Assembly: GCF_023544715.1 (NCBI RefSeq)
Contig: NZ_JAMJEZ010000001.1
Location: forward strand, 124,001 to 188,000
Source of the DNA: Pseudomonas eutrophicaquae
GTDB taxonomy: Bacteria > Pseudomonadota > Gammaproteobacteria > Pseudomonadales > Pseudomonadaceae
Length of the DNA: 64,000 nucleotides
Direction of reading: 5' to 3'
In this document: one piece after another, positions 1-64,000 of the stretch
Numbering within the stretch: the stretch's first letter is position 1
Layout: the number at the start of each line of letters is the position of its first letter
Notes under the pieces: generated by a model
Databases searched by the model: none
What the model saw: only the letters and a program-made list of their open reading frames with translations
What the model was told of the DNA's origin: nothing
Program-made: the position numbers and the translations under genes

Positions 1-405
1 CTGCCGGGTAACCGGGTTGATGTGCTTGCCGCACGCAGTGGCAACAGCGATGTCGCCCAGGTGCGCACCGTGCTGGAAAACCTGCGCGTACTGGCGGTCG
101 ATCAGACCGTCAGTACCAACAAGACCGACCCTGTGCTGGTGCGCGCCGTGACCCTGGAAATGACCCTTGAGGAAGCGGAAAAGCTCTTCAAGGCCGAAAC
201 CGAGGGCCGGTTGCAACTGGCGCTGCGTAATCCGCTGGATGACAGCCGCCTGGCCGTAGAGCCGCCGCCCAGTGCGCCGGCACCGGCTGTGGCTGCACCG
301 ACGCCGCCCAAGGCCGCGCCCGTGGTGCGGCGCAGCGTCCCTGCTCCGGTACAGATCACCATCATTCGCGGCACATCGATCGAGCGTCAGGGCTTGCAGC
401 GCTGA
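1..405 (+). CDS. rcpC: Flp pilus assembly protein RcpC/CpaB, 3' end only
   Basis: The reading frame is open from the first base, so the start lies outside the window and only about 134 C-terminal residues are seen. They begin with PGNRVDV, match the C-terminal half of CpaB/RcpC proteins, and end in an Ala/Pro-rich stretch followed by a short QITIIRGTSIE-like tail. CpaB/RcpC is a periplasmic/outer-membrane-associated protein that works with the secretin of the Tad machine. The position directly ahead of the rcpA secretin gene, 28 bases upstream, supports the call. The Pro/Ala tract near residues 83-105 is typical low-complexity linker. The alternative is another SAF-domain protein, which the context makes unlikely. 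Confidence 0.85.
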   Translation: MPGNRVDVLAARSGNSDVAQVRTVLENLRVLAVDQTVSTNKTDPVLVRAVTLEMTLEEAEKLFKAETEGRLQLALRNPLDDSRLAVEPPPSAPAPAVAAPTPPKAAPVVRRSVPAPVQITIIRGTSIERQGLQR

Positions 406-433
406 GCCTTGGGATACAGAGAGGATTTCGAAG

Positions 434-1888
434 ATGGACACTATTCGCAGATTCGGTTCATCCGCACTGTGCCTGCTCGTGACGGGGTTGCTGAGTATTC
501 AGAGCCATGCGGCGGGGCCAGCCGGTGGACACACGGGCAGCATCGAAGTGCCGATTTACAAGTCGCGGGTACTGGATACCCCGACGGGCATCCGGCGCAT
601 TTCAGTCGGTAATCCCGGCATTGCCGACGTCCTGATCACCAACCCCAATGAGCTATACCTGCTGGGGCGCGCCCTGGGCAGCACCAACGTGATGCTCTGG
701 GATGCCCGTGGCCGCCTGATCGAGACGCTGGACGTGGCGGTGGTACACGACCTGAATCAGCTCAAGGCGCAGCTGCATGAGCTGTTCCCCAATGAGCGGA
801 TTGCCGTGTACAGCTCGCAGGGCTCTCTGGTGCTGCGTGGCCAGGTGTCGAGTGCGGCGGTGATGGATACGGCCATCAAGGTGGCCAAGACCTATGCCGC
901 GCAGAGCGAGAGCATCGTGCAGGGCGAGGGGGAAGCGGCCAAGGCGGCGCCCAGCCGCTCCCTGCAGGTGATCAACCTGATGAGCATCGGTGGCAGTCAG
1001 CAGGTGATGCTGGAGGTCAAGGTGGCCGAGATGCAGCGCAGCCTGATCAAGCGCATCGGCGTGAACTTCAAGGCGCTGGACTTTGGCTCATCCGGGCGCT
1101 GGAACATCGGCGGATTCAATAATGCGACCGGTCTTGCCAGCGGGCTGTTCGGCAGTGGCAAGGGCCTTTTGGCCAGCTTTGCATCGGACAACTTCACCCT
1201 GGACATGGTCATCGAGGCAGCCAAGGACAACGGTTCGGCCAAGATCCTTGCCGAGCCGACCCTGACCACCCTGACCGGCCAGCAGGCTGAGTTCATCTCC
1301 GGGGGCGAGTTCCCGATTCCGGTCAGTGACAACGATGGCATCACCATCGACTACAAGGAATTTGGCGTCGGGGTGAAGTTCATGCCGGTGGTGCTCGACT
1401 CCGGGCGTATCAACCTCAACCTGAATGTGCTGGTCAGCGAGCTGAGCAACACCAACAGCGTGCTGCTCAACACCGGCCTAGGTGGCAACACGGCGGTCAG
1501 CCAGGTCGTGCCTGCGCTGACCAAGCGCAGCGCCAAGTCGACGGTAGAGCTTGGTGACGGGCAGACCATCGCGATTGCGGGGCTGATCAACGACAGTGCG
1601 CGTGATTTTGTCAGTCGCTTCCCGGGGCTGGGTGACATCCCGGTGCTGGGGCATCTGTTCCGCAGTCAGGAGTTCATCAGTGGTGAGACGGAGCTGGTGA
1701 TTCTGGTAACGCCCTATCTGGTCAAGCCGACCGATGCCCGGGCGGTGCGCCTGCCGACCGAGCGCTTCGTGGAACCGAGCGATCTGGACTTCTACCTGCT
1801 GGGCAAGACCAAGGGTGATACCGGTGAGCACCGCGTACCGGTCAGCCTGGGCATCAGCGAGGGCCGCTTCGGCCACGATCTGGATTGA
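434..1888 (+). CDS. rcpA: Tad pilus outer-membrane secretin RcpA/CpaC
   Basis: This 484-residue protein would form the outer-membrane ring through which the Flp pilus leaves the cell. It starts with a Sec signal peptide (hydrophobic core around residues 9-22, Ala-rich cleavage site near HAAG). An N-terminal pilus-formation domain and a BON-like segment follow (GSLVLRGQVSS near residue 135). The C-terminal secretin domain carries the family signature around GDIPVLGHLFRS and ends with LVILVTPYLVKP. An in-frame open stretch extends 54 codons further upstream, but it overlaps rcpC. The ATG at 434 has an AGAGAGGA Shine-Dalgarno about 10 bases before it and begins the signal peptide, so it is preferred. 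The gene lies between rcpC and a lipoprotein gene, the normal place for the secretin and its partners. Confidence 0.93.
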   Translation: MDTIRRFGSSALCLLVTGLLSIQSHAAGPAGGHTGSIEVPIYKSRVLDTPTGIRRISVGNPGIADVLITNPNELYLLGRALGSTNVMLWDARGRLIETLDVAVVHDLNQLKAQLHELFPNERIAVYSSQGSLVLRGQVSSAAVMDTAIKVAKTYAAQSESIVQGEGEAAKAAPSRSLQVINLMSIGGSQQVMLEVKVAEMQRSLIKRIGVNFKALDFGSSGRWNIGGFNNATGLASGLFGSGKGLLASFASDNFTLDMVIEAAKDNGSAKILAEPTLTTLTGQQAEFISGGEFPIPVSDNDGITIDYKEFGVGVKFMPVVLDSGRINLNLNVLVSELSNTNSVLLNTGLGGNTAVSQVVPALTKRSAKSTVELGDGQTIAIAGLINDSARDFVSRFPGLGDIPVLGHLFRSQEFISGETELVILVTPYLVKPTDARAVRLPTERFVEPSDLDFYLLGKTKGDTGEHRVPVSLGISEGRFGHDLD

Positions 1889-1902
1889 ATGAGGGCACTG
1901 CC

Positions 1903-2172
1903 ATGAACGTGATGATTCCTGCTGCGCTGCTGCTTCTGCTGAGCGGCTGTATGTCCTACGACCTTGCGCGGGTTGGTGAGCAGGGCGAGACCGTGCGCGC
2001 CGTGCAGTACTCGCAGATCGTCGATCAGCCGCGTGCGGCAGATCCGGGCACCGAGCTGTCACCGGCAGGCACCGACGGGCCGCTGACTGAAAATGTCATC
2101 AACGCCTACCGTGCCGCAAAAGGCGAGGCCCGCCAGGTGAGTAAGCCCATCGAGATTCGTGTCAACGACTGA
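1903..2172 (+). CDS. small Tad-locus lipoprotein, possible minimal CpaD/RcpB analogue
   Basis: This is an 89-residue protein with a short lipoprotein signal ending LLLLLSGC, giving Cys16 as the lipidated residue. The rest is polar and probably flexible (many Gln, Arg, Asp, Pro) with no domain I recognise. It lies 14 bases after the secretin gene and 17 bases before tadG, with a GAGGG Shine-Dalgarno, so it is almost certainly co-transcribed. In other Tad loci this slot is often filled by CpaD/RcpB, a lipoprotein of roughly 200 residues that assists the secretin. This protein is far shorter and no homology is visible by eye. Its role as a pilotin-like partner of RcpA is an inference from position and the lipobox. 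Confidence 0.7.
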   Translation: MNVMIPAALLLLLSGCMSYDLARVGEQGETVRAVQYSQIVDQPRAADPGTELSPAGTDGPLTENVINAYRAAKGEARQVSKPIEIRVND

Positions 2173-2189
2173 CGTAGAGGGCAACGCCC

Positions 2190-3530
2190 ATGAGCCGATC
2201 CATGCGCAATATCCAACAGCTGCAGCCCTGCAGGCAGCGCGGCGCTGTGGCGGTGCTGCTCACCGTGGCGATGCTGGCCCTGCTGGTGATGGCGGGGTTG
2301 GCGCTGGACGGCGGGCACCTGCTGCTCAACAAGACCCGCCTGCAGAATGCGGTGGATGCGGCAGCGCTCAGTGGCGCCAAGACCTTGCTGCGCCAGCGCG
2401 GCAACCCAACCGATATGGAGGCGCTGGCCCGCGCGGATGCCCTCGATACGCTGGCGCGCAATGCCGCGGCCGTGGGCAACGAGGAGCTGGCTGAGCGCAG
2501 CTCGGCGGCTGACTTTGCGGTGGTGGAGTTCTCCCGCGCGCTGTATGGCCCCTACAGCACGAGCGCACCGGCGGATGCGGCTTATGTGCGTGTCAGCGTG
2601 GAGGAGTTCGGGCTGACCGGTTTCTTCTGGCGACTGATGAGTCTGGCCAGTGGCAGCAGCCTGCCTGACAAGGAGGTGGCGGCAGTTGCCGTAGCGGGGC
2701 CGAGTCCTTCCGCGCCCTGCGATCTGGTGCCGATTCTGGTCTGCGTCGATCCGAGCATTCCTCCGAGCAGCGAGGGTTACTGGGGCTTTCGTTTTGGTGA
2801 GTTGAGCCGCCTGAGTACGCCGGCCAATAACCAGGCCCTGAAAAAGGGTGAGTACCTGTGGGTCGATATGGCAGGTATCGGTGGCGGTGCGAATGAGCTG
2901 CGCGAAGCCCTGGCCTGCGGGTCTCATGAATGCCTGGCAGTTGGTCAAAACGTCAACGTCCAGCCTGGCCAGAATACGGGGCCCGTGCAGGGGGGGGTGA
3001 ATGCCCGCTTCGAGGGTTCTAACTTCTTCTGCCCGAATACCACGCCCCCTGCTCGGGCTCCCCGTGATCTGGTGACCACATTCACGCAGCGTATCGTGCT
3101 GGATGGCGAGGTGGCCAAGTATGCGGGTGAGCCTGTGGTGGCGGATGCTGACGGCAACCTGACCGCAGGTACCCAGGCACTGTTTGACTATCAGGACTGG
3201 GCCCGCGACTCCGCTAACTGTCTGGCAGGTACTGGTGGTGCGTCCTGCAACAGTGATGGTGCGTACCAGCGCCGCATTCTGCCTATTGTGCTGGGTGACT
3301 GTACGGGCAAGGTGGCGGGCAAGGTAGAGGTGCCGATTGTTGGTTTTGGCTGCTTTTATCTGGTTCAGGACATCAATAACCCCAGTGCGCCAGTCTTTGG
3401 CCAGTTCGTCGAATCCTGCGAGACCACCGAGGGCTACCCGACTATCAACCCGTCGGCGACGAGCGGGCCGCAGGTGATCCAGCTGTTCAAGGCTTACCAG
3501 AATGATGGTCAGCCAGGGCAGGACTCCTAG
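2190..3530 (+). CDS. tadG: TadG-like Flp pilus assembly protein (TadE/G N-terminal domain)
   Basis: The protein has 446 residues. The N-terminal 60 residues carry one hydrophobic segment (about 20-40) followed by LDGGHLLLNKTRLQNAVDAAALSGAK, the hallmark of the TadG N-terminal domain, in which the helix after the membrane segment resembles pilins. A long periplasmic part follows with several cysteines (around CDLVPILVC, ACGSHEC, CNSD, DCTGK, GFGCFYL), suggesting disulfides. TadG proteins are needed for Flp pilus assembly and are thought to act as minor pilins or initiators. There is no von Willebrand A (MIDAS) motif that I can see, so this is not the longer vWA-type TadG. The start is the ATG after a GTAGAGGGC Shine-Dalgarno. 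tadE follows 8 bases downstream. Confidence 0.82.
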   Translation: MSRSMRNIQQLQPCRQRGAVAVLLTVAMLALLVMAGLALDGGHLLLNKTRLQNAVDAAALSGAKTLLRQRGNPTDMEALARADALDTLARNAAAVGNEELAERSSAADFAVVEFSRALYGPYSTSAPADAAYVRVSVEEFGLTGFFWRLMSLASGSSLPDKEVAAVAVAGPSPSAPCDLVPILVCVDPSIPPSSEGYWGFRFGELSRLSTPANNQALKKGEYLWVDMAGIGGGANELREALACGSHECLAVGQNVNVQPGQNTGPVQGGVNARFEGSNFFCPNTTPPARAPRDLVTTFTQRIVLDGEVAKYAGEPVVADADGNLTAGTQALFDYQDWARDSANCLAGTGGASCNSDGAYQRRILPIVLGDCTGKVAGKVEVPIVGFGCFYLVQDINNPSAPVFGQFVESCETTEGYPTINPSATSGPQVIQLFKAYQNDGQPGQDS

Positions 3531-3538
3531 GAGGCAAC

Positions 3539-4012
3539 ATGAACAAGAGCGCACGAGGGCTGCTGCGCACGTCAGGGACGCGCCAGGGTGGCTTTGCGAT
3601 CATCGAGTTCACGCTGTGCATTCCCGTGCTGCTGCTGTTGCTGCTGGCTGTGGGTGAGGTGGGGCGGCTGTTGTCCCACTACAACGTGCTGCTGCAGAGC
3701 AGCCGCGATGCAGCAGGGTATGCCGCGCGCCATGTCACCGATCCGGTGACCCGCAATATAAATCTGGATCGCATCCAGCCGGTGGTCAGCAACCTGGCGG
3801 TGTATGGCTCACCCGCAGCACTGACCGAGCCTCTGCTGCCGGGTCTGGCGACGGACGCCGTCGAGGTGGTGGCAGAGGGTGACGAGCATGTGCGGGTCAC
3901 AATCCGCTACACCTTCCGCCCGGCGATTCGCCAGGCGCTGCCCGGCCTGTTCGGTGAGCCTATTGCGCTGGACATTGAGCTGGTCGCCAGCACTGTGATG
4001 AGGGCTTTGTGA
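3539..4012 (+). CDS. tadE: TadE-family pseudopilin
   Basis: This is a 157-residue single-pass protein. Residues 20-45 read RQGGFAIIEFTL and then a Leu-rich membrane segment. This gives a prepilin-peptidase-like site (Gly before Phe, Glu at +5) as in TadE/TadF pseudopilins, which are processed by the Tad prepilin peptidase and incorporated into or assist the Flp pilus. The segment just after the membrane helix (SRDAAGYAARHV) is also typical. The GGAGG Shine-Dalgarno sits 4-5 bases before the ATG. The stop overlaps the start of the next pseudopilin gene by one base (TGATG), implying translational coupling. Confidence 0.85.
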   Translation: MNKSARGLLRTSGTRQGGFAIIEFTLCIPVLLLLLLAVGEVGRLLSHYNVLLQSSRDAAGYAARHVTDPVTRNINLDRIQPVVSNLAVYGSPAALTEPLLPGLATDAVEVVAEGDEHVRVTIRYTFRPAIRQALPGLFGEPIALDIELVASTVMRAL

Positions 4013-4494
4013 TGAACAGGCAGCGGGCACAAGGAATCTATGTTGTCGAGTTTGCCATCGTCGGGGCGGTGCTGTTGATCGTGCTGTTTGCCGTGCTCGA
4101 GATGGGGCGTCTGCTCTATACCGTCAACGTGCTCAACGAATCGGTAAGGCGCGGAGCGCGTCTGGCAGCGGTGTGCTATATCCATGATGAGACCATTTTG
4201 CGACGAGCGGTATTTGCTGAAGCTGGCAGCACGGAGAGCCGTCTGATCAGTCAGCTCGATACCGGGCAACTCACCTTGCGCTATCTCGATGAGCAGGGCG
4301 TGGAAGTCGGCGTACCGGATACCCCGGATGGATACTTGCAGATCCGCTTCGTTGAGGTCTCGCTCAGTGGCTTTGAATTCAATCTGCTGATTCCCTTTAT
4401 CGGGGGAACCATCGAACTGCAGACCTTCCGCGCCATCCTGCCGCGCGAGAGTCTCGGGCGCTATCCGGAAGGGACGGAGAACACACCATGCTGA
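4012..4494 (+). CDS. second TadE/TadF-like pseudopilin
   Basis: The protein has 160 residues and the same architecture as the gene before it: a short basic N-terminus, AQGIYVVEFAIVG giving a Gly/Ile cleavage point with Glu at +5, a hydrophobic helix, then NESVRRGARLAAVC. The two proteins are related in the first 60 residues and divergent after that, as expected for a TadE/TadF pair. The start chosen is the ATG at 4012 (TGATG overlap with the preceding stop); a GTG one codon earlier is possible. The 3' end overlaps tadZ by 7 bases. I cannot decide from sequence alone whether it corresponds to TadF of other species. Confidence 0.8.
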   Translation: MNRQRAQGIYVVEFAIVGAVLLIVLFAVLEMGRLLYTVNVLNESVRRGARLAAVCYIHDETILRRAVFAEAGSTESRLISQLDTGQLTLRYLDEQGVEVGVPDTPDGYLQIRFVEVSLSGFEFNLLIPFIGGTIELQTFRAILPRESLGRYPEGTENTPC

Positions 4495-5708
4495 AACCCA
4501 AGGAATCAACGGCTACAGGGAGCGCTGCCTGTCGTCTGCATATCAGCAGTGAAGATCCCCAGTACCTGCGGCGCCTGCAAACCGTCTGTGAGGGTGTGTC
4601 GGGGCTGCAGGTCAGTGCGAGCCTGAGTGACGAGCAGCACTGCGATCCGCTGCGCGGTGTCGATCCGCGGCCGGATATTCTTATGCTCCATGTCGGCAGC
4701 CACGGCCGCGAAGCACTGGCGGCCCTGCTGCAACTGCGCCCGAGCGAGCGTCCGGCGTTGCTGGTGGTCGGCGCGCTGGATGGCGCGGACAGCACGCGGC
4801 TGGCCATGCAGGCGGGGGCGCGCGATCTTTTGCCTGACACGCTGGATGATCAGGAGTTGCGCGCCGCCGTGCAGCGTATTCAGCGCGAGTACAGCAGCCG
4901 GGAAGGCGGGCGCGGCCAGCTGGTGGCGGTCATCAATGCCAAGGGTGGTTCAGGAGCGACCCTGATTGCTGCCAACCTGGCCCACCAACTGAGCTTGGAT
5001 GCCAAGGTGCTGCTGCTGGATCTGGACCTGCAATTTGGTAGCGCCGCGCATTACCTGGATGTCACGCCCACCCACAGTCATGTCGAGGTGCTGCAGCAGA
5101 GCCATGATCTGGATGGCGTCGCGCTGACCGGATTCTGCGCCCGTTACAGCGACAATTTGTACCTGCTCGGTGGGCGTGCCCACGAATGGTACCTGCCCTT
5201 TGATGTGGAAGCCGAGCAGCTGGAAACACTGCTCACACTGGCGCGGCAGACTTTTGATTTTGTCGTGGTCGATCTGCCGCGGCATATTGATCACCTCAGC
5301 AGCACCACGCTGGAGCAGGCCGATCAGGTATTGATGGTGCTGGAGCAGAGCGTCAGCCACCTGCGGGACGCCACCCGTCTGCTGGGCATCCTGCGTGATG
5401 ACATCGGGGTTCAGGAGAACCGGCTGATCAAGCTGATCAACCGCTACAGCAAGGCCGCGCCGGTGACCCTTGAGGATATCGAGGAAGCACTGCCGGTCGG
5501 CACGCTGATGACCCTGCCCAATGACTTCAAAGTGGTCAGCGAGAGTCAGAACGCCGGGATTCCGTTGAGAATCAATGCGCCCCATGCGCCGATTACGCTG
5601 GCCCTGGTCAAGCTGGCCCACCATCTGCACGGCGAGCGTCCTGACCATCACCAAGGTCTGCTGGCGCGCACCGTAGGCCGTCTGTTCGGGAGACGCGATC
5701 ATGCTTGA
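4488..5708 (+). CDS. tadZ: Tad localisation ATPase TadZ/CpaE
   Basis: The protein has 406 residues. Residues about 15-130 resemble a response-regulator receiver fold ([13 protein letters not shown], then a LLPDTL strand), a known feature of TadZ/CpaE. Residues about 145-380 are a MinD/ParA-type ATPase with the deviant Walker A motif NAKGGSGAT (Lys152), [10 protein letters not shown] as Walker A', and [10 protein letters not shown]. TadZ positions the Tad pilus at the cell pole and recruits TadA. The gene overlaps the pseudopilin before it by 7 bases and tadA after it by 8 bases. Confidence 0.9.
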
Positions 5709-7152
5709 TGAACTGCGCAACCGTCTGCGTCACCGGGTGGCGCAGAGCAATCCGGCGCCTCTCAAGGTGCGCGACGGCGGGCAAGAGAGTGCTCCAGCCC
5801 CGGCCGTTGAGCCGCAATCTTGGGAGAATGCCGCCCCGCTGGAGATCTACAGCACCCGTACTCGGCTCAATCAGCTGGAAGGCGAGTGGCGGGATCGTAT
5901 TTATGAGCAGCTGCTCAAGGTGATGGATCTGTCACTGCTCGACAGCCTGGAGCGCGAGGAGGCCATCCGGCAGATTCAGGAAGTGTGCCAGCGCCTGCTC
6001 AACGAGAACGCTGTGCCGGTGAGCATGGCCAGCCGCCAGCTGATCGTGAAACAGGTCACGGATGAGGTGCTGGGGCTGGGGCCACTGGAGCCGCTGCTGT
6101 GCGACCCAACGGTTTCCGACATCCTGGTCAATGGCGCCAAGGCGGTGTATGTCGAGCGCTTTGGCAAGCTGCAGAAGACCGACGTGCAGTTTCGTGACGA
6201 CACGCATCTGCTGAATATCATCGACCGGATTGTTTCAAGCCTTGGGCGGCGCATTGATGAGTCGTCACCCTTGGTCGATGCGCGCCTCAAGGATGGCTCG
6301 CGGGTCAACGCGATCATCCCGCCGCTGGCCATTGACGGGCCGAGCCTGTCGATCCGCCGCTTTTCGGTCGATCTGCTCAACTCCGATAGCCTGGTCGAGC
6401 GCGGCACCCTGACGCCCTCGATCGCCATGGTGCTCAAGGCGGTGGTACGCGGGCGGATGAACGTGCTGATTTCCGGTGGTACCGGTACCGGTAAGACCAC
6501 CATGCTCAACGTGATGTCCAGCTTCATTCCCCATAATGAGCGCATCGTGACCATCGAGGACTCGGCCGAGCTGCAACTGCAGCAGCCCCATGTGGTGCGC
6601 CTGGAGACCCGCCCGCCGAACATCGAGGGCAAGGGGGGCGTCAACCAGCGCGAGCTGGTGCGCAACAGTCTGCGGATGCGCCCTGACCGCATTGTGGTCG
6701 GGGAGGTGCGTGGTACCGAGGCGCTGGACATGCTGGCGGCCATGAACACGGGGCATGACGGCTCGCTGACCACCATTCACGCCAACTCGCCCCGTGATGC
6801 GCTGAACCGGATTGAAAACATGGTGGCGATGACCGGGGCAACCTTCCCGATCAAGGCGCTGCGCCAGCAGATCGCGTCGGCCATCCATGTGGTGGTCCAG
6901 CTGGAGCGTCAGGAGGACGGCAAGCGTCGCCTGGTCAGCGTGCAGGAGATCAACGGCATGGAAGGCGATGTCATCACCATGACGGAAATCTTCTGCTTCG
7001 AGCGCCGGGGTATCGGCGAGCGCGGCGAGGTGCTGGGGGATTACAAGCCGACCGGCATGGTGCCAGCCTTCCGCGAGAAGCTGCTCAAGCGCGGCATTGA
7101 TCTGCCGCTGACGCTGTTCCGTCCGGAGTGGATGGAGGAGAAATCCTCATGA
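5701..7152 (+). CDS. tadA: Tad pilus assembly ATPase TadA/CpaF
   Basis: This is a 483-residue secretion ATPase of the VirB11/CpaF group that would power Flp pilus extension. Visible motifs are Walker [11 protein letters not shown] (Lys265), [10 protein letters not shown] (Asp box), [12 protein letters not shown] (Walker B region) and [13 protein letters not shown] (His box). A helical N-terminal region of about 90 residues precedes the catalytic part and is typical for CpaF. The ATG lies 8 bases inside the end of tadZ, and the stop overlaps the tadB start in ATGA. The order tadZ-tadA-tadB-tadC-tadD is the conserved core of Tad loci. Confidence 0.95.
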
Positions 7153-8135
7153 ACCAGATCCCGCTCGAGTTGATCCTGGTCTTTTTTGGCATGGTCTTTC
7201 TGTCGGTGTTCCTGCTCAGCCAGGGCGCGGTGGTGCCGGCGTTCAGTGAGGCGGGTCAGGTACGCAAGCGGATTCACCAGCGTATCAAGCACTTGGAGCA
7301 GGTCACCAATCAGCCGAGTCTGCAGGTGGTGCTGCGCGAGAAGTACCTGCGCCGCCTGTCACCCCTTGAAGCCTTGCTGGAGCGGCTTCCGGGCATGGAG
7401 GCGCTGGGCCAGATGATCGAGCAGGGCGGGCATGATTACCGGGCTTACCGTGTTGTGCTGCTGGGGCTGGGCCTGGGGCTGACGGCGGCTGTTGTCAGTG
7501 CCTGGTTACTGGGTATGTGGTGGGTTTCGTTGCTGCTGTGCCTGGTGTTGTTCTGGCTGCCGATCCTCAAGCTGTCTCAGGATCGTGCCAAGCGCTTTGA
7601 TGCCTTTGAAGAGGGGCTGCCCGATGCACTGGATGCCATCGTGCGCGCCCTGCGTGCCGGCCACCCCTTTGGGGAGGCCCTGCGCCTGGTTGCCGAGGAG
7701 CAGAAAGGCGTGGTGGCGGACGAGTTCGGCATGACCTTCGCGGACATCAACTACGGTAATGATGTGCGCCGCGCCATGCTGGGGCTCCTGGAGCGTATGC
7801 CCAGCATGACGGTGATGATGCTGGTGACTTCGATCCTGCTGCACCGGGAGACCGGCGGCAACCTGACCGAGATTCTCGAGCGTCTGAGCACCCTGATCCG
7901 GGCGCGTTTTCGTTTCCAGCGCAAGGTGCGCACCCTGTCGGCTGAGGGGCGGCTGTCGGCCTGGCTGCTGGTTGCCATCCCGTTTGTGCTGGTGATGATC
8001 ATGTCGATCACCTCGCCAGAGTACCTGCCGATGCTGGTCAATGAGCCGGCCGGGCAAAAAATGGTCATGGCGGCGTTTGTCCTGATGTTGCTGGGCATTT
8101 TCTGGATCAGGAAGGTCATCCGCATTCAGGTGTGA
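7149..8135 (+). CDS. tadB: Tad inner-membrane platform protein TadB
   Basis: This is a 328-residue polytopic membrane protein of the GspF/PilC family, with hydrophobic segments near residues 5-25, about 105-145 and 270-325 and the central cytoplasmic GspF domain ([23 protein letters not shown], then [20 protein letters not shown]). TadB and TadC together form the inner-membrane platform on which TadA acts. The ATG at 7149 overlaps the tadA stop (ATGA). A start 7 codons earlier is open but has no better Shine-Dalgarno. Confidence 0.92.
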
Positions 8136-8158
8136 GACGGTGACGAAGGAGCAAGCCC

Positions 8159-9121
8159 ATGGAAAGTCTGCTGAAGTTGCTGCAAGACCTGCTGGCTGAC
8201 CCACAACAGGCCCGCCTGTTGTTTCTGGCGGTGCTGGGTTGTGGCGTGGCGTTGCTGGTGGCCACTGTCGGCATGGTAGTGATCAATCTGCGCAGCCCGG
8301 TCAAGCGGCGTATTGAGTCGGTGAAAGGGCGGGGCCGCGACGCTGGCGCGGCTGCCGGTGGTGGGCTGGAGGGCGCCCTGCAGCAGATGGGCGCACGCTT
8401 TGTGCATCCTGAGAATACCGACAGCCAATCGCTGCGCATGCGTTTGCTGCACGCGGGGTTTCGCAGCCCCAACGCCTTGCAGGTGTTCTGGGCGGCTCGC
8501 TTGTCGCTGATGGCGGTACTGGTGGGGCTGGCGCTGCTGGCCATCCCGCTGGTTGAAGCGCTCAATGCGACCTTCGAGATCTTGCTGCTGGTGAGTGCGG
8601 CGGGGCTGGGCTGGCTGGTTCCGGCGATCTATCTGGACAATCAGCGTAATACGCGCATGGATTCCCTGCGGGCTGCCTTCCCCGATGCGCTGGACCTTTT
8701 GGTCGTGTGCGTGGAGTCGGGGTTGTCGCTGCCACAGTCGATTGATCGGGTAGCCGATGAGATGCAGGTCAGTCACGGTGATCTGGCCGAGGAGCTGGCG
8801 CTGGTCAATGCCGAGGTGCGGGCCGGGGTCAGTTCACCCGATGCGCTGCGGCACCTGGCCGAGCGTACCGGGCTTGAGGATGTGCGCGGTCTGGTCAGCC
8901 TGCTCTCGCAAAGTATCCGCTTTGGCACCAGTATCGCTGACACACTGCGCATCTACGCCGACGAGTTCCGTGACCGGCGCACCCAGGCCGCGGAGGAGCA
9001 GGCCGCCAAGGTCGGCACCAAGCTGATCTTTCCACTAATCTTGTGCCTGTGGCCGAGTTTCTTTGTGGTGGTGATCGGGCCGGCTGCACTCGGTGTGCTC
9101 AAGGTGTTCGGGAGAATGTGA
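8159..9121 (+). CDS. tadC: Tad inner-membrane platform protein TadC
   Basis: This 320-residue protein is a paralogue of TadB with the same GspF domain (AFPDALDLLVVCVESGLSLPQSIDRV, SQSIRFGTSIADTLRIYADEFRDRR). Its hydrophobic segments lie near residues 20-45, 112-160 and 288-315. It is expected to complex with TadB in the inner membrane. An AAGGAGC Shine-Dalgarno lies 6 bases before the ATG. It is 23 bases from tadB and one base from tadD. Confidence 0.92.
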   Translation: MESLLKLLQDLLADPQQARLLFLAVLGCGVALLVATVGMVVINLRSPVKRRIESVKGRGRDAGAAAGGGLEGALQQMGARFVHPENTDSQSLRMRLLHAGFRSPNALQVFWAARLSLMAVLVGLALLAIPLVEALNATFEILLLVSAAGLGWLVPAIYLDNQRNTRMDSLRAAFPDALDLLVVCVESGLSLPQSIDRVADEMQVSHGDLAEELALVNAEVRAGVSSPDALRHLAERTGLEDVRGLVSLLSQSIRFGTSIADTLRIYADEFRDRRTQAAEEQAAKVGTKLIFPLILCLWPSFFVVVIGPAALGVLKVFGRM

Positions 9122-9122
9122 T

Positions 9123-10163
9123 ATGTACAGAATCGCAATGCTGGCAGTAGCCATCACGGTGCTGGGCGGGTGTCAGTCCGGCGGTGGCGTGGCGAACACA
9201 CGCAGCAATCTTTATGACGGCGATCGTTCTGTACTCTACGAGGTGGGCAAGAAGGGCGGGAGTGCCGATCAGGCCATGGCGATGGCCGCTGCGGCCTATC
9301 GGGCTGGCGACCGTGATCAGGCGCTCTTTCAATACTTGCGCGCCAGCGAGCTGGATCCCAAGCGTGCCGAGGCGCTGATCTGGGTGGCCCGTATTCACCG
9401 CGAGCGCAGCAACTATGCGCTGGCCCGCATGGCGCTGGACGATGTTCTGGAGCGTGATCCGCAGCAACTGGCCGCCCTGAGCGAGCTGGGTACCCTGCAG
9501 ATCGCGCAGCGCCAGTACGAGCAGGCTACGGAAACCCTGATGCAGGCGCTGCGGGTGGATCAGCAGCGTCTGAAAACACCCGCAGAGGAGCCACCACGGG
9601 TCGATGACCGCTCCCCAATGCGGCTGTACAACGGGCTGGGCGTGTTGGCGGATCTGCGCAACGATTTCTCCACCGCAGAGCGTTATTACCGTCTGGCGCT
9701 GCAAGTCAGCCCGCAGTCGGCGCTGGCCGCCAACAGCCTTGGCTATTCACGTTATCTGGCCGGTGACTGGGAGGGTGCCTATCAGGCCTATCGCCAGGCG
9801 CTGGGGGCCGATGCAGCCTACAAACCCGCGTGGCGTAACTATGGCCTGCTGCTGGCGCGCATGGGTCGCTATGAAGAGGCGCTGTCGGCCTTTGAACAGG
9901 TCGGGGCGCGCGCCGAGGCGAGCAATGATGTCGGTTATGTCTGCCTGATCGAGGGTAAGCTGAGTGAAGCGGAGCGGTTCTTCCGTGCCGCAATCGATCT
10001 GGCGCCGGCGCATTACGAGGTAGCGGCACAGAATCTGCGCCGCGTGCAGCAGGTGCGCAATCTGCGCAGCCGCGGTGGTGATGCCCGCACTCTGCAGGGG
10101 CCGCTGGTCAGCGTGCCGGCGGCCGAAGCAGGCCTGTTGCCGGTACGTCAGCCACAGCCTTGA
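9123..10163 (+). CDS. tadD: Tad lipoprotein with TPR repeats, TadD
   Basis: The protein has 346 residues, with lipoprotein signal VLGGC (Cys17) and then at least five tetratricopeptide-type helical hairpins (ALFQYLRASELDPKRAEALIWVARIH, LARMALDDVLERDP, AERYYRLALQVSPQSALAANSLGYSRYLAGDW and others). TadD acts in the periplasm at the inner face of the outer membrane and resembles PilF/PilW pilotins that help secretin assembly. The start is the ATG at 9123, placed one base after the tadC stop and directly before the signal sequence. It is the last gene of the Tad operon here; the next gene is convergent, only 6 bases away, with no hairpin between them. Confidence 0.9.
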   Translation: MYRIAMLAVAITVLGGCQSGGGVANTRSNLYDGDRSVLYEVGKKGGSADQAMAMAAAAYRAGDRDQALFQYLRASELDPKRAEALIWVARIHRERSNYALARMALDDVLERDPQQLAALSELGTLQIAQRQYEQATETLMQALRVDQQRLKTPAEEPPRVDDRSPMRLYNGLGVLADLRNDFSTAERYYRLALQVSPQSALAANSLGYSRYLAGDWEGAYQAYRQALGADAAYKPAWRNYGLLLARMGRYEEALSAFEQVGARAEASNDVGYVCLIEGKLSEAERFFRAAIDLAPAHYEVAAQNLRRVQQVRNLRSRGGDARTLQGPLVSVPAAEAGLLPVRQPQP

Positions 10164-10169
10164 ACCGCT

Positions 10170-11015
10170 TCAGTCCGCGCTCTGCGTGGCAGGTGATGGC
10201 GTGGAAGCGCTCTGCTGCGCCGTATTCTGGCGGTATTCACTGGGGCTGCAGCCAAAGAACTGGCGAAAGCAGCGGGTGAAATACGAGGGGTCACGGAAGC
10301 CCAGCAGGTAGCCGACCCCTGAGATAGCCACATTGCTGTTGAGCAGCAGATCGCGCGCGGCCTGCATGCGTTTTTCCTTGAGATAATCCTGAAAGCCGAT
10401 GCCGCACCACTGCTTGAACAGGCGGCTGAAGCGGCTGGGGGACATGCCGCACAGTTGCGCCAGATAGGCCTCGCTGATCGGTTGGCGGTAATGCGTGTCG
10501 ATGTACTTCAGTGCGGCCTGGAGCGGTCTGGGAGATGGCTGACGGCTCAGGCGGATGGTTTCAGGCAGCGGCGGGGTTCGCTGCAGGCGGGCACGTTTGC
10601 TGCTGGAGCCGGGGTTGCGCGGCTGACACAGGGCGTTCAGCGCCTCCAGATAGCGCCGCTGCTCATGGTCGCTGAGCGGCAGGGTCAAGTAGTCCCACAC
10701 CCCGGCGCGAAAGGCCCAGACGGCCAGCTCTTCCGAGTGCTGCACCGTGAGCATGGTGATGGGCAAGTGCGGAAAGCGCTGGCGGATTTCCACCAGCCGG
10801 TTGAGGCCGGCCGCATCGGGCGCGTCGAATTGCAGGCACAGCATGTCGGCATCCGGCAGGCTTGCCAGCGGGCTCTGGCGAGCGTCCAGGGGGTAGGTCT
10901 GTACGGTGCAGTGTGCGCTGAACAGCTGCTGGGCAACGCCCGCGTGACCGCTGGTGGTCAGGTCGATCCACAGCAGGTGAGGCGGGTGGGGGGCATCGTT
11001 CGTTGCTGCGTGCAT
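10170..11015 (-). CDS. AraC-family regulator with a degenerate receiver domain
   Basis: The protein has 281 residues. Residues about 10-125 look like a response-regulator receiver fold (LLWIDL as beta 1, ADMLCLQFDAP as beta 3, PITMLTV as beta 4, GVWDYLTLPL as beta 5). The position of the phospho-accepting Asp appears to be Gln, and the conserved beta 5 Lys is Leu, so phosphorylation is doubtful. Residues about 165-262 are a full AraC DNA-binding domain with two helix-turn-helix motifs (ISEAYLAQLCGMSPSRFSRLFKQ and VAISGVGYLLGFRDPSYFTRCFRQFFG). The ATG at 11015 has AGGAG 6 bases upstream; a GTG six codons earlier is less likely. It converges on the Tad operon and may regulate it, which is inference. 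No histidine kinase gene is nearby. Confidence 0.85.
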   Translation of the reverse strand: MHAATNDAPHPPHLLWIDLTTSGHAGVAQQLFSAHCTVQTYPLDARQSPLASLPDADMLCLQFDAPDAAGLNRLVEIRQRFPHLPITMLTVQHSEELAVWAFRAGVWDYLTLPLSDHEQRRYLEALNALCQPRNPGSSSKRARLQRTPPLPETIRLSRQPSPRPLQAALKYIDTHYRQPISEAYLAQLCGMSPSRFSRLFKQWCGIGFQDYLKEKRMQAARDLLLNSNVAISGVGYLLGFRDPSYFTRCFRQFFGCSPSEYRQNTAQQSASTPSPATQSAD

Positions 11016-11107
11016 GTATCGCTCCTGAGGCACTGAACTGCTTTCAGTGAAGATCAGGCGGAGCGTTCATGCCACCGGCGGTGAAGGGGGTGTGCGATCC
11101 TTAACGA

Positions 11108-11144
11108 AAAAGGGGCTGGCTGCGTAGCGCAACCAGCCCCTTTT
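11108..11144 (-). terminator. Rho-independent terminator of gdhA
   Basis: A perfect 12-bp stem (AAAAGGGGCTGG with CCAGCCCCTTTT) and a 13-base loop start 17 bases past the gdhA stop. On the minus strand the stem is followed by five U. The plus-strand side is also T-rich inside the stem, so it could work both ways, but only gdhA points into it. Confidence 0.85.
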
Positions 11145-11160
11145 CAGAGCAGGGTGTGGA

Positions 11161-12516
<1,356 letters not shown>

Positions 12517-12563
12517 TTATTGCGATGAAGTCGTTGCCGAATCCCGGCGTGCGGCGAAATTTA

Positions 12564-12707
12564 GCAGGTCTTGCCTGCATTGCGATAGTGCAGGGTGACG
12601 CTTTGATGAAACTTTTTGGTGCTTTTATGTAAGTTTGTGCCGTGCCGGTGGTCGCAATGCGATGTGTCTGTACATTTTTTGCACGACTTTGGGGCTTTTC
12701 AGTGCAA
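12564..12707 (-). promoter_or_regulatory. gdhA upstream region with inverted repeats, possible operator sites
   Basis: Two dyads lie within 210 bases upstream of gdhA: GCAGG-5-CCTGC at 12564-12578, and TTGCAC-17-GTGCAA at 12679-12707. The motif ATTGCGA occurs three times (near 12519, 12579 and on the opposite strand near 12653). The second dyad shares the TGCAC half-site core with NtrC sites but its spacing is wider than the usual NtrC palindrome. No convincing -35/-10 pair or GG-N10-GC sigma-54 element could be fixed, so the actual promoter remains unplaced. Confidence 0.3.
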
Positions 12708-12727
12708 TGGTTTGGTGCGCGTGCCGC

Positions 12728-12958
12728 TTAGGAGTCCTGCTTGGCGCGATCAGCTTCCAGGTGCGCCTGGCTGCAGTACCAGTGCGGCGCGCTGCCCAGT
12801 GCCTCTTCGCGCGGCACGTGCAGCCCACAGTGCTGGCAGCGCACCATCGGCTCAGCCTGGGTGGGCGGCGCGGGGCGGCGCGGCGGCCGGTTGCGCAGCC
12901 GCCGCCATAACCAGGTGAGCAGAAGGGCAAGGGCAAATAGCAGCAGCAGGCGGGCCAT
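12728..12958 (-). CDS. small membrane-anchored zinc-ribbon-like protein (PP0621-like)
   Basis: This is a 76-residue protein with an N-terminal hydrophobic helix (residues 2-17) and a basic Arg/Pro linker. The C-terminal half contains CQHCGLHVPREEAL followed by HWYCSQAHL: two Cys-x2-Cys-type cysteines, then a Cys and His spaced as in a small zinc ribbon. Proteins of this shape are found next to bamD in Pseudomonas and are annotated as a PP0621 family of unknown function. Here nadE lies between it and bamD, on the other strand. I recognise the family by its motif and neighbourhood only; no function is assigned. Confidence 0.75.
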   Translation of the reverse strand: MARLLLLFALALLLTWLWRRLRNRPPRRPAPPTQAEPMVRCQHCGLHVPREEALGSAPHWYCSQAHLEADRAKQDS

Positions 12959-13161
12959 GGCCGGGTTCCTGTTTGGTCGATCAGTGAGGTGCCCGGCGGT
13001 TGGTTGTTGGCCGGGTCGGGGGGTGAGTGTAGCCAGTGGCCAAAGCGTCGCCCAGCAGGGCCGGCACGTTGTTTGCGTGTAGGGCCTTGCGGGACAATGC
13101 TCAGTCTCGTGGCTCGCCTGCCAGTGCAGGGGCCGTCAGCCTTTTGAGGATAGCGCCGATC

Positions 13162-14796
13162 ATGAATTCCACCCTGAGGGTCGTCCTGGCCCAGCTCAAC
13201 CTGCGCGTTGGTGATATCCACGGCAATCTCGAGCGGATCATTACCGCCGCTCACGAGGCCCGCGAGCGCTGGCAGGCCGATTTGGTCCTGTTCCCGGAGC
13301 TGTCGCTGTGTGGCTATCCACCGGAGGATCTGCTGCTGCGCGACAGCATGCAGCGGCGGATCGAGGCGGCGCTGGCGCGCCTGTGTGCTGAGGTGCGCGG
13401 CATCCGGCTGCTGGTCGGTTTTCCGTGGGTTGAGCAGGGGTGCCGTTACAACGCCTGCGCGCTGATCGAGGATGGCGAAATGCGGGCGCGCTACTTTAAG
13501 CAGTGCCTGCCCAACTATCAGGTCTTCGATGAGAAGCGCTACTTCGAGCCGGGGAATACGCCCTGTGTGGTGGAGGTGGCCGGTGTGCCGGTGGCGCTGG
13601 GGATCTGTGAGGATCTCTGGCATCCCGGTCCGATGGCGGCAGCGCGTGCGGCCGGCGCGCGGCTGATGCTGAGTCTGCATGCCTCGCCATTTCACCGGGG
13701 CAAGCAGCTCGAGCGTGAGGCGGTGCTGGCGGCACGCGCCCGTGAGGGTGATATGCCGATCCTCTATGTCAATCAGGTCGGCGCCCAGGATGAGCTGGTG
13801 TTTGACGGCGGCTCGTGTGTGATCGCTGCGGATGGCAGCCTGTGCCAGCGCGCACCGGCCTATGAGGAGGGGCTGTTTCTCGCTGAGCTGAATGTCGAGG
13901 CGCAGACGCTGCAGCCGCAGGTGGCGGCCTGTGCAGCGCTGGCCAGTGATGAGGCCAGCGTCTATGGCGCGCTGGTGCTGGGGGTGCGTGACTATGTGCA
14001 GAAAAACGGCTTCAAGGGGGTGGTGCTCGGTCTTTCCGGAGGAGTTGATTCAGCGCTGACGTTGGCCATCGCCGTGGACGCCCTGGGCGCCGAGTACGTC
14101 GAGGCGGTGATGATGCCCTACCGCTATACCGCGCAGATCAGTCTGGAGGATGCCGAGGCGGAGGCGCGCACCCTGGGCGTGAGCTATCAGGTGCTGCCGA
14201 TTGCACCGATGGTCGAGGCCTTCATGGGTACCCTGGCGCCGGTTTTTGCCGGGCTGGGGCGCGATACCACCGAGGAGAATCTGCAGGCGCGTTGCCGTGG
14301 CACCCTGCTGATGGCGATCTCCAACAAAAAGGGCTATCTGGTGCTGACCACCGGGAACAAGAGCGAGGTGGCAGTCGGTTATTGCACGCTGTATGGCGAC
14401 ATGGCCGGTGGCTTCGATGTGCTCAAAGACGTGCCCAAGACCCTGGTATTCCGCCTCTGCGAGTACCGCAACAGCCTGAACGGCGAGGTGATTCCACAGC
14501 GGGTCATCGACCGGCCGCCATCGGCTGAGCTGGCGCCGGATCAGAAGGATGAGGACTCGCTGGCGCCTTATCCGGTACTCGATGAGATCCTGCGTCTGTA
14601 TGTCGAGGAGGATCAGTCTGCCGAGGCCATCACCGCGCAGGGATTTGACGCGGCGACGGTGCGCAGGATTCTGCGGCTGGTCGATCTCAACGAATACAAG
14701 CGCCGCCAGGCCGCCATCGGCCCGCGGATTACCCAGCGCGGTTTTGGTCGTGATCGCCGCTACCCGATCACCTCACACTGGCCGATCGGCGACTGA
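13162..14796 (+). CDS. nadE: glutamine-dependent NAD(+) synthase
   Basis: This is a 544-residue two-domain enzyme that amidates deamido-NAD with glutamine nitrogen. The N-terminal carbon-nitrogen hydrolase (glutaminase) domain shows its triad in FPELSLCGYPPEDLL (Glu46), YFKQCLPNY (Lys near 113) and GICEDLWHPG (Cys149). The C-terminal ATP-pyrophosphatase domain has GLSGGVDSALT (about 290-297), LTTGNKSEVAVGYCTLYGDMAGGF and RPPSAELAPDQKDEDSL. The ATG at 13162 follows GAGGA and starts where family members start; the open frame upstream is not needed. P. aeruginosa, from memory, has the short ammonia-dependent type, so this is a different NadE class. A terminator follows. Confidence 0.95.
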   Translation: MNSTLRVVLAQLNLRVGDIHGNLERIITAAHEARERWQADLVLFPELSLCGYPPEDLLLRDSMQRRIEAALARLCAEVRGIRLLVGFPWVEQGCRYNACALIEDGEMRARYFKQCLPNYQVFDEKRYFEPGNTPCVVEVAGVPVALGICEDLWHPGPMAAARAAGARLMLSLHASPFHRGKQLEREAVLAARAREGDMPILYVNQVGAQDELVFDGGSCVIAADGSLCQRAPAYEEGLFLAELNVEAQTLQPQVAACAALASDEASVYGALVLGVRDYVQKNGFKGVVLGLSGGVDSALTLAIAVDALGAEYVEAVMMPYRYTAQISLEDAEAEARTLGVSYQVLPIAPMVEAFMGTLAPVFAGLGRDTTEENLQARCRGTLLMAISNKKGYLVLTTGNKSEVAVGYCTLYGDMAGGFDVLKDVPKTLVFRLCEYRNSLNGEVIPQRVIDRPPSAELAPDQKDEDSLAPYPVLDEILRLYVEEDQSAEAITAQGFDAATVRRILRLVDLNEYKRRQAAIGPRITQRGFGRDRRYPITSHWPIGD

Positions 14797-14813
14797 GCAG
14801 CGGGCGGGCATGA

Positions 14814-14845
14814 AAAAGGGGAGGCTCTGGCGAGTCTCCCCTTTT
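14814..14845. terminator. bidirectional terminator between nadE and bamD
   Basis: The stem AAAAGGGGAG pairs with CTCCCCTTTT across a 12-base loop that can form a further short stem. It lies 17 bases after nadE and 17 bases after bamD on the opposite strand. A-tracts and T-tracts flank both sides, so it can end both convergent transcripts. Confidence 0.85.
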
Positions 14846-14862
14846 GTGTCAGTCTGGCCGGC

Positions 14863-15855
14863 TCAGTCGAACAGGCCAAAGCTCAGCCGGCTCCACCAGG
14901 AGCGCGAAGGGCTGGGCGCTTCCGCTTCCGCCTGTGGGGTGTCCAGATCTCTGGGCAGTTCATCAAGGGCGTTGCGGTACAGGCGCTCCATGTCTTGGCT
15001 CGCGCGTGTCTCACCCGGCGGCAGCGGCGCTTCGCTCTCCAGCAGGCCCAAGGTGGCCTGGCTCAGCCAGGAGCGGGTATCGGCCTCCTGCTCGCTGGGG
15101 ACGAACTCGCCGCTTTCCAGCGAGGGGTGCTCGGGGTGGTTGAGCTTGAGGGTAGCCAGGCTGCGAGCGGCCGGCTCCTCAAGGCCGGTGCGCAAATAGG
15201 CTTCGGTCATGATCGCCAGGCCATCGGCCACCGCGGGGGTCTGCTGGAAGTTTTCCACCACATAACGGCCACGGTTGGCGGCGGCGACATAGGCCTCGCG
15301 CTTGAGGTAGTAGCGGGCGACGTGGACTTCGTAGGCGGCCAGCAGGTTGCGCAGGTAGATCATCCGCGCCTTGGCGTCCGGGGCATAGCGGCTGGCGGGG
15401 TAGCGGGACACCAGCTGGGCGAACTCGTTGAACGAGTCACGCGCCGCGCCCGGATCACGCTTGGTCATATCCAGTGGCAGGAAGCGCGCCAGCAGGCCGC
15501 GATCCCGGTCGAAGGAGGCCAGGCCCTTCATGTACCAGGCGTAGTCGGCGTTCGGGTGCTGGGGGTGCAGGCGGATGAAGCGCTCAGCGGCGGCGCGTGC
15601 CGCCTCCGGCTCCTGATTCTTGTAGTAGGCATAGCTCAGCTCAAGCTGCGCCTGCTCGGCATAGCGGCCGAAGGGATAGCGTGACTCCAGCGCCTTGAGG
15701 GTATCGACGGCCAGGGTATAGCTGCGGTTGTCAAGGTGTGTCTGTGCCTGACGGTACAGCTCGGTCTCGCTCAGCGACTCGTCGATGGGCTGTTTGGAGG
15801 AGCAGGCGGCGGTCAGGGCGAGGGTGGCAATCAGCAGCAGGTGTTTCACTTGCAT
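14863..15855 (-). CDS. bamD: outer-membrane assembly lipoprotein BamD (ComL)
   Basis: This 330-residue lipoprotein (signal LTAAC, Cys18) belongs to the beta-barrel assembly machine that folds outer-membrane proteins with BamA. The TPR-rich body is recognisable: [44 protein letters not shown], then [20 protein letters not shown] and [22 protein letters not shown]. The roughly 60 residues after the conserved domain are Pro/Glu-rich and probably disordered. It is divergent from rluD, with 147 bases between the two starts, as in other pseudomonads. Confidence 0.95.
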
Positions 15856-15900
15856 GGCGCGTGGATTCCCTGGGGCCGGGTGCGTGGCAGGGGCCGGCCT

Positions 15901-15908
15901 GTTATGAT
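15901..15908 (+). promoter_or_regulatory. probable extended -10 promoter element for rluD
   Basis: TGT followed by TATGAT (15903-15908) matches a TGn-extended -10 box. No good -35 is seen, which extended -10 promoters can tolerate. It is about 95 bases upstream of the rluD start. A small perfect stem (CCCCGGA-TTT-TCCGGGG, 15914-15930) would lie at the very start of the transcript. Confidence 0.4.
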
Positions 15909-16002
15909 GGGCGCCCCGGATTTTCCGGGGAAAATTTCGCCGTATTTAACCACAAGCCGTTAGCCGAAACCAAAGCTGTCCGGCCCTCCTGCGATGCCCT
16001 CC

Positions 16003-16965
16003 ATGCCCGAAATCATCCAACTCAACGCTCAGGTGCCTTCCGAACTGGGCGGGCAGCGTCTCGACCAGGTGGCCGCCCAGCTGTTCCCCGAACATTCACG
16101 CTCGCGCCTGGCCGGCTGGATCAAGGAAGGCCGCCTGACGGTCAATGGCGCTGTGCTGCGCCCGCGCGACATCGTCTACGGTGGCGCCTGCCTGGCGCTG
16201 GAGGCCGAGCGCGAGGCGCAGGTCGAATTCAAGGCCCAGGACATCGCCCTGGAGATCGTCTATGAAGACGAGCACCTGCTGGTGATCGACAAGCCGGCCG
16301 GGCTGGTGGTGCATCCTGCGGCCGGTCACGCCGATGGCACCCTGCTCAATGCCCTGCTGCACCACGCCCCGCAGCTGGCCAGCGTGCCGCGTGCCGGTAT
16401 CGTCCACCGTCTGGACAAGGACACCACCGGCCTGATGGTGGTGGCCAAGACTCTCGAGGCCCATACCCAGCTGGTGGCGCAGCTGCAGGCGCGTTCTGTC
16501 AGCCGGGTCTATGAGGCCATCGTGCTGGGCGTGGTGATCGCCGGCGGTACGGTCAACGAGCCGATCGGCCGGCACTCCCAGCAGCGTCAGAAAATGGCGG
16601 TGACGGCGGGTGGCAAGCCTGCGGTCAGTCATTACCGGGTGCTGGAGCGCTTCCGGGCCCACACCCATGTGCGGGTCAAGCTGGAGACCGGGCGCACTCA
16701 CCAGATCCGTGTGCATATGTCGCACATCCACTTCCCGCTGGTCGGTGATCCGGTGTACGGCGGGCGTTTCCGCATTCCGCCGGCGGCCAATCCGGTGCTG
16801 GTCGATGCCCTGCGGCATTTCCCGCGTCAGGCGCTGCATGCCCGCTTCCTTGAGCTTGAGCATCCTGCCACGGGCGAGCGGATGGGCTGGGAATCGCCGC
16901 TGCCGGATGATTTTGTCGAGCTGCTCAATCTCTTGCGCGGTGATCGTGAGGCGTTTATCGGATGA
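16003..16965 (+). CDS. rluD: 23S rRNA pseudouridine(1911/1915/1917) synthase RluD
   Basis: A 320-residue enzyme that converts three uridines of helix 69 of 23S rRNA to pseudouridine. It has an N-terminal S4-like RNA-binding domain (GQRLDQVAAQLFPEHSRSRLAGWIKEGRLTVNG) and the RluA/RluD catalytic domain with HRLDKDTTGLMVVAK carrying the catalytic Asp, plus KLETGRTHQIRVHM and PLVGDPVYGG. The ATG at 16003 (MPEIIQL) matches family N-termini; an in-frame ATG three codons earlier is possible and neither has a strong Shine-Dalgarno. The stop overlaps the pgeF start by 4 bases. Confidence 0.95.
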   Translation: MPEIIQLNAQVPSELGGQRLDQVAAQLFPEHSRSRLAGWIKEGRLTVNGAVLRPRDIVYGGACLALEAEREAQVEFKAQDIALEIVYEDEHLLVIDKPAGLVVHPAAGHADGTLLNALLHHAPQLASVPRAGIVHRLDKDTTGLMVVAKTLEAHTQLVAQLQARSVSRVYEAIVLGVVIAGGTVNEPIGRHSQQRQKMAVTAGGKPAVSHYRVLERFRAHTHVRVKLETGRTHQIRVHMSHIHFPLVGDPVYGGRFRIPPAANPVLVDALRHFPRQALHARFLELEHPATGERMGWESPLPDDFVELLNLLRGDREAFIG

Positions 16966-17711
16966 GCCTTAGCCTGGACGACCTACTGATCCCCGACTGG
17001 CCAGCGCCAGCCCGGGTGCGTGCCGTGGTCACCACGCGCGCCGGTGGTGTCAGCCAGGCGCCCTTTGCGACCCTCAATCTGGGCGAGCATGTCGGGGATG
17101 ATCCACAGGCGGTGGCTGAGAACCGCCGGCGTCTGCAGGCGTTGCTGGGCTGTCAGCCGGCGTGGCTCAATCAGGTGCATGGCGTGGCCGTGGTCGAAGC
17201 TGACCCGGCCCGGGTGCTGGAAGCGGATGCCAGCTGGAGCGCGGCGCCCGGGGTGGCCTGTACCATCCTGACCGCCGACTGCCTGCCGGTCCTTTTCTGC
17301 AACCTGGCCGCTACGCGGGTGGCGGCGGCGCATGCCGGCTGGCGCGGTCTGGCGGCGGGGGTGCTGGAGCGCACGGTGGCGGCGCTGGAGTGTCCGGCGG
17401 ATCGGGTGCTGGCCTGGCTTGGGCCGGCCATCGGCCCGCAGGCCTTCGAGGTCGGTGCTGAGGTGCGTGATGCCTTTGTCAGTCAGCATGCCGAGGCCGC
17501 TGCAGCCTTTGTACACAGCGCCCATCCCGGGCGCTTTATGGCCGATCTGTACCGGCTAGCGCGTATCCGACTGGCGGCGATCGGTGTCGAGGCTGTCTAC
17601 GGTGGAGGGCGCTGCACCTACGGCGAAGCCGAGCGTTTCTATTCTTACCGCCGCGAGCCGCGCACCGGGCGGCTGGCCAGCCTGATCTGGCTGGAGCCCG
17701 TGTATTCCTGA
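16962..17711 (+). CDS. pgeF: peptidoglycan editing factor PgeF (YfiH, multicopper-oxidase-like domain)
   Basis: A 249-residue protein of the YfiH/DUF152 family. Metal-site motifs are present: NQVHG near residue 70, [10 protein letters not shown], and [14 protein letters not shown]. The family removes wrongly incorporated residues from peptidoglycan precursors and has also been described as a polyphenol oxidase. ATGA overlap with rluD shows coupling. The rluD-pgeF-clpB order is the usual one in Pseudomonas. Confidence 0.92.
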
Positions 17712-17745
17712 GCCGTCAGGGTTGATCCGCGTCAAGGCGGCGCCC

Positions 17746-17773
17746 CTTGAATCGCCTGTAATTGTCCGCATCT
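17746..17773 (+). promoter_or_regulatory. sigma-32 heat-shock promoter of clpB
   Basis: CTTGAA at 17746-17751, a 14-base spacer, then CCGCATCT at 17766-17773. This agrees with the CTTGAA / CCCCATNT heat-shock consensus at 6 of 6 and all but one of the -10 positions, with a normal spacing. It lies 35 bases after the pgeF stop and 71 bases before the clpB ATG. This is the expected place for a clpB heat-shock promoter. Confidence 0.75.
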
Positions 17774-17844
17774 ATCCTGTAAGCCACCTTACCAGGCGCG
17801 CTGGCGACTCCGCCGGGCGTGCCGCCGAGACAGGAATCCGCACG

Positions 17845-20409
<2,565 letters not shown>

Positions 20410-20418
20410 GGCTGATCG

Positions 20419-20449
20419 CCCGCCGCGTCGGTTTTTGCGCCGCGGCGGG
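20419..20449 (+). terminator. hairpin after clpB, weak terminator candidate
   Basis: A 9-bp GC stem (CCCGCCGCG with CGCGGCGGG) with a 13-base T-rich loop, starting 10 bases past the clpB stop. There is no U-run after the stem, so intrinsic termination is uncertain; it could instead protect the 3' end. Confidence 0.4.
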
Positions 20450-20515
20450 TGAGTGCTGTCGATCTGCATGTCCCTGAGTACAAAGCGCTTTTTTCTGAAA
20501 AAATGAAATTCCCTG

Positions 20516-20543
20516 TTGACACAGGATTCGCAGTCCGTAAAAT
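20516..20543 (+). promoter_or_regulatory. promoter of the tRNA operon
   Basis: TTGACA (20516-20521), 16-base spacer, TAAAAT (20538-20543): a near-consensus sigma-70 promoter. The stretch after the -10 is GTGCCCC, a GC-rich discriminator of the kind seen at stringently controlled stable-RNA promoters. It is 66 bases upstream of tRNA-Asn. A/T-rich sequence just ahead (20490-20510) may act as an UP element. Confidence 0.8.
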
Positions 20544-20609
20544 GTGCCCCACTGAAACGGTGAGCCGATCGAAAGATCAGCAACTGTAGAGGGTTGGAAG
20601 TCTCGAAGT

Positions 20610-20685
20610 TCCGCGATAGCTCAGTCGGTAGAGCAAATGACTGTTAATCATTGGGTCCCTGGTTCGAGTCCAGGTCGCGGAGCCA
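20610..20685 (+). tRNA. tRNA-Asn (GTT)
   Basis: A 76-base cloverleaf with acceptor TCCGCGA/TCGCGGA, a GGTTCGAGTCC T-arm, anticodon loop CTGTTAA giving GTT, and an encoded CCA end. First of three tRNAs in one transcript. Confidence 0.97.
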
Positions 20686-20694
20686 ACTTCTAGG

Positions 20695-20771
20695 CGGGGT
20701 ATAGCGCAGTCTGGTAGCGCGCCTGCTTTGGGAGCAGGATGTCGGGAGTTCGAATCTCTCTACCCCGACCA
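20695..20771 (+). tRNA. tRNA-Pro (TGG)
   Basis: 77 bases, acceptor CGGGGTA/TACCCCG, anticodon loop TTTGGGA giving TGG, T-arm GAGTTCGAATCTC, encoded CCA. Nine bases after tRNA-Asn. Confidence 0.97.
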
Positions 20772-20776
20772 ATTCA

Positions 20777-20851
20777 GGGTCGTTAGCTCAGTGGTAGAGC
20801 AGTTGGCTTTTAACCAATTGGTCGTAGGTTCGACCCCTACACGACCCACCA
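20777..20851 (+). tRNA. tRNA-Lys (TTT)
   Basis: 75 bases, acceptor GGGTCGT/ACGACCC, anticodon loop CTTTTAA giving TTT, T-arm TAGGTTCGACCCCTA, encoded CCA. Five bases after tRNA-Pro. The Asn-Pro-Lys set next to clpB is also known in other pseudomonads. Confidence 0.97.
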
Positions 20852-20880
20852 TATTTACCTCGCTTGCCGAGGTTCAGAGA

Positions 20881-20907
20881 ACCCGGATCACGCTAAGTGA
20901 TCCGGGT
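20881..20907 (+). terminator. terminator of the tRNA operon
   Basis: A perfect 11-bp stem (ACCCGGATCAC with GTGATCCGGGT), 5-base loop GCTAA, then TTTTTGTTTT. A strong Rho-independent terminator 29 bases past tRNA-Lys. Confidence 0.93.
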
Positions 20908-20956
20908 TTTTGTTTTCCAGGTCGTGAAAATCTGCGGTCCGTGTGTCAGCAGGGTG

Positions 20957-20991
20957 GATGACCGGCAGCACACCAGAGGTTGCCGGTCATC
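20957..20991 (-). terminator. hairpin at the 3' end of ndh
   Basis: An 11-bp perfect stem (GATGACCGGCA with TGCCGGTCATC) and a 13-base loop, ending 4 bases from the ndh stop codon. No U-run follows on the minus strand, so it may be a weak terminator or an RNA-stabilising stem. Confidence 0.45.
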
Positions 20992-20995
20992 GGCG

Positions 20996-22288
20996 TCAGT
21001 GCAGCTTGAGGCGTGGTTCTGTGCTGCGTCCCAGGCGGTTGCCGAGCATCAGCATCAGGGTGCGCAGCTTGCCGTAGAGCGCCATCTGGTGCAGGCGATA
21101 GAGCGAAACATAGAACCAGCGGGCCAGGCGTCCTTCCAGCATCACGCTGCCGGTCAGGTTACCCATCAGATTGCCGACCGCGCTGAAGGCGGACAGGGAA
21201 ATCAGCGAGCCATAGTCCCGATAGGTGTATTCCAGCAGGGGTTTGCCTTCCAGGCGCCGCTGCAGGCTGCGGGCCAGCAGGGCTGCCTGCTGGTGAGCCG
21301 CCTGGGCGCGGGGCGGCACCAGCTTGCCATCTCCCATGGGGCAGGCCGCGCAGTCGCCAAAGGCAAAGATGTCGGCATCGCGGGTGGTCTGCAAGGTGGG
21401 CAGTACCGCCAGCTGCTGGATGCGGTTGCTCTCCAAGCCATCCAGGTCAGCCAGAAACTGTGGCGCCCGAATGCCCGCTGCCCAGACCTTGAGGGTGGCC
21501 GGGATGAAGCGTCCGTCGCTGGTATGCAGGCCGGCAGCCGTTACCTCCTTGACCGCTGAGCCGGTGATCACCTGAACACCCAGCCTCTCGAGGGTGCTGT
21601 GCACCGGCACGCCGATCCGCTCTGGCAGGGCGGGCAGTACGCGCGGGCCGGCTTCAATCAGGGTCAGGCGCAGATTTTCCGGGCGAATATCATCCAGGCC
21701 ATAGGCGGCCAGCAGGCGGGCGGCATGGTGAAGCTCGGCAGCCAGCTCGACCCCGGTGGCGCCGGCGCCGACAATCGCGACATTGATCTGGGTGCTGGTA
21801 TCGGGGCGGGCGTGGGCGCGGAAATACTGGTTAAGCAGCAGCTGGTGGAAGCGCTCCGCCTGCTGGCGCGTGTCCAGGCAGATGCAGTGCTTGGCCGCCC
21901 CCGGCGTGCCAAAGTCATTGGTGGTGCTGCCAACGGCAATCACCAGCGTGTCATAGCTGATTTCCCGCGAGGGAATCAGCTCGGCGCCGGATTCATCGAA
22001 CAGTGCCTCCAGCTGGATCACCTTGCACGCCCGATCCAGGCCGGACATGCGCCCCAGCTGGAAGTCGAAGTGGTTCCACTTGGCCTGAGCGACGTAATTC
22101 AGCTCATCTTCCGAGGAGTTCAGCGATCCGGCGGCCACTTCATGCAGCAGCGGTTTCCAGATGTGGGTACGGTTGGCGTCGACCAGTGTGATGCGTGCGC
22201 GTTGGCGTTTGCCGAGCCGGCGCCCCAGGCGGGTCGCCAGTTCGATCCCGCCGGCACCACCGCCGACAATCACGATGTGATGAGTCAT
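20996..22288 (-). CDS. ndh: type II NADH:quinone dehydrogenase
   Basis: A 430-residue single-subunit, non-proton-pumping NADH dehydrogenase at the inner membrane. The FAD-binding motif is HHIVIVGGGAGGIELATRLG (residues 3-22), the NADH-binding motif is NVAIVGAGATGVELAAEL (from about 169), and FAFGDCAACP contacts the flavin. A semi-hydrophobic tail fits membrane association. The ATG at 22288 is preferred to a TTG five codons earlier because it begins at the conserved dinucleotide-binding strand. It has a candidate promoter about 170 bases upstream and no partners. Confidence 0.92.
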   Translation of the reverse strand: MTHHIVIVGGGAGGIELATRLGRRLGKRQRARITLVDANRTHIWKPLLHEVAAGSLNSSEDELNYVAQAKWNHFDFQLGRMSGLDRACKVIQLEALFDESGAELIPSREISYDTLVIAVGSTTNDFGTPGAAKHCICLDTRQQAERFHQLLLNQYFRAHARPDTSTQINVAIVGAGATGVELAAELHHAARLLAAYGLDDIRPENLRLTLIEAGPRVLPALPERIGVPVHSTLERLGVQVITGSAVKEVTAAGLHTSDGRFIPATLKVWAAGIRAPQFLADLDGLESNRIQQLAVLPTLQTTRDADIFAFGDCAACPMGDGKLVPPRAQAAHQQAALLARSLQRRLEGKPLLEYTYRDYGSLISLSAFSAVGNLMGNLTGSVMLEGRLARWFYVSLYRLHQMALYGKLRTLMLMLGNRLGRSTEPRLKLH

Positions 22289-22684
22289 GAAGCATTCTCG
22301 CAAGGCTGGGAAGGAAATCGGCGAGACGGGGCATCCTGCGGGCAGTGGGGCGTGTCAGGGGCGCGACTGTCGGGGTAGGCAATGGGCAATGGCAGATGGC
22401 CGCGTGGGGCGGCGATACAGGGTCCATGAAGCCGGGTAGCCGTCTCGGAAAATGAAATACATTCTAGGCTTAAGTAGGGTTTGAAACAACGCGACTCCAG
22501 TGTATGTCAAGACCCTCTTTGGGCGGTGATCGCCCGTTTCCGGGCTCGCCCGTGACGGCTGCAGGGCGGCCATCCTGCACAGGGTGTCGCAGGGCCTCGC
22601 GGCGGGCAGGGGGCGGTGTAGACTGCGCTCGGCAGGTGTCGCGTTGGGCGGCGCCGGATCTGTTCGACGCTGTGGAGACCTATC
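22289..22684. other. divergent intergenic region between ndh and a thioredoxin-like gene
   Basis: 396 bases without a gene. It contains the minus-strand promoter candidate for ndh at 22461-22489. On the plus side, TAGACT near 22618 could be a -10 for the rightward gene but no -35 is convincing. The ndh transcript would have an untranslated leader of about 160 bases in which I see no known riboswitch. No open frame here resembles a protein. Confidence 0.6.
22461..22489 (-). promoter_or_regulatory. probable sigma-70 promoter of ndh
   Basis: On the minus strand TTGTTT (22489-22484), 17-base spacer, TAGAAT (22466-22461). The spacing is ideal and the local A/T content is high against GC-rich flanks. 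Confidence 0.5.
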
Positions 22685-23155
22685 GTGAAGACATTCTGGA
22701 TCGGCCTGGCGCTGGCGCTGCTGGCGGCCCCGGCACTGGCGGTGGAGCCGGGTGAGCGACTGGCATCCTGGTCATTGCAGGATCAGTTTGATCGCCCCTA
22801 TACCCTCGATGACTCGCTGGAGGTGCTGCTGGTGGCGCGCAGCATGGAGGGTGCCAAGCTGCTCGAGCAGGCCATGGCCGGTGCGGAGCCGGGCTCGCTG
22901 GAGGCGCGTGGCGCGCTGTTTCTGGCCGATGTCAGCCGGATGCCGCGGCTGATCGGCAGCCTGTTCGCCATCCCGGCCATGCGTGATTATCCCTATCGCG
23001 TGCTGCTGGATCGCGAGGCGCAGGTGGTGCCGCAGTACCGCGCCCCGGAGCAGGGCGTGCTCTGGCTGCAGCTGGAGAAGGGCGTCGTCCTTGAGCGTCG
23101 GGAGTATCTGAGCAGCGCACCGCTCAAGGCCGCACTGGAGCAACGGGCACCGTGA
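22685..23155 (+). CDS. periplasmic thioredoxin-fold-like protein of unknown function
   Basis: A 156-residue protein with a clear Sec signal (hydrophobic residues 5-17, APALA cleavage near residue 19). The mature part has the outline of a redoxin or YtfJ-type fold (LASWSLQDQFDRPYTLDD, then VLLVARSMEG, MRDYPYRVLLDREAQVVPQY). There is no Cys-x-x-Cys, and no cysteine at all in the mature part, so thiol redox activity is not expected. Similar genes in Pseudomonas carry the label FAD/FMN-containing dehydrogenase, for which I see no support in the sequence. The stop overlaps the next gene by 4 bases, so the two products probably act together. Confidence 0.6.
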   Translation: MKTFWIGLALALLAAPALAVEPGERLASWSLQDQFDRPYTLDDSLEVLLVARSMEGAKLLEQAMAGAEPGSLEARGALFLADVSRMPRLIGSLFAIPAMRDYPYRVLLDREAQVVPQYRAPEQGVLWLQLEKGVVLERREYLSSAPLKAALEQRAP

Positions 23156-23844
23156 TCGCGGCCAGCTTACTCTCCGAGGCCAGCCTCTGGCTGGGAGCGA
23201 TCATTGCCGGGCCCAGCCTGCTGATTGCGCTGCGCAGGGCGCCCTGGGTGGAGCTGTTCAGTGACAGTCGCCGCCAGCACCTGCTGTTCGGTACGGTGCT
23301 GGCGCTGTTCGTACTCTGGCTGGTGCGCCGGGATTTTCCCGCGGGGCTGTCCTATCACTTTCTTGGCATGACCGCCGTAACCCTGCTGCTGGACTGGCCG
23401 CTGGCGATTTTGGCGGGCTTTGCCGCGCAGCTGGCGCTGGTAGCGCTGGGGCGCCAGGATGCCTTGGCACTTGGCGTCAATGCGCTGCTGATGGTGCTGA
23501 TTCCCGTGCTGATCACCGAATACTGCGCCCGCGCAGTGGAGCGCCGTCAGCCGGAGAACCTGTTCGTCTACATCTTCCTGAGCGGATTCTTCCCCTCAGC
23601 GCTGGCGACGCTGGCCAGCGTGCTGGCCGGGCTGGGGATCCTGCTGGCCGATGGCCTGTTTGCCATGCCGCCCTGGCTGGACGAATTTGTCGGCTACCTG
23701 TGGCTGGTAGTGTTCCCCGAGGCCTTCATCAACGGGCTGGTGGTCACCGCCCTGGTGGTGTTCTACCCGGACTGGCTGGAGACCTTCAACCGCACCCGCT
23801 ACCTGCAGGCCCCTTGGCAGGAAGACCGTCGCCGCGAGCCTTGA
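23152..23844 (+). CDS. CbiM-like energy-coupling-factor membrane protein
   Basis: A 230-residue integral membrane protein with about six hydrophobic segments (around 5-25, 42-60, 68-105, 107-125, 140-175, 180-205). It resembles the CbiM/ECF substrate-binding membrane component family. Classical CbiM proteins for cobalt or nickel begin with a metal-binding Met-His-Ile N-terminus, absent here (MIAASLL). No CbiN, CbiQ or CbiO partner gene is near, so the substrate and even transport activity are unknown. GTG start overlapping the previous stop. The 3' end stops 5 bases short of convergent yacG. Confidence 0.65.
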   Translation: MIAASLLSEASLWLGAIIAGPSLLIALRRAPWVELFSDSRRQHLLFGTVLALFVLWLVRRDFPAGLSYHFLGMTAVTLLLDWPLAILAGFAAQLALVALGRQDALALGVNALLMVLIPVLITEYCARAVERRQPENLFVYIFLSGFFPSALATLASVLAGLGILLADGLFAMPPWLDEFVGYLWLVVFPEAFINGLVVTALVVFYPDWLETFNRTRYLQAPWQEDRRREP

Positions 23845-23849
23845 TCCAC

Positions 23850-24050
23850 TCAGTGCTGCCGCGTTTCCAGCTCATTGCTGAACGCGGCGTCTTCGAGGTT
23901 GTCACCGGGGATTGCATGCTCGCCGGCCGCCCAGGCGCCCAGATCGATCAGCTTGCAGCGTTCACTGCAAAATGGCCGCCAGCGATTTTCCGGGTGCCAG
24001 GTCACCGGGCGTTGGCAGGTCGGGCAGGGAATGGTCGCAGGGCTTGGCAT
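23850..24050 (-). CDS. yacG: DNA gyrase inhibitor YacG
   Basis: A 66-residue zinc-finger protein with [10 protein letters not shown] (two Cys) and [14 protein letters not shown] (two Cys), the four zinc ligands of YacG, which binds GyrB and blocks DNA binding by gyrase. It lies 32 bases after coaE, in the coaE-yacG arrangement common in Proteobacteria, and at the end of the pilBCD-coaE-yacG unit. Confidence 0.93.
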
Positions 24051-24082
24051 GGGGGCTCCTCGCAGGGGCGGGTGTGGGGGGA

Positions 24083-24691
24083 TCAGGCGCGCAGCTGCAG
24101 GTAAAAGCGATGCAGGCGCTCGACTTCACTGTGCAGCCAGCCAAGGTCGCGGTCATTGCACAGCACATCATCAGCATGGCGCAGGCGCTCCTCGCGCTGG
24201 GCCTGGGTGGCCAGAATCGCGCGCACCTGAGCCTCGTCCACCCCGTCGCGCTGCATGGTGCGGGTCAGCTGCAGGGCCTTTGGAGCATCCACCACCAGAA
24301 TGCGTTCGACCATCTGGCGCAGGGCCGGTGATTCGGTGAGCAGGGGCGCGACCAGAATGGCATAGGGTGAGTCGGCCTCGGCCAGGCGCTGGCGCAGGTC
24401 CTGACGGATCAGCGGATGCAGCAGCATTTCCAGCCATTGGCGCAGCGCCGGTTCGGCAAAGATGCGTGCGCGCAGGGCCGCCCGATCCAGCTGGCCATCG
24501 GCCTGCAGAATGCCGCTGCCCAGCTCGGCAACGATCTGCTCGAGCGCCGGCTGGCCCGGCTCGACCACCCGCCGGGCGCTCTGGTCAGCATCGACCTGAT
24601 GGATGCCCAGACGGGCAAAGTGGGCGGCGGCGGCACTCTTGCCGCTGCCAATGCCGCCGGTCAGTCCAAGGATCCAGGGTTTCACGGCCAT
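24083..24691 (-). CDS. coaE: dephospho-CoA kinase
   Basis: A 202-residue P-loop kinase for the last step of coenzyme A synthesis. [14 protein letters not shown] is the Walker A loop near residue 10; [14 protein letters not shown] (substrate site) and [12 protein letters not shown] are also typical. The ATG at 24691 is chosen; a TTG three codons upstream is open. It lies 48 bases after pilD on the same strand. Confidence 0.94.
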
Positions 24692-24739
24692 GCTCCGCAA
24701 TGATCAGGCCGGGATTATCACCGCTGCCTGAGCCGTGCG

Positions 24740-25591
24740 CTACCCGGGCAGCAGCAGGTGCCCGCGCTCACCCAGCAGCAGGGCGATCCAGCCGGCCAGT
24801 GCCAGATAAGGGCCAAAGGGCAGCAGCGTACCCGCTGGACTGCCGCGCCGGCGCAGCAGGAATAGCCCGACCAGCGCGCCAGTGAACGAGGCCAGCAGCA
24901 GGGTCAGCGGCAGGATCTGCCAGCCGCCCCAGGCCCCGAGCATGGCCAGCAGCTTGAAGTCTCCATAGCCCATGCCTTCGCGGCCGGTGACCAGCCGGAA
25001 CAGCCAGTACAGGCTCCAGAGAATCAGATACCCGCTGACCGCCCCCCAGAAGGCGGCGCTCGGGCTGCTCAGCAGCGACCCCTGGTTGAGCAGCAGCCCC
25101 AGCCACAGCAGTGGCAGCACCAGCGCATCGGGCAGCAGGTGGTGGTCGGCGTCGATCAGGCTCAGGGTCAGCAGTCCTGCGGCCAGCAGCAGCAGCCAGA
25201 CCGTCAGCAGCTGCCAGCCGAGCCAGCCGCCAAGGCCGGCGGCCAGCAGGGCAAAACCGATCTCGACCAGGCCATTGCGCCCGCCAGGGCGGTGGCCACA
25301 GGCCGGGCAGGCCGCCGGCCAGAGCAGCCCGGCCAGCGGCAGCAGGTGCTGCAGTGGCTGCCTCCGGCCGCAGTGCGCGCAGTCGCGCAGCGGGTAGGGG
25401 GCGGCGGGGTGCGCCGCTGCGTCGGTGGACAGGCCGAGAATTTCCCGGGCCTGCAGCTGCCAGTCGCAGTGCATCAGTTGCGGTAGTCGATAGGTCAGCA
25501 GGTTGATCAGCCGCCCGATCAGCAGGCCAATCAGCAGCAGGGCGAGGGCGCAGTCGAGCTGCAGGGTACTGAGCGAGAAGGGTGGCAGCAT
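24740..25591 (-). CDS. pilD: type 4 prepilin peptidase / N-methyltransferase PilD
   Basis: A 283-residue polytopic membrane aspartyl protease that cleaves and N-methylates type IV prepilins and type II secretion pseudopilins. Both catalytic aspartates are visible: LSLIDADHHLLPD and GMGYGDFKL. The cytoplasmic loop has the zinc-binding cysteines CAHC and CPAC. The N-terminal motif reads GRLINLLTYRLP where most homologues have a version of GSFLNVVIYRLP, a mild divergence. Three bases after pilC. It may also serve general secretion systems elsewhere. Confidence 0.93.
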   Translation of the reverse strand: MLPPFSLSTLQLDCALALLLIGLLIGRLINLLTYRLPQLMHCDWQLQAREILGLSTDAAAHPAAPYPLRDCAHCGRRQPLQHLLPLAGLLWPAACPACGHRPGGRNGLVEIGFALLAAGLGGWLGWQLLTVWLLLLAAGLLTLSLIDADHHLLPDALVLPLLWLGLLLNQGSLLSSPSAAFWGAVSGYLILWSLYWLFRLVTGREGMGYGDFKLLAMLGAWGGWQILPLTLLLASFTGALVGLFLLRRRGSPAGTLLPFGPYLALAGWIALLLGERGHLLLPG

Positions 25592-25594
25592 GGT

Positions 25595-26797
25595 TTACAC
25601 CGCCGCACCCAGCTGGAACAGCGGCAGGTACATTGCCAGTACCAGACCGCCGACCAGCAGGCCAAGCATGGCCATGATCATCGGCTCCAGCAGGGAGGTC
25701 AGGGTATCGACCATGGTGTCCACTTCCGTTTCGTAATAGTCCGCGATCCGCTCCAACAGGCTGTCCAGCGCGCCGGCTTCTTCTCCCACGGCGATCATCT
25801 GGATGGCTAGGGGCGGGAACACCTTGGCAGCCCGCAGCGCAACGTGCAACGGCTGACCGCCGCTCACCTCTTGGCGCACATGGCGAATGGCCTGCTGGAA
25901 TACCCGATTGCCGGCCGCCTCGGCGCAGGCGTCCAGGGCCTCGAGCAGTGGCACGCCGGCCGCAAAGGTGGTGGCCAGCGTGCGTGCAAACTGCGCGGTC
26001 AGCCCCTGTTGTTGTACACGGCCGAGCAGCGGCAGCCGCAGTTGCAGTCGATCCTGACGCAGGCGCAGTGCCGGGTGGCGTGTGTAGAGGTAACGGTAGG
26101 CGCTCAGCGAGAGCAAGCTGGCCAGCAGCACGAATGGCCCGCTCTGGCGGAGCTGCTCGGAGAGGGCGATCACCAGCCGGGTGGCCGCCGGCAAGGCGGC
26201 GCCAAAGCCTGCGAACATGGCCTCGAACTGCGGCACCACCTCGACCAGCAGGATCACGCAGACCAGCAAGGCGATCAGCAGAACCAGCACCGGGTAGCGC
26301 AAGGCCTGGCGGATCCGGCGCTGCAATTGTTGCCCCTTGTCCCGCTCGCGGGCGAGACGCTCCAGCAGGCGGTCAAGGGTGCCGGACTGCTCGCCGACCG
26401 CCACCAGGCTGCAGTACAGCCGGTCGAATTGCTCCGGATGCCGGCGCAGTGCCTGATGCAGGCTATGGCCTTCGGCCACATGGCGGCGAATATCCTGTAA
26501 CCGCTGGCGCAGCCAGGGCGCGCTGCCGGTGGCCAAGAGATCCAGCGCCTGCAGCAGCGGTACACCGGCCTTGAGCAGGCTGGCCAACTGGCGGGCCAGC
26601 AGTGCAGGGGCCTCGCGTTGCTGCCTGCGCTGGCCACTGAACAGGCGCCGGGCCCTGTAGAGGCGCAGAGGCTGCAAGCCTTGCCGGCGCAGCAGGGCGC
26701 GTGCCTGCAGGCGGCTGTCGGCCTGCAGCTCGCCGTTGTGGCGCTGGCCGCGCGCATCCAGGGCCTGCCAGCAGAAGGTCTGTGGTGTGCGCTTCAT
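25595..26797 (-). CDS. pilC: type IV pilus inner-membrane platform protein PilC
   Basis: A 400-residue GspF-family protein with two GspF domains (LLARQLASLLKAGVPLLQALDLL near residue 65 and QFARTLATTFAAGVPLLEALDACAEAAGN near 275). Its membrane segments lie near 170-190, 220-240 and 370-395. It anchors the pilus motor ATPases to the inner membrane. Start overlaps the pilB stop by 4 bases. It is somewhat Gln/Arg-rich in the N-terminal 60 residues. Confidence 0.93.
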   Translation of the reverse strand: MKRTPQTFCWQALDARGQRHNGELQADSRLQARALLRRQGLQPLRLYRARRLFSGQRRQQREAPALLARQLASLLKAGVPLLQALDLLATGSAPWLRQRLQDIRRHVAEGHSLHQALRRHPEQFDRLYCSLVAVGEQSGTLDRLLERLARERDKGQQLQRRIRQALRYPVLVLLIALLVCVILLVEVVPQFEAMFAGFGAALPAATRLVIALSEQLRQSGPFVLLASLLSLSAYRYLYTRHPALRLRQDRLQLRLPLLGRVQQQGLTAQFARTLATTFAAGVPLLEALDACAEAAGNRVFQQAIRHVRQEVSGGQPLHVALRAAKVFPPLAIQMIAVGEEAGALDSLLERIADYYETEVDTMVDTLTSLLEPMIMAMLGLLVGGLVLAMYLPLFQLGAAV

Positions 26798-28485
26798 GTC
26801 GCCTCCAGGGTCAGCCGGTTGACCTCGGCGAGACTGGTCAGACCCCGCGCCGCCTTGGCAAGGCCCGCCTGGCGCAGGTCGGCAAAGCCTTCCTGGCGGG
26901 CCTGGGCGGCCAGCTCCAGAGCGTTGCCGCCGGCCAGGATCAGTTGCTGCAGAGCGGGCGTCACGCGCACCACCTCATAGACACCGATACGCCCGCGATA
27001 GCCATCCTGACAGGCCGGGCAACCCTGGGGCTGGTACAGGTGCAGGCTGCCCTGCATCTGCGGGGCAAAGCCCTGCTCGCGCAGGGCGTTGTCCGGCAGG
27101 GTCTGCGGCGTCTTGCAGTGCGGGCACAGGCGCCGCACCAGGCGTTGGGCAATGATCAGGCTCACTGAGGTGGCAATGTCCACCGCGGGAATCCCCATGT
27201 TGCGCAGACGGGTCAGGGTCTCTGCAGCGCTGTTGGTGTGCAGGGTGGAGAGTACCCGGTGCCCGGTCTGCGCTGCCTTGATGGCAATCCCGGCGGTTTC
27301 CAGATCGCGGATCTCGCCGACCATCAGCACATCCGGGTCCTGGCGCAAAAAGGCGCGCAGCGCCTGGGCAAAGTCCAGCCCCTGACGTGGATTGACGTTG
27401 ACCTGGTTGATCCCGGGCAGGTTGATTTCCACCGGATCCTCGGCGGTGGCGATGTTGATGTCCTCGGTGTTGAGCAGGTTCAGCCCGGCATACAGCGACA
27501 CCGTCTTGCCCGAACCGGTTGGCCCGGTCACCAGAATCATCCCCTGTGGCTGCTGCAAGGCCTGTTGATAGAGCGCCTGCTGGTCGGGATCAAAGCCCAG
27601 ATCATCGATGCTCCGGCGCGCGCTGGACTGATCGAGGATCCGCATCACGATCTTCTCGCCCCACAGGGTCGGCAGGCTGTTGATGCGCAGATCGATATCC
27701 GTCAGCCCTTCCAGCGGCAGGCGGATGCGGCCATCCTGCGGGCGCCGCCGCTCGGCAATGTCCAGCCCGGCCAGTACCTTGAGCCGCGCGGCGATACGCG
27801 CCGCCTGCGCCTGGGGTGGGCGGCTGACTTCATGCAGCAGGCCATCGATGCGAAAACGCACCCGGTAGAACGACTCATAGGGCTCGAAATGCAGGTCGGA
27901 AGCTCCCCGGCGCACCGCATCGCGCAGCAGGTGATGGATGAAGCGCGCCAGCGGTGCCTCATCGGCGGACAGTTCAGTGCGGCTGGTCGCGTCCGCATCG
28001 GTCGGCTCGTGGCTGCCCTCAAGGCTGGCCAGCCCGCCGTCATGGCGGCCAAAGTGTCGATCAATCGCTTGCCCGAGCTGGTCGTCATCAAGCAGCAGCG
28101 GCTCGATCTGCAGTCCGCTGCGAAACTGCAGGGTTTGCAGGGCGGGCAGGCAGCCGGGGTCGGAGAGCGCCACCAGCAGACGCGAACCGCGCCGGCACAG
28201 CGGCAGTGCCCGGTGGCGGCGGCTCAGTGCCTCATCCTGCAGGTGCTCGGGCAGATCGATCGCCGGCAAGGCATCCAGCGTCTGCAGTGGCAGGCCGAAC
28301 AATCCCGCCACCTGTTCGGCCAATTGCCGGGCGCTGAGCAGGCGCTGCTGAATCAGACTGGTGATCAGCGCCCGGTCACGCTGGTGCGCCTCCAGGCTGG
28401 CCTGCTGCAAGGTGGCCTGATCCAGTAGGCCGCTGTTGAGCAGATGCCGGGCCAGGCCGGTCAGGGGCAGATTGGGTGCAGGCAT
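26794..28485 (-). CDS. pilB: type IV pilus extension ATPase PilB
   Basis: A 563-residue secretion ATPase, close to the 566 of P. aeruginosa PilB. It has an N-terminal MshEN-type domain (GLARHLLNSGLLDQATLQQASLEA, then AEQVAGLFGLPLQTLDALP), Walker A LVTGPTGSGKTVSLY, Asp and His boxes (AEDPVEINLPGINQVNVN, TGHRVLSTLHTNSAAETLTRL) and a four-Cys zinc site (CPHC, then CPACQDGYRGRIGVYEVV). The ATG at 28485 begins MPAPNLPLTG; the open frame extends 103 codons upstream but that part is low-complexity and lies across the pilA promoter region. Divergent from pilA. Confidence 0.95.
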   Translation of the reverse strand: MPAPNLPLTGLARHLLNSGLLDQATLQQASLEAHQRDRALITSLIQQRLLSARQLAEQVAGLFGLPLQTLDALPAIDLPEHLQDEALSRRHRALPLCRRGSRLLVALSDPGCLPALQTLQFRSGLQIEPLLLDDDQLGQAIDRHFGRHDGGLASLEGSHEPTDADATSRTELSADEAPLARFIHHLLRDAVRRGASDLHFEPYESFYRVRFRIDGLLHEVSRPPQAQAARIAARLKVLAGLDIAERRRPQDGRIRLPLEGLTDIDLRINSLPTLWGEKIVMRILDQSSARRSIDDLGFDPDQQALYQQALQQPQGMILVTGPTGSGKTVSLYAGLNLLNTEDINIATAEDPVEINLPGINQVNVNPRQGLDFAQALRAFLRQDPDVLMVGEIRDLETAGIAIKAAQTGHRVLSTLHTNSAAETLTRLRNMGIPAVDIATSVSLIIAQRLVRRLCPHCKTPQTLPDNALREQGFAPQMQGSLHLYQPQGCPACQDGYRGRIGVYEVVRVTPALQQLILAGGNALELAAQARQEGFADLRQAGLAKAARGLTSLAEVNRLTLEAT

Positions 28486-28714
28486 GGAAAATCCCGTGGC
28501 AGGAGGCAGCGTCCCAGTGTGATGCAGGGGTGAGCGGCCCGGCGGCGGGGGTGTTGCGGTGCCGTGCAGCGTGTCACGTCTTGCCGGCGCTGGGTGTACA
28601 GAAGCCGGCACTGCGTCGCAGAACATGCCGCGACTGTGGGCGTGTGCCCGGAATACGGTCAGGGCAGGGCTACAGTGGGCGGCGCCACTTCGGCAGACGG
28701 AAAAGGATTTTGCG

Positions 28715-29194
28715 ATGCATGCACAGCGAGGCTTTACCCTGATCGAGCTGATGATCGTGGTGGCGATCATCAGCGCCCTGGTGCTGGTCGGCATGCCGGC
28801 CTATCAGGATTATCTCAAGCGCACCAAGGTCTCCGAGGGGCTGGTGCTGGCCAGTTCCGCCAAGGCGCTGGTGATCGAGAATGCCGCCAACGGGGTGCGC
28901 TATGGCGCGGGCTGGAGCAGCCCATCGGCTACCGATAACGTCAAATCGGTGGCGATCGACGACGAAACTGGGCAGATCACCGTGACCTTCCAGAGTGCGA
29001 TTCAGGCGGATGGCACACTGGTGCTGCGTCCCTATACCGGTGGCCGGGCTACGCCGACGGCGCTGCCGGATTCGACGGGCAGTTACAGTGTGCCCGGCGA
29101 GATGATCGCCTGGGCCTGTGGCGCCAAGGATGCCGCCGCCCCGGCCGTGGCTGGCACGCTGGCCGCAGGATTGGCACCGGCCAACTGCCGCTGA
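28715..29194 (+). CDS. pilA: type IVa major pilin PilA
   Basis: A 159-residue prepilin. The 6-residue leader MHAQRG is followed by FTLIELMIVVAIISALVLVGMPAYQDYLKRTKVSEGL, the canonical N-terminal helix with Glu5 of the mature protein. A C-terminal disulfide loop is formed by Cys135 and Cys158 (WACG and ANCR), as in group IVa pilins. The ATG at 28715 follows AAAAGGA. It is divergent from pilBCD, with 229 bases between. No clean sigma-54 promoter could be found upstream, although PilR/sigma-54 control is the rule for P. aeruginosa pilA. Confidence 0.95.
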   Translation: MHAQRGFTLIELMIVVAIISALVLVGMPAYQDYLKRTKVSEGLVLASSAKALVIENAANGVRYGAGWSSPSATDNVKSVAIDDETGQITVTFQSAIQADGTLVLRPYTGGRATPTALPDSTGSYSVPGEMIAWACGAKDAAAPAVAGTLAAGLAPANCR

Positions 29195-29313
29195 GTCGCC
29201 GGGGTCCGTCCACGCGCGGCTCTTGCAGGGCGGTGCCTGGGTCCCGCGCTGGCCATGCCGATGTACAGGGCTGCGCGGGGCGGGCCTGGCTATTGCGGTG
29301 GGCCGCGGGCCGA

Positions 29314-30093
29314 TCAGGTCACTGGCGCATCGCGCAGGAATACCAGCTTGTCGGGGCTGGAGTGCCCGGCGCTGTAGCGATAACCTGCCAGATCGAAGCT
29401 GCGCAGGTCATCCGGGTCCTGCAGGCGCTGGCGGATCACGTAACGGGCCATCAGGCCGCGGGCCTTTTTGGCGTGGAAGCTGATGATCTTGTACTGGCCG
29501 TGGCTGAGATCCCGGAACTCGGTATCGATGATTCGCGCCTGCAGCACCGGGCGCTTTATCGCAGAAAAATACTCGTTGGAGGCCAGGTTGAGCAGCACCC
29601 GGTCGCCCTGTGCGGCCAGTGCCTCGTTCAGCCACTGGCTGATGCGCTCGCCCCAGAAGGCGTAGAGATCCTTGCCACGGGTATTGGCCAGTCGGGTGCC
29701 CATTTCCAGCCGGTAGGGCTGCATCAGATCCAGGGGGCGCAGTACCCCGTACAGGCCGGAGAGGATGCGCAGATGCTGCTGGGCAAAGGCAAGATCGTCA
29801 GCGCTCAAGCTGTCAGCATCCAGGCCGGTATAGACGTCGCCGCGAAAGGCCAGCAGTGCCTGGCGCGCATTCGCCCAAGTGGTCTCGGGCGACCAGTCGG
29901 TATAGCGGGCGACGTTCAGGCCGGCCAGCTTGTCGGAGAGTTTCATCAGCGTGGCAATGTCCGCCGGGCTCAGGGTGCGCAGCTGCGCGATCAGCTTTGC
30001 CGCATCGTCCAGATGCTCCGGCAGGCTGTACTGCTCCGTGGCGGTACGGGTGCTGTAGTCGAGGGTCTTGGCGGGGGAAAGCACCATCAGCAT
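29314..30093 (-). CDS. yaaA: peroxide stress protein YaaA
   Basis: A 259-residue protein of the UPF0246/YaaA family, beginning [13 protein letters not shown] and containing [27 protein letters not shown] and [11 protein letters not shown]. The family lowers free iron during peroxide stress. The start at 30093 gives the family N-terminus; a longer frame upstream is not homologous. It sits between pilA and phoH with no operon partner. Confidence 0.92.
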
Positions 30094-30208
30094 GGTCAAT
30101 GGCTCCTCAGGATGTCGGGCCATTCTAGCAGTCCAAGCCCTGCGGCGAGCGGCCGGGGTGGGGCGGTCAGGCAAGAGCGTGTCTATGCCGCTGATCGGGT
30201 CTTGCGCT

Positions 30209-30237
30209 TTGATTCGTCAGACATTTTGCGCTATTCA
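30209..30237 (+). promoter_or_regulatory. possible promoter of phoH
   Basis: TTGATT (30209-30214), 17-base spacer, TATTCA (30232-30237). The -35 is fair, the -10 is weak, spacing is right, and the stretch is A/T-rich compared with its surroundings. 88 bases before the phoH start. Confidence 0.3.
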
Positions 30238-30324
30238 GATACACAGGCCATACCGGAATGGCTTCTCTTGGCGGATCGTCAATCACCTTCCGTCGCCTGC
30301 TCCCAGCACCCGAGGTAAGTGAAC

Positions 30325-31713
30325 ATGGACAAGACTGCACAGACGAACACGCCGACCAAGCTGTACGTACTCGATACCAATGTGCTGATTCACGACCCGA
30401 ATGCGGTGCTGAACTTCCAGGAGCATCGGGTGGCCATCCCGATGACCGTGCTGGAGGAGCTTGATCATCTCAAGCGCGGCAAGCACAGCGTGGCCGCCGA
30501 ATGCCGTCAGGCGATCCGCATGATCGACCAGCTGCTGGGCGATGCCACGCCCGAGCAGGTCGAGCACGGCGTACCGATTGCCCGCGGCAAGGCTGAGCCG
30601 CGTGGCAGCCTGTCGATCCTGATGAGCCGGGTGGATGTGGTCTCGGGCAGCCTGCCGGAGAATGCCAACGACAACCGCATCATCAATCAGCTGGTCGAGC
30701 TGCAGCGCCGGCATCCGGCGGTGCGGGTGGTGCTGGTCAGCAAGGACATCAACATGCGCCTCAAGGCGCGGGCCTGCGGGGTGGCGGCTGAGGATTACCA
30801 CACCGACCAGCTGGTCGATGATGTGGCACTGCTGCCGCGCGGTTATCACACCTTCGAGGGCTCGTTCTGGAAGCAGGTCAGCAAGGTCGAGACCCGTCAG
30901 GAAATCGGCCGCACCCTGCACAGCGTGGTGCTGGGCGAGGACATGCCGGCCATGCACATCAATGAGTACATCCTCGATGAGCAGGGTTTTGTCGGCTGGA
31001 TTCAGGCGGTGGACGGGCGCGAGCTGCTGATCCTCGACCTGCACCAGCAGTCCCCGATGGAGCTGGAAGCCTGGGGGCTGCGTCCGCGTGACATCTACCA
31101 GGCGCTGGCGCTGCACGCGCTGCTGGATCCGGATATCCATCTGGTCAACCTGACCGGCGCGGCCGGCTCCGGCAAGACCATTCTCGCCCTGGCGGCGGCC
31201 ATCGAGCAGACCCTGGTCAGCAAGCGCTACAAGCGCATCATCGCTACCCGCAGCGTGCAGGGGCTGGATGAGGACATCGGTTTTCTGCCCGGCACCGAGG
31301 CGGAGAAGATGGAGCCGTGGCTGGGGGCGATCACCGATAACCTCGAGGCCCTGCACAGCGATGACGAGAACACCCACGGCAGCGTCGATTACATCCTGCA
31401 GAAGGTGCCGCTGCAGTTCAAATCCCTCAATTACATCCGCGGGCGCAGCTTCCAGCAGACCCTGTTGCTGATCGATGAGTGCCAGAACCTGACCCCGCAC
31501 CAGGTCAAGACCATCATCACCCGCGCCGGTAACGGCTCGAAAGTGATCTGCCTGGGCAACCTGGCGCAGATCGATACGCCATACCTCTCGGCGACCAGTT
31601 CGGGGCTGACCTATCTGACCGAGCGCTTCAAGGACTTCCCCCACGGCGTGCACATCATGCTGCAGGGCGTGCCGCGCTCGGTGCTGGCCGAGTACGCGGA
31701 AGAGCATCTGTAA
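30325..31713 (+). CDS. PhoH-family ATPase with N-terminal PIN domain
   Basis: A 462-residue protein. The N-terminal PIN ribonuclease domain (about 10-150) has LYVLDTNVLIHDPNAV, PMTVLEELDHLK and, near residue 145, VSKDINMRLKA, with the acidic residues of the PIN active site present. The C-terminal PhoH ATPase domain (about 225-450) has NLTGAAGSGKTILALAAAI, LLIDECQNLTPHQVKTIITRAG and GNLAQIDTPYLS. Such proteins (PhoH2/YlaK type) couple RNA unwinding to cleavage; the physiological target is unknown. The ATG at 30325 has GAGG 9 bases upstream; a GTG two codons earlier is too close to it. Confidence 0.9.
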   Translation: MDKTAQTNTPTKLYVLDTNVLIHDPNAVLNFQEHRVAIPMTVLEELDHLKRGKHSVAAECRQAIRMIDQLLGDATPEQVEHGVPIARGKAEPRGSLSILMSRVDVVSGSLPENANDNRIINQLVELQRRHPAVRVVLVSKDINMRLKARACGVAAEDYHTDQLVDDVALLPRGYHTFEGSFWKQVSKVETRQEIGRTLHSVVLGEDMPAMHINEYILDEQGFVGWIQAVDGRELLILDLHQQSPMELEAWGLRPRDIYQALALHALLDPDIHLVNLTGAAGSGKTILALAAAIEQTLVSKRYKRIIATRSVQGLDEDIGFLPGTEAEKMEPWLGAITDNLEALHSDDENTHGSVDYILQKVPLQFKSLNYIRGRSFQQTLLLIDECQNLTPHQVKTIITRAGNGSKVICLGNLAQIDTPYLSATSSGLTYLTERFKDFPHGVHIMLQGVPRSVLAEYAEEHL

Positions 31714-31724
31714 GCGGACGAGGG

Positions 31725-31754
31725 CGGGCGGCACCGCACCGGCTGCGCCGCCCG
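31725..31754. terminator. GC-rich hairpin between convergent phoH and nadC
   Basis: The stem CGGGCGGC pairs with GCCGCCCG (8 bp) around a 14-base loop that can fold further. Only TTCACTT follows, so it is a weak intrinsic terminator candidate. It lies between two convergent stops where a terminator is expected. Confidence 0.35.
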
Positions 31755-31773
31755 TTCACTTATGGCCAGAGCC

Positions 31774-32622
31774 TCAGAGGCTTAGGCGCATCGACAGGTC
31801 GATGGCCTTGACGTCCTTGGTCAGGGTGCCGATCGAGATGTAATCCACCCCGGTTTCGGCGTAGCTGCGCAGGGTGTCGCGGTTGATGCCGCCGGAGGCT
31901 TCCAGCTTGGCGCGCCCGGCGGTGAGGGCGACCGCGGTGCGCATGTCGTCGTGATCCAGCTCATCGAGCATGATGATGTCGGCACCGGCCGCCAGGGCTT
32001 CACGCAGCTCGTCAAGGTTTTCCACCTCCACCTCCACCGGGCGGCCCGGGGCGATCTGCCGGGCGCTAGCGACGGCCTGGGTGATGCCACCGCAGGCAGC
32101 GATGTGGTTTTCCTTGATCAGGAAGGCATCGTAGAGACCGATTCGGTGGTTATGGCAACCGCCGCAGGTGACCGCGTACTTCTGCGCCAGACGCAGGCCG
32201 GGCAAGGTCTTGCGGGTATCGAGCAGCTTGACCGCCGTCCCCTCGACCAGATCGGCGTACTCGCGGCAGCGGGTGGCGATACCGGAGAGCAGCTGCAGGA
32301 AATTCAGCGCGCTGCGCTCGCCACTGAGCAGGGCGCGTGCCGGGCCTTCCAGGCTGAACAGGGTCTGGTCCTGCATCACCCGCTCGCCATCGGCCACGTG
32401 CCAGGTGACCTGCACGCGCGGGTCGAGCTGGCGGAAGACCTCATCGACCCAGGCGGTGCCGCAGAGGGTGGCGGCCTCGCGGGTAATGACCCGGGCGCGG
32501 GCGATGCGTTCCTCGGGGATCAGCTGGGCGGTGATGTCGCCACTGCCGATGTCCTCGGCAAGGGCGGTGCGCACATTGGCGGTGATTTCGGCACCGAGAT
32601 CGGCAAGACGCAGATTGGGCAT
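31774..32622 (-). CDS. nadC: nicotinate-nucleotide pyrophosphorylase (quinolinate phosphoribosyltransferase)
   Basis: A 282-residue enzyme that converts quinolinate and PRPP to nicotinate mononucleotide in de novo NAD synthesis. Typical parts are [59 protein letters not shown] and [29 protein letters not shown]. The ATG at 32622 follows GGAGCCTGCC. Its position beside ampD and near pilA is the Pseudomonas order. Confidence 0.96.
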
Positions 32623-32772
32623 GGCAGGCTCCCTGGGGGTTGTCGGCCGATTATAGGCGCTTTGCGCAAGGTCCCGGAAAACCGGCTGACCGTGATTGCC
32701 TTGGCCCGCGCGGGCGGCTGCTCTAGAGTGGCGTCCGGCTCCCATCGGCGGGAGATCGTCACAGGAGTCCGC

Positions 32773-33330
32773 ATGCATATCGATCCCTCGACCGGCTGGT
32801 GCCTTGAGGCCCGTCGCTGCCCCTCGCCCAACTGCAATGAGCGCCCGGATGGCGAGGTGTCGCTGCTGGTCATCCACAACATCAGTCTGCCCCCGGGGCA
32901 GTTCGGTACGGGGGAGGTGGAGAACCTGTTTCTCAATCGCCTGGATCCGGCGGGCCACCCGTATTTTGCCGATATTGCCGAGCTGCGGGTGTCGGCACAC
33001 TTTCTGATCGAGCGGGATGGGACGCTGACCCAATTCGTCCCCTGCAACCAGCGGGCCTGGCATGCCGGGGTGTCGTGCTTTGCCGGGCGGGCGCAGTGCA
33101 ACGATTTCTCGATTGGCATCGAGCTGGAGGGTACGGACCATCTGCCCTATAGCGAGGCGCAGTACCGGGTGCTCGGCGCATTGAGCCGCGCCCTGCAATG
33201 CGTTTATCCCGCCATCACCCTGGAGCGAATCTGCGGACACAGCGACATCGCACCGACCCGCAAGACCGATCCCGGCCCGGCCTTTGACTGGGGGCGCTAT
33301 CGCCGTCTGCTGCAGGAGGGGGTGGCATGA
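32773..33330 (+). CDS. ampD: 1,6-anhydro-N-acetylmuramyl-L-alanine amidase AmpD
   Basis: A 185-residue zinc amidase that recycles cell-wall anhydromuropeptides and so keeps AmpR-controlled beta-lactamase low. Zinc ligands are visible in [12 protein letters not shown] (His) and [21 protein letters not shown] (His and Asp). [11 protein letters not shown] is the conserved core. ATG at 32773 with AGGAG 5 bases upstream. Stop overlaps ampE by 4 bases. Loss of function would give beta-lactamase derepression only if an AmpR-AmpC pair exists; none is in this window. Confidence 0.95.
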
Positions 33331-34172
33331 GTTTTCTGGTGATGCTGCTGGCGCTGCTGCTGGAGCGCTTTACCGCGCTGCATGGCCGGATCCAGCAGGA
33401 TGCGCTGCTGCAGCGCTTTCTGGAGTGGCTGATACAGGCGCGCGTCCTCAAGGGGCATGCCTGGCTGGCCCTGCTGGCCGCACTGCTGGCGCTGCTGCTG
33501 CCGGTGGCGCTGTTGCTGCAGATCCTGGCTCCGCTGGCCTATGGCGTGCTGCTGGTGCCGGCGCATGTGCTGATTCTGTTGTGGAGCTTCGGGCGGGGAA
33601 CGCCGCTGGCGGATCTGGCGGCGCTGCGCGCCCGCTGGTTGCGTGAGGATGACCAGGCTGCCAGCCTGCATGCCGAACAGACGCTGGGCTTGCGCGCCGA
33701 CAGCGCACCGGCCTTGCTGCAGCAGGTGCAGGGGTATCTGCTCTGGCAGAGCTATCAGGGCTGGTTTGCGGTGATCTTCTATTACGCGCTGCTGGGGCCG
33801 CTGGGCGCGCTGGGCTATCGGCTGGTGGCGGTGCTCGGCGAGCAGCCGGCGGGTACGCCGGGGCAGGAGCCGGCGGTGCGCCTGCGGCATCTGCTGGATG
33901 CACTGCCGGTGCGCCTGCTGCTGCTGGCCCTGGCGCTGGCCGGCAACTTCGTCACTGCGGGAGCCCTGCTGCGCCGTCATCTGCTCGATGGCAAGATCAG
34001 TGCGCCGCAGCTCTTGGCGGAAGGCGGGCGAGCCGCCGCGGAGTTGCCTGCCCAGCCTCTACCGGGCGATGGCCGCGCGGCAGTCCACAGTCTGGAGGAC
34101 TTGCAGCACGTATTGATGCGCGCCGGCTGGATCTGGGCCAGCGTACTGGCGGCCGGGGTTCTGCTGGGTTGA
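33327..34172 (+). CDS. ampE: AmpE-like inner-membrane protein
   Basis: A 281-residue membrane protein with hydrophobic segments near residues 1-15, 45-95, 145-170, 190-215 and 260-281, in the regulatory-signalling modulator/AmpE family (begins [15 protein letters not shown]). AmpE forms a two-gene unit with AmpD; its function is poorly known. Rich in Ala/Leu. Convergent with tatD, 14 bases away, with no hairpin between. Confidence 0.88.
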
Positions 34173-34186
34173 CGCTTGGCGCAGGT

Positions 34187-34978
34187 TCAGTGGCTGGCAA
34201 CGGGCCAGCCGAACAAGGCGCAGGCATTACGGTAGCTGGCCTCGGCCAGCGCCGCCGCGCTGATACCGCGCAGCGCCGCCAGGGCGGTGCAGATGTCCGG
34301 CAGGTATTCCGGGCTGTTGCGCTGGTTGGGGTACAGGCTCGGGGCCATGTCCGGCGCATCGGTTTCCAGCACGATGCTCTCCAGCGGCAATCCAGCGACC
34401 ACCTTGCGCAGGCGATGGGCCTGCGGCCAGGTGGCCGCCCCGCCCAGGCCGAGCCGAAAGCCGAGCTTCTGGTATTCCCGCGCTTCCTCTAGGCTACCGG
34501 CGAAGGCATGCACGATGCCGCCGCGCGCCGGTCGGTAGCGCTTGAGGGTAGCGATGGTCTGCGCGTGAGCGCGGCGCACGTGCAGCAGGGCGGGCAGCTC
34601 GAACTCGCAGGCCAGCGCCAGCTGCGCCTCGAACAGCGCCTGCTGGCGCACACGATCTAGCCCTTCGAGATACCAGTCGAGGCCGAACTCGCCGAGGGCG
34701 CAGAGCTTGGGGTGTCCGCTCAGGCGCTGCAGCCAGTGGCGCAGCTCGACGAGATGCTCGGGGCTGTGCTGGTCGAGGTAGACCGGGTGCAGGCCGAAGG
34801 CAGCGTAGAGGCCATCCTCCTGCTCGACCAGTTGCCACAGGCGCGGCCAGTTGGCCTGCTGCACGCCAAGCACCACCAGTTTTTCCACCCCGAGCGTCCG
34901 GCAGCGCGCCAGCACAGCGCGGCGGTCGGCGTCGAAATCGGGGAAATCCAGGTGGGTGTGGGTGTCGATCAGTTGCAT
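34187..34978 (-). CDS. TatD-family metal-dependent hydrolase
   Basis: A 263-residue TIM-barrel metal hydrolase with IDTHTHLDF (metal His pair), ALGEFGLDWYLEGLDRVRQQALFEAQLALA, LLHVRRAH, GIVHAFAGS and VLETDAPDMAP. This is the TatD/YcfH DNase group; the subgroup (TatD, YcfH or YjjV) is not decided by eye. The conserved start is the ATG at 34978 (MQLIDTHTH). 58 bases after the prfC-side gap on the same strand, so likely downstream of prfC in one transcript. Confidence 0.88.
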   Translation of the reverse strand: MQLIDTHTHLDFPDFDADRRAVLARCRTLGVEKLVVLGVQQANWPRLWQLVEQEDGLYAAFGLHPVYLDQHSPEHLVELRHWLQRLSGHPKLCALGEFGLDWYLEGLDRVRQQALFEAQLALACEFELPALLHVRRAHAQTIATLKRYRPARGGIVHAFAGSLEEAREYQKLGFRLGLGGAATWPQAHRLRKVVAGLPLESIVLETDAPDMAPSLYPNQRNSPEYLPDICTALAALRGISAAALAEASYRNACALFGWPVASH

Positions 34979-35036
34979 GGCGCCTCCGGGGGTTGCCGGA
35001 AGTGTAGTGGGCGCCGTTGCGGCGCCCACTCGGGAC

Positions 35037-36620
35037 TCAGTGATGCTCGCGGGTGGCGCGGAATTTGACGTCCGGCCAGCGCTCTTCCATCAAGCTGAGG
35101 TTGACGCGGGTCGGCGCCAGATAAGTGAGGTGGCCGCCGCCGTCAACGGCGAGGTTCTCATAGGCCTTGTCCTTGAATTCCTTGAGCTTCTTTTCATCGC
35201 TGCACTCGATCCAGCGCGCCGACCAGACGTTGATCGCCTCATAGGCGCACTCGACCTTGTATTCCTCCTTGAGGCGGCTGGCGACCACATCAAACTGCAG
35301 CACGCCGACCGCGCCGAGGATGATGTCGTTGTTGCGCTCGGGGAAGAACACTTGGGTGGCGCCTTCCTCGGCCAGCTCTTGCAGGCCCTGGCGCAGCTGC
35401 TTGGATTTCAGCGGGTCCTTCAGGCGCACGCGGCGGAACAGTTCCGGGGCGAAGTGCGGGATGCCGGTGAAGCCCAGCAGCTCGCCTTCGCTGAAGGTGT
35501 CACCGATCTGGATGGTGCCGTGGTTGTGCAGGCCGATGATGTCGCCGGCATAGGCTTCCTCCAGTTGCTCGCGCTCGCTGGAGAAGAAGGTCAGCGCGTC
35601 GGCGATCTTCAGGTCCTTTTTGATCCGCACATGGCGCATCTTCATGCCCTTCTCGTACTTGCCCGAGCAGATGCGCATGAAGGCGATGCGGTCGCGGTGC
35701 TTGGGGTCCATGTTCGCCTGTATCTTGAACACGAAGCCGGAGAATTTCTCCTCGGTCGGCTCGACCACCCGCTCGTGGGCGGCACGCGACAGCGGCATCG
35801 GTGCCCAGTCAACGATCGCATCCAGCACCTGATCGACGCCGAAGTTGCCGAGCGCGGTGCCGAAGAACACCGGGGTCATCTCGCCGCGGGTGAAGGCGTC
35901 CTGATCGAAGGTGTGGCAGGCGCCCTGCACCAGCTCCAGCTCGTCGAGGAAGCGCTCGTACAGATCGCCCAGGTGCGCGCGGGCTTCGGGGGAGTCGAGC
36001 TTGTCGATGATGCGCTGCTCGATACGCTCGTGGCCGTGACCCGGCTGGTAGACGATGATCTTGTCTTCGCTGAGGTGGTAGACACCCTTGAAGTCGCGGT
36101 AGCAGCCGATCGGCCAGGTGATCGGTGCGGCCTTGATCTTCAGCACCGCCTCGATCTCGTCAAGCAGCTCTATCGGGTCGCGGATGTCGCGGTCGAGCTT
36201 GTTGATAAAGCTCACAATCGGAGTATCCCGCAGCCGGCAGACATCCATCAGTGCGATGGTGCGCGGCTCGACGCCCTTGCCGCCGTCCAGCACCATCAGC
36301 GCGCTGTCCACCGCAGTCAGGGTGCGGTAGGTGTCCTCGGAGAAGTCCTCATGGCCGGGGGTGTCGAGCAGGTTGATCATGTGCGCGCGGTAGGGGAACT
36401 GCATCACCGAGGTGGTGATCGAGATGCCGCGCTGCTTTTCCATTTCCATCCAGTCGGAGGTGGCGTGGCGGTCGGACTTGCGCGACTTCACCGTGCCGGC
36501 GACTTCGATGGCGCGCCCCATCAGCAGCAGCTTCTCGGTGATGGTGGTCTTGCCCGCATCGGGGTGGGAAATGATCGCAAAGGTACGGCGCTTGGCGACT
36601 TCGGTGGCCTGAATGGTCAT
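35037..36620 (-). CDS. prfC: peptide chain release factor 3
   Basis: A 527-residue translational GTPase that recycles RF1 and RF2 from the ribosome. G-domain motifs: [15 protein letters not shown] (G1), [16 protein letters not shown] (G3) and [10 protein letters not shown] (G4). The RF3-specific C-terminal domain follows ([18 protein letters not shown]). Length is that of the family. A perfect TATAAT sits 50 bases upstream of the start. Confidence 0.96.
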
Positions 36621-36670
36621 CGCAATGGGAACCCGTCGACGTGGTAGTCGGTCTGTCAGAAAAGGCAGCG

Positions 36671-36676
36671 ATTATA
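36671..36676 (-). promoter_or_regulatory. -10 box of a prfC promoter
   Basis: TATAAT on the minus strand, 50 bases upstream of the prfC ATG. No good -35 at 16-18 bases, so the promoter is only half supported. Confidence 0.45.
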
Positions 36677-36737
36677 ACGGATGCGCCCCCCGGCCGGTTC
36701 GCTGGCGTGACCGATGATCCTGCGGCTGAATTTTTGG

Positions 36738-36766
36738 TTGATTCCCATCCCCTATGGTCCTAAAGT
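36738..36766 (+). promoter_or_regulatory. promoter of a short RNA or leader ahead of speC
   Basis: TTGATT (36738-36743), 17-base spacer, TAAAGT (36761-36766): four of six matches in each box and ideal spacing, in A/T-rich sequence. A transcript would begin near 36773. Confidence 0.5.
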
Positions 36767-36772
36767 TCGCGC

Positions 36773-36860
36773 CCGAACGCTCATGCTGGAAACGATCCAT
36801 CCGGCTCAAGTACTGACGACGAGACAGCAAGGTCAACCGGTTGCCGAGGTTGACCTTTTT
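36773..36860 (+). ncRNA. candidate small RNA or attenuated leader upstream of speC
   Basis: The segment is bounded by a plausible promoter and a strong intrinsic terminator, giving a transcript of roughly 88 bases. It contains no short frame with a Shine-Dalgarno. An ATG at 36783 opens a 42-codon frame that runs through the terminator to 36911, but it has no ribosome-binding site. It could be an independent small RNA, or the terminated form of the speC leader; the speC ATG is 124 bases beyond. No known family is recognised. Confidence 0.45.
36829..36860 (+). terminator. intrinsic terminator ahead of speC
   Basis: The perfect 10-bp stem AAGGTCAACC/GGTTGACCTT, 9-base loop, followed by TTTGC after the stem T's (five T in a row). 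It lies inside the prfC-speC gap rather than after any gene, which is why it suggests a small RNA or attenuator. Confidence 0.8.
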
Positions 36861-36983
36861 GCTTTCGGCGACATGCCTTGGGAAGTAGGCGAACCAAAGT
36901 GGGGAAACTGATCAGGCGTTCACGGCCCACGGGCCAATCCACCACCTTCACGTAGCTTGTTTTGCCATCACTGGAGCCCATGC

Positions 36984-38147
36984 ATGTCCATCAAGGTTGA
37001 AGACTACTTCGAGCGCGATACCTTCAAGAAGATGAAGGCCTTCGCTGACCAGCACGAAACCCCCTTCGTGATCATCGACCTCAAGACCATCGCCGATGCC
37101 TATGATCAGCTGGGCAACTGCTTCCCGTTCGCCAACATCTTCTATGCGGTGAAAGCCAACCCGGCGGTGGAGATCATCGATCTGCTGCGCGACAAGGGCT
37201 CCAGCTTCGACATCGCCTCGATCTACGAGCTGGACAAGGTGATGAGCCGCGGCGTTGGTCCGGAGCGCATCAGCTACGGTAACACCATCAAGAAAGCCCG
37301 CGACATCCGCTACTTCTACGACAAGGGTGTGCGCATGTTCGCCACCGACTCCGAGGCGGATCTGCGCAACATCGCCAAGGCGGCGCCGGGCTCGCGCGTG
37401 TATGTGCGCATCCTGACCGAAGGCTCCACCACCGCCGACTGGCCGCTGTCGCGCAAGTTCGGCTGCCAGACCGACATGGCCATGGACCTTTTGGTACTGG
37501 CCCGGGATCTGGGTCTTGAGCCCTACGGCATCTCCTTCCACGTCGGCTCCCAGCAGCGCGACATCTCGGTGTGGGATGCGGCAGTGGCCAAGGTCAAGGT
37601 GATCTTCGAGCGTCTCAAGCAGGAAGACGGCATCGTCCTGAAGATGATCAACATGGGCGGCGGCTTCCCGGCCAACTACATCGCCAAGACCAACACCCTG
37701 GAGACCTATGCCGAGGAGATCACCCGCTTCCTCAAGGAAGACTTCGGCGACGAGCTGCCGGAAATCATTCTCGAGCCGGGTCGCTCGCTGATTTCCAACG
37801 CCGGTATTCTGGTCAGTGAAGTGGTGCTGGTGGCGCGCAAGTCGCGTACCGCCGTGGAGCGCTGGGTGTACACCGACGTGGGCAAGTTCTCCGGCCTGAT
37901 CGAAACCATGGACGAGTCGATCAAGTTCCCGATCTGGACCGAGAAGAAGGGCGAGATGGAAGAAGTGGTCATCGCCGGCCCGACCTGCGACAGCGCCGAC
38001 ATCATGTACGAGCACTACAAGTACGGTCTGCCGCTGAACCTGGCCATCGGTGATCGCCTGTATTGGCTGTCCACTGGTGCCTACACCACCAGCTACAGCG
38101 CGGTGGAATTCAACGGCTTCCCGCCGCTCAAGGCCTACTACCTCTGA
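36984..38147 (+). CDS. speC: ornithine decarboxylase (fold III, PLP)
   Basis: A 387-residue alanine-racemase-fold decarboxylase making putrescine from ornithine. NIFYAVKANPAVEIIDLL contains the PLP lysine; also VGSQQRDISVWDAA, MGGGFPANY, EPGRSLISNAGILV and the substrate-site GPTCDSADIMYE with the catalytic Cys. Length matches P. aeruginosa SpeC (387) from memory. Related enzymes can also decarboxylate lysine. The ATG at 36984 starts MSIKVEDYF. A terminator follows. Confidence 0.94.
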   Translation: MSIKVEDYFERDTFKKMKAFADQHETPFVIIDLKTIADAYDQLGNCFPFANIFYAVKANPAVEIIDLLRDKGSSFDIASIYELDKVMSRGVGPERISYGNTIKKARDIRYFYDKGVRMFATDSEADLRNIAKAAPGSRVYVRILTEGSTTADWPLSRKFGCQTDMAMDLLVLARDLGLEPYGISFHVGSQQRDISVWDAAVAKVKVIFERLKQEDGIVLKMINMGGGFPANYIAKTNTLETYAEEITRFLKEDFGDELPEIILEPGRSLISNAGILVSEVVLVARKSRTAVERWVYTDVGKFSGLIETMDESIKFPIWTEKKGEMEEVVIAGPTCDSADIMYEHYKYGLPLNLAIGDRLYWLSTGAYTTSYSAVEFNGFPPLKAYYL

Positions 38148-38185
38148 GCCGGTTGACCGGCACGCCGGTCACCTGCTGAGGCTGT

Positions 38186-38212
38186 ACAGACCCCGCCGCG
38201 TGCGGGGTCTGT
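38186..38212 (+). terminator. terminator of speC
   Basis: A perfect 11-bp stem ACAGACCCCGC/GCGGGGTCTGT with a 5-base loop, then CGTTTCTG. 38 bases after the speC stop. Confidence 0.78.
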
Positions 38213-38286
38213 CGTTTCTGCGTCAGGGCAATAGCATCCGCGCGGTGGTGATGTTGAAGGGCAGATGGCCAATCCGGAGGGGTAAC

Positions 38287-38934
38287 GTGATCGATGATCT
38301 GTTCGCCCGCGAGGCGGGGGACGTGCAATGGCTGGCGCCGGGCGTCTGCCTGTTGCCGGGGTATCTGCTCCCGGAACTGGAGCCTTTGCTGGATGCGCTG
38401 CGCGAGGTGCTGGCCGCCGCGCCGCTGCGCCGGGTGAACACGCCTTCAGGGCAGCCGCTGTCGGTGGCGATGAGCAACTGCGGTGCACTGGGCTGGGTCA
38501 GCACGGCGCAGGGTTACTGCTATGTCCGTGAGGACCCGCAGAGCGGTCAGCCCTGGCCGGCCTTGCCACCACTGCTGCAGCGCCTGTCCTGGCAGGCGGC
38601 GCAACGGGCCGGTTTTGCTGACTTTGCGGCCGATGCCTGCCTGATCAACCGGTATCGCCCTGGGGCACGCATGGGGCTGCATCAGGACCGTGACGAGGCG
38701 GATTTCCGCCAGCCGATCGTGTCCTTCTCTCTGGGCTTGCCCGCCACCTTTCTGCTCGGCGGGTTGCAGCGCCGTGACCGGGTGCAGCGGCTGCGCCTGC
38801 AGCATGGCGATGCGCTGGTCTGGGGTGGGCCGGCGCGGCTGCGCTATCACGGCATCCTGCCGCTGGAGGCGGGCGAGCATCCGCGCATGGGTGCGCAGCG
38901 CATCAATCTGACCCTGCGCCGTGCCGCGCCTTGA
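38287..38934 (+). CDS. alkB: DNA oxidative demethylase AlkB
   Basis: A 215-residue Fe(II)/2-oxoglutarate dioxygenase (E. coli AlkB has 216) that repairs 1-methyladenine and 3-methylcytosine in DNA. Iron ligands: HQD at His132 and Asp134 and a distal His in LRYHGILPL. RINLTLRR gives the 2-oxoglutarate-binding arginines. LINRYRPGARMGLHQDRDE is the signature. The start is a GTG at 38287 preceded by GGAGG 7-8 bases upstream. No Ada gene is adjacent. Confidence 0.92.
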   Translation: MIDDLFAREAGDVQWLAPGVCLLPGYLLPELEPLLDALREVLAAAPLRRVNTPSGQPLSVAMSNCGALGWVSTAQGYCYVREDPQSGQPWPALPPLLQRLSWQAAQRAGFADFAADACLINRYRPGARMGLHQDRDEADFRQPIVSFSLGLPATFLLGGLQRRDRVQRLRLQHGDALVWGGPARLRYHGILPLEAGEHPRMGAQRINLTLRRAAP

Positions 38935-38993
38935 CTTGCGCTCAGGGCTTGCCTAGCGTGCGGCCTCCGATTAGGCCGTGACGAGGAGAGGCG

Positions 38994-39689
38994 ATGAGCG
39001 CCGCAGCGGAGCGTATCAAGCTGGAGCCGGGCTGGAAGCTGGCCCTGCAGGCAGAGTTCGAGCAGCCCTACATGCAGGCGCTCGGTGACTTTCTGCGCCA
39101 TGAAAAGGCCGTTGACAAGCAGATCTATCCGCCGGGTGGGCTGATCTTCAATGCGCTCAACTCCACCCCGCTGGCGCAGGTCAAGGTGGTGATCATCGGT
39201 CAGGATCCTTACCACGGGCCGGGTCAGGCCCACGGGTTGTGCTTCTCGGTGCCGCCCGGCGTGCCGGTGCCGCCGTCGCTTTTGAACATCTTCAAGGAGC
39301 TCAAGCGCGACCTGAACATCGATCCGCCCAACCACGGCTGCCTGCAGCATTGGGCGGAGCAGGGCGTGCTGCTGCTCAACACCTCGCTGACCGTCGAGCA
39401 AGGCAAGGCCGGCTCGCATGCCAAGGCCGGCTGGCAGCCGTTCACCGACAAGGTGATCGAGGTAGCCAACCGGGATTGCCCGCATCTGGTGTTCATGCTC
39501 TGGGGCGCGCATGCGCAGAGCAAGGAGCCGTTGATCGATCCGACCCGGCACCTGATCCTGCGCTCGGCGCATCCCTCACCGCTGTCGGCGCACCGCGGCT
39601 TCCTGGGAAATGGGCACTTCAGCCGCGCCAACCAGTGGCTGGCGCAGCGCGGCATCGAGCCGGTCGATTGGGCGCTGCCCAATCTGTAA
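38994..39689 (+). CDS. ung: uracil-DNA glycosylase
   Basis: A 231-residue family-1 uracil glycosylase for base-excision repair. The water-activating loop is [20 protein letters not shown] (Asp71), and the DNA-intercalation loop is [11 protein letters not shown]. Both are intact. Starts after GAGGAG, 60 bases beyond alkB, so the two repair genes may share a transcript. Convergent with ygfZ, 6 bases apart. Confidence 0.96.
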
Positions 39690-39695
39690 CGGGAG

Positions 39696-40634
39696 TCAGT
39701 GCTGGATGTCGCGGTCGGCGTCGATCGTGTAGGGCAGCTCGAGCAGCTGCAGAGTCGGGCCTTCCAAGCTGCCCAGATGCAGGCGGCCATCCTCGACGGC
39801 GTTGTCCTGCAGCACGGCCAGCAGCTCTACGCCCTCTGCGCTGCGTGCCGCGAGCACGACCTCGCCGATCGAGGAGCCATGCACCGGGGAGAACAGCTCG
39901 GTGGCCGGCGCCGGTACGGTGTCGCCTTCCAGCTGCAAGCGGTACAGGCGGCGCTTGAGGCGGCCGAGGTACTGCATGCGCGCGACGATCTCCTGGCCGG
40001 TGTAGCAGCCCTTCTTGAAGCTGACGCCACCGAGGCTCTGCAGGTTGAGCATCTGCGGGATGAACAGCTCGCGGGTGGCTTCCACCACCTGGCCGACCCC
40101 GGCACGGATCTGCGCCAGTTGCCAGTCATTCAGACTGCCGCGGCTTAGCAGCGTGCTCAGGCGCGTCTCCAGCGCAGCGGCTTCCCCTGCCGGGCTCCAC
40201 AACTCGCTGTGTCCACCGTGCAGGCGTACCGCCAGACCTGCGCCGTAAGGGCAGACGCTGCCCGCAGCCGGCGGCAGATCGATGCCCAGCGCGCTGAGCG
40301 CCGTATCCCCGTCGAGCAGACCGAAGCGCACCCAGTCGCTGCTGGCATCGACCAGGCGGGTCGTGCGGAAAAAGGCTGCGTATTTCTGCAGCTCTGCGCG
40401 CAGCGGCTCGGCCAGTGCTCGGTCCATGGCCAGGGCAAAGCCATCGGCCAGCGGCACGATGCGAAAGCTCGACAGCATCCGCCCCTTGGGCGTACAGCGT
40501 GCGCCGAGGCTGCTGGTGGTGGCGTCCAGGTAGTTGAGGTTGCAGGTCAGCTGGCCCTGCAAAAACTTGGCAGCTTCCGCGCCGTGGACAGCGAGGACGC
40601 CTTCGTGGTCGAGCAGGCAGAAGAGTGCGGACAT
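39696..40634 (-). CDS. ygfZ: tRNA-modifying / folate-binding protein YgfZ
   Basis: A 312-residue GcvT-like protein that, with folate, supports iron-sulfur enzymes such as MiaB. The diagnostic KGCYTGQEIVARMQYLGRLKRRLYRL segment is present with its cysteine. Starts MSALFCLLDHEGVLAV. Divergent from sdhE, a common pairing for these respiration/Fe-S accessory genes. Confidence 0.92.
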   Translation of the reverse strand: MSALFCLLDHEGVLAVHGAEAAKFLQGQLTCNLNYLDATTSSLGARCTPKGRMLSSFRIVPLADGFALAMDRALAEPLRAELQKYAAFFRTTRLVDASSDWVRFGLLDGDTALSALGIDLPPAAGSVCPYGAGLAVRLHGGHSELWSPAGEAAALETRLSTLLSRGSLNDWQLAQIRAGVGQVVEATRELFIPQMLNLQSLGGVSFKKGCYTGQEIVARMQYLGRLKRRLYRLQLEGDTVPAPATELFSPVHGSSIGEVVLAARSAEGVELLAVLQDNAVEDGRLHLGSLEGPTLQLLELPYTIDADRDIQH

Positions 40635-40730
40635 ATCGATCGCCGGTCCTGAAAAAACGGGCCCTCATCATAGGGCCGGCCGGCAGCGCTGGCCAGTCGC
40701 GGCAAGGCTGGCGGGGGGCGGGGGCATGGT

Positions 40731-40736
40731 TATAAT
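40731..40736 (+). promoter_or_regulatory. -10 box of the sdhE-ygfX promoter
   Basis: A perfect TATAAT in a GC-rich intergenic region, 27 bases upstream of the sdhE ATG. The -35 position has no clear match. Confidence 0.45.
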
Positions 40737-40762
40737 GCGCCACCTGCCCCTGGAGGTTGCAC

Positions 40763-41020
40763 ATGACTGAAGAAAACACCGAGCTCAAACGTCTGCAGTG
40801 GGAGTGCCGTCGCGGCATGCTGGAGCTGGATGTCCTGCTCAAGCCCTTCCTGGATGAGGCCTATCCCCAGCTGGATGCCGAGGATCAGGCGCGCTTTCGC
40901 AAGTTGCTCAAGTGCGAGGACCCGGATCTGTTCAGCTGGTTCATGGCCTACAGCACGCCTGAGGATGCCGACTATCAGCGCATGGTTCGCATGATCCTCG
41001 CGCGTGTCCAGCCGCACTGA
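40763..41020 (+). CDS. sdhE: succinate dehydrogenase assembly factor SdhE (YgfY)
   Basis: An 85-residue protein with RRGMLELD (the conserved RGxxE motif, residues 18-22), which covalently attaches FAD to SdhA. Helical throughout, as in the family. ATG at 40763 ([10 protein letters not shown]), preceded by GGAGG. The gene overlaps ygfX by 17 bases; in E. coli the two form an operon as well. Confidence 0.93.
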
Positions 41021-41474
41021 GCCCTTCCTCTGCCACTGGCGCCCCTCGCGGCGCCTGCTGGCACTCTATCTGGGTCTGCTGGGGCTGCTGGCCCTGGCAG
41101 GTTTGTCCAGTCCTCTGCCATTGACTGTGCTCAGTCTGCTGCTGAGTCTGGCGCTGCTGCACGCCGGCTGGCTGCTCTCGCGCACCCTGCTGCCCGGTGG
41201 CCGTTACGCCACCGGCAGCCTGCGCCATGATGCAGAGGGCTGGTGGCTGCAGTCGGGCGGGGAGGGTTGGCAGCCGATCCAGCTGCGCCCCGGTACGCTG
41301 GTGCTGCCGGCGCTGGTCGTGCTGCAGTATCGCCAGCCCGGTCAGTGGTTCGACCGAGCCCTGTGCCTGCCGGCGGATAGCCTGGATGCTGGGGCGCACC
41401 GGCGTCTGCGGGTGCGCCTGCGCTTTGCCCGGGCGTCTCAGCCCGCGCGGCCAGCGGATCAGACCGGTCGATAA
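41004..41474 (+). CDS. ygfX: YgfX-like small membrane protein
   Basis: A 156-residue protein with two close hydrophobic segments (about 18-33 and 38-62), followed by a soluble beta-rich part with [17 protein letters not shown]. It matches YgfX (CptA) by layout and its place after sdhE; YgfX has been called a toxin affecting cytoskeleton proteins in E. coli, not clearly conserved in function. GTG start at 41004 inside sdhE. The 3' end overlaps convergent nadB by 16 bases. Confidence 0.75.
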
Positions 41475-43078
41475 GCCGGCGGCACCAGCAGGGTGTCCCG
41501 GGCGTCGCTCAGGGTTTCCGGGTAGTCGAGGGTGTAGTGCAGGCCGCGGCTCTCGTGGCGCAGCATGGCCGAGCGGATCATCAGATCGGCGACCAGCGCC
41601 AGGTTGCGCAGCTCGATCAGGTCGCGACTGACCTTGTAATTGCTGTAGAACTCGTCGATCTCCGCCAGCAGCAGGCGCACCCGGTGCTGGGCGCGCTGCA
41701 AACGCTTGCTGGTGCGCACGATGCCGACGTAATCCCACATAAAGCGCCGCAGTTCGTCCCAGTTGTGCGCAATGATCACATCCTCGTCCGAGTCGGTGAC
41801 CTGGCTGGCATCCCAGCCCGGCAGGGTGCGCGGGACGCCGCTGTGCGGTAGCTGCTGGACGATATCGGCTGCCGCGGCGCGGGCGTAGACGAAGCACTCC
41901 AGCAGCGAGTTGCTGGCCAGCCGGTTGGCGCCATGCAGGCCGGTGAAGCTGGTCTCGCCGATCGCATACAGGCCGGGCACATCGGTCTGGCCGTGGTGAT
42001 CGACCAGCACACCGCCGCAGGTGTAGTGGGCCGCCGGCACCACCGGGATCGGCTCGCGGGTGATGTCGATGCCAAAGCCCAGGCAGCGCTCGTAGATGGT
42101 CGGGAAGTGTTCGCGGATGAACTCGGCGGGCCGGTGGCTGATGTCCAGGTATACACAGTCGATGCCCAGGCGCTTCATTTCATGGTCGATGGCGCGGGCG
42201 ACGATGTCGCGCGGGGCCAGCTCGCCGCGCGGATCGAAGCGGAGCATGAAGCGCTCGCCGTTGGGCAGCTTGAGCTGTCCGCCTTCGCCGCGCACCGCTT
42301 CGGTGATCAGAAAACTCTTGGCCTGCGGGTGGTACAGGCAGGTCGGGTGAAACTGGTTGAACTCCAGATTGCCGACCCGACAGCCCGCGCGCCAGGCCAT
42401 GGCAATGCCATCGCCGCAGGTGCCGTCCGGGTTGCTGGTGTAGAGGTAGACCTTGGCGGCGCCGCCGGTGGCCAGCACCACGAAGCGCGCAGCGAAGGTA
42501 TCGACCTCGCCGCGCCGGCGATCCAGCACATAGGCGCCGAGGCAGCGATTGCCCAGCCCGCCGAGCTTGCGCTCGGTGATCAGATCAACCGCCACGCGCT
42601 GCTCCAGCAGCTCGATGTTCGGGCGCTGACGCGCGCGCTCAAGCAGGGTGGTGAAGATCGCAGCACCGGTGGCGTCAGCCGCGTGGATGATGCGCCGATG
42701 GCTGTGGCCGCCCTCGCGGGTCAGGTGGAAGGCAAAGCCCTGCTGGCCGCGGCTGTGTTCATCGTCGCGGGTGAAGGGCACGCCCTGCTCGATCAGCCAG
42801 TCGATGGTCTCGCGGCTGTGCTCAACGGTGAAGCGCACGGCATCTTCATGGCAGAGACCGGCGCCGGCGACCAGCGTGTCCTGGACATGGGAGTCGATGT
42901 TGTCGCTGTCGTCCAGCACGGCGGCGACGCCGCCCTGGGCCCAGTAAGTGGAGCCGCCGGCCAGATCGCCCTTGCTCAGGACGGCGACCTTGAGGTGCTC
43001 GGGCAGATTGAGTGCCAGGGCAAGGCCGGCACCGCCGCTGCCGATGACGAGGACGTCGTACTGATGATGCTGGCTCAT
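41459..43078 (-). CDS. nadB: L-aspartate oxidase
   Basis: A 539-residue FAD enzyme, first step of de novo NAD synthesis (aspartate to iminoaspartate). It has [17 protein letters not shown] (FAD), [41 protein letters not shown] and [28 protein letters not shown] at 43078 ([13 protein letters not shown]) with GGAAG upstream. Divergent from algU, exactly as in P. aeruginosa. Together with nadC and nadE, this window holds three NAD-synthesis genes in separate places. Confidence 0.96.
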
Positions 43079-43210
43079 GGGAACTGAACTTCCGCGATAA
43101 CGGGGCTGCCTAGTATATCCAAGGCCCAATCGGCAAAATACCGGCCGTCTCGGCGGCTTTTACCGGCAGCCGGCCTGCGGGATCGCGAACGGCTGCCGCC
43201 GCCCCCAGCA

Positions 43211-43236
43211 GAACTTTCATCGCAGCCCCAGGTCTA
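43211..43236 (+). promoter_or_regulatory. AlgU (sigma-E-type) autoregulatory promoter
   Basis: GAACTT (43211-43216), 16-base spacer, TCTA (43233-43236). This follows the AlgU/RpoE consensus GAACTT-N16/17-TCTGA. It is 63 bases upstream of the algU start, which fits the autoregulated promoter known from P. aeruginosa algU. Confidence 0.7.
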
Positions 43237-43298
43237 CGCCACACTGGTCGGGCCTGTCGGGGTCTGCCTGCCTGCCCGGGCATTGATTAGGAGTCGCA

Positions 43299-43880
43299 AT
43301 GCTAATCCAGGAAGCCGATCAGCAACTGGTCGAGCGTGTCCAGCGCGGTGACAAGCGCGCGTTCGATCTGCTGGTGCTCAAGTACCAGCACAAGGTGCTC
43401 GGACTGGTCGTGCGCTTCGTGCACGATGCCCATGAGGCGCAGGACGTCGCCCAGGAGGCCTTCGTCAAGGCGTACCGGGCGCTGGGCAATTTCCGCGGGG
43501 AAAGTGCCTTTTACACCTGGCTATACCGCATCGCGGTGAACACGGCCAAGAATCACCTAGTCGCTCGCGGCCGCCGCCCGCCAGGCAGCGATGTGAGTGC
43601 CGAGGATGCCGAGTTTTTCGAGGGTGATCATGCCCTCAAGGATATCGAGACCCCCGAGCGCGCCCTGCTGCGCGACGAGATCGAGGCGACCGTGCATCGC
43701 GCCATCGCCGCGCTGCCGGAGGAGCTGCGTCGGGCCCTGACCCTGCGCGAGTTCGAGGGCCTGAGTTACGAGGAGATTGCCAGCGTCATGCAATGTCCGA
43801 TAGGAACGGTGCGCTCGCGGATCTTCCGCGCGCGTGAAGCGATCGACAAGGTGCTGCAGCCGCTGCTGCAGGAATCCTGA
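43299..43880 (+). CDS. algU: ECF sigma factor AlgU (AlgT/RpoE)
   Basis: A 193-residue extracytoplasmic-function sigma factor, same length as P. aeruginosa AlgU. Region 2 is seen in HKVLGLVVRFVHDAHEAQDVAQEAFVKAYRALGNFRGESAFYTWLYRIAVNTAKNHL and region 4 in LPEELRRALTLREFEGLSYEEIASVMQCPIGTVRSRIFRAREAI. It directs envelope-stress and, in many pseudomonads, exopolysaccharide genes. AGGAG 6 bases before the ATG. Preceded by its own AlgU-type promoter and followed by the anti-sigma gene, 31 bases on. Confidence 0.97.
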   Translation: MLIQEADQQLVERVQRGDKRAFDLLVLKYQHKVLGLVVRFVHDAHEAQDVAQEAFVKAYRALGNFRGESAFYTWLYRIAVNTAKNHLVARGRRPPGSDVSAEDAEFFEGDHALKDIETPERALLRDEIEATVHRAIAALPEELRRALTLREFEGLSYEEIASVMQCPIGTVRSRIFRAREAIDKVLQPLLQES

Positions 43881-43911
43881 GGACAGGCAGTACCCGCCCG
43901 GAGAAAACATC

Positions 43912-44433
43912 ATGAGTCGTCAATCCCTGGAAGAATCGCTGTCTGCCGTCATGGATGGCGAGGCGGATGAGCTGGAGCTGCGCCGTGTGCTGGGCAGCGA
44001 CGATGCAGCCTTGCGTGCGCGCTGGGCGCGTCAGCAGCTGGTACGCGATGTGATGCACGGCCAGACCGTGCAGCCACATCTGGATCTTGGTGCCGGCATC
44101 TGGTCCGTCATCGAGGCGGAGGACTCTGCAGTCGCTCGCCCGCCGGTCGCCTCCAATCGCTGGCAGCGTCTGGGGCGTTACGCCGTGGCGGCCAGTGTGA
44201 CGCTGGCGGTGCTGGCGGGGGTGCGCTGGTATCAGGGCGGGGAACCGGCCGTTTCCACCCTGGCGCAGCAGGCGCCAACCCCGGTGAGTGCGCCCGCCAG
44301 CGTGGTGCCGCCTCAGGCGCCGGCCGTGCTGGCCAGCTACCCGGCGACGAGCGAGCCTGTACAGGAGTCAGCGTCGGTCACTGACGAGGCGCAGATCCTG
44401 CGCGCGCTGCCGGCCGATGCAGCAGATCGCTGA
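43912..44433 (+). CDS. mucA: anti-sigma factor MucA, with a short periplasmic tail
   Basis: A 173-residue single-pass membrane protein. The cytoplasmic part starts MSRQSLEESLSAVMDGEADELELRR and would bind AlgU; the membrane segment is about 89-107 (RYAVAASVTLAVLAGVRW). The periplasmic part is about 66 residues, Pro/Ala-rich, containing APAVLASYPA and ending ALPADAADR. P. aeruginosa MucA (194 residues from memory) has about 20 more residues there. The missing part is a C-terminal region after the VLAGY stretch, reported to bind MucB. mucB is absent from this operon. GGAG lies 10 bases upstream of the ATG. Confidence 0.94.
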   Translation: MSRQSLEESLSAVMDGEADELELRRVLGSDDAALRARWARQQLVRDVMHGQTVQPHLDLGAGIWSVIEAEDSAVARPPVASNRWQRLGRYAVAASVTLAVLAGVRWYQGGEPAVSTLAQQAPTPVSAPASVVPPQAPAVLASYPATSEPVQESASVTDEAQILRALPADAADR

Positions 44434-44442
44434 GGCACGACC

Positions 44443-44910
44443 ATGATTGAAGAAAGTGCGCGGGTGGTGGCGGTCGAGGCGGGTGCGGTCTGGGTGGAAA
44501 CCCTGCGGCGCAGCACCTGTAGCGCCTGCTCGGCGAGTGCCGGTTGTGGGCAGGGCTTGATGGAGAAGCTGGGTGTTGGTCAGCGCCGCGGCTATGTGCG
44601 CGCCCTGTGCCGCGCGCCGGTGCAGGTCGGCGATCAGGTGGTGATCGGGATCGCCGAAGCGCTGCTGGTGCGCAGCTCCTTGCTGGTCTATTTGCTGCCG
44701 CTGCTGGGGCTGTTTGCCGGCGCTCTGCTGGCCGAGTGGTTGGCGCTGGGCGAGTCTTTTGTCATTCTGGCGGCCTTGGCGGGCTTGCTCCCGCCGTGGC
44801 TACTGGTACGCAGCTACAGTCGCCGGCGCGGCGATGACCCCGCCAATCAGCCTGTGGTGCTGCGGGTTGAGTCGGTTCCCGCGACCCTGCACTGCGTCGA
44901 AATCCACTGA
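44443..44910 (+). CDS. mucC: MucC/RseC-family envelope stress modulator
   Basis: A 155-residue membrane protein. The N-terminal part has CSACSASAGCGQGLMEKLG with the clustered cysteines of RseC/MucC; two hydrophobic segments lie at about 85-105 and 107-125. The family modulates the sigma-E/AlgU pathway and may also influence redox or iron-sulfur functions. It starts 10 bases after the mucA stop, in the position normally taken by mucB. Confidence 0.9.
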   Translation: MIEESARVVAVEAGAVWVETLRRSTCSACSASAGCGQGLMEKLGVGQRRGYVRALCRAPVQVGDQVVIGIAEALLVRSSLLVYLLPLLGLFAGALLAEWLALGESFVILAALAGLLPPWLLVRSYSRRRGDDPANQPVVLRVESVPATLHCVEIH

Positions 44911-44934
44911 TTGTCATCGAGGAGTCCCTGACTC

Positions 44935-46362
44935 ATGCGAATGCTCAAGCACACCCTGCTGTCGCTGGCGGCGCTGCTGCTGACCGCCCAGGCGCTGGTT
45001 GCCCATGCCCGGCTGCCGGAGTTCACCGAACTGGTCGAGCAGGCCTCGCCGGCGGTGGTGAACATCAGTACCCGTCAGGCTGCCTCGCCCCGGTCGGCAG
45101 CGATTCCCCCCCATGCCCTGCCGGATCTGGAAGGCCTGCCGCCGATCTTTCGTGAGTTCTTCGAGCGCAGCCTGCCGCAACTGCCGCCGGGGCATCCGCC
45201 GCAGCAGCGCCAGCGTCAGGCGCAGTCGCTGGGGTCGGGCTTCATCATTTCTGCCGACGGCTATGTGCTGACCAATAACCACGTGATTGCCGATGCCGAT
45301 GAGATCATCGTGCGGCTCTCCGATCGCAGTGAATTGGAAGCCCGGCTGGTCGGTGCCGACCCGCGCACCGATGTGGCGCTGCTCAAGGTCGAAGGCAAGG
45401 GCCTGCCCAGCGTCAAGCTGGGCAAGTCCGAGAACCTCAAGGCCGGCGAATGGGTGCTGGCGATCGGCTCGCCGTTTGGTTTTGATCACTCGGTGACGGC
45501 CGGGATCGTCAGTGCCAAGGGCCGCAGTCTGCCCAACGAGAACTACGTGCCGTTCATCCAGACCGATGTGGCGATCAACCCGGGTAACTCCGGTGGTCCG
45601 CTGTTCAACCTCGACGGCGAGGTGGTCGGCATCAACTCGCAGATCTTCACCCGCTCCGGTGGCTTCATGGGGCTATCGTTTGCGATTCCGATCGATGTGG
45701 CCATGCACGTGGCCGAGCAGCTCAAGACCACCGGCAAGGTGCAGCGCGGCTGGCTCGGGGTGGTGATTCAGGAGGTCAGCAAGGATCTGGCCGAGTCCTT
45801 CGGTCTGGAGCGCCCGGCCGGCGCTCTGATCGCGCAGGTGCTGGACGGTGGTCCGGCGGCGCGCGGCGGGTTGCAGGTGGGGGATGTGATTCTGGCCATC
45901 GACGGTCAGCCGATCGTGGTGTCCGCCGATCTGCCGCACCGGGTCGGCAACCTGAAGCCGGGCATCCGGATCACGCTGGATGTGGTGCGCCGTGGTCAGC
46001 GTCAGCCGGTCACTCTGCTGATCGATGCGCTGCCCGAGGAGGGCATGGCGCTGGCGGGTAGTGGCGATGCGCCGGCGCGCAGCAGCAACCGTCTGGGTGT
46101 GTCGGTGGTGGATCTCACCGCCGAGCAGCGCAAGGCGCTGGAGCTGGAGGGCGGTGCGCTGATCCGTGAGGTGCAGAACGGGCCGGCAGCGGCCATCGGC
46201 CTGCGTCCGGGCGATGTCATCACCCACCTCAACAACCAGTCGATCGACTCGGCCAAGACCTTCGAGCGGGTCGCCCAGGCGCTGCCGAAGAACCGCAGTG
46301 TGTCGATGCGCGTGCTGCGTCAAGGGCGCGCCAGCTTCATCACCTTCCGCCTGAGCGAGTAA
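44935..46362 (+). CDS. mucD: periplasmic serine endoprotease MucD (DegP/HtrA type)
   Basis: A 475-residue secreted protease, 474 in P. aeruginosa from memory. Signal peptide residues 1-25 (cleavage near AHA). Catalytic triad His116 (TNNHVIADADE), Asp146 (DPRTDVALLKV) and Ser219 (NPGNSGGPLFN). Two PDZ domains follow (GWLGVVIQEVSKDLAESFGL near 275; GVSVVDLTAEQRKALELEGG near 387). It degrades misfolded envelope proteins and so dampens AlgU activation. Last gene of the algU unit; a hairpin terminator follows. Confidence 0.96.
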   Translation: MRMLKHTLLSLAALLLTAQALVAHARLPEFTELVEQASPAVVNISTRQAASPRSAAIPPHALPDLEGLPPIFREFFERSLPQLPPGHPPQQRQRQAQSLGSGFIISADGYVLTNNHVIADADEIIVRLSDRSELEARLVGADPRTDVALLKVEGKGLPSVKLGKSENLKAGEWVLAIGSPFGFDHSVTAGIVSAKGRSLPNENYVPFIQTDVAINPGNSGGPLFNLDGEVVGINSQIFTRSGGFMGLSFAIPIDVAMHVAEQLKTTGKVQRGWLGVVIQEVSKDLAESFGLERPAGALIAQVLDGGPAARGGLQVGDVILAIDGQPIVVSADLPHRVGNLKPGIRITLDVVRRGQRQPVTLLIDALPEEGMALAGSGDAPARSSNRLGVSVVDLTAEQRKALELEGGALIREVQNGPAAAIGLRPGDVITHLNNQSIDSAKTFERVAQALPKNRSVSMRVLRQGRASFITFRLSE

Positions 46363-46377
46363 GGGCCGGCTGGGGCA

Positions 46378-46403
46378 ACCGGAGGCGCTGCGGCGCCTTC
46401 GGT
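46378..46403 (+). terminator. terminator after mucD
   Basis: An 11-bp stem (ACCGGAGGCGC with GCGCCTTCGGT, one G-U pair), 4-base loop TGCG, then CGTTTCTG. It ends the algU-mucA-mucC-mucD unit, 16 bases after the mucD stop. Confidence 0.6.
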
Positions 46404-46460
46404 CGTTTCTGGGCCGGGACAAGACGGTCGGCGTGGGTTACGCCACGCCGGGCGATAGGC

Positions 46461-46466
46461 TAGAAT
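46461..46466 (+). promoter_or_regulatory. -10 box of a lepA promoter
   Basis: TAGAAT, 55 bases upstream of the lepA start and after the mucD terminator. A -35 at 17 bases (TTACGC) is poor. Confidence 0.4.
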
Positions 46467-46520
46467 CCGCGACTATTTTCGGCGGGCTGAGCCCGCGCTC
46501 TCTTTCCGAGTGTTGAGCCC

Positions 46521-48320
46521 GTGAGTGATCTGAGTCATATCCGTAACTTCTCCATCATCGCCCACATCGACCACGGTAAGTCGACGCTGGCGGATCGCTT
46601 CATTCAGATGTGCGGTGGCCTGTCCGACCGTGAGATGGAAGCTCAGGTGCTCGATTCCATGGATCTGGAGCGCGAGCGCGGCATCACCATCAAGGCCCAT
46701 AGCGTGACCCTGCACTACAAGGCGCAGGACGGTAAAACCTACCAGCTGAACTTCATCGACACCCCCGGCCACGTCGACTTCACCTATGAGGTCAGCCGCT
46801 CGCTGGCCGCCTGCGAGGGCGCGCTGCTGGTGGTGGACGCCGGTCAGGGTGTCGAGGCGCAGTCGGTGGCCAACTGCTACACCGCCATCGAGCAGGGTCT
46901 TGAGGTGATGCCGGTGCTGAACAAGATGGACCTGCCCCAGGCTGAGCCGGAGCGGGTCAAGGAAGAAATCGAGCACGTCATCGGTATCGATGCCACCGAT
47001 GCGGTGGCATGCAGCGCCAAGAGCGGCATGGGCGTGATCGACGTGCTGGAGCGCCTGGTCGAGGTGATTCCGCCGCCGGAGGGCGATATCGACGCGCCGC
47101 TGCAGGCGCTGATCATAGACTCCTGGTTCGACAACTACCTGGGTGTGGTCTCGCTGGTGCGGGTGCGCCACGGCCGGGTCAAGAAGGGCGACAAGATCCT
47201 CGTCAAGTCGACCGGCAAGATGCATCAGGTCGACAGCGTTGGCGTATTCACGCCCAAGCACACCGCCACCGCCGATCTCAAGGCCGGTGAGGTGGGCTTC
47301 ATCATCGCCGGCATCAAGGACATTCAGGGCGCCCCGGTTGGCGATACCCTGACGCTCTCCACCACCCCGGATGTCGAGGTGCTGCCGGGCTTCAAGCGCG
47401 TCAAGCCGCAGGTTTATGCCGGTCTGTTCCCGGTCAGCTCCGATGACTTCGAAGACTTCCGTGATGCGCTGGAAAAGCTGACTCTCAACGACGCTGCGCT
47501 GCAGTACGAGCCGGAAAGCTCCGACGCGCTGGGCTTTGGCTTCCGTATCGGCTTCCTTGGCATGCTGCACATGGAGATCATCCAGGAGCGCCTGGAGCGC
47601 GAGTATGACCTGGACCTGATCACCACCGCACCGACCGTGGTGTTCGAGGTGGTGCTGAAGAACGGCGACATCGTCTACGTCGATAACCCGTCCAAGCTGC
47701 CGGACCTGGCGTCGATCGCCGAGATGCGCGAGCCGATCTGCCGCGCCAATATTCTGGTGCCCCAGGATCACCTGGGCAGCGTGATCACCCTGTGCGTTGA
47801 AAAGCGCGGTGTGCAGCGTGACATGAGCTTCCTCGGCAGTCAGGTGCAGGTCAGCTATGACATGCCGATGAACGAGGTGGTGATGGACTTCTTCGACCGC
47901 CTCAAGTCGGCCAGCCGTGGCTATGCCTCGCTGGATTACAGCTTTGATCGCTTCCAGCCCGCCAACCTGGTGCGCCTCGATGTGCTGATCAACGGCGAGC
48001 GGGTCGATGCTCTGGCGCTGATCGTCCACCGCGACAACGCGGCCTACAAGGGCCGTCAGTTGGTCGAGAAGATGAAGGAGCTGATCCCGCGGCAGATGTT
48101 CGATGTCGCCATTCAGGCCGCCATCGGTGGCCAGGTGGTCGCACGCTCGACCGTCAAGGCGCTGAGAAAGAACGTTCTGGCCAAATGCTACGGCGGTGAC
48201 GTAAGCCGCAAGAAGAAGCTGTTGGAGAAGCAGAAAGCGGGCAAGAAGCGCATGAAGCAGGTTGGCAGCGTGGAAATCCCGCAGGAAGCCTTCTTGGCTG
48301 TGCTCAAGGTCGATAGCTGA
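46521..48320 (+). CDS. lepA: ribosome-associated GTPase LepA (elongation factor 4)
   Basis: A 599-residue EF-G-like GTPase affecting ribosome assembly and initiation. Motifs: [13 protein letters not shown] (G1), [16 protein letters not shown] (G3), [10 protein letters not shown] (G4). The LepA-specific C-terminal part ends in [32 protein letters not shown] start at 46521; weak Shine-Dalgarno. Followed 11 bases later by lepB, the usual pairing. Confidence 0.97.
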
Positions 48321-48331
48321 GGTCGCTGCCG

Positions 48332-49180
48332 GTGAACTTCCCATTGATGCTGGTGATCGCCGTGGCCGTGTGCGGCGCACTGACCCTACTCGATCGCCTG
48401 TATCTGGCTCCCCGGCGCCGGGCTGCCATTGCCAATTATCACCTGGCGGCCGGGCAGTCGGATCCGCAGGTGGTGCAGCGGTTGTCCCGTGAGCCGGTGC
48501 TGGTGGAATACGGCAAGTCGTTCTTCCCGGTGCTGGCGCTGGTGCTGGTGCTGCGCTCCTTTGTGGTCGAGCCGTTCCAGATTCCCTCAGGCTCCATGCA
48601 GCCGACGCTGGAAGTGGGCGATTTCATCCTGGTGGACAAGTTCTCCTACGGGCTGCGCCTGCCGGTGCTGGATACCAAGGTGCTGCCGGTCGGTGAGCCG
48701 GCGCGCGGTGATGTGATGGTGTTCCGTTATCCGAGCGATCCACGCATCAACTACATCAAGCGGGTGGTTGGCCTGCCGGGTGACCGCCTGGTGTACACCG
48801 GCGACAAGCGCCTGTTGATCAATGGCCAGCCGGTGGCCGAGCAGCTGGTGGGCGATGAGCCGGGTAGTCTCGGCAGCGCCCGGCTGTACAAGGAGCGGCT
48901 GGGCGAGATCGAGCATGTGATCCGCAAGGAGATGCGCCGTTATCGCATGGAGCCCAGTCGCGAATGGGTGGTGCCGGCTGGGCATTACTTCCTGATCGGC
49001 GACAACCGCGACAACTCCAACGACAGCCGCTACTGGGATGATCCGGCCATTGCGCCTGCCTTGCAGGGCATGGTTCCGGACGATCACATTGTCGGCAAGG
49101 CCTTTGCCATCTGGCTGAGCTGGCCTGCGCCCAAGCTTGCCAACCTGCCGACCCTCGCCCGTGTCGGGCTGATCCACTGA
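48332..49180 (+). CDS. lepB: signal peptidase I
   Basis: A 282-residue inner-membrane peptidase that cuts Sec and Tat signal peptides. Two hydrophobic segments (2-20 and 65-80), then IPSGSMQPTL with nucleophile Ser88, and RINYIKRVVGLPGD with general base Lys143; GDNRDNSNDSRYWD is box E. GTG start 11 bases after lepA. Essential gene. Confidence 0.96.
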   Translation: MNFPLMLVIAVAVCGALTLLDRLYLAPRRRAAIANYHLAAGQSDPQVVQRLSREPVLVEYGKSFFPVLALVLVLRSFVVEPFQIPSGSMQPTLEVGDFILVDKFSYGLRLPVLDTKVLPVGEPARGDVMVFRYPSDPRINYIKRVVGLPGDRLVYTGDKRLLINGQPVAEQLVGDEPGSLGSARLYKERLGEIEHVIRKEMRRYRMEPSREWVVPAGHYFLIGDNRDNSNDSRYWDDPAIAPALQGMVPDDHIVGKAFAIWLSWPAPKLANLPTLARVGLIH

Positions 49181-49195
49181 TACCTCCGGAGTCCC

Positions 49196-49888
49196 GTGAG
49201 CAGCGCCTCTCTTGAACGCCTTGAGCGCAAGCTCGGCTATACCTTTACCGATCGCGCACTGATGGTGCTGGCCCTGACCCACCGCAGTTTTGCCGGCCGC
49301 AACAACGAGCGCCTCGAATTTCTCGGCGATGCCATCCTCAACTTCGTGGTCGGCGAGGCGCTGTTTCAGCGCTTCCCCCAGGCCCGTGAAGGGCAGTTGT
49401 CGCGTCTGCGCGCCCGGCTGGTCAAGGGCGAGACCCTGGCCGTGCTGGCGCGCGGCTTTGAGCTGGGCGATTTCCTGCGTCTGGGCTCGGGCGAGCTGAA
49501 AAGCGGCGGTTTTCGCCGTGAATCGATCCTGGCTGATGCCACCGAGGCGCTGATCGGCGCCATTTATCTCGATCGTGGCATGGACAGTGCGCGCGAGCGG
49601 GTATTGGCCTGGTTGGAGCCGCATTTTCAGGGCCTGACGCTGGTGGATACCAACAAGGACCCCAAGACCCGCCTGCAGGAATTCCTGCAATCACGCAGCT
49701 GCGAACTGCCGCGCTACGAGGTGGTGGATATCCAGGGCGAACCGCATTGCCGCACCTTCCATGTCGAATGCGAAATTGCCCTGCTCACTGAAAAGACCCG
49801 TGGCCAGGGTGCCAGCCGCCGCATCGCCGAACAGGTGGCGGCCGCGGCGGCACTGGTGGCCCTGGGCGTGGAGAATGGCAATGACTGA
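49196..49888 (+). CDS. rnc: ribonuclease III
   Basis: A 230-residue double-strand-specific RNase. Catalytic signature [16 protein letters not shown] and the second acidic site in [14 protein letters not shown]; the C-terminal double-stranded RNA-binding domain runs from about residue 155 ([23 protein letters not shown]). GTG start at 49196 with GGAG upstream. Overlaps era by 8 bases, the classical rnc-era pair. Confidence 0.96.
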
Positions 49889-50780
49889 ATCCCCGAGCCG
49901 CTGCGGCTATGTGGCCATCGTCGGCCGGCCGAACGTCGGCAAATCGACCCTGCTCAATCACATCCTCGGCCAGAAGCTGGCGATCACCTCGCGCAAGCCG
50001 CAGACCACCCGTCACACCCTGCTCGGCATCAAGACCGACGGGGCGGTGCAGGCGATCTACGTCGACACCCCCGGCATGCACAAGGATAACGACAAGGCCC
50101 TCAACCGCTACATGAACCGCAGCGCCAGCGCCGCGCTCAAGGATGTGGATGTGGTGATCTTTGTCGTCGACCGCACCCGCTGGACCGACGAGGACCAGAT
50201 GGTTTTCGAACGGGTCAAGTTCGTGCAGTGTCCGGTGATCCTCGCGGTCAACAAGATCGACCGCCTCGACGATAAGGGCGAACTGCTGCCGCACCTCAAG
50301 TGGCTGGCCGAGCAGTTGCCAGAGGCCGAGGTGGTGCCGATCTCGGCGCAGAACGGTCAGAACCTTGAGACGCTGGAGCAGCTGGTCGGTGCGCGCCTGC
50401 CCGAGGGCGAGCATTTCTTTGCCGAGGATGAAATCACCGACCGCAGCTCGCGCTTCCTGGCGGCGGAGCTGGTCCGCGAGAAAGTGATGCGCCAGCTCGG
50501 CGCCGAGGTGCCTTATCAGGTCACCGTGGAGATTGAACAGTTCAAGCAGGAAGGGCGCATCCTGCATATCCATGCACTGATCCTGGTCGAGCGCGACGGG
50601 CAGAAGAAAATCATCATTGGCGACAAGGGCGAGCGCATCAAGCGTATCGGCCAGGACGCCCGCCGCGACATGGAAAACCTGTTCGGCAGCAAGGTGATGC
50701 TCAACCTGTGGGTCAAGGTGAAGAGCGGCTGGTCGGACGACGAGCGCGCCTTGCGCTCGCTCGGCTACGGCGACGTCTGA
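49881..50780 (+). CDS. era: GTPase Era
   Basis: A 299-residue ribosome-assembly GTPase with an N-terminal G domain ([32 protein letters not shown]) and C-terminal KH domain ([37 protein letters not shown]) for the 16S rRNA 3' end. Two ATGs are possible, 49875 and 49881; the second has GGAG at a better spacing. Overlaps the end of rnc. Confidence 0.95.
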
Positions 50781-50798
50781 GTCGCGGGGCGGGCAACG

Positions 50799-51503
50799 GT
50801 GTCCCGTCCACTGCCGGCGTGCCCGGCCTTCGTGCTGCACAGCCGGCCTTACAAGGAGGCCAGCGCGCTGGTCGACTTCTTTTGCCCTGACGGTCGCCGG
50901 CGCGCGGTGTTGCGCGCCGCCCGTGGCAAGCGCGGCGGGCTGGCCCGCGCCTTCCAGCGCCTGGAGCTGGAGCTGCGCGGGCAGGGCGAGCTCAGGACCG
51001 TCGCCCGGCTGGAGCCTTTGGGCATTCCCTACCTGCTCAGCGGCACGGCCCTGTTCAGCGCCCTGTACCTCAATGAACTGCTGATGCGCCTGCTGCCGGC
51101 CGATGATCCGCACCCGGCGCTGTTTGCGCATTACGCTGCGACCCTCGAGGCGCTGGCCGGTGGGCGGGCGCTGGAGCCGCTGCTGCGCAGCTTCGAATGG
51201 CGCCTGCTGGATGAACTGGGCTATGGTTTTGCCCTCGATCAGGACTGCGAGGCGCAGCCGATCGACCGCCAGGCGCTCTATCAATGGCTGCCGGACATGG
51301 GCTTTCAGCGTGTCGCGCAGTGGCAGCCCGGCCTGTTCCACGGCCATGAATTGTTGGCGCTGGCGCAGGCGGCCTGGGAGCTGCCGGGGACGCTGGCCGC
51401 CGCCAAGCGGCTGATGCGTCAGGCACTGGCCCCACATCTGGGCGGGCGGCCGCTGGTCAGCCGCGCGCTGTTCATCCATCGCAAGGAGTCTTCCCGTGAC
51501 TGA
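50799..51503 (+). CDS. recO: DNA repair protein RecO
   Basis: A 234-residue RecO, with an N-terminal OB-fold ([39 protein letters not shown]) and the alpha-helical body ([30 protein letters not shown]). The four zinc-binding cysteines known in some RecO proteins are not present. It helps load RecA on SSB-coated DNA. GTG start at 50799. Overlaps pdxJ by 8 bases. Confidence 0.92.
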
Positions 51504-52239
51504 AGCCAATCGCATCCTGCTGGGTGTCAATATCGATCACATCGCCACCCTGCGTCAGGCGCGCGGTACCCGCTATCCGGACCCGGTGAAGGCCGCGCTG
51601 GATGCCGAGGAGGCCGGCGCCGACGGCATCACCGTGCATCTGCGCGAGGATCGCCGGCATATCCAGGATCGCGACGTGCGCCTGCTCGCCGAGGTGCTGC
51701 AGACGCGGATGAACTTCGAGATGGGTGTCACCGAGCCGATGCTGGCGCTGGCCGAGCAGATCCGCCCGGCCCACGCCTGCTTCGTGCCCGAGACCCGTCA
51801 GGAGCTGACCACCGAGGGTGGGCTGGATGTCCTCGCGCAGGAAGATCGCCTGCGCGCGGCGGTGGAGCGGCTGGCCGTGCTGGGCTGCGAGGTTTCGCTG
51901 TTCATCGACGCCGATCCAAGGCAGATCGAGGCGGCGGCGCGCATCGGCGCGCCGGCCATCGAGCTGCACACCGGCCGCTATGCCGACGCCCACACCCCCG
52001 CCGAGCGCGCGGCGGAGCTGGCGCGGATCCGTGACGGGGTGGCCTGCGGGCTGGATCACGGGCTGATCATCAATGCCGGCCACGGCCTGCACTATCACAA
52101 TGTCGAGGCGGTGGCGGCGATTGCCGGCATCAACGAGCTGAACATCGGGCATGCCATCGTTGCCCATGCGCTGTTCGTCGGTTTCAAGCAGGCGGTGGCC
52201 GAGATGAAGGCGCTGATCGTCGCCGCGGCCGTGCGATAA
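51496..52239 (+). CDS. pdxJ: pyridoxine 5'-phosphate synthase
   Basis: A 247-residue TIM-barrel enzyme that closes the pyridoxine ring in DXP-dependent vitamin B6 synthesis. Signature [58 protein letters not shown] and [15 protein letters not shown] start inside the recO end. The recO-pdxJ pair is conserved in gammaproteobacteria. Confidence 0.96.
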
Positions 52240-52297
52240 TTCGCCCTCGTTTCACTGGCGCAGTCCGCCCTTTGCGAGGGCGATTGCTGGAGCACTC

Positions 52298-53230
52298 ATG
52301 ACCGAGAAGATTGTTGTTGCCGCGCTGTACAAGTTCGTCGCGTTGCCCGATTACGTAGCGCTGCGTGAGCCGCTGCTGGCCACGCTGCAGGCGCACAGGA
52401 TCAAGGGCACCTTGCTGCTGGCCGAGGAGGGCATCAATGGCACGGTGTCCGGCACTCGTGCCGCCATCGATGCACTGCTGGACTGGCTGCGCGCCGATCC
52501 ACGGCTGGCGGATGTCGATCACAAGGAATCGCTGTGCGATGAGCAGCCGTTCTACCGCTGCAAGGTCAAGCTGAAGAAGGAAATCGTCACCCTGGGTGTG
52601 CCCGGCGTGGACCCGCACCGCCAGGTCGGCACCTACGTCGAGCCCCGCGACTGGAATGCGCTGATCAGCGACCCCGAAGTGCTGCTGATCGATACCCGCA
52701 ACGACTACGAAGTGGCGATCGGCAGCTTTGCTGGGGCAATCGACCCGAAGACTGCCTCGTTCCGCGAATTTCCCGAGTATGTGCGTGAGCACTTCGACCC
52801 GGCGCGGCACAAGAAGGTCGCGATGTTCTGCACCGGCGGCATCCGCTGCGAAAAGGCTTCGAGCTTCATGCTCGGCGAGGGGTTTGCCGAGGTCTATCAT
52901 CTCAAGGGCGGCATTCTCAAATACCTTGAAGAGGTCGAGGAGCCGGACAGCCTGTGGCGCGGCGAATGCTTTGTCTTCGATAACCGCGTCACCGTGCGCC
53001 ATGACCTCAGCGAGGGCGATTACGAGCTGTGCCACGCCTGTCGCAATCCGGTATCGCCGGCGGATCGTCAGTCCGAACACTATGCGCCGGGCATCAGCTG
53101 TCCGCACTGCTGGGATTCGCTGCCGGAGAAGACCCGCGCCAGCGCCCGCGAGCGGCAGAAGCAGATCGAGCTGGCCCGCGCCCGTCAGCAGCCGTTGCCG
53201 ATCGGCCGTGATCCACGCCAGAGCGACTGA
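52298..53230 (+). CDS. trhO: tRNA uridine(34) hydroxylase TrhO (YceA, rhodanese domain)
   Basis: A 310-residue protein with an N-terminal acylphosphatase-like domain ([18 protein letters not shown]), a rhodanese domain with [17 protein letters not shown] (Cys178 active site, Cys184) and a C-terminal zinc-like part ([29 protein letters not shown]). It makes the oxygen-dependent 5-hydroxyuridine at tRNA position 34. 58 bases after pdxJ and on the same strand. Confidence 0.93.
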
Positions 53231-53293
53231 ATCCCGCCCCATCGATATGCCTTGCGCCCGCCAGTCGGGCATCCCCTCACGGAGAGCTGCGAC

Positions 53294-53929
53294 ATGCCCG
53301 CCCGTCTGTTGTATGTGATGGATCCGATGTGTTCCTGGTGCTGGGGGTTCTCCCCGGTCTTCACCCAACTGGCCGAGCAGGCTCAGGCGCACGGCGTAGC
53401 CACCCATCTGGTGGTCGGCGGCTTGCGTCCCGGCACCCGCCATGCGCTGGATGCCGGTAGTCGCCGCACCATCCTTGGACACTGGCAGGCGGTCACGGAG
53501 CGCACCGGCCAGCGCTTCAGCTTCGACGGGGCGCTGCCGGAAGGCTTTGTATACGACACTGAGCCGGCCAGTCGGGCGCTGGTGGCGGCGCGTCAACTGG
53601 AGGCAGCCCGCGCGCCGCGCTTGCTGCAGGCGATCCAGCAGGCGTTCTATCTGCAAGGGCAGGATGTCACCCGTGCGGGCGCACTGGTTGAGCTGGCGGT
53701 GGCCGCGGGCTATGCCCGCGAGCCGTTTGCCGAGGCCTTCGACAGCCCGGCGCTCTGGGAGGCGACGGCGGCTGATTTTCGCTGGGCGACCGATCTGGGC
53801 ATTGCCGGCTTCCCGACCCTCCTGGCTGAGCGTGATGGCCAGCTGGCGCTGCTGACCAACGGCTATCAGCCGCTGGCCGCGCTTGAGCCGCTCTTGCAGC
53901 GCTGGCTGGCGCGGGTGTCCCATGACTGA
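53294..53929 (+). CDS. DsbA-family thioredoxin-fold protein, cytoplasmic
   Basis: A 211-residue protein beginning MPARLLYVMDPMCSWCWGFSPVF: a thioredoxin-fold strand directly followed by Cys13-x2-Cys16 (CSWC). The helical insert typical of DsbA/FrnE proteins follows, then IAGFPTLLAERDG with the cis-Pro. No signal peptide, so it should be cytoplasmic and not a periplasmic oxidase. Substrate unknown. The stop overlaps the next gene by 8 bases (start 53922), so it is translationally linked to an ABC exporter. Confidence 0.8.
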   Translation: MPARLLYVMDPMCSWCWGFSPVFTQLAEQAQAHGVATHLVVGGLRPGTRHALDAGSRRTILGHWQAVTERTGQRFSFDGALPEGFVYDTEPASRALVAARQLEAARAPRLLQAIQQAFYLQGQDVTRAGALVELAVAAGYAREPFAEAFDSPALWEATAADFRWATDLGIAGFPTLLAERDGQLALLTNGYQPLAALEPLLQRWLARVSHD

Positions 53930-55709
53930 AGCGCGTGACCGGCTGGACTGGGCAGAGATCCGCCGTCTGGCGCTGGAGCATCGCCGTGCGCTGCTGCTGG
54001 CCAACCTGCTGGCAGTGCTGGCGGTGCTGTGCAGCGTGCCGATTCCGCTGCTGCTGCCGCTGCTGGTCGATGAGGTATTGCTCGAGCAGGGCAACCGCGC
54101 GCTGGTGGTGATGGATCTGCTGTTGCCGGCGGCCTGGCAGCAGGCGGTGGGCTATATCCTGCTGATGCTGGGGGTGACGCTGCTGCTGCGTCTAGCCTCA
54201 TTGGCGCTGAATGTGCTGCAGGCCCGGCTGTTTGCCGGGCTGTCCAAGGAGGTGATCTACCGGCTGCGGGTCCGTCTGCTGGCCCGGCTGGAGCGGATTG
54301 CTTTGGCCGAGTACGAAAGTCTCGGCAGCGGGACAGTGACCGCGCATTTGGTCACGGACCTGGACACCCTCGATCGCTTCATCGGTGACACCCTGAGCCG
54401 GCTGGTGGTGGCGCTGCTGACCCTGTGTGGCACCGCAGCGATTCTGGTCTGGATGCACTGGCAGCTGGCGCTGCTGATCCTGCTGTTCAATCCGCTGGTG
54501 ATTTACGCCACGGTGCTGCTCGGCAAGCGCGTCAAGCACCTCAAGAAGCTGGAAAACGACAGCACCGCCCACTTCACCCAGGCGCTCAGTGAGACCCTGG
54601 AGGCGATTCAGGAAATCCGCGCCAGCAATCGTCAGGGGTTCTTCTTCACCCGGCTGGCGGCGCGGGCGCGTGAGGTGCGCGACCGGGCGGTGGCCTCGCA
54701 GTGGAAGACCGATGCGTCCGGGCGCGCCAGTGGCCTGCTGTTCCAGTTCGGCATCGATGTGTTTCGCGCCGCGGCGATGCTCACTGTGCTGTTCTCCGAT
54801 CTCTCGATCGGTCAGATGCTCGCGGTGTTCAGTTACCTGTGGTTCATGATTGGCCCGGTCGAGCAGCTGCTCAGCCTGCAGTACGCCTATTACGCCGCCG
54901 GTGGCGCCCTCAAGCGGCTCAATGAACTGCTGGATCGCGCCGATGAGCCGGCGTTCCCCGCCCGCCGTGACCCGTTTGCCGGGCAGGCCACGGTGGGGGT
55001 CGAGGTGCAGGATCTGCACTTTGCCTACCGCGACGAGCCGGTACTCGATGGGCTGAGCCTGTCCATCGCACCGGGCGAGAAGGTCGCGCTGGTCGGCGCC
55101 TCCGGGGGCGGCAAGAGCACCCTGGTGCAGCTACTGCTCGGCCTGTACCGCCCGCAGGCCGGCTGCATTCGCTTCGGCGGTGAGCGCCTTGAGGACATCG
55201 GGCTGGAGCGCCTGCGCGAGCAGGTGGCAGTGGTCCTGCAGCAACCGGCGCTGTTCAATGACACGGTGCGCGCCAACCTGACGCTCGGCCGCGCCTGTGA
55301 CGATGCCGCCTGCTGGCAGGCACTGGAGATTGCCCAGCTGGCCGAGACCATCCGTGCGCTGCCGGAGGGGCTGGACAGCGTGGTCGGGCGCTCGGGCGTG
55401 CGCCTATCCGGCGGGCAGCGCCAGCGGCTGGCGATCGCCCGCATGGTGCTGGCCGAGCCCAAGGTGGTGATCCTCGATGAGGCGACCTCGGCGCTGGATG
55501 CCGCCACCGAATATGCGCTGCATCAGGCGTTGGCTGCGTTCCTCAAGGGGCGCACCACGCTGATCATCGCCCACCGTCTGAGTGCGGTGAAACAGGCCGA
55601 TCGGGTGCTGGTGTTCGAGGATGGACGGATCACCGAGCAGGGCGAGCACCAGAAACTGCTGGCGGAAGGCGGGCTGTATGCGCGTCTGTACGGCCATCTG
55701 CAGCACTGA
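53922..55709 (+). CDS. ABC exporter, fused permease and ATPase (lipid/drug/peptide type)
   Basis: A 595-residue half-transporter. The N-terminal transmembrane domain (about 20-310) has six helices; the C-terminal ATPase (from about 350) has Walker A GASGGGKST, signature LSGGQRQRLAIARM, Walker B KVVILDEATSALDAAT and the switch His in IIAHRLSAVKQADRV. It would work as a homodimer. MsbA-like by layout, but the substrate cannot be read from sequence. No signal or accessory export proteins adjoin it. Confidence 0.88.
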   Translation: MTEARDRLDWAEIRRLALEHRRALLLANLLAVLAVLCSVPIPLLLPLLVDEVLLEQGNRALVVMDLLLPAAWQQAVGYILLMLGVTLLLRLASLALNVLQARLFAGLSKEVIYRLRVRLLARLERIALAEYESLGSGTVTAHLVTDLDTLDRFIGDTLSRLVVALLTLCGTAAILVWMHWQLALLILLFNPLVIYATVLLGKRVKHLKKLENDSTAHFTQALSETLEAIQEIRASNRQGFFFTRLAARAREVRDRAVASQWKTDASGRASGLLFQFGIDVFRAAAMLTVLFSDLSIGQMLAVFSYLWFMIGPVEQLLSLQYAYYAAGGALKRLNELLDRADEPAFPARRDPFAGQATVGVEVQDLHFAYRDEPVLDGLSLSIAPGEKVALVGASGGGKSTLVQLLLGLYRPQAGCIRFGGERLEDIGLERLREQVAVVLQQPALFNDTVRANLTLGRACDDAACWQALEIAQLAETIRALPEGLDSVVGRSGVRLSGGQRQRLAIARMVLAEPKVVILDEATSALDAATEYALHQALAAFLKGRTTLIIAHRLSAVKQADRVLVFEDGRITEQGEHQKLLAEGGLYARLYGHLQH

Positions 55710-55720
55710 GCGAGCGCTGT

Positions 55721-55734
55721 GATTGTCGACAATC
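55721..55734. promoter_or_regulatory. 14-base perfect palindrome, possible operator
   Basis: GATTGTCGACAATC reads the same on both strands. It lies 11 bases after the ABC exporter gene and 260 bases before mqo. The shape (TTGT-CG-ACAA) resembles operators of GntR-type regulators, which is only an analogy. It is too short with no loop to be a terminator. Confidence 0.35.
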
Positions 55735-55961
55735 GCCGCCGCTACACCGTCCGGGCGCCAGGCTGTAGTGCCGGTGCCGGCTGGACTACGCTGTAGGCAT
55801 TCGGCGGCTTTTTCAGGCTCGAATGCAGCTGCCTCTGGCACTTGGCAGCGGCGCCCGTTAGCATTGCGCGGTTTTTATCCGCCCCTCACAAGGGGAGTCG
55901 AGAGCGCTGTGTAGTACCTTCGTCGGACGGGCTACACCACGCGGGTGTATACGATCCGCGG

Positions 55962-55967
55962 TAAAAT
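55962..55967 (+). promoter_or_regulatory. -10 box of the mqo promoter
   Basis: TAAAAT, 27 bases before the mqo ATG, with an inverted repeat (TACACC-5-GGTGTA, 55933-55949) where the -35 should be, and no -35 consensus. This suggests an activator-dependent promoter or operator overlap. Confidence 0.4.
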
Positions 55968-55993
55968 GCGCCCCATGTGTCTCAGGAGCATGA

Positions 55994-57493
55994 ATGATGC
56001 AAACTGGTAGTGAACAGCCGGATCTGGTATTCGTCGGGGCAGGCGTCATGAGCGCGACCCTGGCGGTGCTGCTCAAAGAGCTCGACCCGAGCCTGAAGAT
56101 CGAGGTCCTGGAACAGCTGGACTCGGGGGCTGCCGAAAGCTCCTACCCGTGGAACAACGCCGGCACCGGCCATGCCGCCTGGTGTGAGCTCAACTACACC
56201 CCGCAGGCCGCCGACGGCTCGATCAACATCGCCAAGGCAGTGCAGATCAACGCCATGTTCGAGGTGTCCCGGCAGTTCTGGGCCTACCTGCTGGAGCAGG
56301 GCTACTTCCAGACTCCCCGCGACTTCATCAACCCGGTGCCGCACATGAGCTTCGTGCGTGGCGAGAAGGGTGTGGCGTTCCTGCGCAAGCGTCATGAGCT
56401 GATGAAGGCTCACCACTGCTTCGCCGATGACATGGAATACAGCGAAGACCCGCAGGTGATCGGCCAGTGGGCACCGCTGCTGATGCAGGGCCGTACCGGC
56501 AACGAGCCGATGGCCGCGACCCGCTCGCTGGGCGGTACTGACGTCAACTTTGGCGCCCTGACCCTCAAGCTGCTGGGCCACCTCTCCGAGAGCGGTAACG
56601 CCGTGGTGCGTTACAACCAGAAAGTCACCGACGTGAACCGCGAGGCCGATGGCCGCTGGCGTCTGAGCGTCGAGGACAAGGCTGGCGGCGGTCGCCGCGA
56701 GCTGACTGCACGCTTCGTGTTCCTCGGCGCCGGTGGTGCGGCACTGACTCTGCTGCAAAAATCCGGCATCGAAGAAGGCAAGGGCTACGGCGGCTTCCCG
56801 GTAAGCGGTCAGTGGCTGCGCTGCGACAATCCCGAGCTGGTCAATCAGCACCTGGCCAAGGTCTACAGCCAGGCTGACATCGGTGCGCCGCCCATGTCGG
56901 TCCCGCACCTGGATACCCGCGTGGTCGATGGCAAGAAATCGCTGCTGTTCGGGCCGTATGCCGGCTTCACCACCAAGTTCTTGAAGCGCGGCTCGTTCCT
57001 CGACCTGCCGCTGTCGATTCGCCCCAACAACCTCGGCCCGATGCTGTCGGTGGCGCGCGACAACATGGACCTGACCAAATACCTGATCAAGGAAGTGCTG
57101 CAGTCCGAAGATCAGCGTCTGGAGGCCCTGCGCAAGTTCTTCCCCAATGCCAAGAAGGAAGACTGGCGCCTTGAGATCGCCGGCCAGCGCGTGCAGATCA
57201 TCAAGAAGGACGCCAAGAAGGGCGGTGTGCTGCAGTTCGGCACCGAGATCGTTGCTGCCCGTGACGGCTCGATTGCCGCGCTGCTGGGCGCCTCGCCGGG
57301 TGCTTCGGTCTCGGTGTCGGTGATGCTCGAGGTGATCGAGCGCTGCTTCCCTGAGCGTTACAAGAGCGCTGAGTGGCAGGAGCGTCTGGGTAAGATCTTC
57401 GAGGGCAGCGAGAAAGCCCTCGAGCAGGATGCCGAGCTGCTGCGCCGGGTGCGTACCCGCACCAGCGAAGCCCTCGGCCTCGCTCAGCCGTAA
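55994..57493 (+). CDS. mqo: malate:quinone oxidoreductase
   Basis: A 499-residue FAD-dependent membrane-associated enzyme that oxidises malate to oxaloacetate and reduces quinone. Start of the FAD fold: [24 protein letters not shown]; family motifs [66 protein letters not shown] and [18 protein letters not shown]. Two adjacent ATGs (55994, 55997) follow CAGGAGC; the first is given. Pseudomonads often have more than one mqo. Stands alone. Confidence 0.96.
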
Positions 57494-57540
57494 CCGGCGT
57501 ATCCGCCCGCAGGCGGGACGCAGGGCTTGAGGATGCCGCG

Positions 57541-58668
57541 TCAGTCCGACTCGCTGAGGGTCGTGACGGACGCGGCATCGTCGTTTCTGGCGGTGCCCCG
57601 TTCGGCCAGCTGCTGGGGGGTGCCGATCGGTGCGGGTATGGCTTTCAGCAGGGTGGCCCACTGGGCCAGCGGCAGCGTGCTGTCGGGGTTGAGCAGTCGA
57701 TCCCGCAGCGCCATCAGCTGAGGGCGGCCACCGCGTTCAGCCGGCCAGCGCTGGCTGGTAGGCAGGATTTGCCAGGCGCCCGCGCGCTGCTTGGCCAGCA
57801 CAAAGCGAAATGGATGCAGGCCGGTCATCCCCAGGCGCAGGTCGGTCACCACCAGCTGATCGCCCAGCGCGTCATAGCGCAAAAAACCACCGCTGAACCA
57901 GACGAGCCGTGCATGCTGCGTGGAATCCTGCAGGGCGGCCGCCAGAGCCTGGCCGCGCTCAAAACGCTCGCTCTGCGGCGGCTGATGATCGAACAGGCCG
58001 GTCACCAGTTCGTGATAGTGCTCGCCCTCCAGTGCCACCACGCGCCAGAGCAGGGTATTGAAGGGCGTCGGCGCGATGAACAGCGCCTCCGGCCGGATGC
58101 CGCGCTCGGCCAGCGTATCGCTCACCCGCTGCAGGGCCAGTTGCTGGGCCAGCAGGCTGAAGCCGAGGTAGACGGTGGAGGCCAGCAGCGCAACGCGGCT
58201 GGCCCTGGCCAGCGTCTGGCGGGCCAGCAGTCCGAGTAGCACTGCCAAGAGCAGCGGCAGGGTGTAGAGAGGGTCGATGATGAACAGGCTCGACCAGGCG
58301 ATCGGCGGGGTGTCGAGCGGCCAGAGCAGCTGGGTGCCATAGCTGGTAAACGCATCCAGCAGCGCATGGGTGACCAGCACCAGGGTCAGGGTCAGCCACA
58401 GGCGCTGCGCCGAATAGCTTGGGTGCGGGCGCCAGCGGCGGATCAGCCAGGTCAGGATCAGCCCCAGCGCGCCCAGCACCAGCAGCGAGTGACTGAAGCC
58501 GCGGTGGCAGGTCATATTGGCGACCGGGTCTGCGTAATCGAGCAGAACGTCCAGGTCCGGCAGGGTGCCGAGCAGCGCGCCGTATAACAGTGCCTTGCGG
58601 CCCTGCCAGCGGCCCAGCAGTGCCCCCTGCACACTGGCGCCGAGCAGCGCCTGAGTCAGCGAATCCAC
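57541..58668 (-). CDS. inner-membrane metal-dependent hydrolase (YdjM/DUF457 type)
   Basis: A 375-residue membrane protein. Family motifs with putative metal ligands: MDSLTQALLGASV, GTLPDLDVLLDYADP, HRGFSHSLL and THALLDAFTSYGTQLLWP. At least four hydrophobic segments lie between residues 65 and 180; a soluble domain of about 190 residues follows. Substrate unknown. It ends 47 bases from the convergent mqo stop. Confidence 0.8.
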   Translation of the reverse strand: MDSLTQALLGASVQGALLGRWQGRKALLYGALLGTLPDLDVLLDYADPVANMTCHRGFSHSLLVLGALGLILTWLIRRWRPHPSYSAQRLWLTLTLVLVTHALLDAFTSYGTQLLWPLDTPPIAWSSLFIIDPLYTLPLLLAVLLGLLARQTLARASRVALLASTVYLGFSLLAQQLALQRVSDTLAERGIRPEALFIAPTPFNTLLWRVVALEGEHYHELVTGLFDHQPPQSERFERGQALAAALQDSTQHARLVWFSGGFLRYDALGDQLVVTDLRLGMTGLHPFRFVLAKQRAGAWQILPTSQRWPAERGGRPQLMALRDRLLNPDSTLPLAQWATLLKAIPAPIGTPQQLAERGTARNDDAASVTTLSESD

Positions 58669-58857
58669 GCCCTTTCTCCCTCATGAGTCGGTCGGGCGAT
58701 TTTAGGGTTTGCGCAGCTGGCGGTGAGCGGACAATTGCTGCCGGACGTTTCATCTGCGCCTGCCCCTTTTTTGTGCATTTGCCGGTGATTCCGGTTAAAT
58801 TGCCCGCCACTGCCCCTGTGGGGCGCTGTTGACCGAGTGCCCGGCTGGATGGCCGCC

Positions 58858-59835
58858 ATGACCCCCGTACACCTTGGATTCCTCTACTGGCCGGATGTGC
58901 GTCCGCTCGGCCTGGCCCTGATCGATGAAGTCTTTCGGCTGGTGGCGCGTCTGCAGCCCCAGGCGGGTTATCAGGTGCATTATCTGGCGGCTGAATCCAC
59001 GGCGCAGGCTGCGGCCTGGGCGCTGCCGGGGCAACCCTGGGCCGAGGGGTTGCAGGCGTGTGAGCGCCTGTTTCTGATCGCTGAAGAGCCGCCGGCTCAG
59101 CTTGAGCCGGCACTGGCCGAGGCCTTGCAGGCGTGTGCGGGTGAGGAGCGCCTGCTGGGCGGGGTGGGCGCTGGCATCTACCCGCTGGCCCGGCTGGGGC
59201 TGCTGGATGGCCGGCGCATCGCCCTGCACTGGCGCTGGCAGGATGACTTCACCGAGCAGTTCCCGCAGATCAGCGCCACCTCGCACCTGTTCATGCAGGA
59301 TGGCAACCGCTTGACCGCCTGCGGTGGTCTGGCGCTGCTCGATATGCTGCTGGCCATGCTCAGCGCCGATCATGGCGCGGAGCTGGCCGGGGCGGTGGCC
59401 GAGGAGCTGCTGCTCGAGCGCATCCGCGAGGCTGGTGAAAGTCAGCGGGTGCCGCTGCGCAACCGCATCGGGGCCAGTCATCCCAAGGTCACCCAGGCGG
59501 TGCAACTGATGGAGGGGCACATCGAGGAGCCTTTGACCACCGACGAGATTGCCCAGCAGGTCGGCGTGTCACGGCGCCAGCTGGAGCGGATTTTCAAGCA
59601 GTTTCTCAACCGTGTGCCCAGCCAGTATTACCTTGAGCTGCGCCTGAACCGCGCCCGGCAGATGCTCCAGCAGACCAGCAAGTCGATCATCCAGATTGGC
59701 CTGTCCTGCGGATTTTCTTCAGGGCCGCACTTCTCCAGCGCCTACCGCAATTTCTTTGGTGTCACGCCCCGCGATGATCGCAACCAGCGCCGTGCCAGTG
59801 CCCTGTCTGACGGCGTGGCCGGCGAGCGCTCCTGA
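58858..59835 (+). CDS. argR: AraC-family arginine regulator ArgR
   Basis: A 325-residue regulator with an N-terminal DJ-1/PfpI-like (GATase1-like) domain and a C-terminal AraC domain (about 225-310: EEPLTTDEIAQQVGVSRRQLERIFKQF, then IIQIGLSCGFSSGPHFSSAYRNFFGVTPR). It matches P. aeruginosa ArgR, which senses arginine and controls the aru and other arginine genes, and is placed beside aruC just as there. The start is uncertain among 58837, 58849 and 58858; the last is given since it begins TPVHLGF, with GGATGG upstream. Divergent from the hydrolase gene. Confidence 0.9.
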   Translation: MTPVHLGFLYWPDVRPLGLALIDEVFRLVARLQPQAGYQVHYLAAESTAQAAAWALPGQPWAEGLQACERLFLIAEEPPAQLEPALAEALQACAGEERLLGGVGAGIYPLARLGLLDGRRIALHWRWQDDFTEQFPQISATSHLFMQDGNRLTACGGLALLDMLLAMLSADHGAELAGAVAEELLLERIREAGESQRVPLRNRIGASHPKVTQAVQLMEGHIEEPLTTDEIAQQVGVSRRQLERIFKQFLNRVPSQYYLELRLNRARQMLQQTSKSIIQIGLSCGFSSGPHFSSAYRNFFGVTPRDDRNQRRASALSDGVAGERS

Positions 59836-59914
59836 GTGAGCGCGTGATTTACCGTGGCAGACTTTAAGCCGTTCGCTGGCCGCCTTACACTGCGCGCATG
59901 TTCAGGCCGGCTGA

Positions 59915-61189
<1,275 letters not shown>

Positions 61190-61217
61190 GGCGCCCACCC
61201 GACAAGGAGTGACACCG

Positions 61218-62234
61218 ATGCTGATCCTGCGACCTGCCCGGATGGGTGACCTGCCCGAGGTGGAACGGCTGGCGGCAGACAGTCCGATCGGTGTCACTTC
61301 CCTGCCGGATGACCGTGAGCGGCTGGCCGAGAAGATTCGCGTCTCGCAGGCCTCGTTTGCCGCCGAAGTCAGTTTCAACGGCGAGGAAAGCTACTTCTTC
61401 GTTCTCGAGGATCTGACCCGGGGGCGGCTGGTCGGCTGCTCGGGTCTGGTGGCCACGGCCGGCTTCTCCGAGCCGTTCTACAGCTTTCGCAACGAAACCT
61501 TCGTGCACGCTGCGCGGGAGCTGAAGATCCACAACAAGATCCACGTGCTGTCGCTGTGCCACGACCTGACCGGCAACAGCCTGCTGACCAGCTTCTACCT
61601 GGAGCCGGAGCTGGCCGAGGGGCCGGCGGCCGAGCTGAACTCTCGCGGCCGGCTGCTGTTCGTCGCCGGGCATCCCGAGCGTTTTGCCGATGCCATGGTG
61701 GTGGAGGTAGTCGGTTACAGTGACGAGCAGGGCGATTCGCCGTTCTGGGACGCCATTGGCCGTAATTTTCTGGACATCAACTACGCCGAAGCCGAGCGGT
61801 TGTGCGGGCTGAAGAGCCGCACCATGCTCGCCGAGCTGATGCCCAGCTACCCGATTTACGTACCGCTGCTGCCGGATAGCGCCCAGGAAGTGATGGGCCA
61901 GGTGCATCCGCGTGCCCAGGTGTCCTTCGACATCCTGATGCGCGAGGGTTTTGAGAGCGATCACTACGTGGACATCTTCGACGGTGGCCCGACCGTGCAT
62001 GCCCGCACCTCGGGGATTCGCTCGATCGCCCAGAGCCGTCTGCTGCCGGTGCGTCTCGGGGCGCCGGCGGCGCTCGGTCGCCGTTACCTCGTTGCCAACA
62101 ACCAGACCCGCGATTTTCGCGCGCTGATTGCCGAGCTGGACTGGGCGCCGGACCAGCCGCTGACCCTGAGCCCTGAGCTGGCCGAGGCGCTGGGGGTGGG
62201 CGAGGGCGGCAGCGTACGTGTGGTGGCGCTTTGA
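61218..62234 (+). CDS. aruF: arginine/ornithine N-succinyltransferase, alpha subunit
   Basis: A 338-residue AstA-family acyltransferase beginning MLILRPARMGDLPEVERLAADSPIGVTSLPDDRERL. Characteristic LSLCHDLTGNSLLTSFYLEPE and YVDIFDGGPTVHARTSGIRSI. With AruG it succinylates arginine or ornithine in the first step of AST. The ATG at 61218 follows AAGGAG; 28 bases after aruC. Confidence 0.95.
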   Translation: MLILRPARMGDLPEVERLAADSPIGVTSLPDDRERLAEKIRVSQASFAAEVSFNGEESYFFVLEDLTRGRLVGCSGLVATAGFSEPFYSFRNETFVHAARELKIHNKIHVLSLCHDLTGNSLLTSFYLEPELAEGPAAELNSRGRLLFVAGHPERFADAMVVEVVGYSDEQGDSPFWDAIGRNFLDINYAEAERLCGLKSRTMLAELMPSYPIYVPLLPDSAQEVMGQVHPRAQVSFDILMREGFESDHYVDIFDGGPTVHARTSGIRSIAQSRLLPVRLGAPAALGRRYLVANNQTRDFRALIAELDWAPDQPLTLSPELAEALGVGEGGSVRVVAL

Positions 62235-62283
62235 TCCGGCCGGGGCATTGCCTGCGGCCACAGTCTGAATGGAGTTCGATGCG

Positions 62284-64000
<1,717 letters not shown>

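Follow-up and report, generated by a model that had tools for sequence, protein, structure and literature searches.

Joint absence of mucB and of the MucB-docking helix of MucA in the algU operon of Pseudomonas eutrophicaquae and its relatives

The algU operon in the window, i.e. the whole 64,000-nucleotide stretch of Pseudomonas eutrophicaquae DNA analysed here, lacks the mucB gene and encodes a MucA protein from which the MucB-docking helix is missing, and across the Pseudomonadaceae genomes examined these two features changed together on several separate branches. Envelope stress is sensed via two inputs, unfolded porins (through AlgW or DegS) and stray LPS (through MucB or RseB), and one of the two seems to have been removed repeatedly, along with the helix that holds the residues identified by mutants. 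We consider it likely that mucB was cleanly deleted, that the MucA dock for MucB decayed and that AlgU is now released by AlgW alone, without the lipid input of MucB, the functional part of this reading being deduced from sequence.

The mucA-mucC junction and the distribution of MucB

The operon of the window lies on the forward strand and begins with algU (positions 43299..43880; 193 aa), which encodes an rpoE-type ECF sigma factor matching TIGR02939 with 327.6 bits (cut-off 236.15) and the Pfam sigma-70 r2 and r4 profiles. It is followed by mucA (43912..44433; 173 aa), coding for an anti-sigma factor with the RseA_N domain (PF03872, 49.2 bits; cut-off 24) and without the MucB-binding alphaI and alphaII helices, by mucC of the RseC family (44443..44910; 155 aa; PF04246, RseC_MucC, 117.9 bits), and by mucD (44935..46362; 475 aa), whose product is a Do-family serine protease (TIGR02037, 515.2 bits). 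The genes flanking the operon are those that we take to be nadB, on the minus strand before algU, and lepA after mucD. The TGA codon of mucA occupies positions 44431-44433 and the ATG of mucC starts at 44443, leaving a gap of 9 bases (44434..44442, plus strand) at the place of mucB in P. aeruginosa-type operons. When 11 MucB proteins were compared by tblastn with positions 41001-49000 of the window, no mucB was detected between mucA and mucC, the only two hits (E=0.99) lying elsewhere. An earlier note on this DNA, made from the sequence alone, had claimed that the gap holds no mucB remnant, and both the coordinates and the tblastn search confirmed it. The whole-genome profile search for MucB/RseB that the note had proposed gave no match to either MucB domain (PF03888 and PF17188) anywhere in the genome that holds the window (G000; 2.55 Mb, 57 contigs, 99.85% complete). 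This genome is small within its genus, the eight other members having 3.2-4.7 Mb.

All nine genomes of the window genus, three of which (G002, G003 and G008) are single-contig, were found to be devoid of MucB, and all nine carry mucC at the locus. The same mucA-mucC adjacency was observed in the named records L025-L029, which correspond to P. sagittaria, P. linyingensis, 'S. stutzeri' K1, P. oryzagri and P. sp. A-1; among named records, their MucAs are the closest to that of the window. NCBI places P. sagittaria in a genus Geopseudomonas, of which the window is presumably a member. PF03888 had no match in five of the nine genomes and partial matches (E values of 3e-8 to 3e-7) in G001, G004, G006 and G008. 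These partial matches were rejected as MucB, the three that were read being a 288-aa protein (L021-L023), presumably LolA-like, encoded beside a gene that we take to code for an RND-type transporter. The weak PF03888 matches in G001 and in G009, a genome outside the genus, were likewise discarded, given their E values, the incomplete span of the matches and a mucA locus without MucB.

Among 299 Pseudomonadaceae genomes, PF03888 matched in 280 and was missing in 19, and five of the 280 (G001, G004, G006, G008 and G009) showed weak matches only. MucB is thus absent in 24 of the 299 genomes, 23 of which have MucA; the remaining one (G077; 70% complete, no MucA match) was left out, reducing the MucB-less set from 24 to 23. 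This set comprises the nine members of the window genus, ten of the 13 genomes of g6, G009 (g2), G033 (g10), and G289 and G302 (g14), and MucB is retained in the relatives G026, G113/G120/G134, G017/G066, G282 and G306/G317. No MucC match was obtained at the locus in seven other MucB-less genomes (G009, G013, G029, G033, G127, G289 and G302), nor in four MucB-containing ones (G026, G113, G282 and G288), and MucC therefore cannot be a general substitute for MucB.

The docking helix of MucA and its changes on the tree

In the crystal structure of the MucA-MucB complex, helix alphaI (R157-S177) is the major MucB contact; among the mutants tested, MucB binding was lost only with those at W158, R162 and H170A, alphaII could be deleted, and alphaI of E. 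coli RseA is stated to bind RseB (all from excerpts of PMC7400510). The numbering of W158, R162 and H170 was counted on a MucA of 194 aa (L001), where these residues fall at those places. To follow alphaI, we used a His170 motif, [YFL][ILMVF]..H, whose last residue corresponds in the alignment to His170 of MucA from P. aeruginosa, with A later allowed at the second place of the motif. MucA was examined in 119 of the 299 genomes, i.e. all 23 MucB-less genomes and 96 of the 275 others. The motif (A allowed) was present in 96/96 MucAs from MucB-containing genomes versus 0/23 from MucB-less genomes, and the stricter form gave 95/95 versus 0/23 in the first tree set of 118 genomes. In the 96 proteins that have the partner, W stands opposite W158 in 89 and R opposite R162 in 88. 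The window MucA does not contain the motif, i.e. alphaI with W158, R162 and H170 is absent, in agreement with the proposal of the note that the missing tail is the MucB-binding part of the protein.

The note had also estimated a periplasmic region of about 66 residues. We counted 68 residues after the transmembrane stretch VTLAVLAGVR (residues 96-105, recognised as a sequence pattern), which is indeed shorter than the median of 92 (range 76-99) of the MucB-containing group, a value based on the 87 of 96 proteins in which the pattern was found, nine being missed. Nevertheless, the MucB-less MucAs have 59-81 such residues, so the lengths overlap between the groups, and therefore the motif, not the length, is the clean difference. 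Six MucB-containing genomes (G017, G019, G020, G035, G066 and G068) keep the His170 motif and have no alphaII-like sequence, and the dispensability of alphaII is thus repeated in nature. The remaining tail is not the same after each loss: MucA of G009 ends in ASENR, those of G289 and g6 retain nothing recognisable, and that of G302, aligned by eye to its MucB-containing sister G282, retains YLRQQAQQ with W158, R162 and H170 absent.

To place these changes, a tree of NadB, AlgU, MucD and LepA was built by a quick method from 67 genomes (44 with MucB and 23 without; seven rows under half filled). It replaced an earlier, poorly resolved tree of AlgU and MucA residues 1-85 (118 genomes, G225 having been dropped for its partial AlgU), on which five changes were counted, four of them forced. 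On the four-protein tree MucB required six changes and the tail six changes, their states being identical in every row, and five of the six changes were forced by well-supported (starred) branches. When independent pairs were compared, the tail went with MucB in 5/5 pairs on starred branches, with six pairs on the best tree, and a sign test on the five supported independent pairs gave p=0.0625. Aligning the MucA C-termini and mapping mucB on the Pseudomonadaceae tree, as had been suggested, therefore revealed a coordination of the two losses stronger than originally claimed, the helix motif tracking MucB without exception in 119 MucAs and through six changes on the tree. In other words, the MucA tail alone predicted the presence of MucB in every Pseudomonadaceae genome examined.

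The tree itself does not separate gain from loss, and the direction is taken as loss because mucB-like remnants were found and MucB is common. Between mucA and mucD (loci L241 and L243), G302 has a stretch of 39 nt (82%, E 8e-5) that matches inside mucB of its sister G282, and G009 has one of 61 nt (77%, E 2e-6) that matches inside mucB of G026. Read as mucB remnants, these stretches suggest recent losses, and the lack of a remnant in the window would fit a deletion that was clean and took place longer ago. The two losses are found together on several distinct branches of the Pseudomonas family and so do not look like a single deletion event; the envelope-stress alarm seems to have been rewired more than once.

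The proteolytic route and alternative readings

AlgW of P. aeruginosa cuts MucA within VLAG (residues 134-137) and is activated by the C-terminus of MucE, and lipid A also stimulates AlgW directly (excerpts of PMC8545111). In the window, the sequence VLASY (MucA residues 139-143; 44326..44340, plus strand) matches this cleavage region, and the proteolysis region is thus kept, as the note had stated. A strict cleavage pattern (one of VLA, ILA, MLA, LLA and MLT, followed by G/S/N and by Y/F) was found in 20 of the 23 MucAs from MucB-less genomes, the failures being G006, G008 and G033, and in 90 of the 96 from genomes with MucB.

We looked for homologues of the two proteases and found both in all 20 genomes tested, including G000. 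AlgW (G000:C33:49279-50376 in the genome of the window) keeps the H/D/S triad positions in the alignment of all 20, every score being below the TIGR02038 cut-off. All the MucP proteins exceed the TIGR00054 cut-off (147.55 bits; that of G000, at G000:C3:42315-43664, scores 391.9 bits), the match crossing one TAA in G005 and G007. L120, initially considered as MucP, was rejected, MucP then being found elsewhere by TIGR00054; L120 is presumably a carboxy-terminal-protease-like ORF beside a peptidase-like one. With AlgW and MucP both encoded and the region cut by AlgW preserved, the proteolytic pathway appears to be intact. This finding and the missing MucC of other MucB-less genomes argue against the suggestion that AlgU control rests on MucC and MucD alone. 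The AlgW score of G000 was the lowest of the 20 (317 bits, the others reaching 328-354), and in the alignment of L090-L109 a shortened or divergent LA-loop region was seen in G000, G013/G029 and G033 and, in part, in the MucB-containing G113, the other MucB-less genomes having the canonical form. Regulation of AlgW in G000 may therefore also have changed, its low score being accompanied by an LA-loop unlike that of its sisters.

According to the explanation that we favour, the ancestor of the genus, a Geopseudomonas-like group that includes P. sagittaria and P. linyingensis, would have undergone a clean deletion of mucB from an algU-mucA-mucB-mucC-mucD operon, and the MucA segment used for docking MucB would then have decayed. 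That leaves MucA with an AlgW cleavage region and a short periplasmic tail, presumably unshielded, together with the proteases AlgW and MucP; the cutting route is thus retained, and the shield and its docking helix are lost. Release of AlgU would be set by the allosteric state of AlgW alone, as dictated by unfolded outer-membrane-protein or MucE-like C-termini, with lipid perhaps acting directly on AlgW, and the second check, in which lipid A pulls MucB off MucA, would have been lost, turning a two-signal gate into a one-protein gate.

MucB might instead have been replaced by an unrelated periplasmic protein that shields the cleavage site, so that the two-signal gate persists. The docking point would be the sequence ILRALP close to the C-terminus of the window MucA (44395..44412, plus strand), a case of the genus-specific pattern [LI][LI]R.[LV]P, which was defined post hoc. 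The pattern occurs in 9/9 MucAs of the genus and in 0/110 other MucAs (last 62 residues), a count that is descriptive because the motif was first noticed by eye. In 5000 shufflings of the C-terminal 40 residues of each genus tail, never more than one of the nine showed the pattern, and its start, 12-23 residues from the C-terminus, fits a docking peptide; it is therefore a candidate docking motif that could mark a replacement partner. However, the nine genomes are closely related and the pattern was drawn up after viewing their sequences, mucC and mucD follow mucA directly in the aligned genus loci with no new gene inserted, and the 14 other MucB-less genomes, from five lineages, do not have the pattern. 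We regard a replacement of MucB as unlikely.

An equally improbable explanation is relaxed selection, in which the fine brake on AlgU was lost because alginate had been lost. The AlgE-family profile PF13372, a match to which does not prove alginate export, found nothing in G000, G003, G033 and G302, and the remaining seven members of the window genus gave weak matches only (8.5e-11 to 2.3e-4). In contrast, three of the six MucB-less lineages showed strong PF13372 matches, namely G009 (9.8e-103), G289 (3.5e-97) and g6 (3.7e-78 to 2.4e-77 in three of the ten genomes, those searched), and MucB is present in G017, which has no PF13372 match, and in G022, G066 and G282, whose matches are weak only. 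Alginate loss is thus already inconsistent as a general cause, and it could still hold for the window genus. That genus may not export alginate, yet it keeps algU-mucA-mucC-mucD. Finally, although G000 is a draft of 57 contigs, an assembly error, or a relocated mucB with an intact MucA tail, has a negligible probability, since neither MucB domain occurs anywhere in G000 and the MucB-binding tail is absent from all nine genus MucAs, and assembly collapse is excluded because eight further genus genomes, three of them single-contig, and the named records share the mucA-mucC structure without MucB.

MucB-less and fused systems outside the family and comparison with known systems

At the order level, PF03888 matched in 209 of 254 genomes (95% completeness asked) and had no match in 45. 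RseA was sought in 27 chosen genomes, 22 of them MucB-less or weakly matching and five serving as controls, and 19 contained RseA_N. The His170 motif was absent in 8/8 unfused RseAs without MucB at the locus (G053, G337, G340, G369, G388, G392, G414 and G428), G392 and G414 having weak PF03888 matches (2.7e-5 and 5.6e-5). Of the five controls outside the family, four have the motif, and the MucB-containing G514 lacks it. MucB was not found at the locus and the His170 motif was absent in the f42 loci L256, L261, L264 and L267 and in L039, whose tails are alike, with RL.(D/E/V)YI and later an RLV or RPV ending, perhaps for another partner.

In family f35 a different arrangement was observed. Pfam searches showed RseA_N and the C-terminal domain of MucB (PF17188) in one chain, without PF03888, in 3/3 proteins (L250:1354-2310, L251:1483-2331 and L258:1396-2316), and in 36/36 loci (34 genomes, two read twice) one frame was matched both by a profile of the MucA N-terminus and by one of MucB. 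In 60/60 f35 genomes, from 16 genera, the frame containing PF17188 is 266-331 aa long, with 59 of the 60 over the cut-off. Searches of whole genomes gave no PF03888 match in G333, G362, G386, G427 and G444, and a weak one (1.1e-7) in G408. An alphaI-like motif (A allowed) precedes or reaches the fused domain in 35 of the 36 loci, and in six loci the fusion is followed, as judged by eye, by mucC-like and mucD-like frames. The fused protein of G408 lacks the motif. The f35 fusion is a natural single-chain version of the MucA-MucB complex, and the alphaI motif appears to be mostly kept where the bound domain is kept, even fused, and lost where that domain is lost.

We tentatively put forward, as a rather doubtful generalisation, that the MucA tail reveals which rewiring of the lipid input each lineage has undergone: MucB may be kept; it may be dropped together with the helix (six times in Pseudomonadaceae); its C-terminal domain may be fused to MucA, the lipid-binding domain having been given up (in the other family); or it may be replaced by a partner reading [LI][LI]R.[LV]P (in the window genus). 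The sister pairs G302/G282 and G009/G026 make the value of the lipid input measurable.

Neither the absence of mucB in Pseudomonadaceae nor a MucA-MucB fusion was reported in the titles and abstract openings of the literature searched. Compared with the algU-mucA-mucB-mucC-mucD operon of P. aeruginosa, the window shares the sigma factor, the anti-sigma factor, MucC, MucD, the S1P AlgW, the S2P MucP and the VLA region, and differs in having neither MucB nor the MucB-binding helix of MucA. The rpoE-rseA-rseB-rseC operon of E. coli, with DegS and RseP, forms a homologous pathway, in which RseB is present and senses LPS. A further likeness is to Stenotrophomonas maltophilia and Xanthomonas campestris, which, as described in excerpts of PMC4229105 and PMC10433810, have an rpoE-rseA-mucD operon without RseB, i.e. 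sigma-E and RseA followed directly by the later operon genes. Unlike that operon, the window contains mucC, and the loss in Pseudomonadaceae can be compared with the tails of MucB-containing sisters. Taken together, RseB-less sigma-E operons were already known; as far as the literature searched shows, what appears to be new is that Pseudomonadaceae lost MucB repeatedly and each time along with the docking helix, and that f35 has the fusion.
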